Source: Caldisericum sp. (GTDB lineage Bacteria; Caldisericota; Caldisericia; Caldisericales; Caldisericaceae). Taken from it: a stretch of 52,763 bases of DNA. Location of the stretch: the NCBI GenBank assembly GCA_022759145.1, contig JAEMPV010000069.1:1-52763 (forward strand). The letters are read 5' to 3'. A program made the position numbers and the translations under genes. The notes under the pieces are model-generated. The model was not told the DNA's origin. It saw only the letters and a list, made by a program, of their open reading frames with translations, and did not search any database. Of this stretch, positions 1 through 52,763 are shown piece after piece; the first letter of the stretch is position 1, and each line of letters begins with the position of its first letter.

Positions 1-56
1 TCCGTGAAGGTGGTAAAACTGTAGGTGCTGGAGTTATTACAAAGGTTATTGAGTAG
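1..56 (+). CDS. tuf: Elongation factor Tu, C-terminal end (partial)
   Basis: Only the last 17 codons and the stop are present. They read [17 protein letters not shown], which is the characteristic EF-Tu C-terminus at the end of the third beta-barrel domain. The rest of the gene lies upstream of the window. EF-Tu delivers aminoacyl-tRNA to the ribosome as a GTP complex. The order tuf, rpmG, tRNA-Trp, secE, nusG is common in bacteria and supports the call. The rpmG start follows 11 bases after the stop, so the two genes are probably co-transcribed. Confidence 0.93.
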
Positions 57-67
57 GAGTAAGGATA

Positions 68-218
68 ATGAGAGATATAATTCTACTCGAATGCACTGAA
101 TGTAAAAGAAGAAACTACGCTACCACCATCAACAGGAAGAATAATAAGGATAAGTTACAGATTAAGAAGTATTGCAAGTTTTGTAAGAAACATACTGTGC
201 ACAAGGAGGTAAAGGCAT

Positions 219-220
<2 letters not shown>
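68..220 (+). CDS. rpmG: 50S ribosomal protein L33
   Basis: This 50-codon gene is too short for usual ORF length cut-offs. It encodes [17 protein letters not shown] and onward, with two CxxC pairs (CTEC near residue 9 and CKFC near residue 37). This is the zinc-binding form of ribosomal protein L33. Length and motif spacing are normal for the family. A GGAGT ribosome binding site lies about 8 bases before the ATG. The stop codon TAG overlaps the first two bases of the following tRNA-Trp gene, so processing of the tRNA 5' end would cut this message inside its stop codon. Confidence 0.95.
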
Positions 221-294
<74 letters not shown>

Positions 295-301
295 GTAAAT
301 T

Positions 302-553
302 ATGAAAGAGAAAGAACAAGCAGTAAAAAATAAAACAACTTCCACACAAACAGTAACTTTACCCAAAACCTCATTTAGGGATTTCGTACGAGGTGTTTGG
401 GTTGAATTGAGATACAAGGTTAAGTGGCCAACAAGGAAAGAACTTATACAGGATGTTAGTGTTGTTCTTGGGTTCCTTGTTTTCTGGGCGGTTTACATTG
501 GTGTGTGGGACTTCTTGTTCGCACAACTTCTAAAACTGGTATTGAGCAAATAA
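302..553 (+). CDS. secE: Preprotein translocase subunit SecE
   Basis: This 83-residue protein has the layout of a minimal bacterial SecE. A charged N-terminal tail of about 28 residues is followed by an amphipathic segment containing the conserved VWVELRYKVKWPTRKEL, then one membrane helix at about residues 54-76. SecE stabilises SecY in the SecYEG channel. The gene lies directly before nusG, the usual place. The start codon is 7 bases after the tRNA-Trp CCA end and has no Shine-Dalgarno sequence of its own. After tRNA 3' processing the message would therefore be close to leaderless. Confidence 0.95.
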   Translation: MKEKEQAVKNKTTSTQTVTLPKTSFRDFVRGVWVELRYKVKWPTRKELIQDVSVVLGFLVFWAVYIGVWDFLFAQLLKLVLSK

Positions 554-554
554 C

Positions 555-1103
555 ATGAGAGAAGACGAGACAAAGATACCGCGTTGGTATCTTGTACACA
601 CATACTCAGGAAAAGAGCAAAAAGTCCTTGAGGAACTCAAGGAGAGAATAAAAGGATACGGTTTAGAAGACCGTGTCCTTGAAGTCCTTTTACCAGTTGA
701 CTACTATAGTGTAGTTGACAAGAAAGGTAAAAGGAAAATAAAGCCTGTTAAGGTATTTCCTGGGTATATACTCGTTAAAATGATTATGGATGATGAGTCC
801 TGGTATGTTGTTAGGAATACTCCGGGTGTGTTGGGTTTTGTTGGCCCTACTGGCAAGCCTACACCTATCTCAGAGGACGAAATAAAGAAAATAATTGAGC
901 AAAGGGTAACAGAAGAAAAGGCAAAAGAAAAACTGCATTTCGATATCAATGATAGAGTTAGAATCCTTGTCGGACCTTTCAAAAATATGGAAGGTGTCGT
1001 GGAAGCAATTGATGAAGAGAAAGGGACTGCAAGGGTTGTGCTTAAGATGTTTGGTAGAGAAATGCCAGTTGAGATACAAAGCGAACATATTCAGAAAGTT
1101 TGA
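555..1103 (+). CDS. nusG: Transcription termination/antitermination protein NusG
   Basis: This 182-residue protein has an N-terminal NGN domain beginning PRWYLVHTYSGKEQKV and containing VFPGYILVKM. A C-terminal KOW domain follows at about residues 128-180 (DRVRILVGPFKNMEGVVEAI). NusG binds RNA polymerase, reduces pausing, and couples to Rho or ribosomal S10 through KOW. Length is normal, with no inserted domain of the Thermotoga type. The ATG comes one base after the secE stop, so translation is probably coupled. Confidence 0.97.
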   Translation: MREDETKIPRWYLVHTYSGKEQKVLEELKERIKGYGLEDRVLEVLLPVDYYSVVDKKGKRKIKPVKVFPGYILVKMIMDDESWYVVRNTPGVLGFVGPTGKPTPISEDEIKKIIEQRVTEEKAKEKLHFDINDRVRILVGPFKNMEGVVEAIDEEKGTARVVLKMFGREMPVEIQSEHIQKV

Positions 1104-1114
1104 GGTGATTTTAT

Positions 1115-1549
1115 ATGGCCAAGAAAAAGAAATTAGTAGGACTTGTAAAACTGCAGTTAGAGGCAGGTAAAGCCACTCCTGCGCCTCCAGTTGGAACTGC
1201 ACTTGGACCAAAGGGAATAAATATAATGGACTTTTGCAAGAGGTTCAATGCAGCGACACAGGGACAGGAAGGCTATATAATACCTGTTTTAATTAGGGTT
1301 TATGAGGATAGGAGTTTTGACTTCATTCTTAAAACTCCTCCTGCGTCTTCTTTAATAAAGAAGGCTTTAAAAATTGAGAAAGGTTCTCCAGAGCCTAACA
1401 AGAAAAAAGTTGGGACAATTAAAAGATCTCAACTTATGGAAATTGCAAAAGTTAAAATGAAAGACCTTAACACCACAGACCTTGAGGCGGCAACGCGTAT
1501 TATCGAAGGCACCGCAAAGAATATGGGTGTTACGGTTATTGAAGGTTAA
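1115..1549 (+). CDS. rplK: 50S ribosomal protein L11
   Basis: This 144-residue protein matches L11 along its whole length. It has the N-terminal [24 protein letters not shown] segment, which forms the thiostrepton-region fold, and a C-terminal rRNA-binding domain with [19 protein letters not shown]11 binds the GTPase-associated region of 23S rRNA. A GAGGTGAT ribosome binding site precedes the ATG. The gene is followed by rplA after a 46-base gap that contains a candidate L1-binding hairpin. Confidence 0.97.
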
Positions 1550-1557
1550 GTAATTTT

Positions 1558-1583
1558 GTGGGAGACTAAGAGTCTGTGACCAC
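1558..1583 (+). promoter_or_regulatory. Candidate ribosomal protein L1 translational operator
   Basis: The rplK-rplA gap can fold as GTGG, an unpaired G, AGACT, a loop AAG, AGTCT, unpaired GTGA, then CCAC. The 5' side, GTGGGAG, resembles the L1 stalk of 23S rRNA as I recall it. The hairpin ends just before the rplA Shine-Dalgarno AAGGAGG at 1584-1590. L1 is known to repress its own operon by binding an mRNA mimic of its rRNA site. Use of this element here is an inference from shape and position. Confidence 0.6.
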
Positions 1584-1595
1584 AAGGAGGTTAAA

Positions 1596-2294
1596 GTGAA
1601 AAGAGGAAAAAGGTATTTAGAACTTCTTAAGAAGATTGATAGGCAAAAAGCCTACTCTATTGACGAAGCGATTGAGACAGTAAGAAATCTCAAAAGCGCA
1701 AAATTTGATGAATCAGTTGAAGTAGCCTATGTATTAAATGTTGACCCAAAACAGGCAGACCAGAACATCCGTGGTGTAATTACTCTGCCGCATGGAACTG
1801 GAAAAAGCGTAAAAGTGCTTGTATTTGCTACAGCAGATAAGGCACAGGAAGCAAAAGATGCAGGTGCCGATTATGTAGGTGGGGAAGATCTTATTCAAAA
1901 GATCGAAAAAGAGAACTTCCTTGATTTTGATGTAGCGATCGCAACACCAGACATGATGAAATCTCTCGGACGTATCGCAAAGATACTCGGTCCGAGAAAA
2001 CTTATGCCCTCACCAAAATCAGGTACTGTTACTATGGATATTTACGATACAGTAAAAGAATTTAAGGCAGGTAAAATTGAGTTCAGGGTTGATAAAACGG
2101 GAGTAGTTCACACAGTTATTGGTAAATCATCTTTTACACCTGAGCAACTTAAAGAAAACTTGCTTGCTCTGAACTCTGCTATTGTTAAATCAAGACCTGC
2201 TTCAGTAAGAGGGCAGTACATAAAGAAGGTTTACCTTTCACTTACGATGTCTCCTGCAGTGAAGGTAAACGTTAACGAACTTTTAAGAGCATAA
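1596..2294 (+). CDS. rplA: 50S ribosomal protein L1
   Basis: This 232-residue protein has the usual L1 length. It contains the conserved AGADYVGGEDLIQKI and LGPRKLMPSPKSGTVT segments of the two-domain L1 fold, and ends in SLTMSPAVKVN. L1 forms the mobile stalk near the ribosomal E site and represses its own operon. The start is GTG at 1596, placed 5 bases after a strong AAGGAGG. A candidate L1-binding hairpin ends just before that site. Confidence 0.97.
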   Translation: MKRGKRYLELLKKIDRQKAYSIDEAIETVRNLKSAKFDESVEVAYVLNVDPKQADQNIRGVITLPHGTGKSVKVLVFATADKAQEAKDAGADYVGGEDLIQKIEKENFLDFDVAIATPDMMKSLGRIAKILGPRKLMPSPKSGTVTMDIYDTVKEFKAGKIEFRVDKTGVVHTVIGKSSFTPEQLKENLLALNSAIVKSRPASVRGQYIKKVYLSLTMSPAVKVNVNELLRA

Positions 2295-2311
2295 AATTGA
2301 AGTAGCTTTTA

Positions 2312-2423
2312 AACCGAAGACAGTTGGTGGGGATTTATCCCCTTAATGTTTGCCAACCGAGGTTGAAAGAATAGAGTTGCATGTTTACCTCTTTCGCCCG
2401 GTTGGTGAACAACCGGGGTTTTT
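2312..2423 (+). promoter_or_regulatory. Ribosomal protein L10 leader (autoregulatory RNA)
   Basis: The 145-base rplA-rplJ gap holds the hallmark CCGAAGACAG followed by a GGTGGGGA...TCCCC hairpin and a CCAACCGAGGTTGAAAG segment. This is the pattern of the L10 leader family. L10, in complex with L7/L12, binds the leader and lowers rplJL expression. Here the leader ends in a terminator-like hairpin, so control may act by transcription attenuation as well as translation. An alternative pairing between the CCAACCG and CGGTTGG stretches could form an anti-terminator. Confidence 0.85.
2397..2423 (+). terminator. Intrinsic terminator (attenuator) before rplJ
   Basis: CCCGGTTG, loop GTGAA, and CAACCGGG form a perfect 8-bp GC-rich stem, followed by GTTTTT. 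This is a strong intrinsic terminator inside the ribosomal protein operon, at the end of the L10 leader. It probably works as an attenuator that sets L10 and L12 output relative to L11 and L1. Confidence 0.85.
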
Positions 2424-2439
2424 AATTTAAGGAGGCTCT

Positions 2440-2979
2440 ATGAAGAGAGAAGAAAAAAGAAAAATTATTGATGAGATTGAGGAAAAACTGAAGAAGATAA
2501 ACGAGCAGAGCGTCTTTTTTGTAGATTTTAAGAGCATTAAAGCAAACGACATTACCAACTTAAGAAAAGACTTTAAACTTTCTAACATTTACTACAGGGT
2601 TGTTAAAAACGACCTTTTAAGAATTGCTTGTAGTGAGCTTGGAGTAACGGTCCCACAGAACATTTTCTTTGGTAATGTTGCTCTCGTTGTCTCTTCAATG
2701 GATCCAACTGAATTAGCAAAGAAATTTGTTGAGGCAAAAGATGCAGATGAAAAACCTTTCTTTGAAATGAAAGGTGGTTTTGTTGATGGAAAGTATCTCA
2801 ATGGTGCTGAACTTGTGGAACTTTCGAAACTTCCGCCAAAACCAGTTATTGTTGGAAAGCTATTGTACCTCTTGAATTCACCAATTCAAAGACTGGTTAC
2901 AGTGCTTTCAAAACCAGAGAGAGATTTGGTTACAGTTTTAAACCAAATTAAAGATAAAAAAGAAAGTATAGCAGCATAA
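2440..2979 (+). CDS. rplJ: 50S ribosomal protein L10
   Basis: This 179-residue protein matches L10. The N-terminal globular domain carries FVDFKSIKANDITNLRKDF and VVKNDLLRIAC. A central FFEMKGGFVDGKYL segment follows, and the C-terminal helix (about residues 135-175) would bind L12 dimers. L10 anchors the L12 stalk to 23S rRNA and L11. A strong AAGGAGG precedes the ATG. The L10 leader and attenuator lie directly upstream, and rplL follows after 23 bases. Confidence 0.97.
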   Translation: MKREEKRKIIDEIEEKLKKINEQSVFFVDFKSIKANDITNLRKDFKLSNIYYRVVKNDLLRIACSELGVTVPQNIFFGNVALVVSSMDPTELAKKFVEAKDADEKPFFEMKGGFVDGKYLNGAELVELSKLPPKPVIVGKLLYLLNSPIQRLVTVLSKPERDLVTVLNQIKDKKESIAA

Positions 2980-3002
2980 ATTAAAATTTTAAGGAGGCTA
3001 AC

Positions 3003-3392
3003 ATGACAAAAGAAGAAATCATCGAAGCAATTGAAAAAATGAGCGTTTTAGAACTCTCAGAACTCGTAAAGGCTCTTGAGGAGAAATTCGGAGTAACTGC
3101 AGCAGTTCCTATGGCAGCAATGCCTATGGGTGGAGCAGCACAACAGGCAGCAGCACCACAAGAAGAAAAGACAGAATTTGATGTAGTTCTTGTTGGTTTT
3201 GATCCTGCAAAGAAAATCAATGTTATTAAGGTTGTAAGAGAAACTCTTAATCTTGGTTTGAAGGAATCCAAAGATGTAGTTGAAGCAGCAGAAAAAGAGC
3301 CACAGAAGATTAAGGAAGCTCTTCCAAAGAAAGACGCAGAAGAACTCAAGAAGAAATTAGAAGAAGCTGGAGCAAAAGTAGAATTAAAGTAA
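3003..3392 (+). CDS. rplL: 50S ribosomal protein L7/L12
   Basis: This 129-residue protein is a typical L12. The N-terminal dimerisation domain is at residues 1-35, followed by an Ala/Met/Pro-rich hinge ([18 protein letters not shown]). The C-terminal factor-binding domain contains [19 protein letters not shown] and the [18 protein letters not shown] end. L12 recruits translation GTPases. It is the last gene of the cluster: a bidirectional terminator follows, and rpoB, the usual next gene, is absent. Confidence 0.97.
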
Positions 3393-3412
3393 TTTATTTC
3401 AATTGACTTTGA

Positions 3413-3444
3413 AAAATGGCAGGGTTGTTTGCCCTGCCATTTTA
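3413..3444. terminator. Bidirectional terminator between rplL and the Nif3 gene
   Basis: AAATGGCAGGG and CCCTGCCATTT form an 11-bp perfect stem around a 7-base loop (TTGTTTG). It is flanked by A-rich sequence upstream and TTTTATATT downstream. Because rplL and the Nif3 gene converge here, the same hairpin can stop transcription from both sides. The Nif3 stop codon overlaps its right edge. Confidence 0.9.
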
Positions 3445-4524
3445 TATTAAGTAGAACGGCGATTTTTCAACTGTAGATAGTTTTATAAGTCTTAAATCTA
3501 TATAGTTTTTAAGCCTTTCAAACAATGCTTCTTTGAAGAACTTTTCGGTCTCGAAATGCTCTACATCCAGAACATTTAGCCCTCTTTCTTTCATTGCAAG
3601 TGCTGTGTGGTATCCTATATCGCCTGTAATGAATAAATGAATATCTGAAAGGTATTCAAATAAACTTCCACATGAGCCTGTACAAACTGCAATTTTTGAA
3701 ATTTTTGCGTTCATATCTCCAATATATCTTACGTAATTTGTATTGGTCTTTTTCTTGAAATTACTTACAAAATCTGACACACTTTGTTCCTGGTCAAGTA
3801 TACCTATAGCGCCTATTCCGTAATTTTTTTCAAAGAGAATTTCAAAAACATCAATCGCAGGCTCTTCATAAGGATGGGCTTTACGTAAATTTGAAAGGAC
3901 ACTCTGTAAATTTCTTTCTCTTGCAACGACCTCAATTTTAACTTCATTGACTAACTCTCTTATGTTTTTTGTTCCTATGAAAGGATTTGCATTAGGAAGA
4001 GGTCTAAAAGTGCCAGTCCCTAAAGAATTGAACGAGCACTCATCATAATTGCCGATATGTCCTGCACCACCCTCAAACATTGCGTTTCTAACTTTTTCTG
4101 CATACTCTTCAGGCACATATGTTACGACTTTATAAACTTTTTCCTTGCTCTCTACGACGGGTTTAATTTTCTTTAGATTAAGAAGATTTATAAAGTAATC
4201 GTTTAACCCTGATTCTGCAATGTCAAAATTTGTATGAAAACTCACTATGTTTATATTGCTTGTAATGGCATAGAATAGGGCTTCATTCTTGCTTTTTTCA
4301 ATACTTTTTACTGGTTTAAAGATGACAGGATGATGTGTTATGATCGTTTTTACATTTAGTTCTTTTGCCTCTTTTATAACATCTTTTGTAAGGTCAAGTG
4401 CAAGCAGAATATTTCCTGTGTCGCTTTCAAGGTCACCAAATTGCAGTCCAGAGTTATCGTATTCTTCCTGCAGGAGAAATGGAGCAATCTCATTAAGTGT
4501 GGCAAGCAGTTCTTTTAACTTCAT
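3442..4524 (-). CDS. Nif3-like dinuclear metal centre hexameric protein (DUF34)
   Basis: This 360-residue protein is the long form of the Nif3/DUF34 family. The N-terminal half has the metal-binding THHPVIFKP (His64, His65) and SFHTNFD (His97, Asp101). An inserted ferredoxin-like domain lies at about residues 125-230. The C-terminal half returns to the core fold with FITGDIGYH and VLDVEHFETE. Homologues are often annotated as GTP cyclohydrolase type 2 homologues, but the reaction is not settled, so I assign none. It is the last gene of a long minus-strand run, 8 bases after the HD-domain gene. Confidence 0.9.
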   Translation of the reverse strand: MKLKELLATLNEIAPFLLQEEYDNSGLQFGDLESDTGNILLALDLTKDVIKEAKELNVKTIITHHPVIFKPVKSIEKSKNEALFYAITSNINIVSFHTNFDIAESGLNDYFINLLNLKKIKPVVESKEKVYKVVTYVPEEYAEKVRNAMFEGGAGHIGNYDECSFNSLGTGTFRPLPNANPFIGTKNIRELVNEVKIEVVARERNLQSVLSNLRKAHPYEEPAIDVFEILFEKNYGIGAIGILDQEQSVSDFVSNFKKKTNTNYVRYIGDMNAKISKIAVCTGSCGSLFEYLSDIHLFITGDIGYHTALAMKERGLNVLDVEHFETEKFFKEALFERLKNYIDLRLIKLSTVEKSPFYLI

Positions 4525-4532
4525 ACTCTTAA

Positions 4533-5090
4533 CTAAAGTCCTAAAACATCGGCAATGCCTATGAGCGCCTGAAGGGATAACTCAAGAAACTCATCAAGCG
4601 GAATACCAAGTTCTGTTTCGCATGACTTAATCTGTTCTCTGTCTGCACCTGCTGCAAAACTTTTTTCCTTGAATTTTTTCTTCATCGATTTAAGTTCAAC
4701 CGAAGCAAGTTTTTTATCAGGCCTTACAAGGGCAACCGCAATTATAAAACCTGTTGTAGGATCGACTGCCCATAGTGCCTTATCAAGAAGTGATGTTCTT
4801 TCAACTCCGTGCCTTTCGTTATGTGCGAGCACTGCATGAACTACATCGTCTTCGAAACCAAGATCTTTTAACCATTGTGCACCGATTTTACTATGGATTT
4901 CCGGATTTTCCTTTGTTTCTTCGTAATCGATGTCATGGAGAAGTCCTGTTAATCCCCACTTTTCTTCATCCTCATTAAACCTTCTTGCAAGACTTCTCAT
5001 AATTGCTTCTGTTGCAAGCATGTGTTTAATAAGGTTTTCGTCATGCACTTTTTCTTGCAAAAGTTTAAATGCTTCGTCTCTTGTTAACAT
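4533..5090 (-). CDS. HD-domain (HDIG) hydrolase
   Basis: This 185-residue single-domain protein has the HD signature of metal-dependent phosphohydrolases. An early helix contains His25 (KHMLATE), followed by GLLHDIDYEE with the HD pair at residues 52-53, then HSKIGAQWL and AVLAHNERHG. The length fits the small HDIG group often found beside metabolic genes. The substrate cannot be told from sequence. It starts 9 bases after the branching enzyme stop with a good GAGGTGA site and is probably co-transcribed with it. Confidence 0.85.
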   Translation of the reverse strand: MLTRDEAFKLLQEKVHDENLIKHMLATEAIMRSLARRFNEDEEKWGLTGLLHDIDYEETKENPEIHSKIGAQWLKDLGFEDDVVHAVLAHNERHGVERTSLLDKALWAVDPTTGFIIAVALVRPDKKLASVELKSMKKKFKEKSFAAGADREQIKSCETELGIPLDEFLELSLQALIGIADVLGL

Positions 5091-5099
5091 ATTTTCACC

Positions 5100-6686
5100 T
5101 CATTCGTTAAAAATTTTGTAATCTAAGAAGGGGAATATACTATCCTTTTCTTCTAAGTAAGTAAGAAACACTTCATCTATATTATCTTCCAATATTTCAT
5201 TATAGAGCTTATTGAAGGCGTTTATATGGAATTTTTGCATCTCTGTTGCATAGTTCACTGCACTTCCAACTGTTATTAAAAATGCCCAATCTGAACTTTC
5301 GGCAAGAAGCAATTCTCTTGCACACATATTAAGCGCCCTTTCCTGCAATTTATTTTTTGGTGTTTTGAAGGATTTTGCAAGGTTTAGCATTCGTTTGCCA
5401 ATGACACTTAAGTGTGGGTAAACCCAATCAGTATTGTCATTAAGCCACACCTTGAAATATCCCCCGTCACCCCAGGATGAAATTGCCGGTTCAGAAATCT
5501 GCATAACAGGGTGTTTATCAATATATTCGGAAAGAGTTATAGTTTCAATTACTTCTGAATAGTTGTAGATTTTCCTGAAAAGGCTTGCAAGAAATTCTGG
5601 TCCTTCAAACCACCAGTGCCCGAATAATTCTGTGTCAAATGGAGCAACTACAAGTGGCGGTCTATCCATAATGCTTGAAAGGTATTCTATCTGTTTTTCT
5701 CTATTAAACATATAGTTTCCTGCATGAGTTTCAACCATTTCAAGTGCTTTATTCCTATCGTAGAATTCTTTTTTATCAAGCCCTACATTTCCTGTAATTT
5801 TATGAATCTTGATACCAGAATCTACTTTAAATCCAGCAGGATGGATGTATTTCTTTATACTTTTATCGTCAATTTCATAAACAATATCCTTGTAGAACTC
5901 TCTATAGTTAAAGTCTCCCGGATATCCTTCCTTTGCCGACCATACCTGTTTGGAAGCTTCAGGGTCCCTTCCAAAAAATACAACGCCATCCTTACTTGCA
6001 ATCGGAGCAGAAATCCCATAGAATGGCGATGGTTTTGCGTTTATCAAGCCGTGTGCATCAAGTATAGTGTACTCAACTCCATATTTTGCAAGAATTTCTG
6101 ATACTGGCGGTGCGTAAGCGCACTCACCAAGCCATATACCACGTGGGGACTTTCCAAAAATGCGCTTGTAGTTTTCAACCCCAACTTCAACCTGGACTTC
6201 CTGAATTTTTCTATGCGTTTCCAATGGTAGAATTTCATGTGTTGCAGTGCATGTTATTACATCTAAAAAGCCATCATTTTGGAGTTGCTTAAAACCGTTA
6301 ATAATATTTCCTTTGAGAGTGTTCTTAAAGAAGTTGTACAAGGTATTTAGTCTTTCTTTATAAAAAATGTAGTTTTCTATCTTCTTTGCGTTTGTTTCTT
6401 TTTTGAGTAAATCCTCAAGAAGCGCTATCCTTAAATTAATATAGCGTTTGAATCTATTCATAAGGAGGTCGTCGAGTAGCATATTTGAGAGTGGTGGAGT
6501 AAGGGACATCGTTAATCTAAATTGAACTCCTTCGTCTCTCAGTTTGTAGAAATTATAAAGCAATGGAAGATAGCTTTCAGTTATTGCCTCATATAACCAA
6601 TTTTCTTCAATAAAAAATTCCTCTTCGGGATGTTTCACAAAAGGGAGGTGTGAATGAAGCACGATTGCAAGGTAACCCTTTTTCAT
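5100..6686 (-). CDS. 1,4-alpha-glucan branching enzyme, GH57 family (DUF1957)
   Basis: This 528-residue protein begins GYLAIVLHSHLPFVKHPE, the start of the GH57 seven-stranded barrel. The nucleophile is Glu188 in WLGECAYAP, and the acid/base is Asp351 in APFDTELFGHWWFEGP. These agree in spacing with characterised GH57 branching enzymes such as that of Thermococcus. A C-terminal DUF1957 helical domain follows. The enzyme would add alpha-1,6 branches to alpha-glucan. It overlaps the upstream DUF4912 gene (ATGA) and lies downstream of glgC, which supports a role in glycogen synthesis. Amylase-type activity cannot be excluded from sequence alone. Confidence 0.9.
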   Translation of the reverse strand: MKKGYLAIVLHSHLPFVKHPEEEFFIEENWLYEAITESYLPLLYNFYKLRDEGVQFRLTMSLTPPLSNMLLDDLLMNRFKRYINLRIALLEDLLKKETNAKKIENYIFYKERLNTLYNFFKNTLKGNIINGFKQLQNDGFLDVITCTATHEILPLETHRKIQEVQVEVGVENYKRIFGKSPRGIWLGECAYAPPVSEILAKYGVEYTILDAHGLINAKPSPFYGISAPIASKDGVVFFGRDPEASKQVWSAKEGYPGDFNYREFYKDIVYEIDDKSIKKYIHPAGFKVDSGIKIHKITGNVGLDKKEFYDRNKALEMVETHAGNYMFNREKQIEYLSSIMDRPPLVVAPFDTELFGHWWFEGPEFLASLFRKIYNYSEVIETITLSEYIDKHPVMQISEPAISSWGDGGYFKVWLNDNTDWVYPHLSVIGKRMLNLAKSFKTPKNKLQERALNMCARELLLAESSDWAFLITVGSAVNYATEMQKFHINAFNKLYNEILEDNIDEVFLTYLEEKDSIFPFLDYKIFNE

Positions 6687-7282
6687 TCGCCCTCCTTTTT
6701 ATATCTTAGATACTTCAACTCTTTTGCGGTTTTCATCTCTTCTTCCACTACTTTTTCCATCTCCTTTTTCTTAGTTTTTCCAGGCATTTCCTTTTTGAGC
6801 GTTCTTACATCTCTAAATTCAACTTTTCCTTCTGTTTTTTTCGTTGTTGGGATGATAATTTCATTTGATTCCATTATCTTTTTGAATTTTCCCTTTTCAT
6901 CAACACCAAGAACTGCTTTTACTACTCTGTCTTCCTCGACCTTTACATAACTTTTTCCCTGCTCAAGGTTTACAGGAATTGCAAATTTTTCGTGTTTATC
7001 CTCATAGACTTTTAAAATACCAGCACCACTTTTTTCGGACTCCCAATTAATAAATGCGTAACCAGGTTCTTTTGGAATTGCAATAAGGTGTGGTTCTCCT
7101 GTTTTTTCGCTTAATTCCTTCCTGAGTTTTTCTTCAATTGTTTTTATTTCTTCAAGAGACTTTCTTGCCTTTTTAATTGCCTTTATCAAATCCTCTTTTT
7201 TCATTTTGTTTCTATTTTTTATTCCATGAAGTTTTGCAATTCTTAGTAATTCTTTTCTTTTAAGTTTGTTCAGGTTTTCCAT
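6683..7282 (-). CDS. Rho N-terminal domain plus DUF4912 protein
   Basis: This 199-residue protein starts with a Rho_N/SAP-like helical unit (LKRKELLRIAKLHGIK, about residues 6-40). A DUF4912-type domain follows at about residues 60-130, with PHLIAIPKEPGYAFINWE, the usual P-x-W-E signature. The C-terminal third is very rich in Lys and Glu and probably disordered. DUF4912 proteins often lie beside GH57 glucan enzymes and may bind carbohydrate; this is a family association and not a proven function. The gene overlaps the glgC end by 23 bases and uses a GGAGG site inside glgC. Confidence 0.8.
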   Translation of the reverse strand: MENLNKLKRKELLRIAKLHGIKNRNKMKKEDLIKAIKKARKSLEEIKTIEEKLRKELSEKTGEPHLIAIPKEPGYAFINWESEKSGAGILKVYEDKHEKFAIPVNLEQGKSYVKVEEDRVVKAVLGVDEKGKFKKIMESNEIIIPTTKKTEGKVEFRDVRTLKKEMPGKTKKKEMEKVVEEEMKTAKELKYLRYKKEGE

Positions 7283-8537
7283 AGTTTATACCCTCCAGTT
7301 GCTTCTTTGTGAATTTATATCCTCTTTCAAGCACTACGATATTTGTAGGCGTTACATAGAAATATTTTTTATCAAACTCGGGATTGTAACCTATCTCCAT
7401 ACCATCTGGTATCTCTACATGTTTATCAATTATTGCACGTCTTATTTTTACATTCCGTCCGATTTTAACTTCTCCAAAAATAATTGAATCTTCAATTATA
7501 CTTCCTGCTTTAACTTTTACATCATAGAAAATAATCGAATTTCTAATTTGTGCGCCACTTATTATTGAGCCCTCTCCTATGATTGAATTTTCTACCTTAC
7601 TTTCAACAAGAGAACCGTCAAGTTCACCTTCTGTAATTTTACAAGGTGGATATTGCCTTGAATGTGTGTATATCGGCCAGCTTCTATCGAAGATATCGAT
7701 TTTTGGTCGTGGCGAGAGAATGTCCATATTTGCGCAGTAATAAGCGTCAATAGTTCCTACATCCTGAAAATAACCGAGACTGCCATCCTTGTTTCTGAAT
7801 TGATGCGAATAAACTTTATAGCCATGATGAATTGCATATGGTATCACATCTTTTCCAAAATCGTGCGAAGATGTTGAGACTTCGGCATCGTGAGTAAGAA
7901 GTTCAACGAGCGTATTTGGATTAAAAATATACACGCCCATTGATGCAAGGCACTTAGAAGGGTCGTCCTTTAAGGTGGGAGGGTCTTTTGGTTTTTCCTT
8001 GAAGTTTATTATTCTTCCAGTTTCATCTACCTCCATTATTCCAAAGGCACTTGCCCTTTCCTTTTCTATAACTATCGTTGCTATTGTAAGGTCAGCGTTA
8101 TTTTTAAGGTGTGTCTCTATCATATCCTTATAGTCCATCTTATAGATGTGGTCTCCCGAAAGTATCAGAACAAGTTTTGGTTTTTCCTGTTCAATGAAGT
8201 AAAGATTCTGGAATACTGCATCTGCCGTCCCAAGATACCACCTTTCGCCAAATATCTGTTGTGGTGGAACATCAACTACATATTCGTTAAATCTCACATT
8301 AAGAAAATTCCACGCAAGAGCAAGGTGTCTTCTTAATGATGCTGACTTGTACTGAGTTGCAACGGCAATTCTTCTTATACCTGAGTTTACACAATTACTG
8401 AGGGTGAAGTCGATAATCCTGAACTTTCCTCCAAACGGTACCGCTGGCTTTGCCCTCTCTTTTGTTAGAGGGTATAATCTCTCGCCTTTGCCACCTGCAA
8501 GCAAATACGCAAAAACATCTTTCTCGATGTTTATCAT
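7260..8537 (-). CDS. glgC: Glucose-1-phosphate adenylyltransferase
   Basis: This 425-residue protein has the GlgC nucleotidyltransferase start LLAGGKGERLYPLTKERAKPAVPFGGK (residues 12-38), then LSGDHIYKMDY and FKEKPKDP. A C-terminal left-handed beta-helix (about residues 300-400) carries IIEDSIIFGEVKIGRNVKI hexapeptide repeats. It makes ADP-glucose from glucose-1-phosphate and ATP, the committed step of bacterial glycogen synthesis. It is followed by DUF4912 and GH57 branching enzyme genes. No glycogen synthase gene is in the window. A TATAAT on this strand 18 bases before the ATG may give it its own promoter. Confidence 0.96.
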   Translation of the reverse strand: MINIEKDVFAYLLAGGKGERLYPLTKERAKPAVPFGGKFRIIDFTLSNCVNSGIRRIAVATQYKSASLRRHLALAWNFLNVRFNEYVVDVPPQQIFGERWYLGTADAVFQNLYFIEQEKPKLVLILSGDHIYKMDYKDMIETHLKNNADLTIATIVIEKERASAFGIMEVDETGRIINFKEKPKDPPTLKDDPSKCLASMGVYIFNPNTLVELLTHDAEVSTSSHDFGKDVIPYAIHHGYKVYSHQFRNKDGSLGYFQDVGTIDAYYCANMDILSPRPKIDIFDRSWPIYTHSRQYPPCKITEGELDGSLVESKVENSIIGEGSIISGAQIRNSIIFYDVKVKAGSIIEDSIIFGEVKIGRNVKIRRAIIDKHVEIPDGMEIGYNPEFDKKYFYVTPTNIVVLERGYKFTKKQLEGINYGKPEQT

Positions 8538-8555
8538 AGTGACCCCTTTTTATTT

Positions 8556-8561
8556 ATTATA
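8556..8561 (-). promoter_or_regulatory. Possible -10 element upstream of glgC
   Basis: On the minus strand the ruvB-glgC gap contains TATAAT, 18 bases before the glgC ATG, followed by an AAAGGGG ribosome binding site. No clear -35 box lies 16-18 bases upstream, where the ruvB end would supply it. It may allow glycogen genes to be expressed apart from the ruv genes. Confidence 0.4.
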
Positions 8562-8577
8562 ATACTATTTCTTAAAT

Positions 8578-9543
8578 TTAGAATAAAGAAGTTTTCGAAT
8601 CGTTAGGTTTAATTCCAAGATATTCTTTTGCTTGTGGTGTTATAAGTCTTCCTTTTTGTGTCCTTACAATGAAGTTTATTTTTATAAGGTATGGCTCTAC
8701 GATTTCTTCAATTGTACCTCTATCTTCACCCATTGCTGTTGAAATCGCCTCGATGCCTGCAGGGCCTCCATTAAAGTTTTGGAGTAGTATTTTGAGATAT
8801 TTTCTATCAATTTCGTTAAGGCCGTAATCATCTATATTGAGACTCTTAAATGCGTTAATTGCTACTTCTTTTGTTATTTCTTTTAATCCATTTACATTTG
8901 AAAAGTCTCTAACCCTTTTTAAAAGTTGTATGCCTATTCTTGGAGTGCCTCTTGCACGTTTCCCTATTTCGTAAGCGCCTTCTTCCGTAATTTCAACTCC
9001 TAAGATTTTAGCATCTCTTAAAACTATTTTCATTATTTCCTCAGGGCTATAGAGTTCAAGGTGAAAGACCATTCCAAATCTATCCCTGAGTGGTGGGGAT
9101 ATAAGTCCAAATCTTGTTGTTGCACCAATTAGGGTAAAGGGATGTAAATTCAAAGTGATTGTATGTGCACTTCTTTTTGCACCTGCAACAATTGGCAGTT
9201 TAAAGTCTTCCATAGCAGAGTAAAGTACTTCTTCAACAGGCTTAGGAAGTCTATGGATTTCATCAATAAAAAGAATATCGTTGTTGGATAGATTTATGAG
9301 AATACCCGCAAGGTCTGAAACCTTTTCTATTGAAGGTCCTGTTGCATATTTGAGATTTACTTGAAGTTCCTCCGCAATTATTTTTGCAAGTGTTGTTTTG
9401 CCTAATCCTGGTGGTCCGTAGAAAAGGATATGCTCGAGATGGTCATTTCTTGATTTTGATGACTGAATTGCAATCTTTATACTTTCAACAACTTTTTCCT
9501 GCCCTATAAATTCATCTAAACTTTGTGGTCTAATGTTTTTCAT
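8578..9543 (-). CDS. ruvB: Holliday junction branch migration ATPase RuvB
   Basis: This 321-residue AAA+ protein starts RPQSLDEFIGQEKV. The Walker A motif is GPPGLGKTT (residues 43-51) and the Walker B is ILFIDEIHRLPKPVEE. It also has sensor 1 IGATTRFGLISPPLRDRF, and a C-terminal winged helix with GGPAGIEAISTAMGEDRGTIEE. RuvB hexamers drive branch migration with RuvA. The start overlaps the ruvA end by 14 bases. It is slightly shorter than average but contains every domain. Confidence 0.97.
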   Translation of the reverse strand: MKNIRPQSLDEFIGQEKVVESIKIAIQSSKSRNDHLEHILFYGPPGLGKTTLAKIIAEELQVNLKYATGPSIEKVSDLAGILINLSNNDILFIDEIHRLPKPVEEVLYSAMEDFKLPIVAGAKRSAHTITLNLHPFTLIGATTRFGLISPPLRDRFGMVFHLELYSPEEIMKIVLRDAKILGVEITEEGAYEIGKRARGTPRIGIQLLKRVRDFSNVNGLKEITKEVAINAFKSLNIDDYGLNEIDRKYLKILLQNFNGGPAGIEAISTAMGEDRGTIEEIVEPYLIKINFIVRTQKGRLITPQAKEYLGIKPNDSKTSLF

Positions 9544-10093
9544 TGCTCAACTTTTTAATACCTTCTTTTATCATTTCTTCTATATTTTCACTACGGTCTA
9601 TAGACTTAATTATTTCTTTAACTTTGCTCTTTTCAAAGCCAAGTGAAACAAGAGAATCTATCACTATATCGAGTGTTTCATCTCCTGGCTCTTCAAGTTT
9701 CTTTAACTCGCCTCCAATTTCGAGAACGATTCTTTTCGCAGTCTTTTCGCCGAGACCTTTTACCTTCAGGAAAGGTGAATAGTCTCCCTTCTTTATTGAC
9801 TCTTTAATCTCATCAAGTTTTAAAGTAGCAAAAATATCCAGCGCTTTCTTTGGACCAACGCCTGAGATTTTGTCGATAATGAGTTTAAAGAATTGCAGTT
9901 CTTCCTTTGTTCTAAAACCAAATAGGTTTATTTCGTTTTCTTTAATATCTTCGTAGATGTATAATTCATGCGTCTTTCCAATTTCGAAAGTCTCAGGATG
10001 TGCAATAAACACTTCGAAACCAACCCCGCCTATATCAATTATTACTGCGTTTTCTTCTAATTCTTCAATTACGCCTTTTAATTTTTTAATCAT
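9530..10093 (-). CDS. ruvA: Holliday junction branch migration protein RuvA
   Basis: This 187-residue protein has the OB-fold N-terminal domain (residues 1-62), tandem helix-hairpin-helix motifs with ISGVGPKKALDIF and VKGLGEKTAKRIVLEI, and a short C-terminal RuvB-binding domain (SLVSLGFEKSKVKEII). RuvA binds the junction as a tetramer and loads RuvB. It overlaps ruvC upstream by 8 bases and ruvB downstream by 14, so the three ruv genes form a tightly coupled unit. Confidence 0.97.
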   Translation of the reverse strand: MIKKLKGVIEELEENAVIIDIGGVGFEVFIAHPETFEIGKTHELYIYEDIKENEINLFGFRTKEELQFFKLIIDKISGVGPKKALDIFATLKLDEIKESIKKGDYSPFLKVKGLGEKTAKRIVLEIGGELKKLEEPGDETLDIVIDSLVSLGFEKSKVKEIIKSIDRSENIEEMIKEGIKKLSNEKH

Positions 10094-10613
10094 CTATCGT
10101 CCTTGAGTAGAAATTGTAAGAATAAATGTGACATAAAGCGATTGCTATTGCATCTGCTGCATCATCTGGTTTTGGAACAGTGTCTAAGTTTAGGATTGCT
10201 TTTAGTGTATTCTGCACCTCAACTTTAGATGCTCTTCCAAAACCCACAACCGTCTTTTTTGCTTCAAGCGGTGTGTATTCAAAAACTTGTTTTTTGTGAA
10301 TGTGCGAGGCAAGTAAAATAACACCTCTTGCTTCACTTACACTAACTACCGTTTTAAGATTTGTATTAAAGAATATCTTTTCAATAGAAACGAAATCAAT
10401 TTGGTGATTTTTGAAGATATCGTCCAGATTTTCATAAAGAATGCCGAGTCTTTTACCTAACTCGGCACCTTTATTTGTTCTTATAACTCCGTAACTTACT
10501 AAATTAATTCTATCTTCTTCTTTTTCAACAATTGCAAAACCTGTAGTTGCAATTCCTGGGTCAATTCCAAGAACTGAAAACCTATCAATATTACGAGCCA
10601 ATTCTTTCTGCAA
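10086..10613 (-). CDS. ruvC: Crossover junction endodeoxyribonuclease RuvC
   Basis: This protein of up to 175 residues has the RNase H-like fold of RuvC. The four acidic residues expected at the active site are visible: Asp18 in LGIDPGIATTG, Glu78 in SIEKIFFNTN, and an Asp pair plus Asp154 in PDDAADAIAIAL. RuvC cuts Holliday junctions moved by RuvAB. The upstream-most start is TTG at 10613, inside the yebC end. A second TTG at 10601 is equally possible and neither has a strong ribosome binding site. There is no ATG before the conserved core. Confidence 0.93.
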   Translation of the reverse strand: MQKELARNIDRFSVLGIDPGIATTGFAIVEKEEDRINLVSYGVIRTNKGAELGKRLGILYENLDDIFKNHQIDFVSIEKIFFNTNLKTVVSVSEARGVILLASHIHKKQVFEYTPLEAKKTVVGFGRASKVEVQNTLKAILNLDTVPKPDDAADAIAIALCHIYSYNFYSRTIDD

Positions 10614-11355
10614 TTGCTTTTAACTCTTCTTCGTCGATATCGTAGTTTGTATAGTAATCCTGGACGTCGTCGTGGTTTTCAAGTTCGTCCGAGAGTTTAA
10701 CAACTCTTACAGCATCCTCACCTGTAACCTTTACAAGCGTTTTCGGAATCATAACCAATTCTGCTTCTTTGATTTTGAATCCCTTTTCTTCAAGTGCTGT
10801 CTTTACCTTATCAAGGTCTTGTGGTGCCGTATATACTGTAAATACGCCCTCTTCTTCTTTAAGGTCTTCTGCACCCGCATCAGCAATTTCCATAAATAAT
10901 TCATCAAATGACAAGCCATTAGAGTCTTCTAATTCGATCTGTCCCTTTGCTTCGAAGTTCCAGGATACAGCACCGGATTCAGCAAGGTTGCCGCCATAGT
11001 TAGAGAAAATTTTTCTTAACTCTGCGATTGTTCTATTTTTGTTATCAGTTGAGATTTTTATAATGAAAGCAGTTCCCGCAGGACCATAGGCTTCATATGT
11101 GTATTCTTCGTATGTAACACCTGGCAACTCACCTGTTCCTCTCATTATTGCCTGTTTAATTTTATCCATCGGCATTCCAAGTCTTTTTGCCTTATCAACA
11201 GCGTTTCTCAATCTCGCATTTGTTTCAGGGTTGCCGCCACCGGTTTTTGCAGCAATAATCAGTTCCTTTGTTAATTTTGTAAATAACTGTCCTCTTTTTG
11301 CGTCTTGAACGGACTTTCTTCCTTGTATATTATGCCATTTAGAGTGTCCTGACAT
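10591..11355 (-). CDS. yebC: YebC/PmpR-family regulatory or translation factor
   Basis: This 254-residue protein begins MSGHSKWHNIQGRKSVQDAKRG, the signature of the YebC family. It keeps the three-domain length, with GTGELPGVTYEEYTYEAYGPAG and a C-terminal LENHDDVQDYYTNYDI. Members have been described as DNA-binding regulators, and more recently as factors that help ribosomes through proline stretches. The yebC-ruvC-ruvA-ruvB order is widely conserved. A GGGAGGTTG site precedes the ATG, which lies 12 bases after pdxT. Confidence 0.96.
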   Translation of the reverse strand: MSGHSKWHNIQGRKSVQDAKRGQLFTKLTKELIIAAKTGGGNPETNARLRNAVDKAKRLGMPMDKIKQAIMRGTGELPGVTYEEYTYEAYGPAGTAFIIKISTDNKNRTIAELRKIFSNYGGNLAESGAVSWNFEAKGQIELEDSNGLSFDELFMEIADAGAEDLKEEEGVFTVYTAPQDLDKVKTALEEKGFKIKEAELVMIPKTLVKVTGEDAVRVVKLSDELENHDDVQDYYTNYDIDEEELKAIAERIGS

Positions 11356-11367
11356 GTTTCAACCTCC

Positions 11368-11946
11368 CTATTTATTTAAAAATTTTTCTACACTTTCTAT
11401 AAACATTTTATGAATTCGTGGATCATTTCCAAGTTCAGGATGGAAGGCTGATGCAAAAACATTCCCCTGTCTTAAGAAAACAACCCCCTCATCAAGCGCC
11501 GCAAGCGCTTCTACATCACTTCCTAATTCAACTGCAACTGGTGCCCTAATGAATATTGCATGGAAGGGACTTTCAAGACCTTTTACATTTAAGTCTATTT
11601 CCATACTGTCTATCTGCCTTCCGAATGCGTTTCTTATTACTGTAATATCGAGAATCCCTAATGTAAATTGTTCGTAGTTTTTTATTCTCTTTGCAAGAAG
11701 AATCATCCCGGCGCATGTCCCATAGACAGGCATACCTTCCGAAATTCTTTCTTTAATTACATTCTCAAGTTCGAATTTTGTAATTAGCCTTCCCATTGTG
11801 GTGCTTTCGCCACCTGGCATAATAAGTCCATCAACGGACTTAATTTGCTCTGCGGTCTTTACTGGAATTGCCTCAACTCCAAGGCTTTTAACCATATTTA
11901 TGTGTTCTGAAACAGCACCTTGTAATGCTAATACTCCTATTCTCAT
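11368..11946 (-). CDS. pdxT: Pyridoxal 5'-phosphate synthase glutaminase subunit PdxT
   Basis: This 192-residue class I glutamine amidotransferase has the Cys nucleophile at Cys78 in VYGTCAGMILLA. The His169 and Glu171 partners are in AFHPEL. It also has the oxyanion strand MPGGESTTMGRL. It releases ammonia from glutamine and passes it to PdxS. It lies one base after pdxS and is certainly in the same operon. Length matches the family. Confidence 0.97.
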   Translation of the reverse strand: MRIGVLALQGAVSEHINMVKSLGVEAIPVKTAEQIKSVDGLIMPGGESTTMGRLITKFELENVIKERISEGMPVYGTCAGMILLAKRIKNYEQFTLGILDITVIRNAFGRQIDSMEIDLNVKGLESPFHAIFIRAPVAVELGSDVEALAALDEGVVFLRQGNVFASAFHPELGNDPRIHKMFIESVEKFLNK

Positions 11947-11947
11947 C

Positions 11948-12835
11948 TTATTCGCTCCTTACTTGCATTAATTTATCTTCGGTAAGATCTCTTATATCAA
12001 TACCCTTCATTTCTTCACCGAGGTCTTCTGAAACCTTTGCAATAATCTTTGGATCGTCAAAATATGTTGTTGCAGCAACTATTGCTTCTGCTCTCTTTCT
12101 TGGATTGGAGGACTTAAAAATGCCAGAGCCCACAAATACGCCGTCTGCACCTAACTGCATCATAAGCGCTGCATCGGCAGGAGTTGCAATACCACCTGCA
12201 GCAAAGTTTACCACAGGAAGTCTTCCTAATTCTTTCACTTCCTTTACGAGTTCAATTGGTGCTCCAATTTCCTTTGCCTCGACATACAATTCCTCTTCAC
12301 TCATATTTTGAATTTTCCTTATTTCATCCATTACCATACGCATATGTCTTACTGCTTCAACAATATTGCCTGTTCCAGGTTCACCTTTAGTCCTAATCAT
12401 TGAAGCGCCTTCAGCAATTCTTCTTAATGCTTCGCCAAGGTTCCTTGCGCCACATACAAATGGGACTTTAAATTTCCACTTATCTATATGGTGAGTTTCA
12501 TCTGCTGGTGTGAGAACTTCACTCTCATCTATGAAGTCAATGCCAATAGCTTCCAATACCTGCGCTTCAACGAAGTGGCCAATTCTTACCTTTGCCATTA
12601 CAGGAATGGAAACAGCATTCATTATTGCTTTTACAAGAGCAGGGTCAGCCATTCTTGCAACTCCACCCTGTGCCCTTATATCAGCAGGTATTTTTTCCAA
12701 AGCCATTACTGCAACTGCACCTGCAGCTTCTGCAATTTTTGCTTGCTCTACGGAGGTAACATCCATAATTACTCCACCTTTTAACATTTGAGCAAGCCCT
12801 CTTTTTACTTTTACGCTTCCAAAAATTTCTTCCAT
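11948..12835 (-). CDS. pdxS: Pyridoxal 5'-phosphate synthase lyase subunit PdxS
   Basis: This 295-residue TIM-barrel enzyme starts [19 protein letters not shown] and carries Asp25 and the ribose-phosphate-binding Lys82 in MAKVRIGH. A second lysine lies in the [10 protein letters not shown] phosphate loop. With PdxT it makes pyridoxal 5'-phosphate from ribose-5-phosphate, glyceraldehyde-3-phosphate and glutamine. A promoter with TTGATT and TAAAAT boxes and an AGGAGG site lie upstream. This is probably the head of the long minus-strand run. Confidence 0.98.
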
Positions 12836-12858
12836 ATCCTTTACCTCCTAACCTTTAT

Positions 12859-12886
12859 ATTTTACACTTTTTTCCTAAAAAATCAA
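12859..12886 (-). promoter_or_regulatory. Promoter of pdxS
   Basis: Read on the minus strand, TTGATT (12886-12881) is followed after 16 bases by TAAAAT (12864-12859). An AGGAGG ribosome binding site and the pdxS ATG at 12835 come next. The spacing is ideal for a housekeeping sigma factor. The region is divergent from the glycerate kinase promoter. Confidence 0.65.
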
Positions 12887-12911
12887 CATTAAATTTTGTT
12901 TTTCTTTGTAT

Positions 12912-12917
12912 TATAAT
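12912..12917 (+). promoter_or_regulatory. -10 element of the glycerate kinase gene
   Basis: TATAAT lies 19 bases before the ATG at 12937. An AGGAGGT ribosome binding site (12924-12930) falls at the expected transcript start, so the leader would be very short. The -35 region is weak (TTAAAT at 12889-12894). Confidence 0.55.
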
Positions 12918-12936
12918 ACTTACAGGAGGTGCTTTT

Positions 12937-14283
12937 ATGATCGACATTGAAAAATTATCGCTTAATGTAGAAGAAGATACTCTCAAGAAATTCAGAAAAA
13001 TTGTTCTTAGTGCTCTTGAAAGTGCACTTGAGAGTGTCGACCCTTACAAAAGCGTCAAAAATTCTATAAAGAAGGAAAATAACACAATTACTATTGAAGG
13101 TGTTAGTTTTAAATTGGATGACTTTTCTCATATTTATGTAATTGCCTTTGGTAAGGCAAGCATTAAAATGTTTAAGGCTATTTCGGAAATTCTTCCAATT
13201 ACAGAAGGTATCGTGGTGAGTAACTTTGAAGAAGCGCTCAATTTCCCCAATGTAAAATTCGTAAAAGGTGGTCATCCAATACCAGATCAAAACAGTATAA
13301 AAGCAGGCTTTGAGATTTTAGATTTAGCAAGCAAAACGACGAGTTCTGATTTAACAATTGTTCTTATTTCTGGTGGTGGGTCTGCCCTCGTTGAGAGCCC
13401 ATTGATTCCATTAGAAAGACTTCAAGAACTTACTAAAAAACTTATGAAAAGTGGTGCCGACATTAATGAACTCAACGCTGTAAGAAAACATCTATCAAGG
13501 ATAAAAGGAGGAAAACTTCTAAAAAACCTCAAAGGGAAAGTTATTTCTCTTATTATTTCGGATGTTATTTTCGATCCTCTTGATGTTATTGCGTCTGGTC
13601 CTACTTATTTTGATTCAACAACTTTTGAAGATGCGATCGCTATCATTAAAAAATACAAGCTTGAAAAAGAATTTGAGGATGTTTTGAATATTTTTGAGAA
13701 TGGTGTAAGAGGTGAAATCGAAGAAACGCTTAAAGTTGGTGAAAAACTTGATTGTGAATTTGTAAATCGAATTATCGCATCCAACTATATAGCAACTAAA
13801 TCTATGCTTAGTTACCTTGAAAGCATTGGATTACAAACTTTTTATCTGGGTCCTGCAATTCAAGGCGTTGCTTCTTCTGTCTCCAAAACTATTGCTTCTA
13901 TTGGAAAATCTATTGATCTTGGTTACATTGATTTAAAGAAGCCTGTTACGGTTGTTTTTGGAGGAGAAACAACAGTAGAAGTTAAGGGAAATGGTATTGG
14001 TGGCAGAAACACTGAATTTACTTTGTATATGGCAAAATATCTTGACGGAACAAATTTTGTTTTTGCTTCAATTGGAACAGATGGAATTGATGGAGTAAGT
14101 CCTGCTGCAGGCGCAATTGCAGATTCATCCACCTTGAAAAAGGCACATAGATTAGGCTTGGACATAAATAAGTTTCTGGAGAATAACGACTCTTATACAT
14201 TCTTTGAAAATATTGGCGATGCAATAATTACAGGTCCAACAGGAACAAATGTCGCTGATGTTGCAGTACTTTTGATCTATTAG
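12937..14283 (+). CDS. Glycerate 2-kinase (GckA/MOFRL family)
   Basis: This 448-residue protein belongs to the class II glycerate kinases. The N-terminal DUF4147 Rossmann-like domain has VIAFGKASIKMF, KGGHPIPD and LISGGGSALVESP. The C-terminal MOFRL domain has VVFGGETTVEVKGNGIGGRNTE and SIGTDGIDGVSPAAGAI. These kinases usually make 2-phosphoglycerate from glycerate and ATP. It converges with a GntP-type permease across a shared terminator, which suggests uptake and use of glycerate or a related sugar acid. Hydroxypyruvate reductase is a common older misannotation for this family. Confidence 0.92.
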   Translation: MIDIEKLSLNVEEDTLKKFRKIVLSALESALESVDPYKSVKNSIKKENNTITIEGVSFKLDDFSHIYVIAFGKASIKMFKAISEILPITEGIVVSNFEEALNFPNVKFVKGGHPIPDQNSIKAGFEILDLASKTTSSDLTIVLISGGGSALVESPLIPLERLQELTKKLMKSGADINELNAVRKHLSRIKGGKLLKNLKGKVISLIISDVIFDPLDVIASGPTYFDSTTFEDAIAIIKKYKLEKEFEDVLNIFENGVRGEIEETLKVGEKLDCEFVNRIIASNYIATKSMLSYLESIGLQTFYLGPAIQGVASSVSKTIASIGKSIDLGYIDLKKPVTVVFGGETTVEVKGNGIGGRNTEFTLYMAKYLDGTNFVFASIGTDGIDGVSPAAGAIADSSTLKKAHRLGLDINKFLENNDSYTFFENIGDAIITGPTGTNVADVAVLLIY

Positions 14284-14288
14284 AATTT

Positions 14289-14312
14289 TTGGCCCCGACT
14301 TAGCGGGGCCAA
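14289..14312. terminator. Bidirectional hairpin between glycerate kinase and GntP permease genes
   Basis: TTGGCCCCG and CGGGGCCAA form a 9-bp GC-rich stem with an ACTTAG loop between two convergent genes. On the plus strand it is followed by TTTAAATT, a weak U tract. On the minus strand the following bases are A-rich. It probably ends both transcripts, although it lacks an ideal U run. Confidence 0.7.
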
Positions 14313-14325
14313 TTTAAATTGATGT

Positions 14326-15711
14326 CTATCCGAAAATAAGCGAAAGGAGAAGCACTCCTATTAAAGCACCAATACCCGAGACAAGAGAGCCAACCGTTTG
14401 TAATTTATAAGCCTGTTCCACATCCATATCGGAGAAGTTTGCTACAACCCAGAAATAGGAGTCGTTTGCATGTGATACAACCATTGCACCAGCACCTATT
14501 GCAAGTACAACAAGGGCTTTTTGAGGTGTAGTTGTATAACCAAGAGCAGGAAGCATTGGTGCAAGAATCGAAGATGTTGTTATAAGCGAAACAGTAGAAG
14601 AGCCTTGTGCGGTCTTAATTGCTGCAGCAATTATGAATGGAAGCAAGAGTCCCATGTTCAGTTTTGCAAGTTGTGTACCAAGAAAGTTTCCTACACCACT
14701 TGCTCTTAAAACGCTCCCAAGTGAACCACCTGCCGCAGTTATTACAAGGATGATCGCTGATGTTTTGATTGCTTCTCCCACCCAGCCATCAAATACCTGT
14801 TTTTCCCACTTAGTTAAAGTTGATGCAATAAAGACGCCTATAAGAAGAGCGATGTTTGGATTTCCAAGAAATACAAATAGTTGTTTTAAGAAACCCGTTC
14901 CAAATGGATTTGTCGGAAATAATGCAATTGAATTTAGAGCAATGAGGATAAGAGGAAGGACAATCGGTAAGAAAGACATAAATGGGCTTGGAAGTTTGCC
15001 AAAGCTCTTTTTAAGATCTTCGAATGTTTTTCCGTGCCCTGGATCAATCCAGATTTTCTTACCTACCTTTATAGCATATAGCCATCCAAATAACATTGCA
15101 GGAATTGCTGCTACAAGTCCCAGGAGGATTACAAGTCCTAAATCTGCTCCGATATTTCCTGCGGCAGCAATAGGACCTGGAGTTGGGGGAACAAGGCAGT
15201 GAGTCGAATACAATCCCATCGAAAGTGCCGTTCCCATTACCGCAAGAGAAATTCCTGATGCCTGTGCAAGACTTCTGTTCAATGCCTGTAGAATTACGAA
15301 ACCGGAGTCACAAAATACAGGTATCGAAACTATATAACCTGCTATTGCCATTGCAAGAGGAGCATTATAACTTCCTACAATCTTTAGTATTGTTTCAGCC
15401 ATTACAATTGCAGCACCTGTCTTCTCAAGAAAATACCCAAGAATTGTTCCGAGAACAATTACAATTCCTATGCTTGTTAATGTGCTTCCGAATCCACCGG
15501 TAATGAGATTAATAAGTCCCGAAATTGTTTGGTCACCTTTTTTGACATCAAGTAATGGGGGAGTTCCTGTGAATGCAAAAGAAAGAAGTCCGTAAAGAAG
15601 TGCAGCGAGAAGCAATACCAAAAATGCATTTACTCTTAACTTAGCTGTCATGTAAACAATGAAAACAATTGTTAAAACTAATAGGATTGTTTGGATAATT
15701 CCTGCGCTCAT
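14326..15711 (-). CDS. GntP-family gluconate/glycerate proton symporter
   Basis: This 461-residue membrane protein has about 12-14 hydrophobic segments. It shows GntP family features: the start with ILLVLTIVFIVYMTAKLRVNAF, SIPVFCDSGFVIL, HCLVPPTPGPIAAA, and the late SHANDSYFWVVANFSDM. GntP members import gluconate, glycerate or other hydroxy acids with protons. The convergent glycerate kinase makes glycerate the likely substrate, but this rests on neighbourhood. It has an AAGGAGGTG site and a consensus-like promoter about 105 bases upstream. Confidence 0.92.
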   Translation of the reverse strand: MSAGIIQTILLVLTIVFIVYMTAKLRVNAFLVLLLAALLYGLLSFAFTGTPPLLDVKKGDQTISGLINLITGGFGSTLTSIGIVIVLGTILGYFLEKTGAAIVMAETILKIVGSYNAPLAMAIAGYIVSIPVFCDSGFVILQALNRSLAQASGISLAVMGTALSMGLYSTHCLVPPTPGPIAAAGNIGADLGLVILLGLVAAIPAMLFGWLYAIKVGKKIWIDPGHGKTFEDLKKSFGKLPSPFMSFLPIVLPLILIALNSIALFPTNPFGTGFLKQLFVFLGNPNIALLIGVFIASTLTKWEKQVFDGWVGEAIKTSAIILVITAAGGSLGSVLRASGVGNFLGTQLAKLNMGLLLPFIIAAAIKTAQGSSTVSLITTSSILAPMLPALGYTTTPQKALVVLAIGAGAMVVSHANDSYFWVVANFSDMDVEQAYKLQTVGSLVSGIGALIGVLLLSLIFG

Positions 15712-15815
15712 TGCGCACCTCCTTTTGTCTTAATTTTTTTCTTTTCGATATTTTTTCTCCGTTTTCACCTCCCTTAAAGAGGAATTTGTAAATATTAAAG
15801 CATAATTGTTTTTAT

Positions 15816-15843
15816 ATTCTACAAAAGAAAAAATTTGTGTCAA
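15816..15843 (-). promoter_or_regulatory. Promoter of the GntP permease gene
   Basis: On the minus strand a perfect TTGACA (15843-15838) is followed after 16 bases by TAGAAT (15821-15816). The leader to the ATG at 15711 is about 100 bases, unusually long for this genome. It contains a second GGGAGG stretch but no convincing structure. The interval 15712-15931 holds only this promoter and the divergent DUF72 promoter. Confidence 0.75.
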
Positions 15844-15918
15844 GCAAAGGGTTCATTTTAAAAAGACAAATTCAATGGATTAGATTTATTATATTATTAA
15901 ACAATGCCAAACTTTTGC

Positions 15919-15924
15919 TAAAAT
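15919..15924 (+). promoter_or_regulatory. Extended -10 element of the DUF72 gene
   Basis: TGCTAAAAT is an extended -10 box. Transcription would begin about 15931, right at GGTGG. This gives either a leaderless message starting at GTG 15932 or a 9-10 base leader with GGTGG serving GTG 15941. No good -35 box is visible. Confidence 0.5.
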
Positions 15925-15940
15925 GTATTAGGTGGTAGGT

Positions 15941-16666
15941 GTGGAAAATTTCATTGGAACCTCTGGTTACTATTATCCAGGCTGGATTTCCGAGTTTTAT
16001 CCCGAGGGGATGAGTTCTAATGATTTTCTTGAATATTATGAGCGATTTTTTAACACTGTCGAAATTAATTCAACATTTTACCATATGCCCAGAGCAACCA
16101 CCATTAAAAATCTAAAAAAGAAATTAAAAGAGGATTTTGTTGTGAGCGTAAAACTTAACAGGACTATAACGCACCAAAAGAGGCTAAAAGATGTAAAAGA
16201 TTTATTGGATAGTTTCTTTGAAAGTGTTCTTGTTCTTGGAAACAATTTAGGCGTTATCCTTGTTCAACTTCCGCCGTCTTTGAAGAAAGATGAAGAACTT
16301 CTCTTTTCTTTTATCGAAATGCTTCCGAAAAATGTTAAATTTGCAATTGAATTCAGGCATAAAACCTGGCTTGAGGAAAGTGTATTTAACATCCTTAGAA
16401 AATATAATATTGCTTTTGTTGTAACGCACGGAGATAACTATCCGTTTCTTAAAATTGATACGGCTGAGTTTGCATATATAAGGCTTCACGGACCCAAGGA
16501 ACTTTACGCTTCATCGTATTCCGAGGAAGAACTAAAAGAGTGGGCAATATACATTAAATCGCTTAATGGAAAAGGATTAAGTACTTTCGTTTATTTTAAT
16601 AATGACTTTTACTGTTACGCTGTTAAGAACGCACTGACATTGAAAAATATCCTCCTTGATGTATAA
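15941..16666 (+). CDS. DUF72 (YecE-like) protein
   Basis: This 241-residue protein starts ENFIGTSGYYYPGW and continues with FNTVEINSTFYHMP, VVSVKLNRTITHQKRL, VILVQLPPSLKKDEELL, FAIEFRHKTWL and YIRLHGP. These are the conserved blocks of the DUF72 TIM-barrel family. The biochemical role is unknown. I place the start at GTG 15941, 5 bases after GGTGG; GTG 15932 is possible if the message is leaderless. The -10 of the next gene overlaps its stop codon. Confidence 0.9.
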   Translation: MENFIGTSGYYYPGWISEFYPEGMSSNDFLEYYERFFNTVEINSTFYHMPRATTIKNLKKKLKEDFVVSVKLNRTITHQKRLKDVKDLLDSFFESVLVLGNNLGVILVQLPPSLKKDEELLFSFIEMLPKNVKFAIEFRHKTWLEESVFNILRKYNIAFVVTHGDNYPFLKIDTAEFAYIRLHGPKELYASSYSEEELKEWAIYIKSLNGKGLSTFVYFNNDFYCYAVKNALTLKNILLDV

Positions 16667-16667
16667 T
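16640..16667 (+). promoter_or_regulatory. Leaderless-type promoter of the EamA gene
   Basis: TTGAAA (16640-16645), a 16-base spacer and a perfect TATAAT (16662-16667) precede the ATG at 16676 by only 8 bases. Transcription should therefore start at or within a base of the A of ATG. The -10 contains the TAA stop of the DUF72 gene. No ribosome binding site is present. Confidence 0.65.
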
Positions 16668-16675
16668 TTTCCATT

Positions 16676-17539
16676 ATGAAAAAGAAAAAGTTATTAGCGA
16701 TTGCTCTACTTATATTAGCAACTCTAATTTGGGGTTCGACATTCACGCTTGTTAAATATACCCTGAGATATATTTCTGAATTTCAATTACTTTTCTTGCG
16801 TTTTGGCTTTGCAAGTATAATAGGCATTGTAGTATTGGTAAAGAATAAGGCAGTTCTTAAGAATAGGAAAACACTTTTTCTTTTATCTCTGTTGGGAATC
16901 TCGCTTTTTATTGCGTATGCTTTTCAAACAGCAGGATTGAAGTTTACAACACCATCAAAGAGCGCTTTTATTACTGGGCTTTATATAGTTTTTACACCAA
17001 TTCTTTCCACAATCTATTTAAGAGAATCCCCGAGAAATTTTGAGATAGTTGCACTTGTTCTTTCTTTTATTGGTCTTTTATTCCTCTCTCAAATTGACCT
17101 AAGAAGTCTTAGTACTGTTAATATCGGTGATATACTCACTCTGTTCTGTGCTATTTCCTTCGCCTTTCAGATAGTACTCACGGAAAAACTTGTTAAGGAT
17201 CTTCCAAGCCTTCTTGTAACATCATTTCAGATGATCGTATCCTTTGTATTTTCAGCACCACTTGCCTTTTTGAGAGGCGTGTTTCCGTTAAATACATTTG
17301 TAATTTTATCAACACTTTTCTTAGGTGTTGTTGCAAGTTTTTTTGCTATTCAAACAGAATCTTTTGCCTTGAAGTTCATTGATTCTACTGAGGCGTCCCT
17401 TATTTTTATCCTTGAACCAGTTTTTGCGTATCTATTTTCTTTCTTTATTTTAGGCGAAAGACTCAGTCTGAGTGGATTTTTTGGTGCTTTACTTATAATA
17501 ATTTCAATGATAATAATAGCTATTTATAATAGAGAATAA
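16676..17539 (+). CDS. EamA/DMT-family transporter
   Basis: This 287-residue membrane protein has ten predicted membrane helices in two EamA repeats. The first repeat opens with ALLILATLIWGSTFTLVKY and the second starts near residue 150 (NIGDILTLFCAISFAFQIVL). The second repeat ends with the typical FILEPVFAYLFSFFILGERLS. Such proteins export amino acids or other metabolites; no substrate can be assigned. Its 3' end overlaps that of the convergent phosphatase gene by 20 bases. The promoter implies a leaderless transcript. Confidence 0.92.
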   Translation: MKKKKLLAIALLILATLIWGSTFTLVKYTLRYISEFQLLFLRFGFASIIGIVVLVKNKAVLKNRKTLFLLSLLGISLFIAYAFQTAGLKFTTPSKSAFITGLYIVFTPILSTIYLRESPRNFEIVALVLSFIGLLFLSQIDLRSLSTVNIGDILTLFCAISFAFQIVLTEKLVKDLPSLLVTSFQMIVSFVFSAPLAFLRGVFPLNTFVILSTLFLGVVASFFAIQTESFALKFIDSTEASLIFILEPVFAYLFSFFILGERLSLSGFFGALLIIISMIIIAIYNRE

Positions 17540-18710
17540 GTGGGACAAGCATCTCATCCTCTGTTAGATTCCCATGCTTACCCAAAAGGTTTAGTTCGCT
17601 TTCTTCGGATATGAAATCAAGGCTTGAATCATCTTTAATAATTATTACATAGTCACCTATGCGCTCTTCAAAATGTACCGAGTCTCCAAAAAGTCCAAGG
17701 TTTATTGCTTCAGTTTTTTCAAGTGCAACAATATTCTCAAACCTTTCAAAAAATTCCTTTTGAAGTTTTCCGTTTGTGTAAATGTAAGGGGCTCTTACAT
17801 CTGAAACAGGAAGAACAATGTTTTTTGATTCTTCGAACTCTCTAAGATGAATAGTCTTTTTGTTTGTTGTATCAATTTGTCCGTGGTCTGCAGAAATGAT
17901 AAGAAGTGTATCGTTGTCAATACTATCTATAAGCATCGATAAGAAGTAGTCGATAAATTTTACTTCAGAAAGCACTATAGAAGTGTACGGACTGTAGTGG
18001 TGCGAAAGCGCATCAATACTCCACCAATATACATTTATAAAGACAGTGTCGATTTTTAGTAGTTCAATTATTTTGTTATATAGATCGGAAAGTGTAAGAT
18101 ATCCAATTTCTTTAGTGCCTCTATAAACTGATTTATCAAATGTGCTTGATAGATAATCGCTTCTTACAATAGAATAATTTGGTATGTAGTTATCATTCAA
18201 TATTTCAAATATGGTTTTTATTGGGATAAACCATGTTTCCTCGTATTTTACGGGGCAGTTTTTATTGACTCCCAATTTTGAGAATAGTGGATTAACAAGG
18301 TTTCCAAATTCTCTTGCGTAGAATCTGTATCCTAATGCGCCATTCATTCCTGGGGAACTTGCAGTATAAATTGATGGTAGTGCAGTTGCTGTCGTAGAGG
18401 GGAATGTGGAAGTTATAACCGTATAGAGCCCATTGTTCATTAACTCGTTAAAGGCTTTCAATTCAGAATTATTTCTTGCATAATTTAAAAGATTGTATCC
18501 GAGCGCATCAATGAGTAAAAATATAACCTTTTTCTTTTTTGGAATTTCTACATCTATCGGAAATGAAACTCTTGTATAGTTGTGAGTGACTTCAAAATTG
18601 TCAAGGATAAAGCTTCCTATGTTGGTAATACTAAGACCATTATAAATTGGTGTAATTAACTTTTCTATTTTTGACTGTTTTTTTATGTGTTCAACCGTAT
18701 CTATAAACAT
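17520..18710 (-). CDS. Alkaline phosphatase-superfamily (type I phosphodiesterase/nucleotide pyrophosphatase) protein
   Basis: This 396-residue protein has the metal sites of the phosphodiesterase/pyrophosphatase group: IFLLIDALGYNLL, a Thr nucleophile in TFPSTTATALPS, NVYWWSIDALSHHYSPYT, and IISADHGQ with a later HGN. No signal peptide is visible, so it is probably cytoplasmic. The substrate is unknown. Its ATG is 10 bases after the CCA of tRNA-Ser and has no ribosome binding site, so it probably depends on read-through from serS and tRNA processing. The 3' end overlaps the EamA gene. Confidence 0.88.
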   Translation of the reverse strand: MFIDTVEHIKKQSKIEKLITPIYNGLSITNIGSFILDNFEVTHNYTRVSFPIDVEIPKKKKVIFLLIDALGYNLLNYARNNSELKAFNELMNNGLYTVITSTFPSTTATALPSIYTASSPGMNGALGYRFYAREFGNLVNPLFSKLGVNKNCPVKYEETWFIPIKTIFEILNDNYIPNYSIVRSDYLSSTFDKSVYRGTKEIGYLTLSDLYNKIIELLKIDTVFINVYWWSIDALSHHYSPYTSIVLSEVKFIDYFLSMLIDSIDNDTLLIISADHGQIDTTNKKTIHLREFEESKNIVLPVSDVRAPYIYTNGKLQKEFFERFENIVALEKTEAINLGLFGDSVHFEERIGDYVIIIKDDSSLDFISEESELNLLGKHGNLTEDEMLVPLILYYK

Positions 18711-18720
18711 TATCTTTAGA

Positions 18721-18807
18721 TGGCGGAGGGGATAGGATTCGAACCTACGAGGCTCATCGCCTGCCGCATTTCAAGTGCGGTGCCATCGACCACTCGGCCA
18801 CCCCTCC
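18721..18807 (-). tRNA. tRNA-Ser (anticodon UGA)
   Basis: The minus strand folds as an 87-base class II tRNA. The acceptor GGAGGGG pairs with CCCCTCC, the anticodon stem CCGCA/TGCGG surrounds the loop CTTGAAA (anticodon TGA), and there is a long variable arm (AGGCGATGAGCCT). The T arm is GTAGGTTCGAATCCTAT. The discriminator is G and CCA is encoded. It lies 4 bases downstream of serS, whose product charges it. Confidence 0.97.
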
Positions 18808-18811
18808 ATAC

Positions 18812-20083
18812 CTACCTTGTTATTTTATCAATTCCCATATATTTTTGCAATACCCTGGGAATGGTTACACTCCCATCTTCATTCTGATAATTTTCAAGAA
18901 TTGCAGCCATTGTCCTTCCTACTGCAAGCCCTGAGCCGTTTAATGTGTGGACGAATTTTAACTCCCCATCTTTCGTCCTGTATCTAATATTTGCTCTCCT
19001 TGCCTGGAAGTCCTCGAAGTTACTAACCGAAGAAATTTCAACATATTTTTCCTGCGAAGGCATATATACTTCTGGGTCAAACTTCATTGCTGCTGTAAAT
19101 CCCAGGTCTCCTGTGCACATCATCTTAATTTGATATGGAAGTTCGAGTGCTCTAAGAATATCCTCTGCATTATCGAGAAGTTCGTAAAGGTTCTCGTATG
19201 ACTCTTCAGGTTTCGTAAACCTCACCATTTCAACTTTGTTAAATTGATGGACCCTTATTATACCTCTTGTATCTTTTCCTGCTGCACCTGCCTCTTTTCT
19301 AAAACAAGCAGTATATGCAACATACTTTATTGGAAGATCTTCTTCATTAAGAATTTCGTCTCTGTGGAGGTTTGTTACGGGAACTTCTGCTGTTGGGTCA
19401 AGATAAAGTTCTTCTCCCTCAATCTTATACATATCCTCTGCAAATTTTGGAAGTTGACCAGTTCCTATCATCGAATCTCTATTTATAAGGAATGGCGGGA
19501 AGATTTCTTTGTATCCATGCCTCTCAACATGAAAGTCGATCATAAAGGATATAAGAGCCCTTTCTAATTTTGCACCAAGTCCAGTTAGCACATAGAATCT
19601 TGAACCAGAAATCTTTACTGCCCTTTTGAAGTCTATAATTCCTAATGCCTCTCCAATCTCCCAGTGTGGCTTTGGTGTAAAAGAGAATTGCCTTATTGTT
19701 CCTTCTTTTCTCAAAACTACATTTTCTGTCTCATCTTTTCCGACCGGAACTGACTTATGTGGTAAATTTGGAATGCTTAAGAGGATTTCTTTATATTGCT
19801 TTTCAATTTCTTCAAGTTCGCGTTCTTTTTCGTCAATTCTATCACCTAAAAGACGGACTTCTTCTCGAATACCTTCTACGGGTTCTCCATTTTTTAACTT
19901 TTTTCCTATACTTTCTGAAAGTTCTCTCCTTTGGTGTCTTAGTTCGTCAATTTCTTTAATGAGTTCCCTTCTTACCTTATCAATTTCAAGGAACTTATCA
20001 ACAAGTGCTGGGTCACTTCCCTTGTTCTTTATACCTTCCTTGACAAATTCTGGTTGTGTTCTTATAAGATTTGGGTCAAGCAT
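18812..20083 (-). CDS. serS: Serine--tRNA ligase
   Basis: This 423-residue class II synthetase starts [18 protein letters not shown] and has the long coiled-coil arm at about residues 30-100 that binds the tRNA variable arm. Motif 2 is [21 protein letters not shown] and motif 3 is [19 protein letters not shown]. The TAEV serine-binding loop is also present. The gene is 10 bases after the PBP gene with an AAGGAGG site. The tRNA-Ser gene follows 4 bases after its stop, so enzyme and substrate RNA share a transcript. Confidence 0.98.
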
Positions 20084-20093
20084 ATTTACCTCC

Positions 20094-22520
20094 TTATGGA
20101 TTTATTGTAATAGTTTTTTCTCCATATGCAACAACATTTGAGTTCAAATCCTTCAAATATACTTCAATTTTCATATCGCCTGTTCTTAAAGCAAGAATAG
20201 AGTAAGAATATGTTGGTCCTTGTGGATTCGGCACATTTGTAACAGGAAGCCCATCTATTATTATCGAGAGTGTCTTATTCGTTAAATCAATATTCGACAT
20301 ATCAACCATAATATTAATTGCTTCGCCTACCTTGTAAATATCCTTGTCTGTAGTAACTGTTAAAGTTTGGGTTGTTTGCGTCTGACACCTTTCGTCGTAT
20401 TGAGTAGGCTCTGTCCCTTTTATGAAAACTCTTTCTTCTGTAAGTTCCGGAGGACATGATGGTGACGCAAGAAGCCCGGAATCCTTAACAACTCTTACAA
20501 CAACAAAACCAAGGTCTCTTATGTCTTGTGGAGGTATAAAACCGTCATGGTATGCGTATTTAATAATAGTTTTACCGTCGGAAGGCTTATTAGTTATATA
20601 ACCTGTATCATCGTATGCATTTTTAAAAGTAAGATTTGCAGGTTTTGGAAAATCACTTTTAGGGAAATAGTTCATTGCAACAAGCATGAATTTTCTCCAG
20701 ATCATTGCGGGGAATCGTGCGCCAGCATTCATAACATCAGGGAATGTTACTTCATCTGAATCGGGACCTACCCAAACACTTACAGAAATATTTGGAGTAT
20801 ATCCATCAAACCATGCATCCTTCCAGGCATCTGTACTTCCTGTTTTTCCTGCAGAAGGCAGTCCTGAAATCTTTGCATTTGTTTTGTGTGCCATAACATA
20901 ACTAAAGAGATTATTCATAATGTAAGCAACATCCTCTGGGACTGCTCTGTAGGATTTATCCTTATGCTCGTAGAGAACTCTTCCATCTGAAGAGAGTATC
21001 TTTGTTACGATAAAAGGTTCGTGGTATGTTCCACCGTTGCCAAGTGTTGCATAGGCATTTGCCATCTCAAGCTGCTTTATTTCGAAACTTCCTATTGCAA
21101 GTGATGGATATGGATTTAGAGGAGTTGTGATTCCAAATTTTCTTGCTGTAAGTATTACTCTATCAAGACCAACACTTAAAGCTGTTTTTACAGCACACAC
21201 ATTAGACGATTCATTTAATGCATCTCTTACTGAAAGGTATCCAAAATATGCACCTTCCCATTCATGTGGTGTCCAGTTTCCAACAGAGTAATTCTCTGAA
21301 AGTATTATAGAAGAAGGTGTTATTGAGCCGTAAAGTATTCCTGCAGTATAATCGAAAATTTTAAATGATGACCCTGGCTGTTTGAGGGCAACGGTTCTAT
21401 TGTATTTAGTATTATCGTAATCTCTTCCACCAACCATTGCAAGAATTGCACCTGTGTTTGCATCAATTGCTGTAAGAGCTGCCTGTGGTTGAATTACGCC
21501 TTTTGAATCTTTTTTTCCTTTGGGGAAAATATTATCGTTCTCTGCCTTTGTTAAAACTTCATCAATTGCTTTAGTTGCTGCTTTTTGGAGGTCTGGAATT
21601 ATCGTTGTGTATATCTTTAAGCCACCTGCATATAGCATGGTTGAGCCGAATTTTGATGCAACAAAATCCTTAACATAATCTATTGCATACCCCATGTTGT
21701 CTTTTTCTGGAGATTTGTTTGTTAATTTTAATTCTTCACTTAGAGCCTCTTTGTATTCTTCTTCTGTTATCATTCCATATGAAAGCATCTTATCGAGGAC
21801 TTCTTTTTGTGCTGCCTTTGCATATTCGAAGTTTGCATAAGGATTGTACTCAGAAGGTGCTTGAATGATACCTGCAAGTAAAGCTGCTTCTGCAAGATCT
21901 AAGTCTTTTGCGTGTTTACCGAAATATGTGAGAGAAGCTTGTTCTATGCCGTATGCGCCAGATCCAAAATAAACCTGGTTTAGGTACATTTCTAAAATTT
22001 GGTCTTTGGTGAATCTTTTTTCAAGTTCTATTGCAAGGAGCGCTTCTTTTACTTTTCTATCGATTGTTCTATCAAGTGTTAAAAACATAGTTCTTGCAAG
22101 TTGTTGCGTGATTGTGCTTGCGCCTTCTATTCTTTTTCCGCCGCTTGTTATAGTAACAAAAATTGCTCTTAAAATACCCTTGTAGTCAAGTGCACCATGT
22201 TCGTAAAAGCGTTTATCTTCTTGCGCAAGAACAGCCTTAATTGCAATTGGTGAAATATCACTTAGTTTTACATAAATTCTATTTTCTGTTGCATATACAT
22301 TTGTAATTAAGTTGCCTTTGTAGTCGAAAATTTGTGAAGCCTGGTCTGGTGAGGAAGAGTAAATGTCAATATTTGGCAAGTCTTGTTTTGCTTTGTTTAT
22401 GTAAAGTGCAATTGTCAATCCTCCAATAAGCCCCACAATAAGAATAAAAGTAAGTATTGTAACTATTGTTGCTTTTAAAATAGATCTCTTCTTAACCTTC
22501 TTCTTTGTTGTTTCTTCCAT
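20094..22520 (-). CDS. Class A penicillin-binding protein (PBP1A type)
   Basis: This 808-residue protein has a Lys-rich cytoplasmic tail and one membrane helix at about residues 17-41. The GT51 transglycosylase domain has catalytic Glu101 in [17 protein letters not shown] and the later [13 protein letters not shown]. The transpeptidase domain has SxxK at Ser384-Lys387, SxN at 438-440 and KTG at 559-561. A C-terminal Ig-like extension of about 100 residues ends the protein. It polymerises and cross-links peptidoglycan at the outer face of the membrane. It follows the 55-aa membrane protein gene by 3 bases. Confidence 0.95.
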
Positions 22521-22523
22521 ATT

Positions 22524-22691
22524 TTATTCACCTGCCCCTTTAAACATTAGGTAAAATAATAAACCAATCAAGCCTTCTAAGAAAAGTAAAAATCTGTAAA
22601 GCGGTGGTAATTTCTCTTTTCTTAATAGAATATTTGTAATTATTCCTGATATAATCCAAACAATAATAAACACCAAAAGGAATGTGCCCAT
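22524..22691 (-). CDS. Small membrane protein of 55 residues
   Basis: This 55-codon gene is below usual ORF cut-offs. It begins MGTFLLVFIIVWIISGIITN and has two hydrophobic helices (about residues 3-22 and 35-50) joined by the basic turn LLRKEKLPPLYR. It ends MFKGAGE. The ATG overlaps the stop of the thioesterase gene by one base (TAATG) and its stop is 3 bases before the PBP gene. This tight fit supports a real, coupled gene. I do not recognise a family. A role in envelope assembly is only a guess from the neighbouring PBP. Confidence 0.75.
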   Translation of the reverse strand: MGTFLLVFIIVWIISGIITNILLRKEKLPPLYRFLLFLEGLIGLLFYLMFKGAGE

Positions 22692-23080
22692 TATTTGTAC
22701 GCCCCCTTGATAAAGTATTTGCCCGTTGCAGTTGCTTTTAACTCTCCAGCTTCATTTTTTATTTCTCCGTACGCAATAAAGATATTGTGGTTGGTCTCCC
22801 TGGGATAGCCAAAAGCAATGAGTTTTTCGTTTACAAGACAGTGCTTCAAATATTTCACATTAAGTTCGACGGTGTATAAAATGTAGCCTTCTAAGAATTT
22901 GACATTTGCCATCATATCATCAAGTATCGCTGCAATAATTCCCCCATGGATGATATTAGGATATCCAACATAATTTTCACCCAGGGAAAATTCTGCATAA
23001 GTGTATCCATCTCTCGCTTTTATGTCGAGTTTTAATCCGTAAGGGTTTTCTTTTCCACAAACAAAGCAATTGAAACTCAT
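22691..23080 (-). CDS. Hotdog-fold thioesterase (PaaI/4HBT type)
   Basis: This 129-residue protein has the single hotdog domain of PaaI-like thioesterases. The helix segment is NIIHGGIIAAILDDMMANV, with the HGG motif. The strands are TVELNVKYLKHCLVNEKLIAFG and AYGEIKNEAGELKATATGKYF. The N-terminus has a CFVCGKENPYGL motif found in many members. It probably hydrolyses an acyl-CoA, but the substrate is unknown. It overlaps the pcrA stop (ATGA) upstream and the small membrane gene downstream. Confidence 0.87.
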   Translation of the reverse strand: MSFNCFVCGKENPYGLKLDIKARDGYTYAEFSLGENYVGYPNIIHGGIIAAILDDMMANVKFLEGYILYTVELNVKYLKHCLVNEKLIAFGYPRETNHNIFIAYGEIKNEAGELKATATGKYFIKGAYK

Positions 23081-25161
23081 TTTACCTTCTCAAGCGGTGC
23101 GTACCTCAAATCGAGGTTCTTTACCCCAATTTTTAAAAAGTCAATAGTTGCGTATGGAACATCTCCATCGTAAACTACATCAAGCACTTTTCCTAACCCC
23201 CAAACCTTATGTAGCACTGTATCACCCTTCTTAATAGCAAATGTTCTTACATCAACACTCTCTTTATTGTACTCAAAAATCTCCATTTCCGTAAGAAACC
23301 TTGAAGTTTTAGATGGATTAAGGTTTCCGAATTTAGATCTGCGGAGGGCATATGTAAGAAACAGTTTTTCTTTGGCTCTTGTAATACCTACATAACATAA
23401 TCTTCTTTCTTCCTCTATGTCTTTGGTTGTTTCAAGAGACCTAAAATGTGGCAATAAACCCTCCTCTAATCCTACGAGGAACACAACAGGGAATTCAAGA
23501 CCTTTTGCAGAGTGTAAGGTCATAAGAGATACCCTATCTTCATCCTTCGTTTCGTCAACACTTGTTATTAAAGAAATCTGCGTAAGAAGCGAGGATAGGT
23601 CTGCATCTTCAGTTTCTCTTACGAAATTTACAACCATATTTTCAAATTCTTTTATATTTTCGATTCTTTCATAGGCATCTGCTTTGAATTTTTCTTCAAG
23701 ATACTTTAAGTATTTTACCTTCGAAATAACCTCTTCCACGAATCTTGGAAGTGGTAGGGTATTGGATAGTTCTCTTAATTCATTTATTAATTCATAAAAC
23801 TCTTTTAAAGGCTTCGATTCTTTTTCTTTGAGGTAGTCTTCTATTGCAGAAAAAAGCGATTTACCTTTTTCTTCTGCGATACGCCCTAACTCTTCAATAG
23901 TTTTTTCTCCAATTTTTCTTGGTGGAGTATTAACAATTCTTTTGAAACTTATATTGTCGCTTGGATTGTTTATAAGTGCAAGGTAAGCAATTATATCTTT
24001 TATTTCTGCTCTTCCGTAAAACTTCTGCCCGCCGATTACCTGATAAGGAATTCCTTGCTGCAAGAGATACTCTTCGAATGCTCTCGATTGGAAATTTGTT
24101 CTGTAGAGAATTGCAAAATCTCTATTTTTATAGCCTTTTTCTTCCTTCAGCTCGATAATCTTATTTACTACAAATCTTGCTTCGTCTAATTCGTCGAGTG
24201 CTTCGTAAAAACTTATTGCATCATTAATGCTTATGTCAGAAAATAGTTCTTTTTCGGTGCGCCTTTTGTTGTGTTTTATAAGTCTGTTTGCGATATCTAA
24301 AATTTCCTGAGGAGATCTGTAATTCTTTTCCAGTTTAATTACTTTCAGGTCCTCAAAATCCTCGTAAATTTTATCTATAAACTCGGAACTTGCTCCTCTA
24401 AATGAATATATACTCTGATCGTCATCTCCCACGAGGGTAAATTTTCTTGTCTTCTCTGTGAGCAACTTTACAAATTCATATTGCATTCGATTAACATCTT
24501 GGTATTCATCAACAAGGATATGTTTGAATTTCGTCTGATAGAAGTATAAAACTTGCGGGTTTTCCTTAAAAAGTTTTATAGTAAGCATTATGAGGTCGTC
24601 AAAATCAAGTGCATTGTTCTCTTTAAGCGTGCGCTCGTATTTCTTATAAATTTTTGCAACAACCTCTTCAAAATAGTCGCCGAAACTGAAATTATTTGCA
24701 TCGATTAAGTTCATTTTTGCCTTTGAAATATAATTTTTTACCTCGTTTGGGTTAATGTACTTTGGGTCTAAATTTAAGTCCTTCATTATATCCTTGATTA
24801 CATTTGTTGAATCATCTTCGTCAAGAATTGAGAAATTCTCCTTGTATCCTAAAAATTTTATTTCTCTTCTTAATATTTTTGCACAGATCGAGTGGAATGT
24901 TCCTATAAAAAGATCGTTTATTTCTTCTCCAATTATTTGTTCGGTTCTTTCTTTCATTTCCTGGGCTGCCTTGTTTGTAAATGTAACGGCAAGGATCTGC
25001 GATGGTCTTATTGCAATTGCATCAATAAGATAGGCAATTTTGTAGGTTATCACTTTTGTTTTTCCAGACCCTGCTCCTGCGTAAACAAGAAGCGGTCCAT
25101 CAACGTAAGTTACTGCCTCAAGCTGGGCAGGATTAAGGTCCTTCAAGTAGTTTTCTTTCAT
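23077..25161 (-). CDS. pcrA: ATP-dependent DNA helicase PcrA/UvrD
   Basis: This 694-residue superfamily 1 helicase starts LNPAQLEAVTYVDGPLLVYAGAGSGKT (Walker A at residues 29-35). It continues with AVTFTNKAAQEMKER, FKHILVDEYQDVN, LVGDDDQSIYSFRGA, LEKNYRS, VSLMTLHSAKGLEFPVVFLVGLEEG and RRLCYVGITRAKEKLFL. The C-terminus has the Tudor-like KGDTVLHKVWGLGKVL typical of PcrA. It acts in repair and clears RNA polymerase or RecA. An extended -10 (TGCTATAAT) lies 7 bases before its ATG, and no ribosome binding site is seen. Confidence 0.96.
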   Translation of the reverse strand: MKENYLKDLNPAQLEAVTYVDGPLLVYAGAGSGKTKVITYKIAYLIDAIAIRPSQILAVTFTNKAAQEMKERTEQIIGEEINDLFIGTFHSICAKILRREIKFLGYKENFSILDEDDSTNVIKDIMKDLNLDPKYINPNEVKNYISKAKMNLIDANNFSFGDYFEEVVAKIYKKYERTLKENNALDFDDLIMLTIKLFKENPQVLYFYQTKFKHILVDEYQDVNRMQYEFVKLLTEKTRKFTLVGDDDQSIYSFRGASSEFIDKIYEDFEDLKVIKLEKNYRSPQEILDIANRLIKHNKRRTEKELFSDISINDAISFYEALDELDEARFVVNKIIELKEEKGYKNRDFAILYRTNFQSRAFEEYLLQQGIPYQVIGGQKFYGRAEIKDIIAYLALINNPSDNISFKRIVNTPPRKIGEKTIEELGRIAEEKGKSLFSAIEDYLKEKESKPLKEFYELINELRELSNTLPLPRFVEEVISKVKYLKYLEEKFKADAYERIENIKEFENMVVNFVRETEDADLSSLLTQISLITSVDETKDEDRVSLMTLHSAKGLEFPVVFLVGLEEGLLPHFRSLETTKDIEEERRLCYVGITRAKEKLFLTYALRRSKFGNLNPSKTSRFLTEMEIFEYNKESVDVRTFAIKKGDTVLHKVWGLGKVLDVVYDGDVPYATIDFLKIGVKNLDLRYAPLEKVK

Positions 25162-25164
25162 AGG

Positions 25165-25737
25165 CTATATTATAGCAGGAATTAGGATAAGAATGATTAT
25201 TATGTACGGAGTAAAGAAAAGAAAATTTGCTTTTGTAGTTTCAATGTCGTAAGTCTTACTTATCGCAATGATAAATAACACAACTTCCCAGATAAGAAAG
25301 AGTATACTTATTTCACTGAAAATCATCACATTGAAGAATGAAAGGACAACATAGATAAGTCTCAATAGCATCAGTGGGGTTGATGCAAACGCAAGGTTTT
25401 TCATAAGTTTCGTGCCATTACTTCTTTTAAAAATGATCTGTGCAAGCATATCATAAAGAGATGATGAAATTAGTAAGGTGAGAAATGGTATAAGAAGAGA
25501 GAGGTACAGGAATTTTGGAGCAGTAACAAGACCGGTGAGAGTATCTCCCACACCACTAAAAATATCCGGAAGGCTTTTTTCAATTGATTTCAGTCCAAAC
25601 TTTACAAATGCAATTGAATATAGATAAAGAATCGCTCCATTTAAAAACATGAAAAGAAAAAATGTAAGATTTCCTATTTCTTCTTCAAATGCTTTTTTGG
25701 GGGATCTTATAACTTTAATAATCATTTCGATAATCAT
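25165..25737 (-). CDS. Yip1-like multi-pass membrane protein
   Basis: This 190-residue protein starts IIEMIIKVIRSPKKAFEEEIG, the usual short cytoplasmic lead of bacterial Yip1-domain proteins. Five hydrophobic segments follow. The motif LAFASTPLMLLRLIYVV matches the typical Ala-x-x-Pro segment of the family. Function is unknown. I chose the ATG at 25737 because AAGGAG lies 7 bases before it; a longer reading to 25773 would run into sppA without a ribosome site. It lies 10 bases after sppA. Confidence 0.75.
   Translation of the reverse strand: MIIEMIIKVIRSPKKAFEEEIGNLTFFLFMFLNGAILYLYSIAFVKFGLKSIEKSLPDIFSGVGDTLTGLVTAPKFLYLSLLIPFLTLLISSSLYDMLAQIIFKRSNGTKLMKNLAFASTPLMLLRLIYVVLSFFNVMIFSEISILFLIWEVVLFIIAISKTYDIETTKANFLFFTPYIIIILILIPAII
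25169..25177 (-). promoter_or_regulatory. Extended -10 element giving a leaderless pcrA message
   Basis: On the minus strand TGCTATAAT is followed after 7 bases by the pcrA ATG at 25161. The transcript would start at or next to the ATG. No -35 box is evident, as is usual for extended -10 promoters. The element overlaps the end of the Yip1-like gene. Confidence 0.55.
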
Positions 25738-25747
25738 ACTTTTCTCC

Positions 25748-26632
25748 TTAGTAAGCGGTAAATTTGTATTCAAATATTGTTTCTGAGGGATTCTTATACT
25801 GCGTTAGCACTTTGGATGCAATACTTAAAAAGTTCTCCCAAAATGACTTTTGAATTCTATATTCCTTTATAGTGATGCTCTTCAAATTAAGATCACTCTT
25901 AAGGTCATTTATTGCGTCGTCAAGTGTACCTATTTTATCAACGAGTCCAAGTTTGTATGCATCTTCTCCAAGATATATTTGCCCCTGTGCTAAATTCCTA
26001 ATGGTTTTTTCATCCAGGTTTTTTCTTCCGCCTTTTACAACAAGTATGAATTTTTCATATAATTCATTAATCATATTCTCAAACATCTCTAGCTCTTCTT
26101 TTGAAAGTTCTCTATAGGGAGACCCAATGTCTTTAAACTTTCCACTTTTTATTGTAATGATATTAATACCAATTTTGTTGAGAAGTTCCTCATAATTTAC
26201 GAGATTCATTATAACACCAATGCTACCTGTTTCAGTTAAAGGTTCCGCATAAATGCGGTCTCCTGCCATAGAAATATAATATCCACCCGAAGCGCACACT
26301 TCACCCATAGAGACATACACTTTTATATTGTTTTTCTGTTTAAAGTTTTTTATAAGATTGTAGATTCTGTCTGTCTCATAAACTGTTCCACCGGGGCTTG
26401 AAATTCTTAAAATAACTCCTTTAGGATGTAAGTCTTCAATTTCTGTAAGGATTTTCTCAACATCCTTTGAATTAAAAGTATTTCCGTAATTTTCTCCGAT
26501 TGTTCCCTCAAGGTAAATTACTGCAATTGGATTTGTGTTGTAAGGACTAATTTTATTTCTAAAGCCTGCAAAATAAATAAACAAGGCTATCAATAAAAAG
26601 ATTAATACATCAAATAAAACTTTTTTCTTCAT
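25748..26632 (-). CDS. sppA: Signal peptide peptidase SppA (S49 serine protease)
   Basis: This 294-residue protein has an N-terminal membrane anchor (residues 5-22) and an extracytoplasmic S49 domain. The motifs are VILRISSPGGTVYETDRIY, the catalytic Ser115 in VCASGGYYISM, TGSIGVIM, and the lysine-containing SGKFKDIGSPYR (Lys165-Lys167). It is the short, one-domain form that works as an oligomer and degrades leftover signal peptides. It overlaps the nrnA end by 23 bases. Confidence 0.95.
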   Translation of the reverse strand: MKKKVLFDVLIFLLIALFIYFAGFRNKISPYNTNPIAVIYLEGTIGENYGNTFNSKDVEKILTEIEDLHPKGVILRISSPGGTVYETDRIYNLIKNFKQKNNIKVYVSMGEVCASGGYYISMAGDRIYAEPLTETGSIGVIMNLVNYEELLNKIGINIITIKSGKFKDIGSPYRELSKEELEMFENMINELYEKFILVVKGGRKNLDEKTIRNLAQGQIYLGEDAYKLGLVDKIGTLDDAINDLKSDLNLKSITIKEYRIQKSFWENFLSIASKVLTQYKNPSETIFEYKFTAY

Positions 26633-27575
26633 TTGTTATTTTGTCGTGAATAATCCTTAGAATTTCTTCCATAGATAGGTTAGACTTGAATCCAGAAGCC
26701 TCTTTATGTCCTCCTCCACCAAAGTATTCTGCAATTTTTCTTACATCTATGTGGTTTTTACTTCTTAAACTTCCCTTGAATCCACCTTCTTTTAGTTCCC
26801 TTAGGAAGAGTACAACTTCTATGTCTTTCTCCTTCCTAAGGTAGTCAACAATTCCCTCAGTATCGTCTTCAGTAGCGTTATACTTCTTAAAATCCTCCTG
26901 AGTTACATATGAAAAACCCAATTTATCATAGACTTCAAGGCGCAGAAGCGCAAGACCAAGAAGTTTAAGATGCGCAAGGTTTTCCATCTCGTAGACCATA
27001 TGGGAAATAAAATATGGTTTTGCTCCCAATTTAACAAGTTCCTTTGCAACTTCGAATGCAACATCGCTTGTATTGTTGAATCTAAAAGAGCCTGTATCGG
27101 CAAGAAGCCCTGTGTAAAGTGCATTTGCTATATCTTCGTTTATGGGAAGGTTCAATTCGGAAATTGTTTCAAAAACGAGACAGGTAGTTGATGGGTATCC
27201 AACTTTTACATATTTTACATGGGACATATTTTCATCACTTATATGGTGGTCGATTCTAACAATCTTCTTATAGTTTCCAAGGCTAAAGTTAAAGCCTTCA
27301 ACCCTATCAATATTTGGTGCATCAAGTATCAATAAAACTTCAACTTCATTTATACCTTCTAAGTTTTTGTTAATATTTTCAAATCCTTTTAGAAAAGAGA
27401 ATTTTTGGGAAGGTTCACCTGGAACAAGATAAAAAACATGCTTCCTAAGATGTTCTAATGATTGTCCAAGTCCAAGAATGGAACCTATTGCATCTCCGTC
27501 TGCATTTATATGAGTCGTTAGCAAAAAAGAGTTAAATGTTTTTATTATGTTTTCTATTTCCTTAAGGCTCTCCAC
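26610..27575 (-). CDS. nrnA: DHH/DHHA1 phosphoesterase, NrnA-like oligoribonuclease/pAp phosphatase
   Basis: This 321-residue protein has the DHH motifs HINADGDAIGS, LLILDAPNIDR, RIDHHISDEN and ALYTGLLADTGSFRFNNTS. A C-terminal DHHA1 domain carries VRKIAEYFGGGGHKEASGF. NrnA degrades nano-RNAs and 3'-phosphoadenosine-5'-phosphate. The rbfA-nrnA order is conserved in many bacteria and supports the call. The start is GTG at 27575, inside the rbfA end, after a GGAGAGG site. Confidence 0.94.
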   Translation of the reverse strand: MESLKEIENIIKTFNSFLLTTHINADGDAIGSILGLGQSLEHLRKHVFYLVPGEPSQKFSFLKGFENINKNLEGINEVEVLLILDAPNIDRVEGFNFSLGNYKKIVRIDHHISDENMSHVKYVKVGYPSTTCLVFETISELNLPINEDIANALYTGLLADTGSFRFNNTSDVAFEVAKELVKLGAKPYFISHMVYEMENLAHLKLLGLALLRLEVYDKLGFSYVTQEDFKKYNATEDDTEGIVDYLRKEKDIEVVLFLRELKEGGFKGSLRSKNHIDVRKIAEYFGGGGHKEASGFKSNLSMEEILRIIHDKITNEEKSFI

Positions 27576-27939
27576 TGTCCTCTCCTTTTTCCTTTAACTC
27601 CTTTTCAACTTCCTCTAAAATTTCGAGGACTTTGTTTCCCTTTTGAATTGAGAGGTCAAAGTGAAAATTCAGCAAAGGCACAAATTTCATATTCTTTAGT
27701 CTTTGGGCAACATCCCTCTGAATTCTTCGAGTTGCCTTAATGAGCCTCTCTTTAATCTCTTCTTCCTCGTTTTCGTGTCCTATGATTGTGTAGAAAATTT
27801 TTGCATATCTTAGGTCATCGGACACTTCTACATGTGTAATGGTAATGCTTTTAAGTAATGGGTCATCAAGGGAATGCATATATGTTGATACTTCCCTTAA
27901 AATAGCCGATTCAATTTTGTGCTTTCTTAACTCACTCAT
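27562..27939 (-). CDS. rbfA: Ribosome-binding factor A
   Basis: This 125-residue protein has the KH-like RbfA domain, with KIESAILREVSTYM, ITHVEVSDDLRYAKIFYTI and the conserved VAQRLKNMKFVPLLNFHFDLS. The C-terminal tail is charged. RbfA helps 16S rRNA 5'-end maturation on the 30S subunit. It overlaps ccdA by 8 bases and nrnA by 14. infB, a frequent neighbour, is absent here. Confidence 0.95.
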   Translation of the reverse strand: MSELRKHKIESAILREVSTYMHSLDDPLLKSITITHVEVSDDLRYAKIFYTIIGHENEEEEIKERLIKATRRIQRDVAQRLKNMKFVPLLNFHFDLSIQKGNKVLEILEEVEKELKEKGEDSGEP

Positions 27940-28846
27940 AATTTTTACCTACCTTATACATTGAAATTATTCCTACTATTAATAAAAGCATAAAAGGAAT
28001 TAAACTTAAATTAATATTCCCGTTTTCTATAAACTTAATTCCAATTGCAAAGTATATTGCACTAAAAAGAAGGACAAGCCCTATTATATCAGAAATACTA
28101 ACTTTTTTAACCGATAAAAATGCAAAACCTACTGACACAAGAATTGAAGCAATGATATATTCAGAGTGAAGTCCAAGTCCAAATATAAGCGCAAAGCCTA
28201 TTCCTATTATGAGCAACCCCGCAAACATTTCTATTTGTCCAAAGTATTTCTTTATGGATTTAAAGGCTGAGAAAAACTTGTTTATAGCAAGGGCAGTTAA
28301 AACAAAAGGAACCCCTAAGCCCAGAGAGTAAAATGTAAGAAGTATTATTCCCTGAGTAACCTGAGAATGTGTTCCTGCCATAATAAGAATAGTTCCAAGA
28401 ATGGGTCCCACACATGGTGTCCAGCCAAAACTAAAAGCAAATCCCATTAAGAATGCCTTTATTAGCGTTGGAGCAGTTGTACTTACTTTCATCTTTTTCT
28501 CATAGCTAAGGAAGTTAAATCTTACTATTTGGGCTGTATGTAATCCAAAAATAATGATTATAAATCCTGCGATTACTTCGAACATTTTTTTATTTCTTGA
28601 AAAGAACTTGCCTATAAATGTTGCAGTCGCACCTAAAAAGATAAATACAACAGAAAATCCCAATACAAACGCAATTGAATTTACTAAAAGTTTTTTTGTG
28701 TTTACGCTACCTTCCTTAAGGTCTGTTAGTGTTTCGCCTGAAATGTAGGAAATGTAAGCAGGGATAAGCGGAAGGACACACGGAGAAACAAACGACACAA
28801 ACCCTGCAATTAAAGATTGAAGTATTTCTGCAACTGTTATTTCCAC
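27932..28846 (-). CDS. ccdA: CcdA/DsbD-like thiol:disulfide transporter
   Basis: This 304-residue membrane protein has the CcdA cysteines in SFVSPCVLPLIPAYISYISG and FGWTPCVGPILG. Six core helices are followed by two or three further hydrophobic segments, making it longer than minimal CcdA (about 235 residues). It passes electrons from cytoplasmic thioredoxin to the outside for cytochrome c maturation or other oxidised thiols. No thioredoxin-like partner is next to it. The start is GTG at 28846 after AAGGAGG. Confidence 0.92.
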   Translation of the reverse strand: MEITVAEILQSLIAGFVSFVSPCVLPLIPAYISYISGETLTDLKEGSVNTKKLLVNSIAFVLGFSVVFIFLGATATFIGKFFSRNKKMFEVIAGFIIIIFGLHTAQIVRFNFLSYEKKMKVSTTAPTLIKAFLMGFAFSFGWTPCVGPILGTILIMAGTHSQVTQGIILLTFYSLGLGVPFVLTALAINKFFSAFKSIKKYFGQIEMFAGLLIIGIGFALIFGLGLHSEYIIASILVSVGFAFLSVKKVSISDIIGLVLLFSAIYFAIGIKFIENGNINLSLIPFMLLLIVGIISMYKVGKNYE

Positions 28847-28855
28847 AAAACCTCC

Positions 28856-29566
28856 TTATACAAGCAATGTTGAGAATATGCCTGTAAGGAATACACCATC
28901 GAAAGTTCCTGCACCTCCAATACTTACAACTGGTGCCCCTAACTCAGAGACTTTGTCAAGATTCAATAGGTCTGCGCCAATTAGAGTCCCAAGTGTTCCA
29001 CTTATGTATGCGACAATCGGTGTATAATGCCTTGAAAGAATTAATGCAACAATTGCAGTTATAATAGGTGGAATAAAGAATGGAACAGCAATTCCCAACC
29101 CTTTAACTGGTTTTGCAAAAGAGTGTACAACAATTGATACAATTACGATGCCCAAAATCGTAAGAAGTGCTATGTTAACAAGACCGAAAGAAATAAGCCT
29201 TAAAAACTCATAGATAGAAATAATAGTCGGGATTACTGCTCCACCAAAGTTAACTGCTACAACCGTCGTTTGTTCAGAAACGAAAGGGATTCTATAAGGA
29301 ATTCCATAAAAGTAAATAACTTTTTCGGTAACAATCGGATTGTGCGATGTAATTTTTGTAACGGGAATATTTATTGCACTACCAAAAAGAGACATGAGAA
29401 ATACAAGGGTTCCAGTTACAGGGCTAAAGCCAAGTCTTGCAAAGGCATCGACTACACCTCCTGCAAAAATAAGAAAGAAAAGTGGATAAAGAAGAAGGAA
29501 AAGTGCAAACAAGATAATTAAAATGGTAAATTCAAACGGAAAATAAATATAATTTTTATTATTCAT
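28856..29566 (-). CDS. DUF1614 multi-pass membrane protein
   Basis: This 236-residue protein has about seven hydrophobic segments and the blocks typical of DUF1614: FARLGFSPVTGTLVFLMSLFGSAINIP, NFGGAVIPTIISIY, and the C-terminal GTLIGADLLNLDKV followed by VSIGGAGTFDGVFLTG. The buried Gly/Asp motif suggests a transport or channel role, but no function is established. It is the first gene of the minus-strand run. TATAAT lies on this strand upstream, with a GAGAGGTGA site before the ATG. Confidence 0.85.
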   Translation of the reverse strand: MNNKNYIYFPFEFTILIILFALFLLLYPLFFLIFAGGVVDAFARLGFSPVTGTLVFLMSLFGSAINIPVTKITSHNPIVTEKVIYFYGIPYRIPFVSEQTTVVAVNFGGAVIPTIISIYEFLRLISFGLVNIALLTILGIVIVSIVVHSFAKPVKGLGIAVPFFIPPIITAIVALILSRHYTPIVAYISGTLGTLIGADLLNLDKVSELGAPVVSIGGAGTFDGVFLTGIFSTLLV

Positions 29567-29588
29567 TTTTCACCTCTCTCCTTGTATA

Positions 29589-29594
29589 TTATAA
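29589..29594 (-). promoter_or_regulatory. -10 element of the DUF1614/ccdA/rbfA run
   Basis: On the minus strand TATAAT lies 22 bases before the DUF1614 ATG at 29566. A GGAGAGAGGTGA ribosome binding site is between them, so this transcript has a normal short leader. The -35 box is weak (TTATAC). The element is divergent from the prepilin peptidase promoter. Confidence 0.5.
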
Positions 29595-29611
29595 CAAATT
29601 TCATTTTTTAG

Positions 29612-29617
29612 TATAAT
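29612..29617 (+). promoter_or_regulatory. -10 element giving a leaderless prepilin peptidase message
   Basis: A perfect TATAAT lies 6 bases before the ATG at 29624. This places the transcript start at about the first base of the coding region. There is no ribosome binding site and no clear -35 box. Confidence 0.55.
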
Positions 29618-29623
29618 TTGATT

Positions 29624-30412
29624 ATGGATACGCTTTTACTTTTTTTAGATTATTATCGAATTCTTGGCGGAATTTTGTTTTTTATTCTCGGTTCGGTTGT
29701 TGGCTCTTTCCTTAATGTGGTTATTTATAGATTGCCTCGTCACGAGTCTCTTATCTTTCCGCAGTCACATTGTCCAAAGTGCGGCCATAAACTATCAAGT
29801 TCTGACTTAATTCCGATAGTTAGTTATATTTTCTTAAAAGGTAAATGCAGGTACTGTGGGGCAAAAATTTCTCCTATTTATCCTACTATTGAAGGCCTTA
29901 CTGGTATCCTTTTTGCTTTAATATACTTGAAATTTGGCTTTTCGCTTCTTACCTTTAAATACATTATCTTTATTTCTTTTCTAATTGTTGTTGCATTTAT
30001 AGATCTATTTGAAGGAGTGGTTTTTGATTCTGTTGTTATCCCCGGGGCTTTGGTTGGTTTCTTGTTTGGGGCTCTTCACAATTTAAAGGATACTATTTTT
30101 GGTGTTATTTTTTATGCTGTTCTGTTTTTTCTTATAATTATAATTTCTAAAATCTTTTATAAAGAGGGTGGTATGGGAGAAGGTGATTTAACGGCGGGTA
30201 TTATGATTGGGGCATTTCTCGGTTTAAGATTAGGGATTGTTGCCTTCCTCCTCTCTTTTTTTATAGGTGCAATTGTTGGGATTTTAATTATGCTTGTAAG
30301 TAAAAAGGGTGGGAAAACACAAATTCCTTTTGTCCCTTATATGGCTATTGCCTCTATCCTTGCAATATTTTTTGGAAATTATATTATTGCATTTTATTTA
30401 AATTTGTTTTAG
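29624..30412 (+). CDS. pilD: Prepilin leader peptidase/N-methyltransferase (A24 family)
   Basis: This 262-residue protein has the N-terminal methyltransferase region with SVVGSFLNVVIYRLPRHES and paired cysteines (CPKCGH and CRYCGA). The aspartic peptidase core follows, with FIDLFEGVVFDSVVIPG and GGMGEGDLTAG, containing the two catalytic Asp residues. It cuts and N-methylates type IV prepilins. I prefer ATG 29624 to a TTG 6 bases earlier because the promoter position points to it. It heads the pilMNO cluster. Confidence 0.95.
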   Translation: MDTLLLFLDYYRILGGILFFILGSVVGSFLNVVIYRLPRHESLIFPQSHCPKCGHKLSSSDLIPIVSYIFLKGKCRYCGAKISPIYPTIEGLTGILFALIYLKFGFSLLTFKYIIFISFLIVVAFIDLFEGVVFDSVVIPGALVGFLFGALHNLKDTIFGVIFYAVLFFLIIIISKIFYKEGGMGEGDLTAGIMIGAFLGLRLGIVAFLLSFFIGAIVGILIMLVSKKGGKTQIPFVPYMAIASILAIFFGNYIIAFYLNLF

Positions 30413-30433
30413 AATGTTTTTGAGGAGGTTCTT

Positions 30434-31546
30434 ATGGGTATTTTTGCAAGAAGTAAAACGCCAATTATTGGAGTAGATTTAGGGTCGGGTTATGTAAAGA
30501 TGGCGCAGTTTGAAAGAAAAGGAAACGATCTCAAACTTGTTAATTTTGGCGTGGTTGATACGCCTGAAGGTGCTATAGTTGAGGGAAAAATTGAAAAATT
30601 TGACGAGATGAGGGAAATTCTGCAGCAACTTATGAGTATATACTCGTTTATTGGGAATAGGGTTGCTACAAATGTTTCAGGTAAACTTGTGACCGTTAAA
30701 GAACTCATTATGGATGATCTTCCCCCGCAAGAACTTCACGAAGCAATCAAATGGGAGGTTGAGAAAATTCTTCCTGCTCCAATCGACAAAATGGCATTTG
30801 ATTATCAGGTATTAAGCAAGGTGAAAGAAGGGAATGCAGAAAAACTTTATATTCTTTTTGCTGCTGCTCCGATCGAAGTTATAGAAACTACTGCTCAACT
30901 TTTTAAGAGTCTCAATCTTGAACTTGTAACTATTGAAGTTGAAGCATTCTCTATGTTAAGGCTTTTAAGGTATCTTGGTGAATTTTCAAAAGACTCCGAG
31001 AGGGTTATCGCTGCGATTAATATCGGTCACAATTATACCTCTATTAATATGGTAGATAAAGGGCTTGTGCGTTTTTCGAGGGTTATTCCGTGGGGTGGAA
31101 AGAGGCTAACCGATAAAATTGCTTATTACTTTGGGATTGATTCAAAACTTGCAGAAAATAAGAAACGTGAAGAACTTGATTTAGCAAACAAGGACTCACA
31201 AATATTTAAAGCTGTTGAGGAAGACCTTAACGAACTTTCACTCGAAATTAGAAGATCCATTAGTTACTATTTTGCAAAGTATAATGAGGGTAAGGTGGCT
31301 GAAGTGACAATAATCCTTGAAGGAGGAACTGCCAACTCCAAGAATATTGACCAGTATATTGAAGAGACAACAGGTTTCCCATCAGTTGTAAACAGATTAT
31401 TTGCTGATATTGCAAAATACGACCCCAATCTCTTTACAAAGGAGTATCTCTATGAGATGGCACCTATGTTTGCAATTGCAACGGGTCTTGCACTGAAAGA
31501 ACATCAGGTTGCGAAGAAAAAGAAAGAATTAGCAAGAAAAAAGTGA
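30434..31546 (+). CDS. pilM: Type IV pilus assembly protein PilM
   Basis: This 370-residue protein has the actin-like fold of PilM. Phosphate motif 1 is IIGVDLGSGYVKMAQF, followed by MDDLPPQELHEAIKWEVEKILP, phosphate 2 AAINIGHNYTSINMV, and the adenosine motif IILEGGTANSKNID. PilM is cytoplasmic and binds the N-terminal tail of PilN. A GAGGAGGTT site lies before the ATG. PilN follows after 9 bases. Confidence 0.95.
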   Translation: MGIFARSKTPIIGVDLGSGYVKMAQFERKGNDLKLVNFGVVDTPEGAIVEGKIEKFDEMREILQQLMSIYSFIGNRVATNVSGKLVTVKELIMDDLPPQELHEAIKWEVEKILPAPIDKMAFDYQVLSKVKEGNAEKLYILFAAAPIEVIETTAQLFKSLNLELVTIEVEAFSMLRLLRYLGEFSKDSERVIAAINIGHNYTSINMVDKGLVRFSRVIPWGGKRLTDKIAYYFGIDSKLAENKKREELDLANKDSQIFKAVEEDLNELSLEIRRSISYYFAKYNEGKVAEVTIILEGGTANSKNIDQYIEETTGFPSVVNRLFADIAKYDPNLFTKEYLYEMAPMFAIATGLALKEHQVAKKKKELARKK

Positions 31547-31555
31547 GGTGAATTT

Positions 31556-32140
31556 ATGGAAACAAAATTGGATTTTTATGATATTGAAATAAATCTTTTG
31601 CCTCATAAAAAGAGGATAAAAAGATCGATTGACAGAGAAACTAGAACCATAATAAACATTGGTATTGTTCTTCTTTTAATCTTTGCAATTATTTATGCAA
31701 GTCTTTACTACGAAGCTTATAATAAAAACCGATATCTTAATGATCTAAATACACGTATCGCATCTCTTAAGAAGGTTGAGGACACATTGAACTTGAGGAA
31801 TAAACTTGACGATGATGTGTTCTATTATGAAACAACAATAGAGAAACTTGTAAATACGCAGATTGATTTCAATAATTTGCTACTTGATATAGCAAGTTCG
31901 ATACCAAAAGAGACAGTTATAGAGAACTTGAATGTTGATCAGGATAAAAAAATTGTGCAAATTGTAGGACATACTACTGATCTTCAACACCTTGCATGGA
32001 CTGTGAATGGTTTATCTCAAAATCCTAACATTGTGAATCTCACGGTTGATCAGTACAATATCCCGTATGTAAAAGTTCCAAATTCACCTAACTATGTAAC
32101 ATTTACAATTTCATTTCAATGGAAGGGGATGGGGAAATGA
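31556..32140 (+). CDS. pilN: Type IV pilus assembly protein PilN
   Basis: This 194-residue bitopic protein starts with a cytoplasmic tail containing EINLLPHKKRIKRSID, the PilM-binding INLLP motif. A membrane helix follows at about residues 32-52, then a coiled coil (55-85) and a ferredoxin-like domain. It forms the alignment complex with PilM and PilO. The stop overlaps the pilO ATG (ATGA). Confidence 0.93.
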   Translation: METKLDFYDIEINLLPHKKRIKRSIDRETRTIINIGIVLLLIFAIIYASLYYEAYNKNRYLNDLNTRIASLKKVEDTLNLRNKLDDDVFYYETTIEKLVNTQIDFNNLLLDIASSIPKETVIENLNVDQDKKIVQIVGHTTDLQHLAWTVNGLSQNPNIVNLTVDQYNIPYVKVPNSPNYVTFTISFQWKGMGK

Positions 32141-32712
32141 AAGAAGGAACCTTAAACAAACCAATGAGTTTTAATATCAGTACAAAAATGATAATTGCAG
32201 TTATTCTATTTGTAGTAATTGCTGTCTTGTTTTACATGTATGTAGTAGTGCCAAAGATTGATGAAATTAAGGCTCTAAATGACCAAATAGCGGAAGCTGA
32301 AGAACATCTAAACCTTCTTTTACTTGCACAGGAAAGGCTTAGTTCTATTGAGAGGGAAATAAGCACTTATAACGAAAGACTTGCGACACTTAAGCAAATT
32401 TTGCCCCCTCAAAGCGACGAATTTCTTTTTTCCGAGGAGTTTGTTGCAATTGCCAATAAAAGCGGAGGTAAGATAACAAACCTCAATTTTGATAAGAACA
32501 CAGAGACACAGAATGCAATGCCTTCTTTCTCACTCTCATACGAAGCGCCAAATTATGATAACATTACTGCTTTTAATAGATTACTTAAGGATAATTATCC
32601 ACAGATTGTAACGATAACGCAGTTAACAATTTCAAAAGTAACTGATCAAAGTGGTGCAAAAAAATATATTGCAAATGTAAAAGGTACTATAAACCTTTCA
32701 CAAAGGAAGTGA
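32137..32712 (+). CDS. pilO: Type IV pilus assembly protein PilO
   Basis: This 191-residue protein has a short cytoplasmic tail and a membrane helix at about residues 17-37. A coiled coil follows (EIKALNDQIAEAEEHLNLL and onward), then a PilO-type domain with LKQILPPQSDEFLFSEEFVAIANKSG. It pairs with PilN. The start is the ATG at 32137, which overlaps the pilN stop and follows GGATGGGGA; an ATG 18 bases earlier is less well placed. Cysteine is absent. Confidence 0.9.
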   Translation: MKEGTLNKPMSFNISTKMIIAVILFVVIAVLFYMYVVVPKIDEIKALNDQIAEAEEHLNLLLLAQERLSSIEREISTYNERLATLKQILPPQSDEFLFSEEFVAIANKSGGKITNLNFDKNTETQNAMPSFSLSYEAPNYDNITAFNRLLKDNYPQIVTITQLTISKVTDQSGAKKYIANVKGTINLSQRK

Positions 32713-32717
32713 TAACC

Positions 32718-32996
32718 ATGGCAAAGACAGATGAGAAAGAAAAAACCGCAAAAAAGTCTCTTCGAATTTCGAAAGAGACAATCGTAATAATTTTGTTTAT
32801 TGTCGTAGTATTTGTAGCGTGGAATTTATTACTGCCGCATATTTTTAAGGTACAAGAAGTGAAAAATGTAACCTTGCCGAAGGTAAAAAGAGGAAATATT
32901 GAATTTGTAGATAAGCAAATTCAAAATAGGACTTTACAGGTCCCTACTTTAATTCCACCTGAAAATACCCTTGGCAAACGTAACCCATTCGAATAA
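32718..32996 (+). CDS. Short PilP/GspC-like pilus assembly protein
   Basis: This 92-residue protein has a Lys-rich tail, one membrane helix (about residues 21-41) and a short outer segment ending GKRNPFE. PilP and GspC proteins carry an (R)(D/N)PF motif just before their HR domain, and pilP normally follows pilO. The protein stops exactly at this motif and has no HR domain. It could be a natural minimal PilP or a truncated gene. The secretin PilQ is absent here. A GGAAGTGAT site precedes the ATG; the next gene begins 10 bases after the stop. Confidence 0.6.
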   Translation: MAKTDEKEKTAKKSLRISKETIVIILFIVVVFVAWNLLLPHIFKVQEVKNVTLPKVKRGNIEFVDKQIQNRTLQVPTLIPPENTLGKRNPFE

Positions 32997-33006
32997 GGAG
33001 GACAAT

Positions 33007-34056
33007 GTGCAAAAACTTTTCGAAAAAATTGGCAACGCTAATGTTGATGCACTTTTTGTGAGTAAAATCCAAAATGTGCGATATATTACCCACTTTACAG
33101 GGGAAGAAGGTTTTGCGGTTGTTGCTCCACCCAAAATTTATTTGCTTGTTGATTCCCGTTTTACAGAACAAGCACAGAAAGAGATATCCGCTGGAGTTGA
33201 AGTAATCGAATGGTCTAATCTTAAGGATGCGTTAAATCCACTTCTTGTTAGAGAGAGAGTCCACTTTCTTGCAATTGAGGAGAAAATTCCTTTTAACCTT
33301 TACAGGATGCTTATGGGTTTGGGCTTTCTTGTTCTCGTTCCAACAACTGATTTCGTTGAGGAATTAAGGATGATTAAAGATGATTGGGAACTTGAAAAAA
33401 TTAGGACCGCATGTGATATTTCTACGAAAGCATTCCTTGAAACAATTAAACTTCTAAAAGAAGGAGTCTCGGAACTCGATATTGCATCAGAACTTGAATA
33501 CCGCTTTAAGAAATTTGGCGGCGAAAAGCCTTCTTTTGATACTATTGTTGCATCAGGCGAAAGAGGCTCACTCCCTCATGGTGTTGCTTCGAAAAAGACC
33601 GTGAAAGCCCATGAGCCAATTGTTTTTGACTTTGGTGTATTTTTTGAAGGTTTTGCTTCAGACACAACAAGAATTGTTTCAATTGGAGAAGTTGAAGATG
33701 AAGTAAAAAAAGTTTATGATGTTTTAAAGGAATCGCAGGAATTAGGAAGAGCGTATGCAAAGGAGGGTGTCCGTGCCGCTGATGTCGATAAGGTGGTTAG
33801 GGATTTCCTTAATGACCATGGATATGGTACTTACTTCACACATGGCCTCGGGCATGGTGTTGGTCTTGAAATACACGAACTTCCCTATGTGAATGCAAGG
33901 TCTAAATATACTCTTTCAAAAAATATGGTAATTACAATTGAACCGGGTGTCTATTTTGCAGGGAAATTTGGTTTACGAATCGAAGATACAGTAATAGTAA
34001 GGGAAGATTCAGTAGAGAATCTAATTAATTTGCCTCATGAAATAATCGTTGTTTAA
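33007..34056 (+). CDS. M24-family aminopeptidase (Xaa-Pro dipeptidase type)
   Basis: This 349-residue protein has a creatinase-like N-terminal domain (ALFVSKIQNVRYITHFTG) and a pita-bread catalytic domain. The metal ligands are visible in FDFGVFFEGFASDTTR (two Asp), FTHGLGHGVGLEIHE (His), TIEPGVYF (Glu) and GLRIEDT (Glu). It removes N-terminal residues before proline, or splits Xaa-Pro dipeptides. The start is GTG 33007, 5 bases after AAGGAGG. The 3' end overlaps convergent surE by 4 bases. Confidence 0.93.
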   Translation: MQKLFEKIGNANVDALFVSKIQNVRYITHFTGEEGFAVVAPPKIYLLVDSRFTEQAQKEISAGVEVIEWSNLKDALNPLLVRERVHFLAIEEKIPFNLYRMLMGLGFLVLVPTTDFVEELRMIKDDWELEKIRTACDISTKAFLETIKLLKEGVSELDIASELEYRFKKFGGEKPSFDTIVASGERGSLPHGVASKKTVKAHEPIVFDFGVFFEGFASDTTRIVSIGEVEDEVKKVYDVLKESQELGRAYAKEGVRAADVDKVVRDFLNDHGYGTYFTHGLGHGVGLEIHELPYVNARSKYTLSKNMVITIEPGVYFAGKFGLRIEDTVIVREDSVENLINLPHEIIVV

Positions 34057-34802
34057 AAAAGCGATATATTAGAAAGTTCTTGTAAGGTTTTATAATCTGT
34101 TTGATCTATAAGGAGGGGGGTTATTGTAGCGTAGCCCTCCTTTATGAATTTAGAATCGGTTCCTTCTTCATACGGATCATCTAACACTCCACCAATCCAG
34201 TAGAATTCTTTACCAAAAGGATCTTTTCCAATTAGAACCCTATCTCTATATCTTCTTCTTGATAACCTTGCGAATTTTATTCCTTTTATCTCGTTCTTGT
34301 TGGGGAAATTTATATTGAAGTATGTGCTTGTATTTTTTACTATCTTTGAGAGTTTTTCGATTATTTCTACTGACTTACTTGCTGCTAATTCAAAATTAGG
34401 ATTTTCAAAATCGTTTACAGAAATTGCAAAAGAAAGCTTATTGTTTATTGCACCTTCTCTTGCGCCTGCAACTGTTCCAGAGTATATAATATCATCTCCA
34501 AGGTTTGGTCCTCTATTAATTCCAGAAACAACTATATCAATGTTATCCTTAACAATTACATCTATTGCAAGAAGGACACAATCTGCAGGTGTTCCTGATA
34601 CTCTATACGAGGAAACCTCGCCAATGCCCAAGGGGTACTTTTCGATGCGAAGAGGTTTATGAAGTGTAGTTGCATGACTTCCAGCACTTTGCGGTTTTTG
34701 AGGGGCAACAATAAAAATATTCCCCAAACTTGCAAGATATTTTGCGAGTATTTTTATTCCTTCTGATTCAATACTATCGTCATTTGTAATTAATATGTTC
34801 AT
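34053..34802 (-). CDS. surE: 5'/3'-nucleotidase SurE
   Basis: This 249-residue protein begins MNILITNDDSIESEGIK, with the Asp-Asp metal site at residues 8-9. It continues with APQKPQSAGSHATT, VSGTPADCVLLAI, VSGINRGPNLGDDIIYSGTVAGAREG and FNINFPN, all family hallmarks. SurE removes phosphate from nucleoside monophosphates. The reading frame is open further upstream, but those residues are unrelated to SurE and overlap alr, so I use the ATG at 34802. There is no obvious ribosome binding site. Confidence 0.96.
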   Translation of the reverse strand: MNILITNDDSIESEGIKILAKYLASLGNIFIVAPQKPQSAGSHATTLHKPLRIEKYPLGIGEVSSYRVSGTPADCVLLAIDVIVKDNIDIVVSGINRGPNLGDDIIYSGTVAGAREGAINNKLSFAISVNDFENPNFELAASKSVEIIEKLSKIVKNTSTYFNINFPNKNEIKGIKFARLSRRRYRDRVLIGKDPFGKEFYWIGGVLDDPYEEGTDSKFIKEGYATITPLLIDQTDYKTLQELSNISLF

Positions 34803-34829
34803 TGTTTTTTCACAATATAATGATATACT
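34802..34829 (+). promoter_or_regulatory. Promoter of alr
   Basis: TTGTTT (34802-34807), a 16-base spacer and TATACT (34824-34829) precede the alr ATG at 34858, with AAGGAG at 34846-34851. A minus-strand pair, TTGCAA (34847-34842) and TATCAT (34825-34820) with 16-base spacing, could serve surE. The two promoters would overlap face to face. Confidence 0.5.
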
Positions 34830-34857
34830 TTTATTGTGATTTTGCAAGGAGTTATTT

Positions 34858-35976
34858 ATGGAAAACGAAATAGAGATGAATAGACCCACCTGGGTAGAAG
34901 TCGATTTGGGTAAAATTAAGAACAATTTTCTTAAGATAAAGGAGAAAACATCTTCTAATGTTATTTGCGTTGTGAAAGCAGATGCATATGGGCTTGGTGC
35001 AGCAAGAATTGCAAAGGCTCTTGAAGATGCAGGCGCATACGCCTTTGCGGTTGCCTCAATGGAAGAAGCACTGTTCTTGCGTGAAGTTCAAATCAGTAAG
35101 CCGATCCTTGTACTCGGGTATGTTGATACGAGGAAACTTCACTTAGCTTCACTTAATGAAATTCGTATTACTCTTTTTGACAAAGATTTTATAAAGCGTT
35201 TAAAGGAGTACGAGTCTGAGTTGCCGCTTAGAATACATGTGAAGGTTGACACGGGTATGCATAGGCTTGGAATTTCAGTAAGCGAGGCGCCTTATGTTTT
35301 TGATGAATTAAGTAAAATGAAAAACATTTATGTTGAAGGAATATACACTCATTTTGCATCAGCAGACTCTGATATCGAATTTACCAATCTTCAGATAAAA
35401 CGTTTTAACGATGTGCTGGATTATCTTAAGCAGAAACAGGCATTGCCCCCGATTATTCATGCGGCAAATAGTGCTGCGATTTTAAACTTTAGAAGTGCTT
35501 ATTACAATACAGTAAGATCTGGTATTTTGCTTTACGGCATTTCCCCAAACCCTCAGAAGATTACAATCATTAACGATTTTCAAGAGGCAATCTCTATTAA
35601 GACAAGGATTGTTAAAGTTACAGAGTACGAGAAAGGTGAAAAAATAAGTTATGGTGGGACATATATCACAGAAAAGAAATCACTTATAGCAACTGTTCCA
35701 ATAGGATATGCAGATTGTATTCCCCGTAATCTTTCTAACCGTGGGTATGTTCTTGTTAAAGGATTGAAGGCTCCAATTGTTGGCACGGTGACAATGGATA
35801 TGATGATGATTGATGTAACTGGTTTCCCATACATTCACCCTGGAAACGAGGTTATAATTATCGGCACCCAGGGTGAAAATAAAATCACTATGGAGGAATT
35901 TGCAACATTATCGAATACAATCCCTTACGAAATTCTAACAAGGCTAAACAAACGAATAAGGCGAGTCTATAAGTGA
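34858..35976 (+). CDS. alr: Alanine racemase
   Basis: This 372-residue fold-type III PLP enzyme has the PLP lysine Lys40 in VVKADAYGLGAARI. It also has HVKVDTGMHRLGI, the AANSAA and RSGILLYGI blocks, the catalytic Tyr in KISYGGTYI, and TVPIGYADC. The end contains TVTMDMMMIDVT and the PYEILTRLNKRIRRVY tail. It makes D-alanine for peptidoglycan. The ATG at 34858 follows AAGGAG; the next in-frame ATG at 34876 has no site. Confidence 0.97.
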   Translation: MENEIEMNRPTWVEVDLGKIKNNFLKIKEKTSSNVICVVKADAYGLGAARIAKALEDAGAYAFAVASMEEALFLREVQISKPILVLGYVDTRKLHLASLNEIRITLFDKDFIKRLKEYESELPLRIHVKVDTGMHRLGISVSEAPYVFDELSKMKNIYVEGIYTHFASADSDIEFTNLQIKRFNDVLDYLKQKQALPPIIHAANSAAILNFRSAYYNTVRSGILLYGISPNPQKITIINDFQEAISIKTRIVKVTEYEKGEKISYGGTYITEKKSLIATVPIGYADCIPRNLSNRGYVLVKGLKAPIVGTVTMDMMMIDVTGFPYIHPGNEVIIIGTQGENKITMEEFATLSNTIPYEILTRLNKRIRRVYK

Positions 35977-35980
35977 AGGT

Positions 35981-36009
35981 TTGAAAAAAATCGAATAATA
36001 TAATATACT
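35981..36009 (+). promoter_or_regulatory. Promoter of hpf
   Basis: TTGAAA (35981-35986), a 17-base spacer and TATACT (36004-36009) lie between alr and hpf. AAGGAGG at 36015-36021 follows. A second TATAAT at 35999-36004 overlaps the -10. This could separate hpf-secA-prfB expression from alr. Confidence 0.6.
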
Positions 36010-36030
36010 TAAGTAAGGAGGTAAGATAAA

Positions 36031-36552
36031 ATGGAGATAACAATTACAGCAAAGGGTATTGAAAAATTACCAGAGTATACAGAGGAAGAAATCAAGAAGA
36101 AAATTGGAAAGTTAGAGAAATACTTCGACAACATCCAGCAAGCAAATGTAGTGATTAATAAGGTTAGAGGTGTTTTTGAATTGGAAGTAACGATTTTTGC
36201 TTCTCAAAAGATAATAAGAGGAGTTGGTAAGGGATCTCTAATTGATGAAGCACTTGATAATGTTGTTGAGAAACTTGAAACACAGGTAAAGAAACTAAGA
36301 GACAGGTTAAAAGGTGAGAAGCGAATACCCAAGGAGGAACTCTTTGGTAGCATTGAAGAAGAGGAAAGTGAGTTTCCTAAAATAACGAAAGTTAAAACAT
36401 TCCCTGTAAAGCCGATGAGTATAGAAGAAGCAGTACTTCAGATTGAACTTTTAGGGCACGATTTCTTTATCTTTAGAGACGAAGAGACAAACGAAATAAA
36501 TGTTTTGTATAGAAGAAAGGACGGTAATTACGGTTTAATTAAGCCGCAATAA
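36031..36552 (+). CDS. hpf: Ribosome hibernation-promoting factor, long form
   Basis: This 173-residue protein has the N-terminal S30AE domain ([32 protein letters not shown], residues 1-95). A linker and the C-terminal dimerisation domain follow ([49 protein letters not shown]). The two-domain form drives 100S ribosome dimer formation in stationary phase. Its own promoter and strong AAGGAGG site are upstream. secA follows after 10 bases, a neighbour pair seen in Firmicutes too. Confidence 0.96.
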
Positions 36553-36562
36553 TACTGATAAT

Positions 36563-38989
36563 ATGCTTTTAGATTTCTTAGACCCAGTTAAAAGGAACCT
36601 CAAAAAATACTGGGATACAGTTCAAAAGATAAATGAGGCGGAAGCTTCTATTTCTCTTCTTTCTAATGAAGAATTAGCAAAAAAGACGGAAGAGTTTAAG
36701 GAAAGGCTTGGAAAAGGAGAGACGACCTCTGATATTCTTGTAGAGGCATTTGCGGTTGTTAGGGAGGTTGCAAAGCGCACTCTTGGCATGAGGCACTTTG
36801 ATGTCCAACTTCTCGGAGGGCTTGTCCTCTTTCACGGTGGTATTGCAGAGATGAAGACAGGTGAAGGAAAAACTCTCGTTGCAACACTTCCTTTGTATCT
36901 TAATGCGCTTGTTGGTCACGGCGGACATCTTGTTACCGTGAATGACTACCTTGCAAAAAGAGATGCTCTGTGGATGGGACCCATTTACAAGTTCTTAGGT
37001 CTTAAAGTTGGAGTAATCCAGCATGAAGAAGCCTTTCTTGTTGAATGGGACGATAGAGAAAAATTTACAACTAAGCTTGTGCCTTGTTCAAGAAAAGAAG
37101 CTTATCTTGCAGATGTAACTTACGGCACAAACAACGAGTTTGGTTTCGACTATCTAAGAGATCACCTTGTTGTTTCTCCTCTCGATATGGTGCAACGCGA
37201 ACTCTACTATGCAATTGTAGACGAAGTTGATAGCATCCTTATAGATGAAGCACGAACTCCTTTGATAATTTCAGGTCCTGCAGAAGAATCAACCGAAATG
37301 TACTATGTTGCAAAAAAGGTAGCAGATAATCTTATAAAGGATATCGATTACGAAACGGACGAAAAATTAAAAACAGCATCTCTTACGCAAGATGGTGTTA
37401 AGAAAATTGAAAAGATGCTTCGTATTGATAATCTTTATGATGAAAGATTCGTAGATTTAGTTAAGCACATAAACCAGGCTCTGAAAGCTAAGGAATTTTT
37501 CCATAGAGATGTTGATTACATTGTAAAAGATGGTGAAGTTATCATTGTTGACGAGTTCACCGGAAGGCTTATGTTTGGGAGACGTTATAGCGACGGCTTG
37601 CACCAGGCAATTGAGGCAAAAGAAGGTTTAAGAGTCCAAAGTGAAAACCAGACACTTGCAACAATAACTTTCCAGAATTATTTCAGGATGTACAAAAAAC
37701 TTGCAGGTATGACAGGTACTGCTCTAACCGAAGCAAGAGAATTCAAGGAAATATATAACCTTGATGTTTATGTTATTCCAACAAACAAACCTGTTATAAG
37801 AATCGACCATCCAGATGTTGTTTTTAAAACAGAAGATGCGAAGTTCAGGGCGATTGTTAAAAAGATAGAGGAACTTTACAAAAAGGGACAGCCTGTCCTT
37901 GTAGGGACTCGCTCGATTGAAAAATCCGAAAGATTATCGAAAATGCTAAAGAGAGTGGGCATTCCACATAATGTGCTTAACGCAAAATACCATGAAAGAG
38001 AAGCCGAAATTATTAAGGACGCAGGGCAATACAAGGCTGTTACGATTGCAACAAATATGGCAGGACGTGGTGTCGATATAAAACTTGGAGAAGGCGTTGC
38101 CGAATTAGGTGGCCTTTTTATACTTGGAACTGAGCGGCATGAGGCAAGAAGAATCGATAATCAATTGAGAGGACGTTCAGGAAGGCAGGGAGACCCAGGA
38201 GAGTCTCAGTTCTATTTGTCTCTTGAGGATGAATTGATGAGGCTTTTTGGCGGAGACCAGGTGAAAAGCCTCTTAACAACTCTTAAAGTTGACGAAGATG
38301 AGCCTATCGAACATCCTTTATTATCTCGTATAATTGAAAATGCTCAAAAGAAGGTTGAAGCATATAACTTTAGCATCAGAAAAAATCTTCTTGATTATGA
38401 TAATGTTCTTGAAAAACAGAGGGAAGTTATTTATAAGGAAAGAGAAAAAATATTGAAAGAGCCATCCATAAGAGAAGAGATAATAGATATGATAAAAGAA
38501 GTTATACGTGTTACCATTTCCGCCCACTTTGTTGAGGATGAACTTGATGATGATAGACGGTCAGAACTTGAAAAAGCATTAAGTAACCTTTTGGGAAGAA
38601 ATATCAAACTTGAAAATGCTAACACTATAAAAAGAGAAGCGTTGATTGAAAGCGTAGAAGATCTTGCCCTAAAACTATATGAAGAAAAAGAAATGCGTTT
38701 CACACCAGAAATAATGAGAAATGTGGAAAAGTACCTTCTTTTAAGGAATATTGACTCAAATTGGAAAGACCACCTTTATGCCATGGACGAATTAAAAGAG
38801 GGTATCGGTTTGCGTGCCTATGGACAAAAAGATCCACTTCTTGAATACCAGATAGAAAGCAGAGCTCTTTTTGATGCTATGCTTGATAGGATTAAATACG
38901 ATACTGTTTTTATGCTCTATAGAGTGGAACTTTCGAAAGAAGAGCCGAAGGATAATAAAAAAGAAGAACACAAGAAAAAGAAAAGATGA
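36563..38989 (+). CDS. secA: Preprotein translocase ATPase SecA
   Basis: This 808-residue protein has the SecA motifs in order: [22 protein letters not shown] (Walker A at 97-104), [75 protein letters not shown] and [22 protein letters not shown]. It drives preproteins through SecYEG. The C-terminus is a Lys-rich tail without the cysteine zinc motif used to bind SecB, and no secB is in the window. The stop overlaps prfB (ATGA). Confidence 0.98.
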
Positions 38990-40077
38990 TAACAGACGAA
39001 ACAAAGAGAGAAGCATTAGAAACAATTGAGAAAATAAATTCTCTCCTTGACCCCGAATGGCTAAAAGAGCGGGAACAAAAAATTAAAGATATTGAATCAA
39101 GGACGGTTAATCCTGATTTTTGGAAGGATCCACAGTCAAAAGAGATTCTAAAACTTCTATCAATAACAAAAAAAGAGGTTTCAAAATTCAAAGAACTCGA
39201 AAACTTGAAAAACGATCTTGAAACCATGCTTGAACTTTATGAAGAGTCCGAAGAGCACCTTGATAATGAACTTAGAGAGTTTTTGAAAAATGCGAATAAT
39301 CTTGCAAAAGAGTTTGAAATAGAGAGGTTCTTAAATGACCCTTACGACGATCTTAATGCTTTTGTTTCCTTTTCTGCAGGCGCAGGCGGTGTGGATGCAC
39401 AGGACTGGACAGAGATGCTTCTTAAAATGTACTTAAGATTTTTTGAGAAAAAAGGGTTTGAAGCAAAAATAATCGACCAAACAGTTGGTGAAGAAGCAGG
39501 TATTAAAAGTGCGACAGTCTATGTCAAAGGAGAGTTCGTATACGGACTTCTCAAGGGAGAGTCAGGAGTTCATAGGCTTGTCCGTATATCTCCCTTTGAT
39601 GCAAACAAGAGAAGACACACCTCATTTGCACTTGTTGAGGTTGTTCCTGATTTAGGGGATGTTGAAGATGTTGAGATTGATGAAAAAGACCTTAAGATTG
39701 AGATATTTAGAGCAAGCGGTCATGGCGGACAGAATGTTCAAAAAGTAGAAACAGCCGTAAGAATAACCCATATTCCGACAGGTATAACCGCAACCTGCCA
39801 GGACGAACGCTCCCAATCGCAGAACAAGGCAATGGCTTTGAAGATTTTAAAATCAAGATTGCTTCTTCTTGAAAAGAAAAAGCAGGAAGAAACATTAAAG
39901 GGTATTAAGGGTGAATTTCGCTCTATTGAGTGGGGAAATGAAATTCGTTCCTATGTCCTGCAACCATACAAACTCGTTAAAGACCACAGGACTGGCGTTG
40001 AAATTGGAAATGTCACCGAAGTTTTAGAAGGAGAACTTGATGAGTTCATCTGGGCTTACCTTAAATCAAAGAAATAG
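38986..40077 (+). CDS. prfB: Peptide chain release factor 2
   Basis: This 363-residue protein has the RF2 anticodon-like SPF at residues 202-204 ([16 protein letters not shown]) and the catalytic GGQ at 247-249 ([17 protein letters not shown]). It ends [25 protein letters not shown]2 reads UGA and UAA. The gene is one continuous frame: the programmed +1 frameshift site found near codon 26 in many bacteria is absent. The start overlaps the secA stop. Confidence 0.97.
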
Positions 40078-40930
40078 AATCTTTGAAACTTTTAAAGAAG
40101 TTTTGGGTATCTTTATTGGATCTTTAATATATGCGATTGCTATCGATATTTTTATTCAGCCAAACCACATAGCACCAGGTGGTTTTATAGGTATTGCTAT
40201 TATTTTAAACCACTATATCCCACTCTTGAAGGTAGGTACAACTGTTGTTTTAATGAATATTCCTCTTTTAATTTTGGGATTGCGAAGGATCGGGCTTAAA
40301 TTTTTCTTTGGGACAATCCTTGGAACAATTCTTTCCTCTATTTTGATTGATATCCTTGCACCCTTTTTGCCTGTCTTTAACACTGACCCAATGCTTGCCG
40401 CTCTTTATGGTGGCTTCCTTATGGGTGCAGGTATCGGACTTGTTTTTCGTTTTTATGCATCGACTGGTGGTACTGATTTGCTTGCACAGTTAATCTATGA
40501 CTTTACGGGTCTCCCTTTTGGTCAAGCATTGATGGTTGTGGATGTTTTGATTATTATTGCTTCTGGCTTTGTATTCAAAGACATAAATATTCCTCTCTAT
40601 TCTATTATTGCAGAACTTGTTTCTAACTATGCAATTGACCTTGCGCAGGAAGGATTTTTATCATATAAAGTTCTGTTTATAATAACCAAAAAAGGTGGGG
40701 AAATTAAAAAGAGGATTTTTGAAGAAATTGGACGAGGAGTAACAGAATTTGAAGTAAGAGGTGGCTATACAAATGAACCAAGAGATCTTCTTTTAGTAGC
40801 AGTTTTACATACAGAGGTTATGAAGGTGAAACGTATTGTTGTAGAGACCGATCCCGAGTCTTTCACAATTGTTGGTGATTCCTCTGAAATAATAGGGCAG
40901 GGTTTTAAATCGCCGAAGGAGAGGCTATGA
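40040..40930 (+). CDS. YitT-family membrane protein (DUF161/DUF2179)
   Basis: This 296-residue protein has five or six hydrophobic segments with the YitT signatures IDIFIQPNHIAPGGFIGIAIILN and GGFLMGAGIGLVFRFYASTGGTDLLAQL. A cytoplasmic C-terminal DUF2179 domain (about residues 205-290) contains YKVLFIITKKGGEIKKRIFEEIGRGVTEF. Function is unknown. The ATG at 40040 lies inside the prfB end (38-base overlap) and uses AAGGAG of prfB codons. Its stop overlaps the ftsE start. Confidence 0.9.
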   Translation: MSSSGLTLNQRNRIFETFKEVLGIFIGSLIYAIAIDIFIQPNHIAPGGFIGIAIILNHYIPLLKVGTTVVLMNIPLLILGLRRIGLKFFFGTILGTILSSILIDILAPFLPVFNTDPMLAALYGGFLMGAGIGLVFRFYASTGGTDLLAQLIYDFTGLPFGQALMVVDVLIIIASGFVFKDINIPLYSIIAELVSNYAIDLAQEGFLSYKVLFIITKKGGEIKKRIFEEIGRGVTEFEVRGGYTNEPRDLLLVAVLHTEVMKVKRIVVETDPESFTIVGDSSEIIGQGFKSPKERL

Positions 40931-41583
40931 TTGAGTTAAGAAATGTTTCAAAAATTTATCCAAATGGAACTATTGCTCTTGATAAGGTAAACTTAAAATT
41001 TAACAAGGGCGATTTTGTTATACTTATGGGGGAATCAGGTGCGGGCAAAACGACACTTTTGAAGATAATAAGAGGAGATGAAGAGCCAACAGAAGGTGAA
41101 GTGCTTTTCGAGAATGAGAATGTTCTCAAATACAACAAAACGCTTTTGAGAAGGAAAATTGGTTTTGCCTTTCAGGATTTAACTTTAATAGAGGATAGAA
41201 CTGTATTTGACAATGTCTCTTTACCTTTGCAATTTAAAGGCGTTGGATTTAAAGAAATTCACAACAAGGTTGAAGGTGCACTGAGCGAAGTAAGATTAAG
41301 AGACAAAATGTATAAACTCGTAAAAGAGTTGTCTTATGGGGAAAAACAAAGGGTTTCAATTGCACGAGCCCTGATTTATGAGCCTGAAGTACTTCTTCTT
41401 GATGAGCCTACGGGCAATCTTGATATTGACACCGCAAGAGCCGTTTTAAATTTTGTAGAGGCACTTAACGAGCGTGGAACAACTGTTATAATGTCAACTC
41501 ATCATCTAATCGAATTTGGCAATAAACCAAAAGGCATTATAAAAATAAAAAAAGGAAGGATAGTGGGAAAAGAATATGTATAG
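40927..41583 (+). CDS. ftsE: Cell division ATP-binding protein FtsE
   Basis: This 218-residue ABC ATPase has IYPNGTIALDKVNLKFNKGDF, Walker A GESGAGKTT (35-43), a Q loop in GFAFQDLTLI, the signature LSYGEKQRVSIARAL and Walker B VLLLDEPTGNLD. The opening residues and the partner gene ftsX identify it as FtsE. FtsEX sits at the division site and activates cell-wall hydrolases. The EnvC-like M23 peptidase two genes downstream is a likely partner. Confidence 0.95.
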   Translation: MIELRNVSKIYPNGTIALDKVNLKFNKGDFVILMGESGAGKTTLLKIIRGDEEPTEGEVLFENENVLKYNKTLLRRKIGFAFQDLTLIEDRTVFDNVSLPLQFKGVGFKEIHNKVEGALSEVRLRDKMYKLVKELSYGEKQRVSIARALIYEPEVLLLDEPTGNLDIDTARAVLNFVEALNERGTTVIMSTHHLIEFGNKPKGIIKIKKGRIVGKEYV

Positions 41584-42454
41584 GATACTCTATATATTAA
41601 GACATACTCTTCTTGTGCTTAAGGAAACAAAAAAGATTGCAATTATTACAGTGCTTTCGCTTCTTGTTGGTATGGTTGCTCTTGGCTCAACCTATATAAT
41701 CGGCACAAAACTTTTTCAGAGTTCGCTTAGTCTTAAAGAAAAAGTTCGAATTGTTGTATTTTTTAAACAAAACCTTAATAGCACAGATTTGGACTCGACA
41801 ATTTCAACGATAAGTGCAATTGACGGAGTTAAACATGTTACAGTGACCACACCTGATCAAGCAAAAGAGGAATTTACAAAGATATTCCCTCAGTACAAAG
41901 GTATCCTTGATAGCCTTAATAAAAATCCCCTTCCTTATTCTGCAACTGTAGAATTAAGCGATATTACTCTCGGGCGACGAATTTCTGATATTATAAAGGA
42001 CTTACAAACGGTTGATGTTGTTGTATTTTCAGAAGATACAGCAAATAAAATAAATGATTTAATAAAAGTTGTTTATCTTATTTTTGTTTCAGTTATGCTT
42101 GCTGTTCTTGCCGAATTTATATTTACCGTTCAAAACACGACGACGCTTTTGCTTGACTACAGAAGAAATGATATAAGGGTCTTAAGGTTAATCGGCGCTG
42201 ACGCAACATTTACATTTCTACCGTTTATTTTAATTGTAGTCGTTCTCAACCTTTTGTCCTGGTGGATTTCTTATTATCTTCTTGATAAAGTTAATGCTTT
42301 AAGTAGTGGTATTGTTCAAAGTATCATCCCTTATGCAACTGTTTCTAACAATATTAATTTTTCTCTAACTCTATTCTACATTCTTGCCTTTTCAGTTTTT
42401 TCTTCTCTTATAGGAAGCCTTATTTCTATTTCGAGGTTTAGAAATGTTAAGTAG
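41576..42454 (+). CDS. ftsX: Cell division permease-like protein FtsX
   Basis: This 292-residue protein has the FtsX layout: a short tail, a first helix (about residues 21-42), an outer domain with RIVVFFKQNLNSTDLDSTISTISAIDGVKHVTVTTPDQAKEEF, and three C-terminal helices including LLDYRRNDIRVLRLIGADATF. It passes the FtsE ATPase signal to outer hydrolases. It overlaps ftsE by 8 bases and the peptidase gene by 11. Confidence 0.94.
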   Translation: MYRILYILRHTLLVLKETKKIAIITVLSLLVGMVALGSTYIIGTKLFQSSLSLKEKVRIVVFFKQNLNSTDLDSTISTISAIDGVKHVTVTTPDQAKEEFTKIFPQYKGILDSLNKNPLPYSATVELSDITLGRRISDIIKDLQTVDVVVFSEDTANKINDLIKVVYLIFVSVMLAVLAEFIFTVQNTTTLLLDYRRNDIRVLRLIGADATFTFLPFILIVVVLNLLSWWISYYLLDKVNALSSGIVQSIIPYATVSNNINFSLTLFYILAFSVFSSLIGSLISISRFRNVK

Positions 42455-43619
42455 AAGTATATTTCATTTTGTAAAAGTGAATAAAGTTAAATTCATCTCG
42501 ATTTTAGTTTTAATTACATTGCTTTTTGGTGCTGGAAATGTCCGTTCAGGTCTTGAAGATGAACAGAAGAAACTTGCCCAATACAAGGCACAGCTTGAGC
42601 AAATAAAGAAAAACATTGTTAGCATTGATAAATCAACAAAAGAGATTAATGCGTTGGTTGATAGCCTTACAAGCGAGGTTAACTATCTTGAAGCAGAAAT
42701 TAAGAAGACTCAGGCAAAGATCGATGACTTGAGCAACCAGATTTCATTTAAGGAGAACGAGATAAAAGAAAAAGAAAAGGAAATTGCAAAAAGACAGAGT
42801 GAACTTGAACAGGCGGTTAATCTTTCATATAAGCTCACTGCGATAAGTCCGATTGAACTTCTCTACGAGGGCAATGACCCAGAATCTGTTTACAAGAGGA
42901 TAACCTACGTAAGTTACATATCAGATTATACTGAGAAATTGATGAAACAGGCGGAGATTGACAAAGCACAGCTTGAAAGTTACAAAGCTCAGTTGTCGAA
43001 ATCAAAAAGCGAATATGAATCTATTCTTAAAGAGAAACAGGAACAAGAAAATATCCTTCTTGAAGAAATCGATATGAAAAATAGGTTACTTGAAACTTTG
43101 AAAGAGAAGAAAACATACCTATTGTATAAACAGAGCGAACTTGAAGAAGAGATTGAAAAGGAAGAAGAATTAATTCAAAAACTTATTGAGGAACAGAGAA
43201 AGAAAGGTATATATGCAGGCAATTTCATATGGCCTGCAAGAGGTCCAATTACATCTGAATTTGGAATGAGATTTCACCCTATTCTGCATATCTGGAGATT
43301 TCATGACGGGATTGATATTGGAATACCAACAGGCACGCCTGTTAAAGCTGCCGCCTCCGGAGAAGTCATTGCAACAAAATGGCTTGAAGGTTATGGTAAT
43401 GTAGTTATTATTTCTCATGGTCAAAATTTCTCAACACTTTATGCACATCTTAAGAGTTTTGCAGTAAAAGAAGGACAAGAAGTGAAGCAAGGTCAGATTA
43501 TTGCTTATTCGGATAATACAGGTTGGTCTACAGGTCCGCACTTACACTTTTCTATTTACAAGATCGACCCTAAAACGGGGAAATCGACACCTGTTAACCC
43601 AAGAGATTATTTACCATAA
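42444..43619 (+). CDS. EnvC-like murein hydrolase activator/M23 peptidase
   Basis: This 391-residue protein has an N-terminal signal anchor (about residues 12-33), two long coiled coils (about 36-135 and 160-250) and a LytM/M23 domain. The domain shows ITSEFGMRFHPI, FHDGIDIGIPTGTPVKAAASGEV, YGNVVIISHG, LYAHL and GWSTGPHLHFSIYK. The metal motifs HxxxD and HxH are intact, so it may be an active endopeptidase and not only an activator. Placement after ftsEX suggests control by FtsX during division. Confidence 0.93.
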   Translation: MLSRSIFHFVKVNKVKFISILVLITLLFGAGNVRSGLEDEQKKLAQYKAQLEQIKKNIVSIDKSTKEINALVDSLTSEVNYLEAEIKKTQAKIDDLSNQISFKENEIKEKEKEIAKRQSELEQAVNLSYKLTAISPIELLYEGNDPESVYKRITYVSYISDYTEKLMKQAEIDKAQLESYKAQLSKSKSEYESILKEKQEQENILLEEIDMKNRLLETLKEKKTYLLYKQSELEEEIEKEEELIQKLIEEQRKKGIYAGNFIWPARGPITSEFGMRFHPILHIWRFHDGIDIGIPTGTPVKAAASGEVIATKWLEGYGNVVIISHGQNFSTLYAHLKSFAVKEGQEVKQGQIIAYSDNTGWSTGPHLHFSIYKIDPKTGKSTPVNPRDYLP

Positions 43620-44336
43620 CTATCTAACGACGGGATAACTAATCTTCCTTCTCTTGCTTGATGGGATGATATTCCACCAAACCCATATTAAAAACTGTTT
43701 CAAATATCCAACTTTGTCAAATCTTCTTGTTGAAGTAAATACATTGTTTGTCCACATATAGTAAAATTTTCCAAATTTTTTTGATTGTTTTATAAGCGTA
43801 AGGTCTTCGTTAAATGTTAATGTTTCGTCGAATTTAATTCTTTCGAAAATATCCTTTCTTACAATCTGAATAGACATTGAACTCTCACTTACCCATCTTC
43901 CAAAATTATAAAAAGAAAACCAGGCTTTTGCTTTAAAAGAGTTATCGAGAGGTCTAAGCGATGTTGCGATTATAACAAGGTTGTCGTTCTTTGTAATTAT
44001 TTCTTCTAATTCTTTCAAGAAATCTTTTTTAAGGTGTGTATCTGCGTCAAGGAAAATTAGCCACTCTGATTCATCTGAAGCAAGGCTTGCCCCAACATTT
44101 TTTGCATAAGAGACGCCGTTTCTATCAAGTTTGATCGTCTTTAAAGGAAGGGTTGTATTTTGCTTAAATTCACTTACTAAGGCGAATGTTTGATCAATTG
44201 AACCGTTTTCAACAACAATAACTTCAAATCTATCTTTAGGGTATTCAAGTCCTTCTAAAGTTTTCAGGGTTTGTAAGATATAATTTTCTTCGTTATGAGC
44301 AGGTATTATTATTGAAAAGAACAAATGCTTTTCCAT
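43620..44336 (-). CDS. GT2-family glycosyltransferase
   Basis: This 238-residue protein has the GT-A fold motifs of family 2: FSIIIPAHNEENYILQTLKTL, VIVVENGSIDQT, YAKNVGASLA, and the DxD-like FLDADTHLKKDFL. A C-terminal TFNEDLTLIKQSKKFG corresponds to the ED acceptor motif. It has no clear membrane helices. Substrates are unknown. Its stop codon directly abuts the M23 peptidase stop, with no terminator between. TATAAT lies 8 bases before its ATG. Confidence 0.88.
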   Translation of the reverse strand: MEKHLFFSIIIPAHNEENYILQTLKTLEGLEYPKDRFEVIVVENGSIDQTFALVSEFKQNTTLPLKTIKLDRNGVSYAKNVGASLASDESEWLIFLDADTHLKKDFLKELEEIITKNDNLVIIATSLRPLDNSFKAKAWFSFYNFGRWVSESSMSIQIVRKDIFERIKFDETLTFNEDLTLIKQSKKFGKFYYMWTNNVFTSTRRFDKVGYLKQFLIWVWWNIIPSSKRRKISYPVVR

Positions 44337-44344
44337 TTCTCCCT

Positions 44345-44350
44345 ATTATA
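44345..44350 (-). promoter_or_regulatory. -10 element close to the GT2 start codon
   Basis: On the minus strand TATAAT is followed by AGGGAGAA and then the ATG at 44336. The 8-base gap puts the transcript start near the ATG, so the GGGAG stretch would lie largely upstream of the RNA 5' end and might not be used. Confidence 0.5.
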
Positions 44351-44384
44351 ACGAATATTTAATAAAAGCAGAAAACTTTTTAAA

Positions 44385-44412
44385 TTGACTATATTGAAAT
44401 TTTTGATAAAAT
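44385..44412 (+). promoter_or_regulatory. Promoter of the omega-like/coaBC/metK/priA run
   Basis: TTGACT (44385-44390), a 16-base spacer and TAAAAT (44407-44412) precede the small gene at 44467. The leader is about 48 bases and ends in AGAGGTGA. This is among the best -35/-10 pairs in the window. Confidence 0.65.
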
Positions 44413-44466
44413 ATTTTTACGCCGTAGATAATTTGAGATATTTTTAATTTAAAAGAGGTGAAAGAT

Positions 44467-44664
44467 ATGCAAGATTCAGAAATGTACATAAGGCTTTTAA
44501 AAGAAGTTATTGATAACAAATACAGGTTAATACAAGTCCTTATTGATGAAGGGCAGAAGTTGTACAAGTTAAATCCTACAGTGTATAACCCATTTTATGC
44601 AGCAGACTTTATTCGGAAAGTACAAGAATATCTTCTGAATAAGGAGAGCGAAAATAGAGAATAA
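44467..44664 (+). CDS. Small protein, possibly RNA polymerase omega subunit
   Basis: This 65-residue protein reads QDSEMYIRLLKEVIDNKYRL and onward, without cysteine or membrane helix. Omega subunits are small, contain a (D/N)xKY-L stretch, and often lie just before coaBC and priA. The DNKYRLIQVLIDEGQKLY segment and the position fit, but the usual Ala-Arg-Arg-Ala run of omega is missing. I therefore treat omega as a possibility only. The ATG 44467 follows AGAGGTGA. Its end overlaps coaBC by 11 bases. Confidence 0.7.
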   Translation: MQDSEMYIRLLKEVIDNKYRLIQVLIDEGQKLYKLNPTVYNPFYAADFIRKVQEYLLNKESENRE

Positions 44665-45817
44665 AGTTCTTCTTGCTGTAACAGGTGGCGTTGCAGCATA
44701 TAAATCTTTAGAACTTCTAAGGCTCCTTGTAAAGAGAGGATTAAAAGTAAAGGTAGTCATAACAAGGGGCGGAGAAAAGTTTGTTGCTCCTTTTTCCTTT
44801 TTGTCATTAGGTGCTGAAGAAGTTTTTACTGACGATGATCAGTTTTCTGTTGTTGAAGGCTCTTCTATACATCTTTATCTATCAAGGTGGGCTGATGTAA
44901 TTGCGGTAGTGCCTGCAACGGCTGATTTTATCGCAAAGGCAACTTCCGGTATTTCCGACAGTTTACTTCTCACAATACTCCTTGCTTCAAAAAAACCAAT
45001 TCTTATTGCCCCTTCTATGAATGAGAATATGTTTTTGCATCCTGTAACTCAAAAAAACATCGAGACCTTGAAGTCCTATGGCTACAGGATTATAGAACCA
45101 GACGAAGGATTTTTAGCCGACCTTGCTAAGGGTAAAGGTAGGTTAAAGGAGCCAGAATATATTTTAGAAGAAATACTTGTTGAATTATCTCCTAAAAAAT
45201 TAAGTGGCTTAAGAGTTCTTGTTACTTGTGGAGCAACAAGGGAATTTATAGACCCTGTAAGATTTATCACGAATGGCTCATCGGGCAAAATGGGTATTGC
45301 TTTTGCTAAGGTTGCAAGAAGGTTTGGGGCTTCTGTTACTCTTATAGCGGCAAATGTTAATGAAAATTTGCCAGGTGGTGTAAAAATTGTAAGAGCAGTA
45401 ACAACCGAAGATCTATATAATAGGGTCTTAGAAGAGTTAGAAAATGCTGACTTGCTTGTAATGGCTGCCGCACCTTCAGACTATAAACCAAAAGAATTTA
45501 ATGAAAACAAACTTCCCAAACTCGATACTCTTAATCTTGAACTTGTTTCGACCGTTGATGTTTTAAAAGAGGCATCAAAATACAAAGGTAGTAAGATTTT
45601 TGTTGGTTTTGCACTTCAAACTGATAACCTTATTGAAAATGCAAAAAGGAAGTTAGAAGAAAAGAACCTTGATTATATTGTTGCAAATGATACTTCGAAT
45701 ATTGGGGGTTATTACGGTAAAATTGTACTAATCGATAGGAATGGTATTTTAGGTGAATTTGAAGGAGATAAAGAAAGTATAGCAGAATTTGTGCTTTCTA
45801 AGATATTTAAATTTTAA
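44654..45817 (+). CDS. coaBC: Bifunctional phosphopantothenoylcysteine decarboxylase/synthase, apparent ATA start
   Basis: From codon 2 the protein reads ENKVLLAVTGGVAAYKSLELL, the normal CoaC flavin-domain start. HLYLSRWADVIAVVPATADFIAKATSGISD and APSMNENMF follow. The CoaB domain starts at about residue 185 with LRVLVTCGATREFIDPVRFITNGSSGKMG and contains KLPKLDTL and NDTSNIGG. It makes 4'-phosphopantetheine for coenzyme A. No ATG, GTG or TTG lies in frame between an upstream TGA (44636-44638) and the conserved core. The ATA at 44654 is 7 bases after AAGGAG and is the best start. The first TTG (44801) would delete about 49 conserved residues. Confidence 0.93.
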   Translation: MENKVLLAVTGGVAAYKSLELLRLLVKRGLKVKVVITRGGEKFVAPFSFLSLGAEEVFTDDDQFSVVEGSSIHLYLSRWADVIAVVPATADFIAKATSGISDSLLLTILLASKKPILIAPSMNENMFLHPVTQKNIETLKSYGYRIIEPDEGFLADLAKGKGRLKEPEYILEEILVELSPKKLSGLRVLVTCGATREFIDPVRFITNGSSGKMGIAFAKVARRFGASVTLIAANVNENLPGGVKIVRAVTTEDLYNRVLEELENADLLVMAAAPSDYKPKEFNENKLPKLDTLNLELVSTVDVLKEASKYKGSKIFVGFALQTDNLIENAKRKLEEKNLDYIVANDTSNIGGYYGKIVLIDRNGILGEFEGDKESIAEFVLSKIFKF

Positions 45818-45833
45818 TTTAAGGAGGTTAAAG

Positions 45834-47021
45834 ATGGTTAGAAATGAAAAAAAGAGATTCGTAACAACTGAGTCAGTTGCTGAAGGTCATCCAGACAAAC
45901 TTGCAGACCAAATTTCAGACAAAATTTTAGACGAAATAATAAAGCAAGATCCTCAAGGGCGTGTTGCCTGCGAAACCTATGTTACCCATGGTCTTATTAT
46001 TGTGGGCGGAGAAATCACAACTCACGCATGGGTTGATATATCAGAAATTACGCGTGAAACCGTGAAAGAGGTGGGTTATACTTCTCCAAGGTATGGCTTT
46101 GATTATAGGACTTGCGCAGTCCTTAATGCGGTTGGAAGGCAATCTCCTGACATTGCTCGTGGTGTTGATAGAGGCGGTGCAGGAGACCAGGGTATTATGT
46201 ATGGCTATGCAATTGATGAAACACCTCAACTTATGCCTCTTCCCATTGTTTTAGCGCACGGTCTCACACAAAGACTAGCAAATGTTAGAAAATCAGGCGA
46301 ACCTAAAAATCTTGCACCATATTTAGGACCCGATGGTAAAGCACAGGTCACTCTTAAATACGAAGAAGGTAAAGCAATAGAGGTAACAGATGTTGTAATC
46401 TCAACACAACACACAGAAGAACTATTAGACCCAAAAACTGACGAGATGAGCGATGAGGCAAGACATATCATTATAGAGCATATTGCAAAACAGGTTATCC
46501 CGCCACATCTTCTTACACCAAATACACGATATCATATAAACCCAACAGGTAAATTTGTGGTTGGTGGTCCTCAATCCGATACAGGAATGACAGGGAGAAA
46601 ACTTGAAGTTGACACATACGGCGGTCTTGCTCCTCATGGTGGTGGCGCCTTCTCGGGTAAAGACCCGACAAAAGTTGATAGATCTGCAACTTATATGATG
46701 CGTTATCTTGCTAAGAATGTAGTAAAAGCAGGCATTGCAAAAGAGTGCCTCATACAGGTTGCTTATGTCATTGGGGAAACCCAGCCTGTCTCATTTATGG
46801 TTGATACCTTTGGTACAGGCATTGTTCCTGATTCAGAAATTGAAAAAGCGCTCATTAAACTTGTTGACCTTTCTCCACTTGGCATCATAAAACACCTTGA
46901 CTTAAGGCGTCCCATTTTCCAGAAAACTGCTTCCTACGGACACTTTGGCCGTGAAGAGCCAGAATTTACCTGGGAGAAAACAGATTTAGTCGATGCGCTT
47001 AAAACCGAACTAAAAATATAA
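45834..47021 (+). CDS. metK: S-adenosylmethionine synthase
   Basis: This 395-residue protein has the MetK motifs VTTESVAEGHPDKLADQISD, THGLIIVGGEI, DRGGAGDQGIMYGYA, FVVGGPQSDTGMTGRK, YGGLAPHGGGAFSGKDPTKVDRSATYMMRY and FGREEPEFTWEKTD. It makes S-adenosylmethionine from methionine and ATP. The ATG at 45834 follows AAGGAGG. The 16-base gap after coaBC is too short for a SAM riboswitch, and none is seen. priA begins directly after its stop. Confidence 0.98.
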   Translation: MVRNEKKRFVTTESVAEGHPDKLADQISDKILDEIIKQDPQGRVACETYVTHGLIIVGGEITTHAWVDISEITRETVKEVGYTSPRYGFDYRTCAVLNAVGRQSPDIARGVDRGGAGDQGIMYGYAIDETPQLMPLPIVLAHGLTQRLANVRKSGEPKNLAPYLGPDGKAQVTLKYEEGKAIEVTDVVISTQHTEELLDPKTDEMSDEARHIIIEHIAKQVIPPHLLTPNTRYHINPTGKFVVGGPQSDTGMTGRKLEVDTYGGLAPHGGGAFSGKDPTKVDRSATYMMRYLAKNVVKAGIAKECLIQVAYVIGETQPVSFMVDTFGTGIVPDSEIEKALIKLVDLSPLGIIKHLDLRRPIFQKTASYGHFGREEPEFTWEKTDLVDALKTELKI

Positions 47022-49268
47022 ATGAGTAAGTTCTTGGGGGTCGCAATAGAAGATGCATATCTTCCTTACGATTTGCTCTTCTATGAGGCCCCCGATTCTT
47101 TAGAAGTAAATATTGGATCAAGAGTCTTAGTCCCCTTAGGTAAAAATAATAAGCCAAAACTTGCATATGTCTTAACAATATCTAATGAATTGCCGGACTC
47201 TGTAAAAAGTGAAGAAATAAAAAGTATAATTGAAGTTGTTGAAAAAAACCTCTTTTCTTTAAGTATTGCCTTACTTTTTCGATTTGTATCGCAAACATTC
47301 CTTATCCCTATACATAGCCTTTTAAATAAAATTTACGGGACATATACCGAAGGAGAGTTAACCCCTATTATAAAAGTTGTGGATCCTTATGCTTTATCAA
47401 ATTTTAAAAATTCGTTACATTCAGAAAAAAGAAAATTGATTTGTGATATTCTTATTGAAAATTCCAACATTACGCTTGAAAGATTAAAGCAAAAATCAAA
47501 AACAAAAATTGAATATCTAAAGAATTTTTTGAGAGAGCTTGAAAAGAAAAATCTCGTTGGACTTTCGTATAAGATTCCATACTCTTCAAATAAACTGCTT
47601 ACGATTGACAATTTTGAGTTATTTGAGAATATAATTCATAAAAAGGGCACAAAAAAGTCAGTGAGGGATTTATTACTTAGAATTCAAAAGAACAATGCCC
47701 TTCATTACAATGACGCAATATATAAGATTAGAGATGGGCTTGCGATAGTAGAAGAACTTTTGAAAGAGGGCGTTATAAAAGAGGTTGAGGAAAGTAATGC
47801 CGAACCTAAATTAAACACTTCAGCAAAAAGGCTTATTATTGATGGGGGAAGTTTAAAAGAAAGAATTTCTTACATTTCGAAAATTCTAAAAAATGATCTT
47901 AATGAAAATGGTGTTGCACTGATTATAGTTAACGAAAATTCTCTTGTAAGAATTTTAAGCGAATTGTATAAGGAAGAATTCCCAGGGGTTGTTTTTGGAA
48001 GTGTTAACAAGGAAAAAAATGAAATCAAAAGGCAGTTGCGATTAGGCAAGCGCATAATAATTTCTACACCTTTTTCTCTTTTTGTGGATATTCCCAACCT
48101 TCAATTCCTGATAGTTGAAGATGCTTCTTCAAAATACCATATTCCTCATGAGTTTCTTCCATTTGACACAAGAATTGTCTCTTACAAGAAAAGCGAACTT
48201 GAAAACATTTCTCTTATTCTATCCACCTATTCTCTCGATGATACTATGTATTTTTTTCATAAAGAAAAGAGTTTTGAATTAGTGAATCTGAAAGACCTTA
48301 AGAATCAAAATAAAAGGATTATTGATATGCGCAGGGAGGCAAAATCCGAAGCATTATCACCTCTTACATCGTATCTCGAAAGCAAAATAAGAAAAGCACT
48401 TTTGGAAGAGAAGAATGTTGCACTTATTCTTAATAGAAAGCCTTATTCCACGCTTATTGTTTGCACAGAGTGCGGGTATGTGCACAGGTGTCCAGTTTGT
48501 GAAAGTCCTTTATTTTTTGATAAAGAAAAAAACATCTTATTCTGTTCAACCTGCGGGCATGAGGAAGAGCCTATTGAAAGTTGTCCGCGTTGCGGAAGCC
48601 TGTCTCTTCTTTATCTTGGATACGGCATTCAAAAACTGTCTTATTCCTTAAAGTCTTCTTTTAAGGAAGCGAATCTCATTATTATAGAAAGTGGAGAAGA
48701 GACCATCTATGATTCAACTAAGTTTAAAAAGACTATTTTCTTAGGCACAGAGGCGATTTTTTCACATTTGAAGTTCGATGATGTTGCACTTGTTGCATTC
48801 GTTAGCGCAGATACTTTCTTGAATGGAGATGAATTTAATACATCATTTGAAGCCTTTAAATATTTAAGGCAATCTGCATTTGAAATATTCCCCAGGGATA
48901 TTTTTATCCAGACTTACGAAAAAGATAATTATATACTTGAAAACTTTAAAAAGGATAATGAACTTGGATTTATCAAAACCGAATTATCATTTAGATATGA
49001 ATTATATTACCCGCCATTTGCCTATTTATATGAAATTAGATTTAGTGAGCGGATTGATAGGGGCTTATTAAAACTTGATGATCCTGATGCAAAAGTTTAC
49101 GGACCTGCTGAGAGAATAGAGGATGGCAAAAAGTTCTATGAGATTAGTATAAGAACAAAATTAAAGCCAAAAGAATTTTACAATAGTTTAAGTGAGGTTA
49201 ATCAAAAGAGAATTAGATCTTTAAGAGTCTATCCTGCACCATCAATTGTAGATTACAAAGACTTTTGA
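47022..49268 (+). CDS. priA: Primosomal protein PriA homologue with degenerate helicase motifs
   Basis: This 748-residue protein has a PriA-like 3' DNA-binding start (GVAIEDAYLPYDLLFY, GSRVLVPLG), a winged-helix region, and the full zinc domain with eight cysteines between residues 481 and 524 (four CxxC pairs). The helicase motifs are decayed. The Walker A site is replaced by IIDGGSLKER (about 272-281), DEEH by EDAS (366-369), and the arginine-finger GRAGR block is absent. It probably cannot hydrolyse ATP. It may still recognise stalled forks and recruit proteins, as proposed for actinobacterial PriA. The coaBC-metK-priA context supports its identity. Confidence 0.9.
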   Translation: MSKFLGVAIEDAYLPYDLLFYEAPDSLEVNIGSRVLVPLGKNNKPKLAYVLTISNELPDSVKSEEIKSIIEVVEKNLFSLSIALLFRFVSQTFLIPIHSLLNKIYGTYTEGELTPIIKVVDPYALSNFKNSLHSEKRKLICDILIENSNITLERLKQKSKTKIEYLKNFLRELEKKNLVGLSYKIPYSSNKLLTIDNFELFENIIHKKGTKKSVRDLLLRIQKNNALHYNDAIYKIRDGLAIVEELLKEGVIKEVEESNAEPKLNTSAKRLIIDGGSLKERISYISKILKNDLNENGVALIIVNENSLVRILSELYKEEFPGVVFGSVNKEKNEIKRQLRLGKRIIISTPFSLFVDIPNLQFLIVEDASSKYHIPHEFLPFDTRIVSYKKSELENISLILSTYSLDDTMYFFHKEKSFELVNLKDLKNQNKRIIDMRREAKSEALSPLTSYLESKIRKALLEEKNVALILNRKPYSTLIVCTECGYVHRCPVCESPLFFDKEKNILFCSTCGHEEEPIESCPRCGSLSLLYLGYGIQKLSYSLKSSFKEANLIIIESGEETIYDSTKFKKTIFLGTEAIFSHLKFDDVALVAFVSADTFLNGDEFNTSFEAFKYLRQSAFEIFPRDIFIQTYEKDNYILENFKKDNELGFIKTELSFRYELYYPPFAYLYEIRFSERIDRGLLKLDDPDAKVYGPAERIEDGKKFYEISIRTKLKPKEFYNSLSEVNQKRIRSLRVYPAPSIVDYKDF

Positions 49269-49285
49269 AATTTGATTTACTAAAA

Positions 49286-49307
49286 GAGGGGGCACATCCA
49301 CCCCCTC
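49286..49307. terminator. Bidirectional terminator between priA and htrA
   Basis: GAGGGGG and CCCCCTC form a 7-bp stem around CACATCCA between two convergent genes. The plus side is followed by GAATAACTTTTAT, and the minus side by TTTTAGTAAATC, which gives the stronger U run for htrA. Confidence 0.8.
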
Positions 49308-49316
49308 GAATAACTT

Positions 49317-50441
49317 TTATCGTGATCCAAGCACAACTTCAAAGTTCATTATCTTACCGTTTCTTGATACAGTAATATTAACCTTGTCGTTTGGCGAATA
49401 GTTTCTTATTGTTGAAATAAGGTCATCTGAAGTCTTAATTGCCTTATCATTAACTGCAGTTATAATATCGTGTTTTCTAATGCCAGCGATATATGCTGGA
49501 CTTCCTACAACTACATCTGCAACAAATGCGCCTTCTGTATATTTTATGTTATACGCATTTGCAAGTTCTTGCGTCATTGTTGTAACTTTAACTCCTAAGT
49601 AGGGCCACTTAACGCTTCCAGTTTTTAAAATGCTATCTATAACCCTTTTTGCCGTATTTGAAGAAACAGCGAATCCTAATCCCTGTGCATTTTGATATAT
49701 CATCGTGTTTATACCTATTACTTCGCCTTTAAGGTTTACAAGAGGCCCACCGCTATTCCCAGGGTTTATTGCAGCGTCTGTTTGAATGACTCCATACATT
49801 GTGCTATCGCCTGTATCTATATTCCTTTCGACTGCAGAGATCACGCCCAATGTAACAGTATGGTCTAATCCATATGGGTTTCCGATTGCAATTACGAATT
49901 CGCCAACCTTGGCTTTTGAAGAGTCTCCAAGTGTTGCTGTAGGTAAATCTGTTGCATTAATTTTTACAAGTGCAAGGTCTGATGTTGGGTCTGTTCCCAA
50001 AACCTCCCCTTTGTATGTCTTTCCGTTTGAAAGAGTTACCTCAATCTTTGTTGCGTCTGCTATTACATGGTTATTAGTTAGAATAAGCCCATCACTTCTA
50101 ATAATGACACCCGAACCTAAACCTTGCTGAGGAATAATCTGGAAAAAGAATGGATCGATAATCTGTGTAGTAGAAACAATTTTTACGACTGCAGGGGAAA
50201 TTTTATTTGCAATTTCTTCAACCTGGCTTTGTATATCTACAAGATTTGTAGGTACTTGAACAGTTGTTTGATTTGACCCTGTTTGAGTACCAATTGATTG
50301 ATTTGCAACCCATGGGAAAAGCGTTGGATTCTTAAATACTATGAAAGTTCCAAAAATTCCTCCGATAATGCTTCCAATGATGATACCTACAACAAGGTAA
50401 ACAATCCAACTTCTGTGTTCCTGGTGTTCAAATTCATCCAT
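49317..50441 (-). CDS. HtrA/DegP-like membrane-anchored serine protease
   Basis: This 374-residue protein has a membrane anchor at about residues 13-36 and a low-complexity linker. The trypsin-like domain has catalytic His125 (LTNNHVIADA), Asp155 (DPTSDLALVKI) and Ser230 (NPGNSGGPL). One PDZ domain follows (about 285-370, GSPAYIAGIRKHDIITAVND). It handles misfolded proteins outside the membrane. I use ATG 50441, which follows GGAGGTGA; an earlier in-frame ATG is 21 bases upstream, before this site. Confidence 0.95.
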   Translation of the reverse strand: MDEFEHQEHRSWIVYLVVGIIIGSIIGGIFGTFIVFKNPTLFPWVANQSIGTQTGSNQTTVQVPTNLVDIQSQVEEIANKISPAVVKIVSTTQIIDPFFFQIIPQQGLGSGVIIRSDGLILTNNHVIADATKIEVTLSNGKTYKGEVLGTDPTSDLALVKINATDLPTATLGDSSKAKVGEFVIAIGNPYGLDHTVTLGVISAVERNIDTGDSTMYGVIQTDAAINPGNSGGPLVNLKGEVIGINTMIYQNAQGLGFAVSSNTAKRVIDSILKTGSVKWPYLGVKVTTMTQELANAYNIKYTEGAFVADVVVGSPAYIAGIRKHDIITAVNDKAIKTSDDLISTIRNYSPNDKVNITVSRNGKIMNFEVVLGSR

Positions 50442-50519
50442 ATTCTCACCTCCGCTAATCAAATTATATACCCAATCGCAAAGATTTTACAGATAAATTG
50501 TGAATAAATTATGAATATG

Positions 50520-50870
50520 CTACTCTTCGAGCATCTTTTCTTTAATTTCTTTGACTGCCCTATCAATCTTAATGCGAAGGTATCCGAGGTTTACTTTCCT
50601 TGTGGAAACTACTGCAAGGAAACCGTTGCCAATAGAAGAGAAAATTATAAAATCTGTTTCTGTTTCAATAAGAACGTGTTTTACTTTCCCTGAGCCGAGT
50701 ACCTTTGCGGTTGTTACACTATTTCTGAAACTTGTTGCACACATTCCTGCAACTGCATCGGGATCAAGGTCCTGTGGAAGTTTTGCTTCAACTATTAAGC
50801 CATCTGTACTTACAACTGCAACACCTCTAACTCCTTCAATTTGTGCAAGCTCATTTAGTATGTTGTCCAT
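50520..50870 (-). CDS. Roadblock/LC7-domain protein
   Basis: This 116-residue protein is one roadblock/LC7 domain. It starts ILNELAQIEGVRGVAVVSTDGLIVEAKLP, has VLGSGKVKHVLIETETDFIIFSSIGNGFLAVVS in the middle and a final helix. Such proteins often regulate small Ras-like GTPases such as MglA. No GTPase gene is adjacent, so the partner is unknown. Its ATG lies inside the mogA end (20-base overlap). Confidence 0.9.
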   Translation of the reverse strand: MDNILNELAQIEGVRGVAVVSTDGLIVEAKLPQDLDPDAVAGMCATSFRNSVTTAKVLGSGKVKHVLIETETDFIIFSSIGNGFLAVVSTRKVNLGYLRIKIDRAVKEIKEKMLEE

Positions 50871-51360
50871 TTGTTCCTCCCCTTCCTTGCATTATTTCAA
50901 TGCAATGCGGTATTGCTTCTTTTATTACATTAAGTGATTCGATCGCTCCTTTTGGATTGCCTGGTAAATTTATTATCAGGGTATCATTCCTTATTCCAGA
51001 AATGCCCCTTGAAAGAATTGATGTCTTTACACTTTTAAAATTTTCCATTCTCATCGCTTCCGAAAAACCAGGCATTTCTTTTTGTATTACATCTCTTGTT
51101 GCTTCAGGTGTCACATCTCGCTTTGAAGGTCCTGTCCCTCCGCTTGTTAAAATTAAATCTACTTTCAGAACATCTGCATAATAAATCATTTTGTCTCTTA
51201 GAAGCTCTCTTTCATCGGGGACAATGGAAGCGTCGATTAAAATCCATCCTTCATCCTCGACGAACTTTTTCAAAAGCGGTATTGTTTCATCTTTGTTTAT
51301 GCCTGCGCTTCTTGTGTCGCTTGCAATGATTACTGCAACCTTTAGTTTATAGTCATTCAT
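50851..51360 (-). CDS. MogA/MoaB-family molybdopterin adenylyltransferase-like protein
   Basis: This 169-residue protein has the MoCF-binding fold with AVIIASDTRSAGINKDET, LILTSGGTGPSKRDVTPEATRDVI, and LIINLPGNPKGAIESL. These match MogA/MoaB enzymes that adenylate molybdopterin. No other cofactor gene is nearby, and a tungsten rather than molybdenum cofactor is possible in a thermophile. TATCAT lies 6 bases before its ATG on the minus strand, with no ribosome binding site. Confidence 0.9.
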   Translation of the reverse strand: MNDYKLKVAVIIASDTRSAGINKDETIPLLKKFVEDEGWILIDASIVPDERELLRDKMIYYADVLKVDLILTSGGTGPSKRDVTPEATRDVIQKEMPGFSEAMRMENFKSVKTSILSRGISGIRNDTLIINLPGNPKGAIESLNVIKEAIPHCIEIMQGRGGTNGQHTK

Positions 51361-51366
51361 ATATTA

Positions 51367-51393
51367 ATGATACCAAAAATTTCCAATATTCAA
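51367..51393 (-). promoter_or_regulatory. Leaderless-type promoter of mogA
   Basis: On the minus strand TTGAAT (51393-51388), a 15-base spacer and TATCAT (51372-51367) lie 6 bases before the ATG at 51360. The divergent birA -10 lies just beyond, so the whole 45-base gap between two start codons holds both promoters. Confidence 0.5.
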
Positions 51394-51394
51394 A

Positions 51395-51400
51395 TATAAT
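51395..51400 (+). promoter_or_regulatory. -10 element giving a leaderless birA message
   Basis: TATAAT ends 5 bases before the birA ATG at 51406. No ribosome binding site is present. The -35 region is poor, and a consensus hexamer would overlap the mogA promoter. Confidence 0.55.
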
Positions 51401-51405
51401 TTTGT

Positions 51406-52107
51406 ATGGATTACTTTAAAACGATAATATCGGTTTATGAGTGTGGTTCTACAATGGACCTTGCGAAATCCTTAAGTGATGTTTTTAAACCTCCCTATGT
51501 TATTCGTTCTTATACCCAGACAAAGGGAAGAGGTCAATACGGTAGAAGTTGGGATTCAATGCTTGGTGGTTTATTTTTTACAGAGGCACTCTTATTGGAG
51601 AATATTCTTGGCTTTTCGACATTTCTTTCAATTCCTATTATGAGAGCAATTAAAAAGTATGTTAAAGATGTAAAGGTTAAATGGCCTAATGATATTGTTG
51701 TTGGGAGGAAGAAACTCGGCGGCATACTTGTTGAAAGGAGTAATTTAACTTATGCAGGAGTTGGAATAAATGTTTGTAATGATATATCCTCTGTTTCTAA
51801 TATTGCGGTAAGGATTTGTGATTTTGCAAATATTGATCAAACGGCTCTCTTCTATGAAATCCTGGAAGAGGAAACGCAACTTTTAGGTGAATTTGTAAGA
51901 AATGGTTTCCAGAATTTCGTAGAGGAATACAACAGAAATCTTGTTTTTATCAATGAGGAAATTCAAATAGAATCTGACCGAATTTATAAGGGGGTAGTTG
52001 TAGGCGCAGGAAAAAATGGAGAATTGCTTCTTGAAACCCATAACGGAGTTGCAGAAATATATAGTGGAACTGTTCTAAACTTTTATGAAGAAACTTTAAA
52101 AATATAG
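51406..52107 (+). CDS. birA: Biotin--[acetyl-CoA-carboxylase] ligase (no DNA-binding domain)
   Basis: This 233-residue protein has only the catalytic and C-terminal SH3-like domains. The motifs are GRGQYGRSW (residues 41-49), KWPNDI (92-97), RKKLGGILVE and GVGINV. There is no N-terminal helix-turn-helix, so it should be a ligase and not a repressor. It attaches biotin to a carboxyl-carrier protein. The next gene is a biotin-dependent carboxyltransferase, a likely user of this activity. Confidence 0.94.
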   Translation: MDYFKTIISVYECGSTMDLAKSLSDVFKPPYVIRSYTQTKGRGQYGRSWDSMLGGLFFTEALLLENILGFSTFLSIPIMRAIKKYVKDVKVKWPNDIVVGRKKLGGILVERSNLTYAGVGINVCNDISSVSNIAVRICDFANIDQTALFYEILEEETQLLGEFVRNGFQNFVEEYNRNLVFINEEIQIESDRIYKGVVVGAGKNGELLLETHNGVAEIYSGTVLNFYEETLKI

Positions 52108-52129
52108 TTATATTTTTAACAAAAACTTA

Positions 52130-52158
52130 TTGATTTTTGTTCATGAATTTGTTATGAT
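52130..52158 (+). promoter_or_regulatory. Promoter of the carboxyltransferase gene
   Basis: TTGATT (52130-52135), a 17-base spacer and TATGAT (52153-52158) precede ATG 52197. A GGGAGG site lies at 52185-52190. The leader would be about 30 bases, so this gene is expressed in the usual way, apart from birA. Confidence 0.65.
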
Positions 52159-52196
52159 TCCTATCTATTTTTTAAAAAATCTATGGGAGGTAGATT

Positions 52197-52763
52197 ATGT
52201 CAATTGATGACAGACTAAAGGAGCTTGAGGAAAAGAAAAGTAAGATTAAAAATTTAGACCCTCAGATTGTCAAAAAGCAGCATCGAAAAGATAAACTTAC
52301 TGCAAGGGAACGCATTAATCTCCTGCTTGACCCTCACACATTTGAGGAATTTGACCCATTCGTAAAAACTCGTTCTACTTATTTTGGTTTGGACAAGAAG
52401 TTTATTCCTGCAGATGGTTTTGTAACAGGAATTGGCAAGGTTAACGGGAGAAGAGTTGCAGTTTACTCACAGGACTTTACTGCTCAGGGCGGTTCGCTTG
52501 GAGAGATGCACGCACTTAAGATCGTGAAAATGCAGGAACTTGCAATGAAACTTGGAATTCCGTTTGTTGCAATGAACGACTCTGGTGGTGCAAGAATCCA
52601 GGAAGGAGTTGACTCATTAAGAGGGTATGGCGAAATTTTTATCAGAAATGTTAAGGCGTCGGGCGTAATTCCGCAGATTTCAGTCCAGTTAGGACCTACA
52701 GCAGGAGGAGCGGTTTACTCTCCTGCTCTTATGGACTTTATTATTATGACTGAAAAGGCAACA
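52197..52763 (+). CDS. Biotin-dependent acyl-CoA carboxylase/decarboxylase, carboxyltransferase subunit (partial)
   Basis: The first 189 codons are present and the gene runs off the window. The start has a coiled region ([13 protein letters not shown]), then [87 protein letters not shown] and [14 protein letters not shown]. This is the alpha/MmdA-type carboxyltransferase of propionyl- or methylmalonyl-CoA enzymes. Whether it works with a carboxylase or a sodium-pumping decarboxylase depends on genes beyond the window. Confidence 0.93.

Follow-up and report, generated by a model that had tools for sequence, protein, structure and literature searches.

Which codon initiates translation of coaBC in this member of the Caldisericaceae, and is the weak start that the sequence implies kept by selection? 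The window, i.e. the whole stretch of 52,763 nucleotides analysed, corresponds to contig C69 in a draft genome of 1.62 Mb and 161 contigs. The in-frame TGA at 44636-44638 is followed, in the coaBC frame, by ATA AGG AGA GCG AAA ATA GAG AAT AAA GTT CTT CTT, and inspection of the sequence revealed no ATG, GTG or TTG in this frame before the TTG at 44801. A sequence-only reading of this DNA had proposed that coaBC appears to start at the ATA at 44654, citing the lack of a standard codon between the TGA and this ATA, the well-spaced AAGGAG before it, the loss of the start of the flavin domain that initiation at TTG 44801 would entail, and an 11-base overlap with a small upstream gene. Each of these features was confirmed (Table 1). 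In profile searches, the product matched the TIGR00521 equivalog with a score of 388.3 bits (cut-off 219.7; model positions 4-391 of 392) and gave Pfam DFP and Flavoprotein matches. Its N-terminal sequence MENKVLLAVTGGVAAYK has the look expected of a CoaBC N-terminus. No Rfam elements were found around the coaBC start.

Table 1. Features at and around the predicted coaBC start in the window, with the ffh loci discussed in the text.
Feature	Position	Strand	Description
Small RNA polymerase omega (RpoZ)-like ORF	44467..44664	+	Alternative start GTG 44458; aligned with class orthologues
In-frame TGA	44636..44638	+	Upstream bound of the coaBC frame, read from the sequence
Shine-Dalgarno AAGGAG	44641..44646	+	7 nt spacer to ATA 44654; spacing invariant in 8 genomes
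Predicted ATA start codon	44654..44656	+	Sole near-AUG codon with correct Shine-Dalgarno spacing; ATA in 7 genomes, ATC in one
coaBC	44654..45817	+	387 codons, predicted ATA start 44654-44656, stop TAA 45815-45817; supported by TIGR00521, Pfam and the conserved ATA/ATC
TTG, first standard in-frame codon of coaBC	44801..44803	+	Codon 50 from ATA 44654; rejected as start
metK (putative)	from ATG 45834		Downstream of coaBC; identity read from translation alone
priA (putative)	47022-49268		Downstream of coaBC; identity read from translation alone
ffh loci with ATT start			L218, L219, L224, L227, L228, L229, L231

Matches to coaBC were found in 21 of the 49 genomes of the class. The codon at the position of the window ATA is ATA in G003 (a complete genome of 1,558,103 bases from the same genus as the window, with 77% protein identity), G007, G008, G011 and G013, and ATC in G006; in G009, the ATA falls a codon further upstream when the proteins are aligned, with the Shine-Dalgarno (SD) spacing retained. 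The check put forward in the earlier reading, conservation of this codon in relatives, thus yielded ATA in seven genomes, the window included, and ATC in one, these eight genomes representing six genera of Caldisericaceae, and the ATG at this position that would have told against it was present in no relative examined. The distance from GGAG to the ATA or ATC is exactly 7 nt in all eight genomes, all of which lack a well-placed standard coaBC start; in G007, a single codon, AAG, separates an in-frame TAG stop from the ATA. In other members of the family, an ATG precedes the corresponding codon by two codons (G001 and G004) or by one or two (G014, G015 and G017), and GTG is found further upstream in G012; the sister family f3 has an upstream TTG, and a standard start was present at all 49 of the coaBC loci inspected in other phyla. 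Judging from these comparisons, the placement of ATA or ATC 7 nt after GGAG across six genera is more than chance. G006 and G011 are weaker witnesses for an AUH start, owing to a TTG at codon 6, although this codon is itself unlikely to serve as the start, given its distance of 22 nt from the SD and the part of the first strand that would be lost. On the CoaBC protein tree, in which the deep forks are weakly supported, the AUH label has to change three times or more; the AUH start could therefore be old in Caldisericaceae, with later losses.

The small ORF upstream from coaBC appears to encode an omega (RpoZ)-like subunit that has diverged strongly and whose sister-family orthologues match Rpb6/omega weakly. 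An f3 orthologue matched PF01192 with an E-value of 1e-5 (25.9 bits against a cut-off of 26) and, below the cut-off, the omega model NF001579 with an E-value of 4e-4; profile searches with the window protein gave no Pfam or NCBIfam family match. An NKY motif is invariant in the alignment of this ORF with its orthologues of the class. In the window, its TAA stop codon at 44662-44664 produces an 11 nt overlap with coaBC, and the overlap is kept, with the same +1 frame relation, throughout family f1 and the sister family f3, which makes translational coupling of coaBC to the omega-like gene likely. In Escherichia coli, IF3 overproduction also reduces re-initiation, with a smaller effect when an SD is present (PMC2268962).

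The conserved overlap could also be read as the sign of a fusion, in which ribosomes translating the omega-like ORF would shift by +1 within the overlap to produce CoaBC. However, the overlap contains no shared slippery codon (AAT AGA GAA TAA, GAT AAA GAA TAA, GAT CAA TAA and GAT AAG GAA TAA are found), its codons vary by species and are mostly unable to re-pair at +1, and an ATG, GTG or TTG is present in sister species that share this overlap. The invariant distance between the SD and the ATA is, moreover, as expected of a start. The frameshifted fusion, which the sequence-only reading had named as an outcome contradicting its claim, thus left no conserved signal, and we regard it as improbable. 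An internal start at TTG 44801, with the first 49 codons untranslated, is more improbable still. TTG is a common bacterial start, and no other standard codon of the coaBC frame comes before this one, but neither G003 nor G007 has its equivalent: a standard codon is first reached at codon 50 in the window, 104 in G003, 123 in G007, 24 in G013 and G008, and 22 in G009. The flavin domain begins within codons 1-49, and these show purifying selection, the dN of 0.08 against a dS of 0.64 for codons 2-49 between the window and G003 indicating that they are selected as protein, and the controls from other phyla all have a standard start upstream. An error of assembly or sequencing concealing a true ATG might be suspected in a draft of 161 contigs, but the complete 1.56 Mb relative and six more genomes carry ATA or ATC at the corresponding place; because these genomes are independent, the ATA is not a sequencing error, and we consider the probability of this explanation negligible. 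Translation of coaBC thus very probably begins at AUA 44654, a very rare start codon, as judged from comparative evidence.

In the same comparison of the window with G003, the dS of codons 2-49 (44657-44800, plus strand), 0.64, is lower than that of the remainder of coaBC, 2.32, hinting at an extra constraint at the nucleotide level near the start.

The 3' end of the 16S rRNA of G003 carries CACCTCCTTT, and the commonest AGGAG-to-ATG spacing in this genome is 6-7 nt. SD duplex energies ranged from -8.2 to -11.8 kcal/mol in the coaBC AUH group and from +2.0 to -2.9 kcal/mol in the four AUG orthologues tested, with a value of -5.8 kcal/mol for one GUG orthologue; coaBC orthologues thus combine AUA or AUC with a fair SD, and AUG with a weak one or none. 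In the window and in G003, the SD energy of coaBC lies at the median of the G003 genes (0.495), making it average for the genome, and the extended SD known from Staphylococcus aureus was not found at coaBC in either; the SD is stronger in G008, G009 and G013. Compensation of the AUA by an exceptional SD was rejected, the coaBC SD being average in this genus. The window sequence allows pairing between the SD and the Leu-Leu codons of coaBC (44641-44675, plus strand), with the AUA left in a loop; AAGGAGAGC pairs with the GTTCTTCTT stretch, and the 90-nt fold has a z-score of -3.3. A conserved SD-hiding hairpin was likewise rejected, since the relatives, compared without reliance on the G009 fold, fold differently, and the z-score is near 0 for a shorter piece of the window.

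Three tRNAs with a CAU anticodon are present in G003, one of which is initiator-like, with a GGG/CCC anticodon stem, whereas no UAU tRNA was found in this complete genome. The absence of such a tRNA led us to reject a special AUA initiator, and an initiating AUA has to be read by the ordinary initiator, with an A-C mismatch at the third position, a kind of pairing that IF3 disfavours. Under IF3 control, codon positions 1 and 2 must pair, and stronger third-position pairs are preferred, wobble pairs tolerated and weaker pairs excluded (PMC10158994).

We scanned the stop-to-stop ORFs of G003 against 0.82 Mb of G007, which covers part of the genes (773 non-overlapping ORFs with a match), for genes in which, in both genomes, the N-terminus is conserved, no standard start lies nearby and an SD is followed at the corresponding place by a near-AUG codon, with a gap cut of 12 codons. 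Only three genes survived: coaBC (ATA in both genomes), ffh (ATT in both) and infC (ATT in G003, ATA in G007), the infC gap of 11 codons in G007 falling just under the cut. All other rows were rejected by eye as antisense, rRNA-region or extended-alignment artefacts. The recovery of infC indicates that the method finds real cases. This gene is present in the window genome and in 15 other genomes of the family, with ATT as the start in most family genomes and ATA in G007, in every case after GGAGGT (L099-L115). These AUU and AUA starts of infC suggest that IF3 discrimination against AUH codons operates in Caldisericaceae. In seven family genomes, among them the window genome (G000:C82), ffh (SRP54) starts with an ATT 7 nt downstream of AGGAG. 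In most of genus g7, ffh has an ATC at that place, preceded two codons earlier by a TTG, and in the sister families it has an ATG or GTG start.

Whether the AUA persists because it holds CoaBC expression low or makes it sensitive to IF3 is a separate matter from where translation begins. Such expression, suggested in the sequence-only reading, is plausible because infC in this family has a classical AUU/AUA start, and we lean slightly towards it. A single A-to-G change would produce ATG in place, yet none of the eight AUH genomes, in six genera, has made this switch, and the third base of the codon varies to C but never to G; this pattern fits selection for modest initiation, as far as sequence comparison goes. 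The start could instead be neutral, held by drift and by the overlapping tail of the omega-like ORF, an account that bears on the regulatory part only. The average SD and coupling may suffice for expression, some relatives have ATG or GTG, and the overlapping tail could account for part of the AT conservation. ATG would nevertheless be compatible with the overlap, as it changes only one residue of the upstream tail, and we judge neutrality possible, with clearly less than an even chance. More speculative, and rather unlikely on present evidence, is a small IF3-governed set in Caldisericaceae comprising infC, ffh (SRP) and coaBC, all with AUH starts; if it existed, export capacity and coenzyme A supply would follow free IF3 or initiation capacity.

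The explanation that we hold to be best, and that is probably correct as a whole, is that of a weak, IF3-sensitive start at AUA 44654 aided by the SD and by coupling. The ordinary fMet initiator tRNA (CAU) would read the AUA with a third-position mismatch, and the AAGGAG seven bases upstream would support initiation there. The AUA would render initiation weak and sensitive to IF3, like that of infC in Caldisericaceae, and translation of the omega-like ORF would deliver ribosomes to the site. The predicted outcome is that little CoaBC is made, in amounts depending on the upstream gene and on the level of IF3.

Gene finders restricted to ATG, GTG and TTG would truncate the essential CoaBC protein in Caldisericaceae. 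The AUA type of start is already known, whereas coaBC and ffh are new cases as far as our searches of the open-access literature reached; they add to the very few bacterial genes in which an AUH start is conserved in evolution and make IF3 control beyond infC testable in a deep-branching thermophilic lineage. In S. aureus, AUA starts have been proven for infC, ccpN and citZ, and an AUU start for cvfC1, those of ccpN, citZ and cvfC1 by Ribo-Ret and reporters; the native AUA/AUU starts give about 10% of the output of AUG reporters, and that of ccpN up to 30% in rich medium (PMC13009471). The resemblance lies in AUA/AUU starts on metabolic or regulatory genes (ccpN, citZ and cvfC1), those of ccpN and cvfC1 being conserved among relatives, whereas the SD is extended in S. 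aureus and average in coaBC, the genes and the phylum differ, and the coaBC case comes from sequence comparison. Streptomyces sigR has a GTC start repressed by IF3, as demonstrated by mutation (PMC5472188). It shares with coaBC a non-standard start outside infC and provides a model of IF3 control of one target, but its codon is GUC rather than AUA, it is a sigma factor gene, and the IF3 control of coaBC is one that we infer. The AUU start of pcnB in E. coli reportedly limits translation (Binns and Masters 2002, cited in PMC13009471), as the near-AUG start would in coaBC, albeit in another gene and with another codon. The textbook case remains infC, which starts at ATT in E. coli. It starts at ATC in Streptomyces (PMC5472188) and at AUA in S. 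aureus (PMC13009471). Unlike coaBC, infC is autoregulated by IF3; because the product of coaBC is no initiation factor, direct feedback is not expected for this gene, which, in addition, overlaps its upstream neighbour. The likeness between the two resides in the AUH codon with its third-position mismatch, the preceding SD and the essential nature of the gene.
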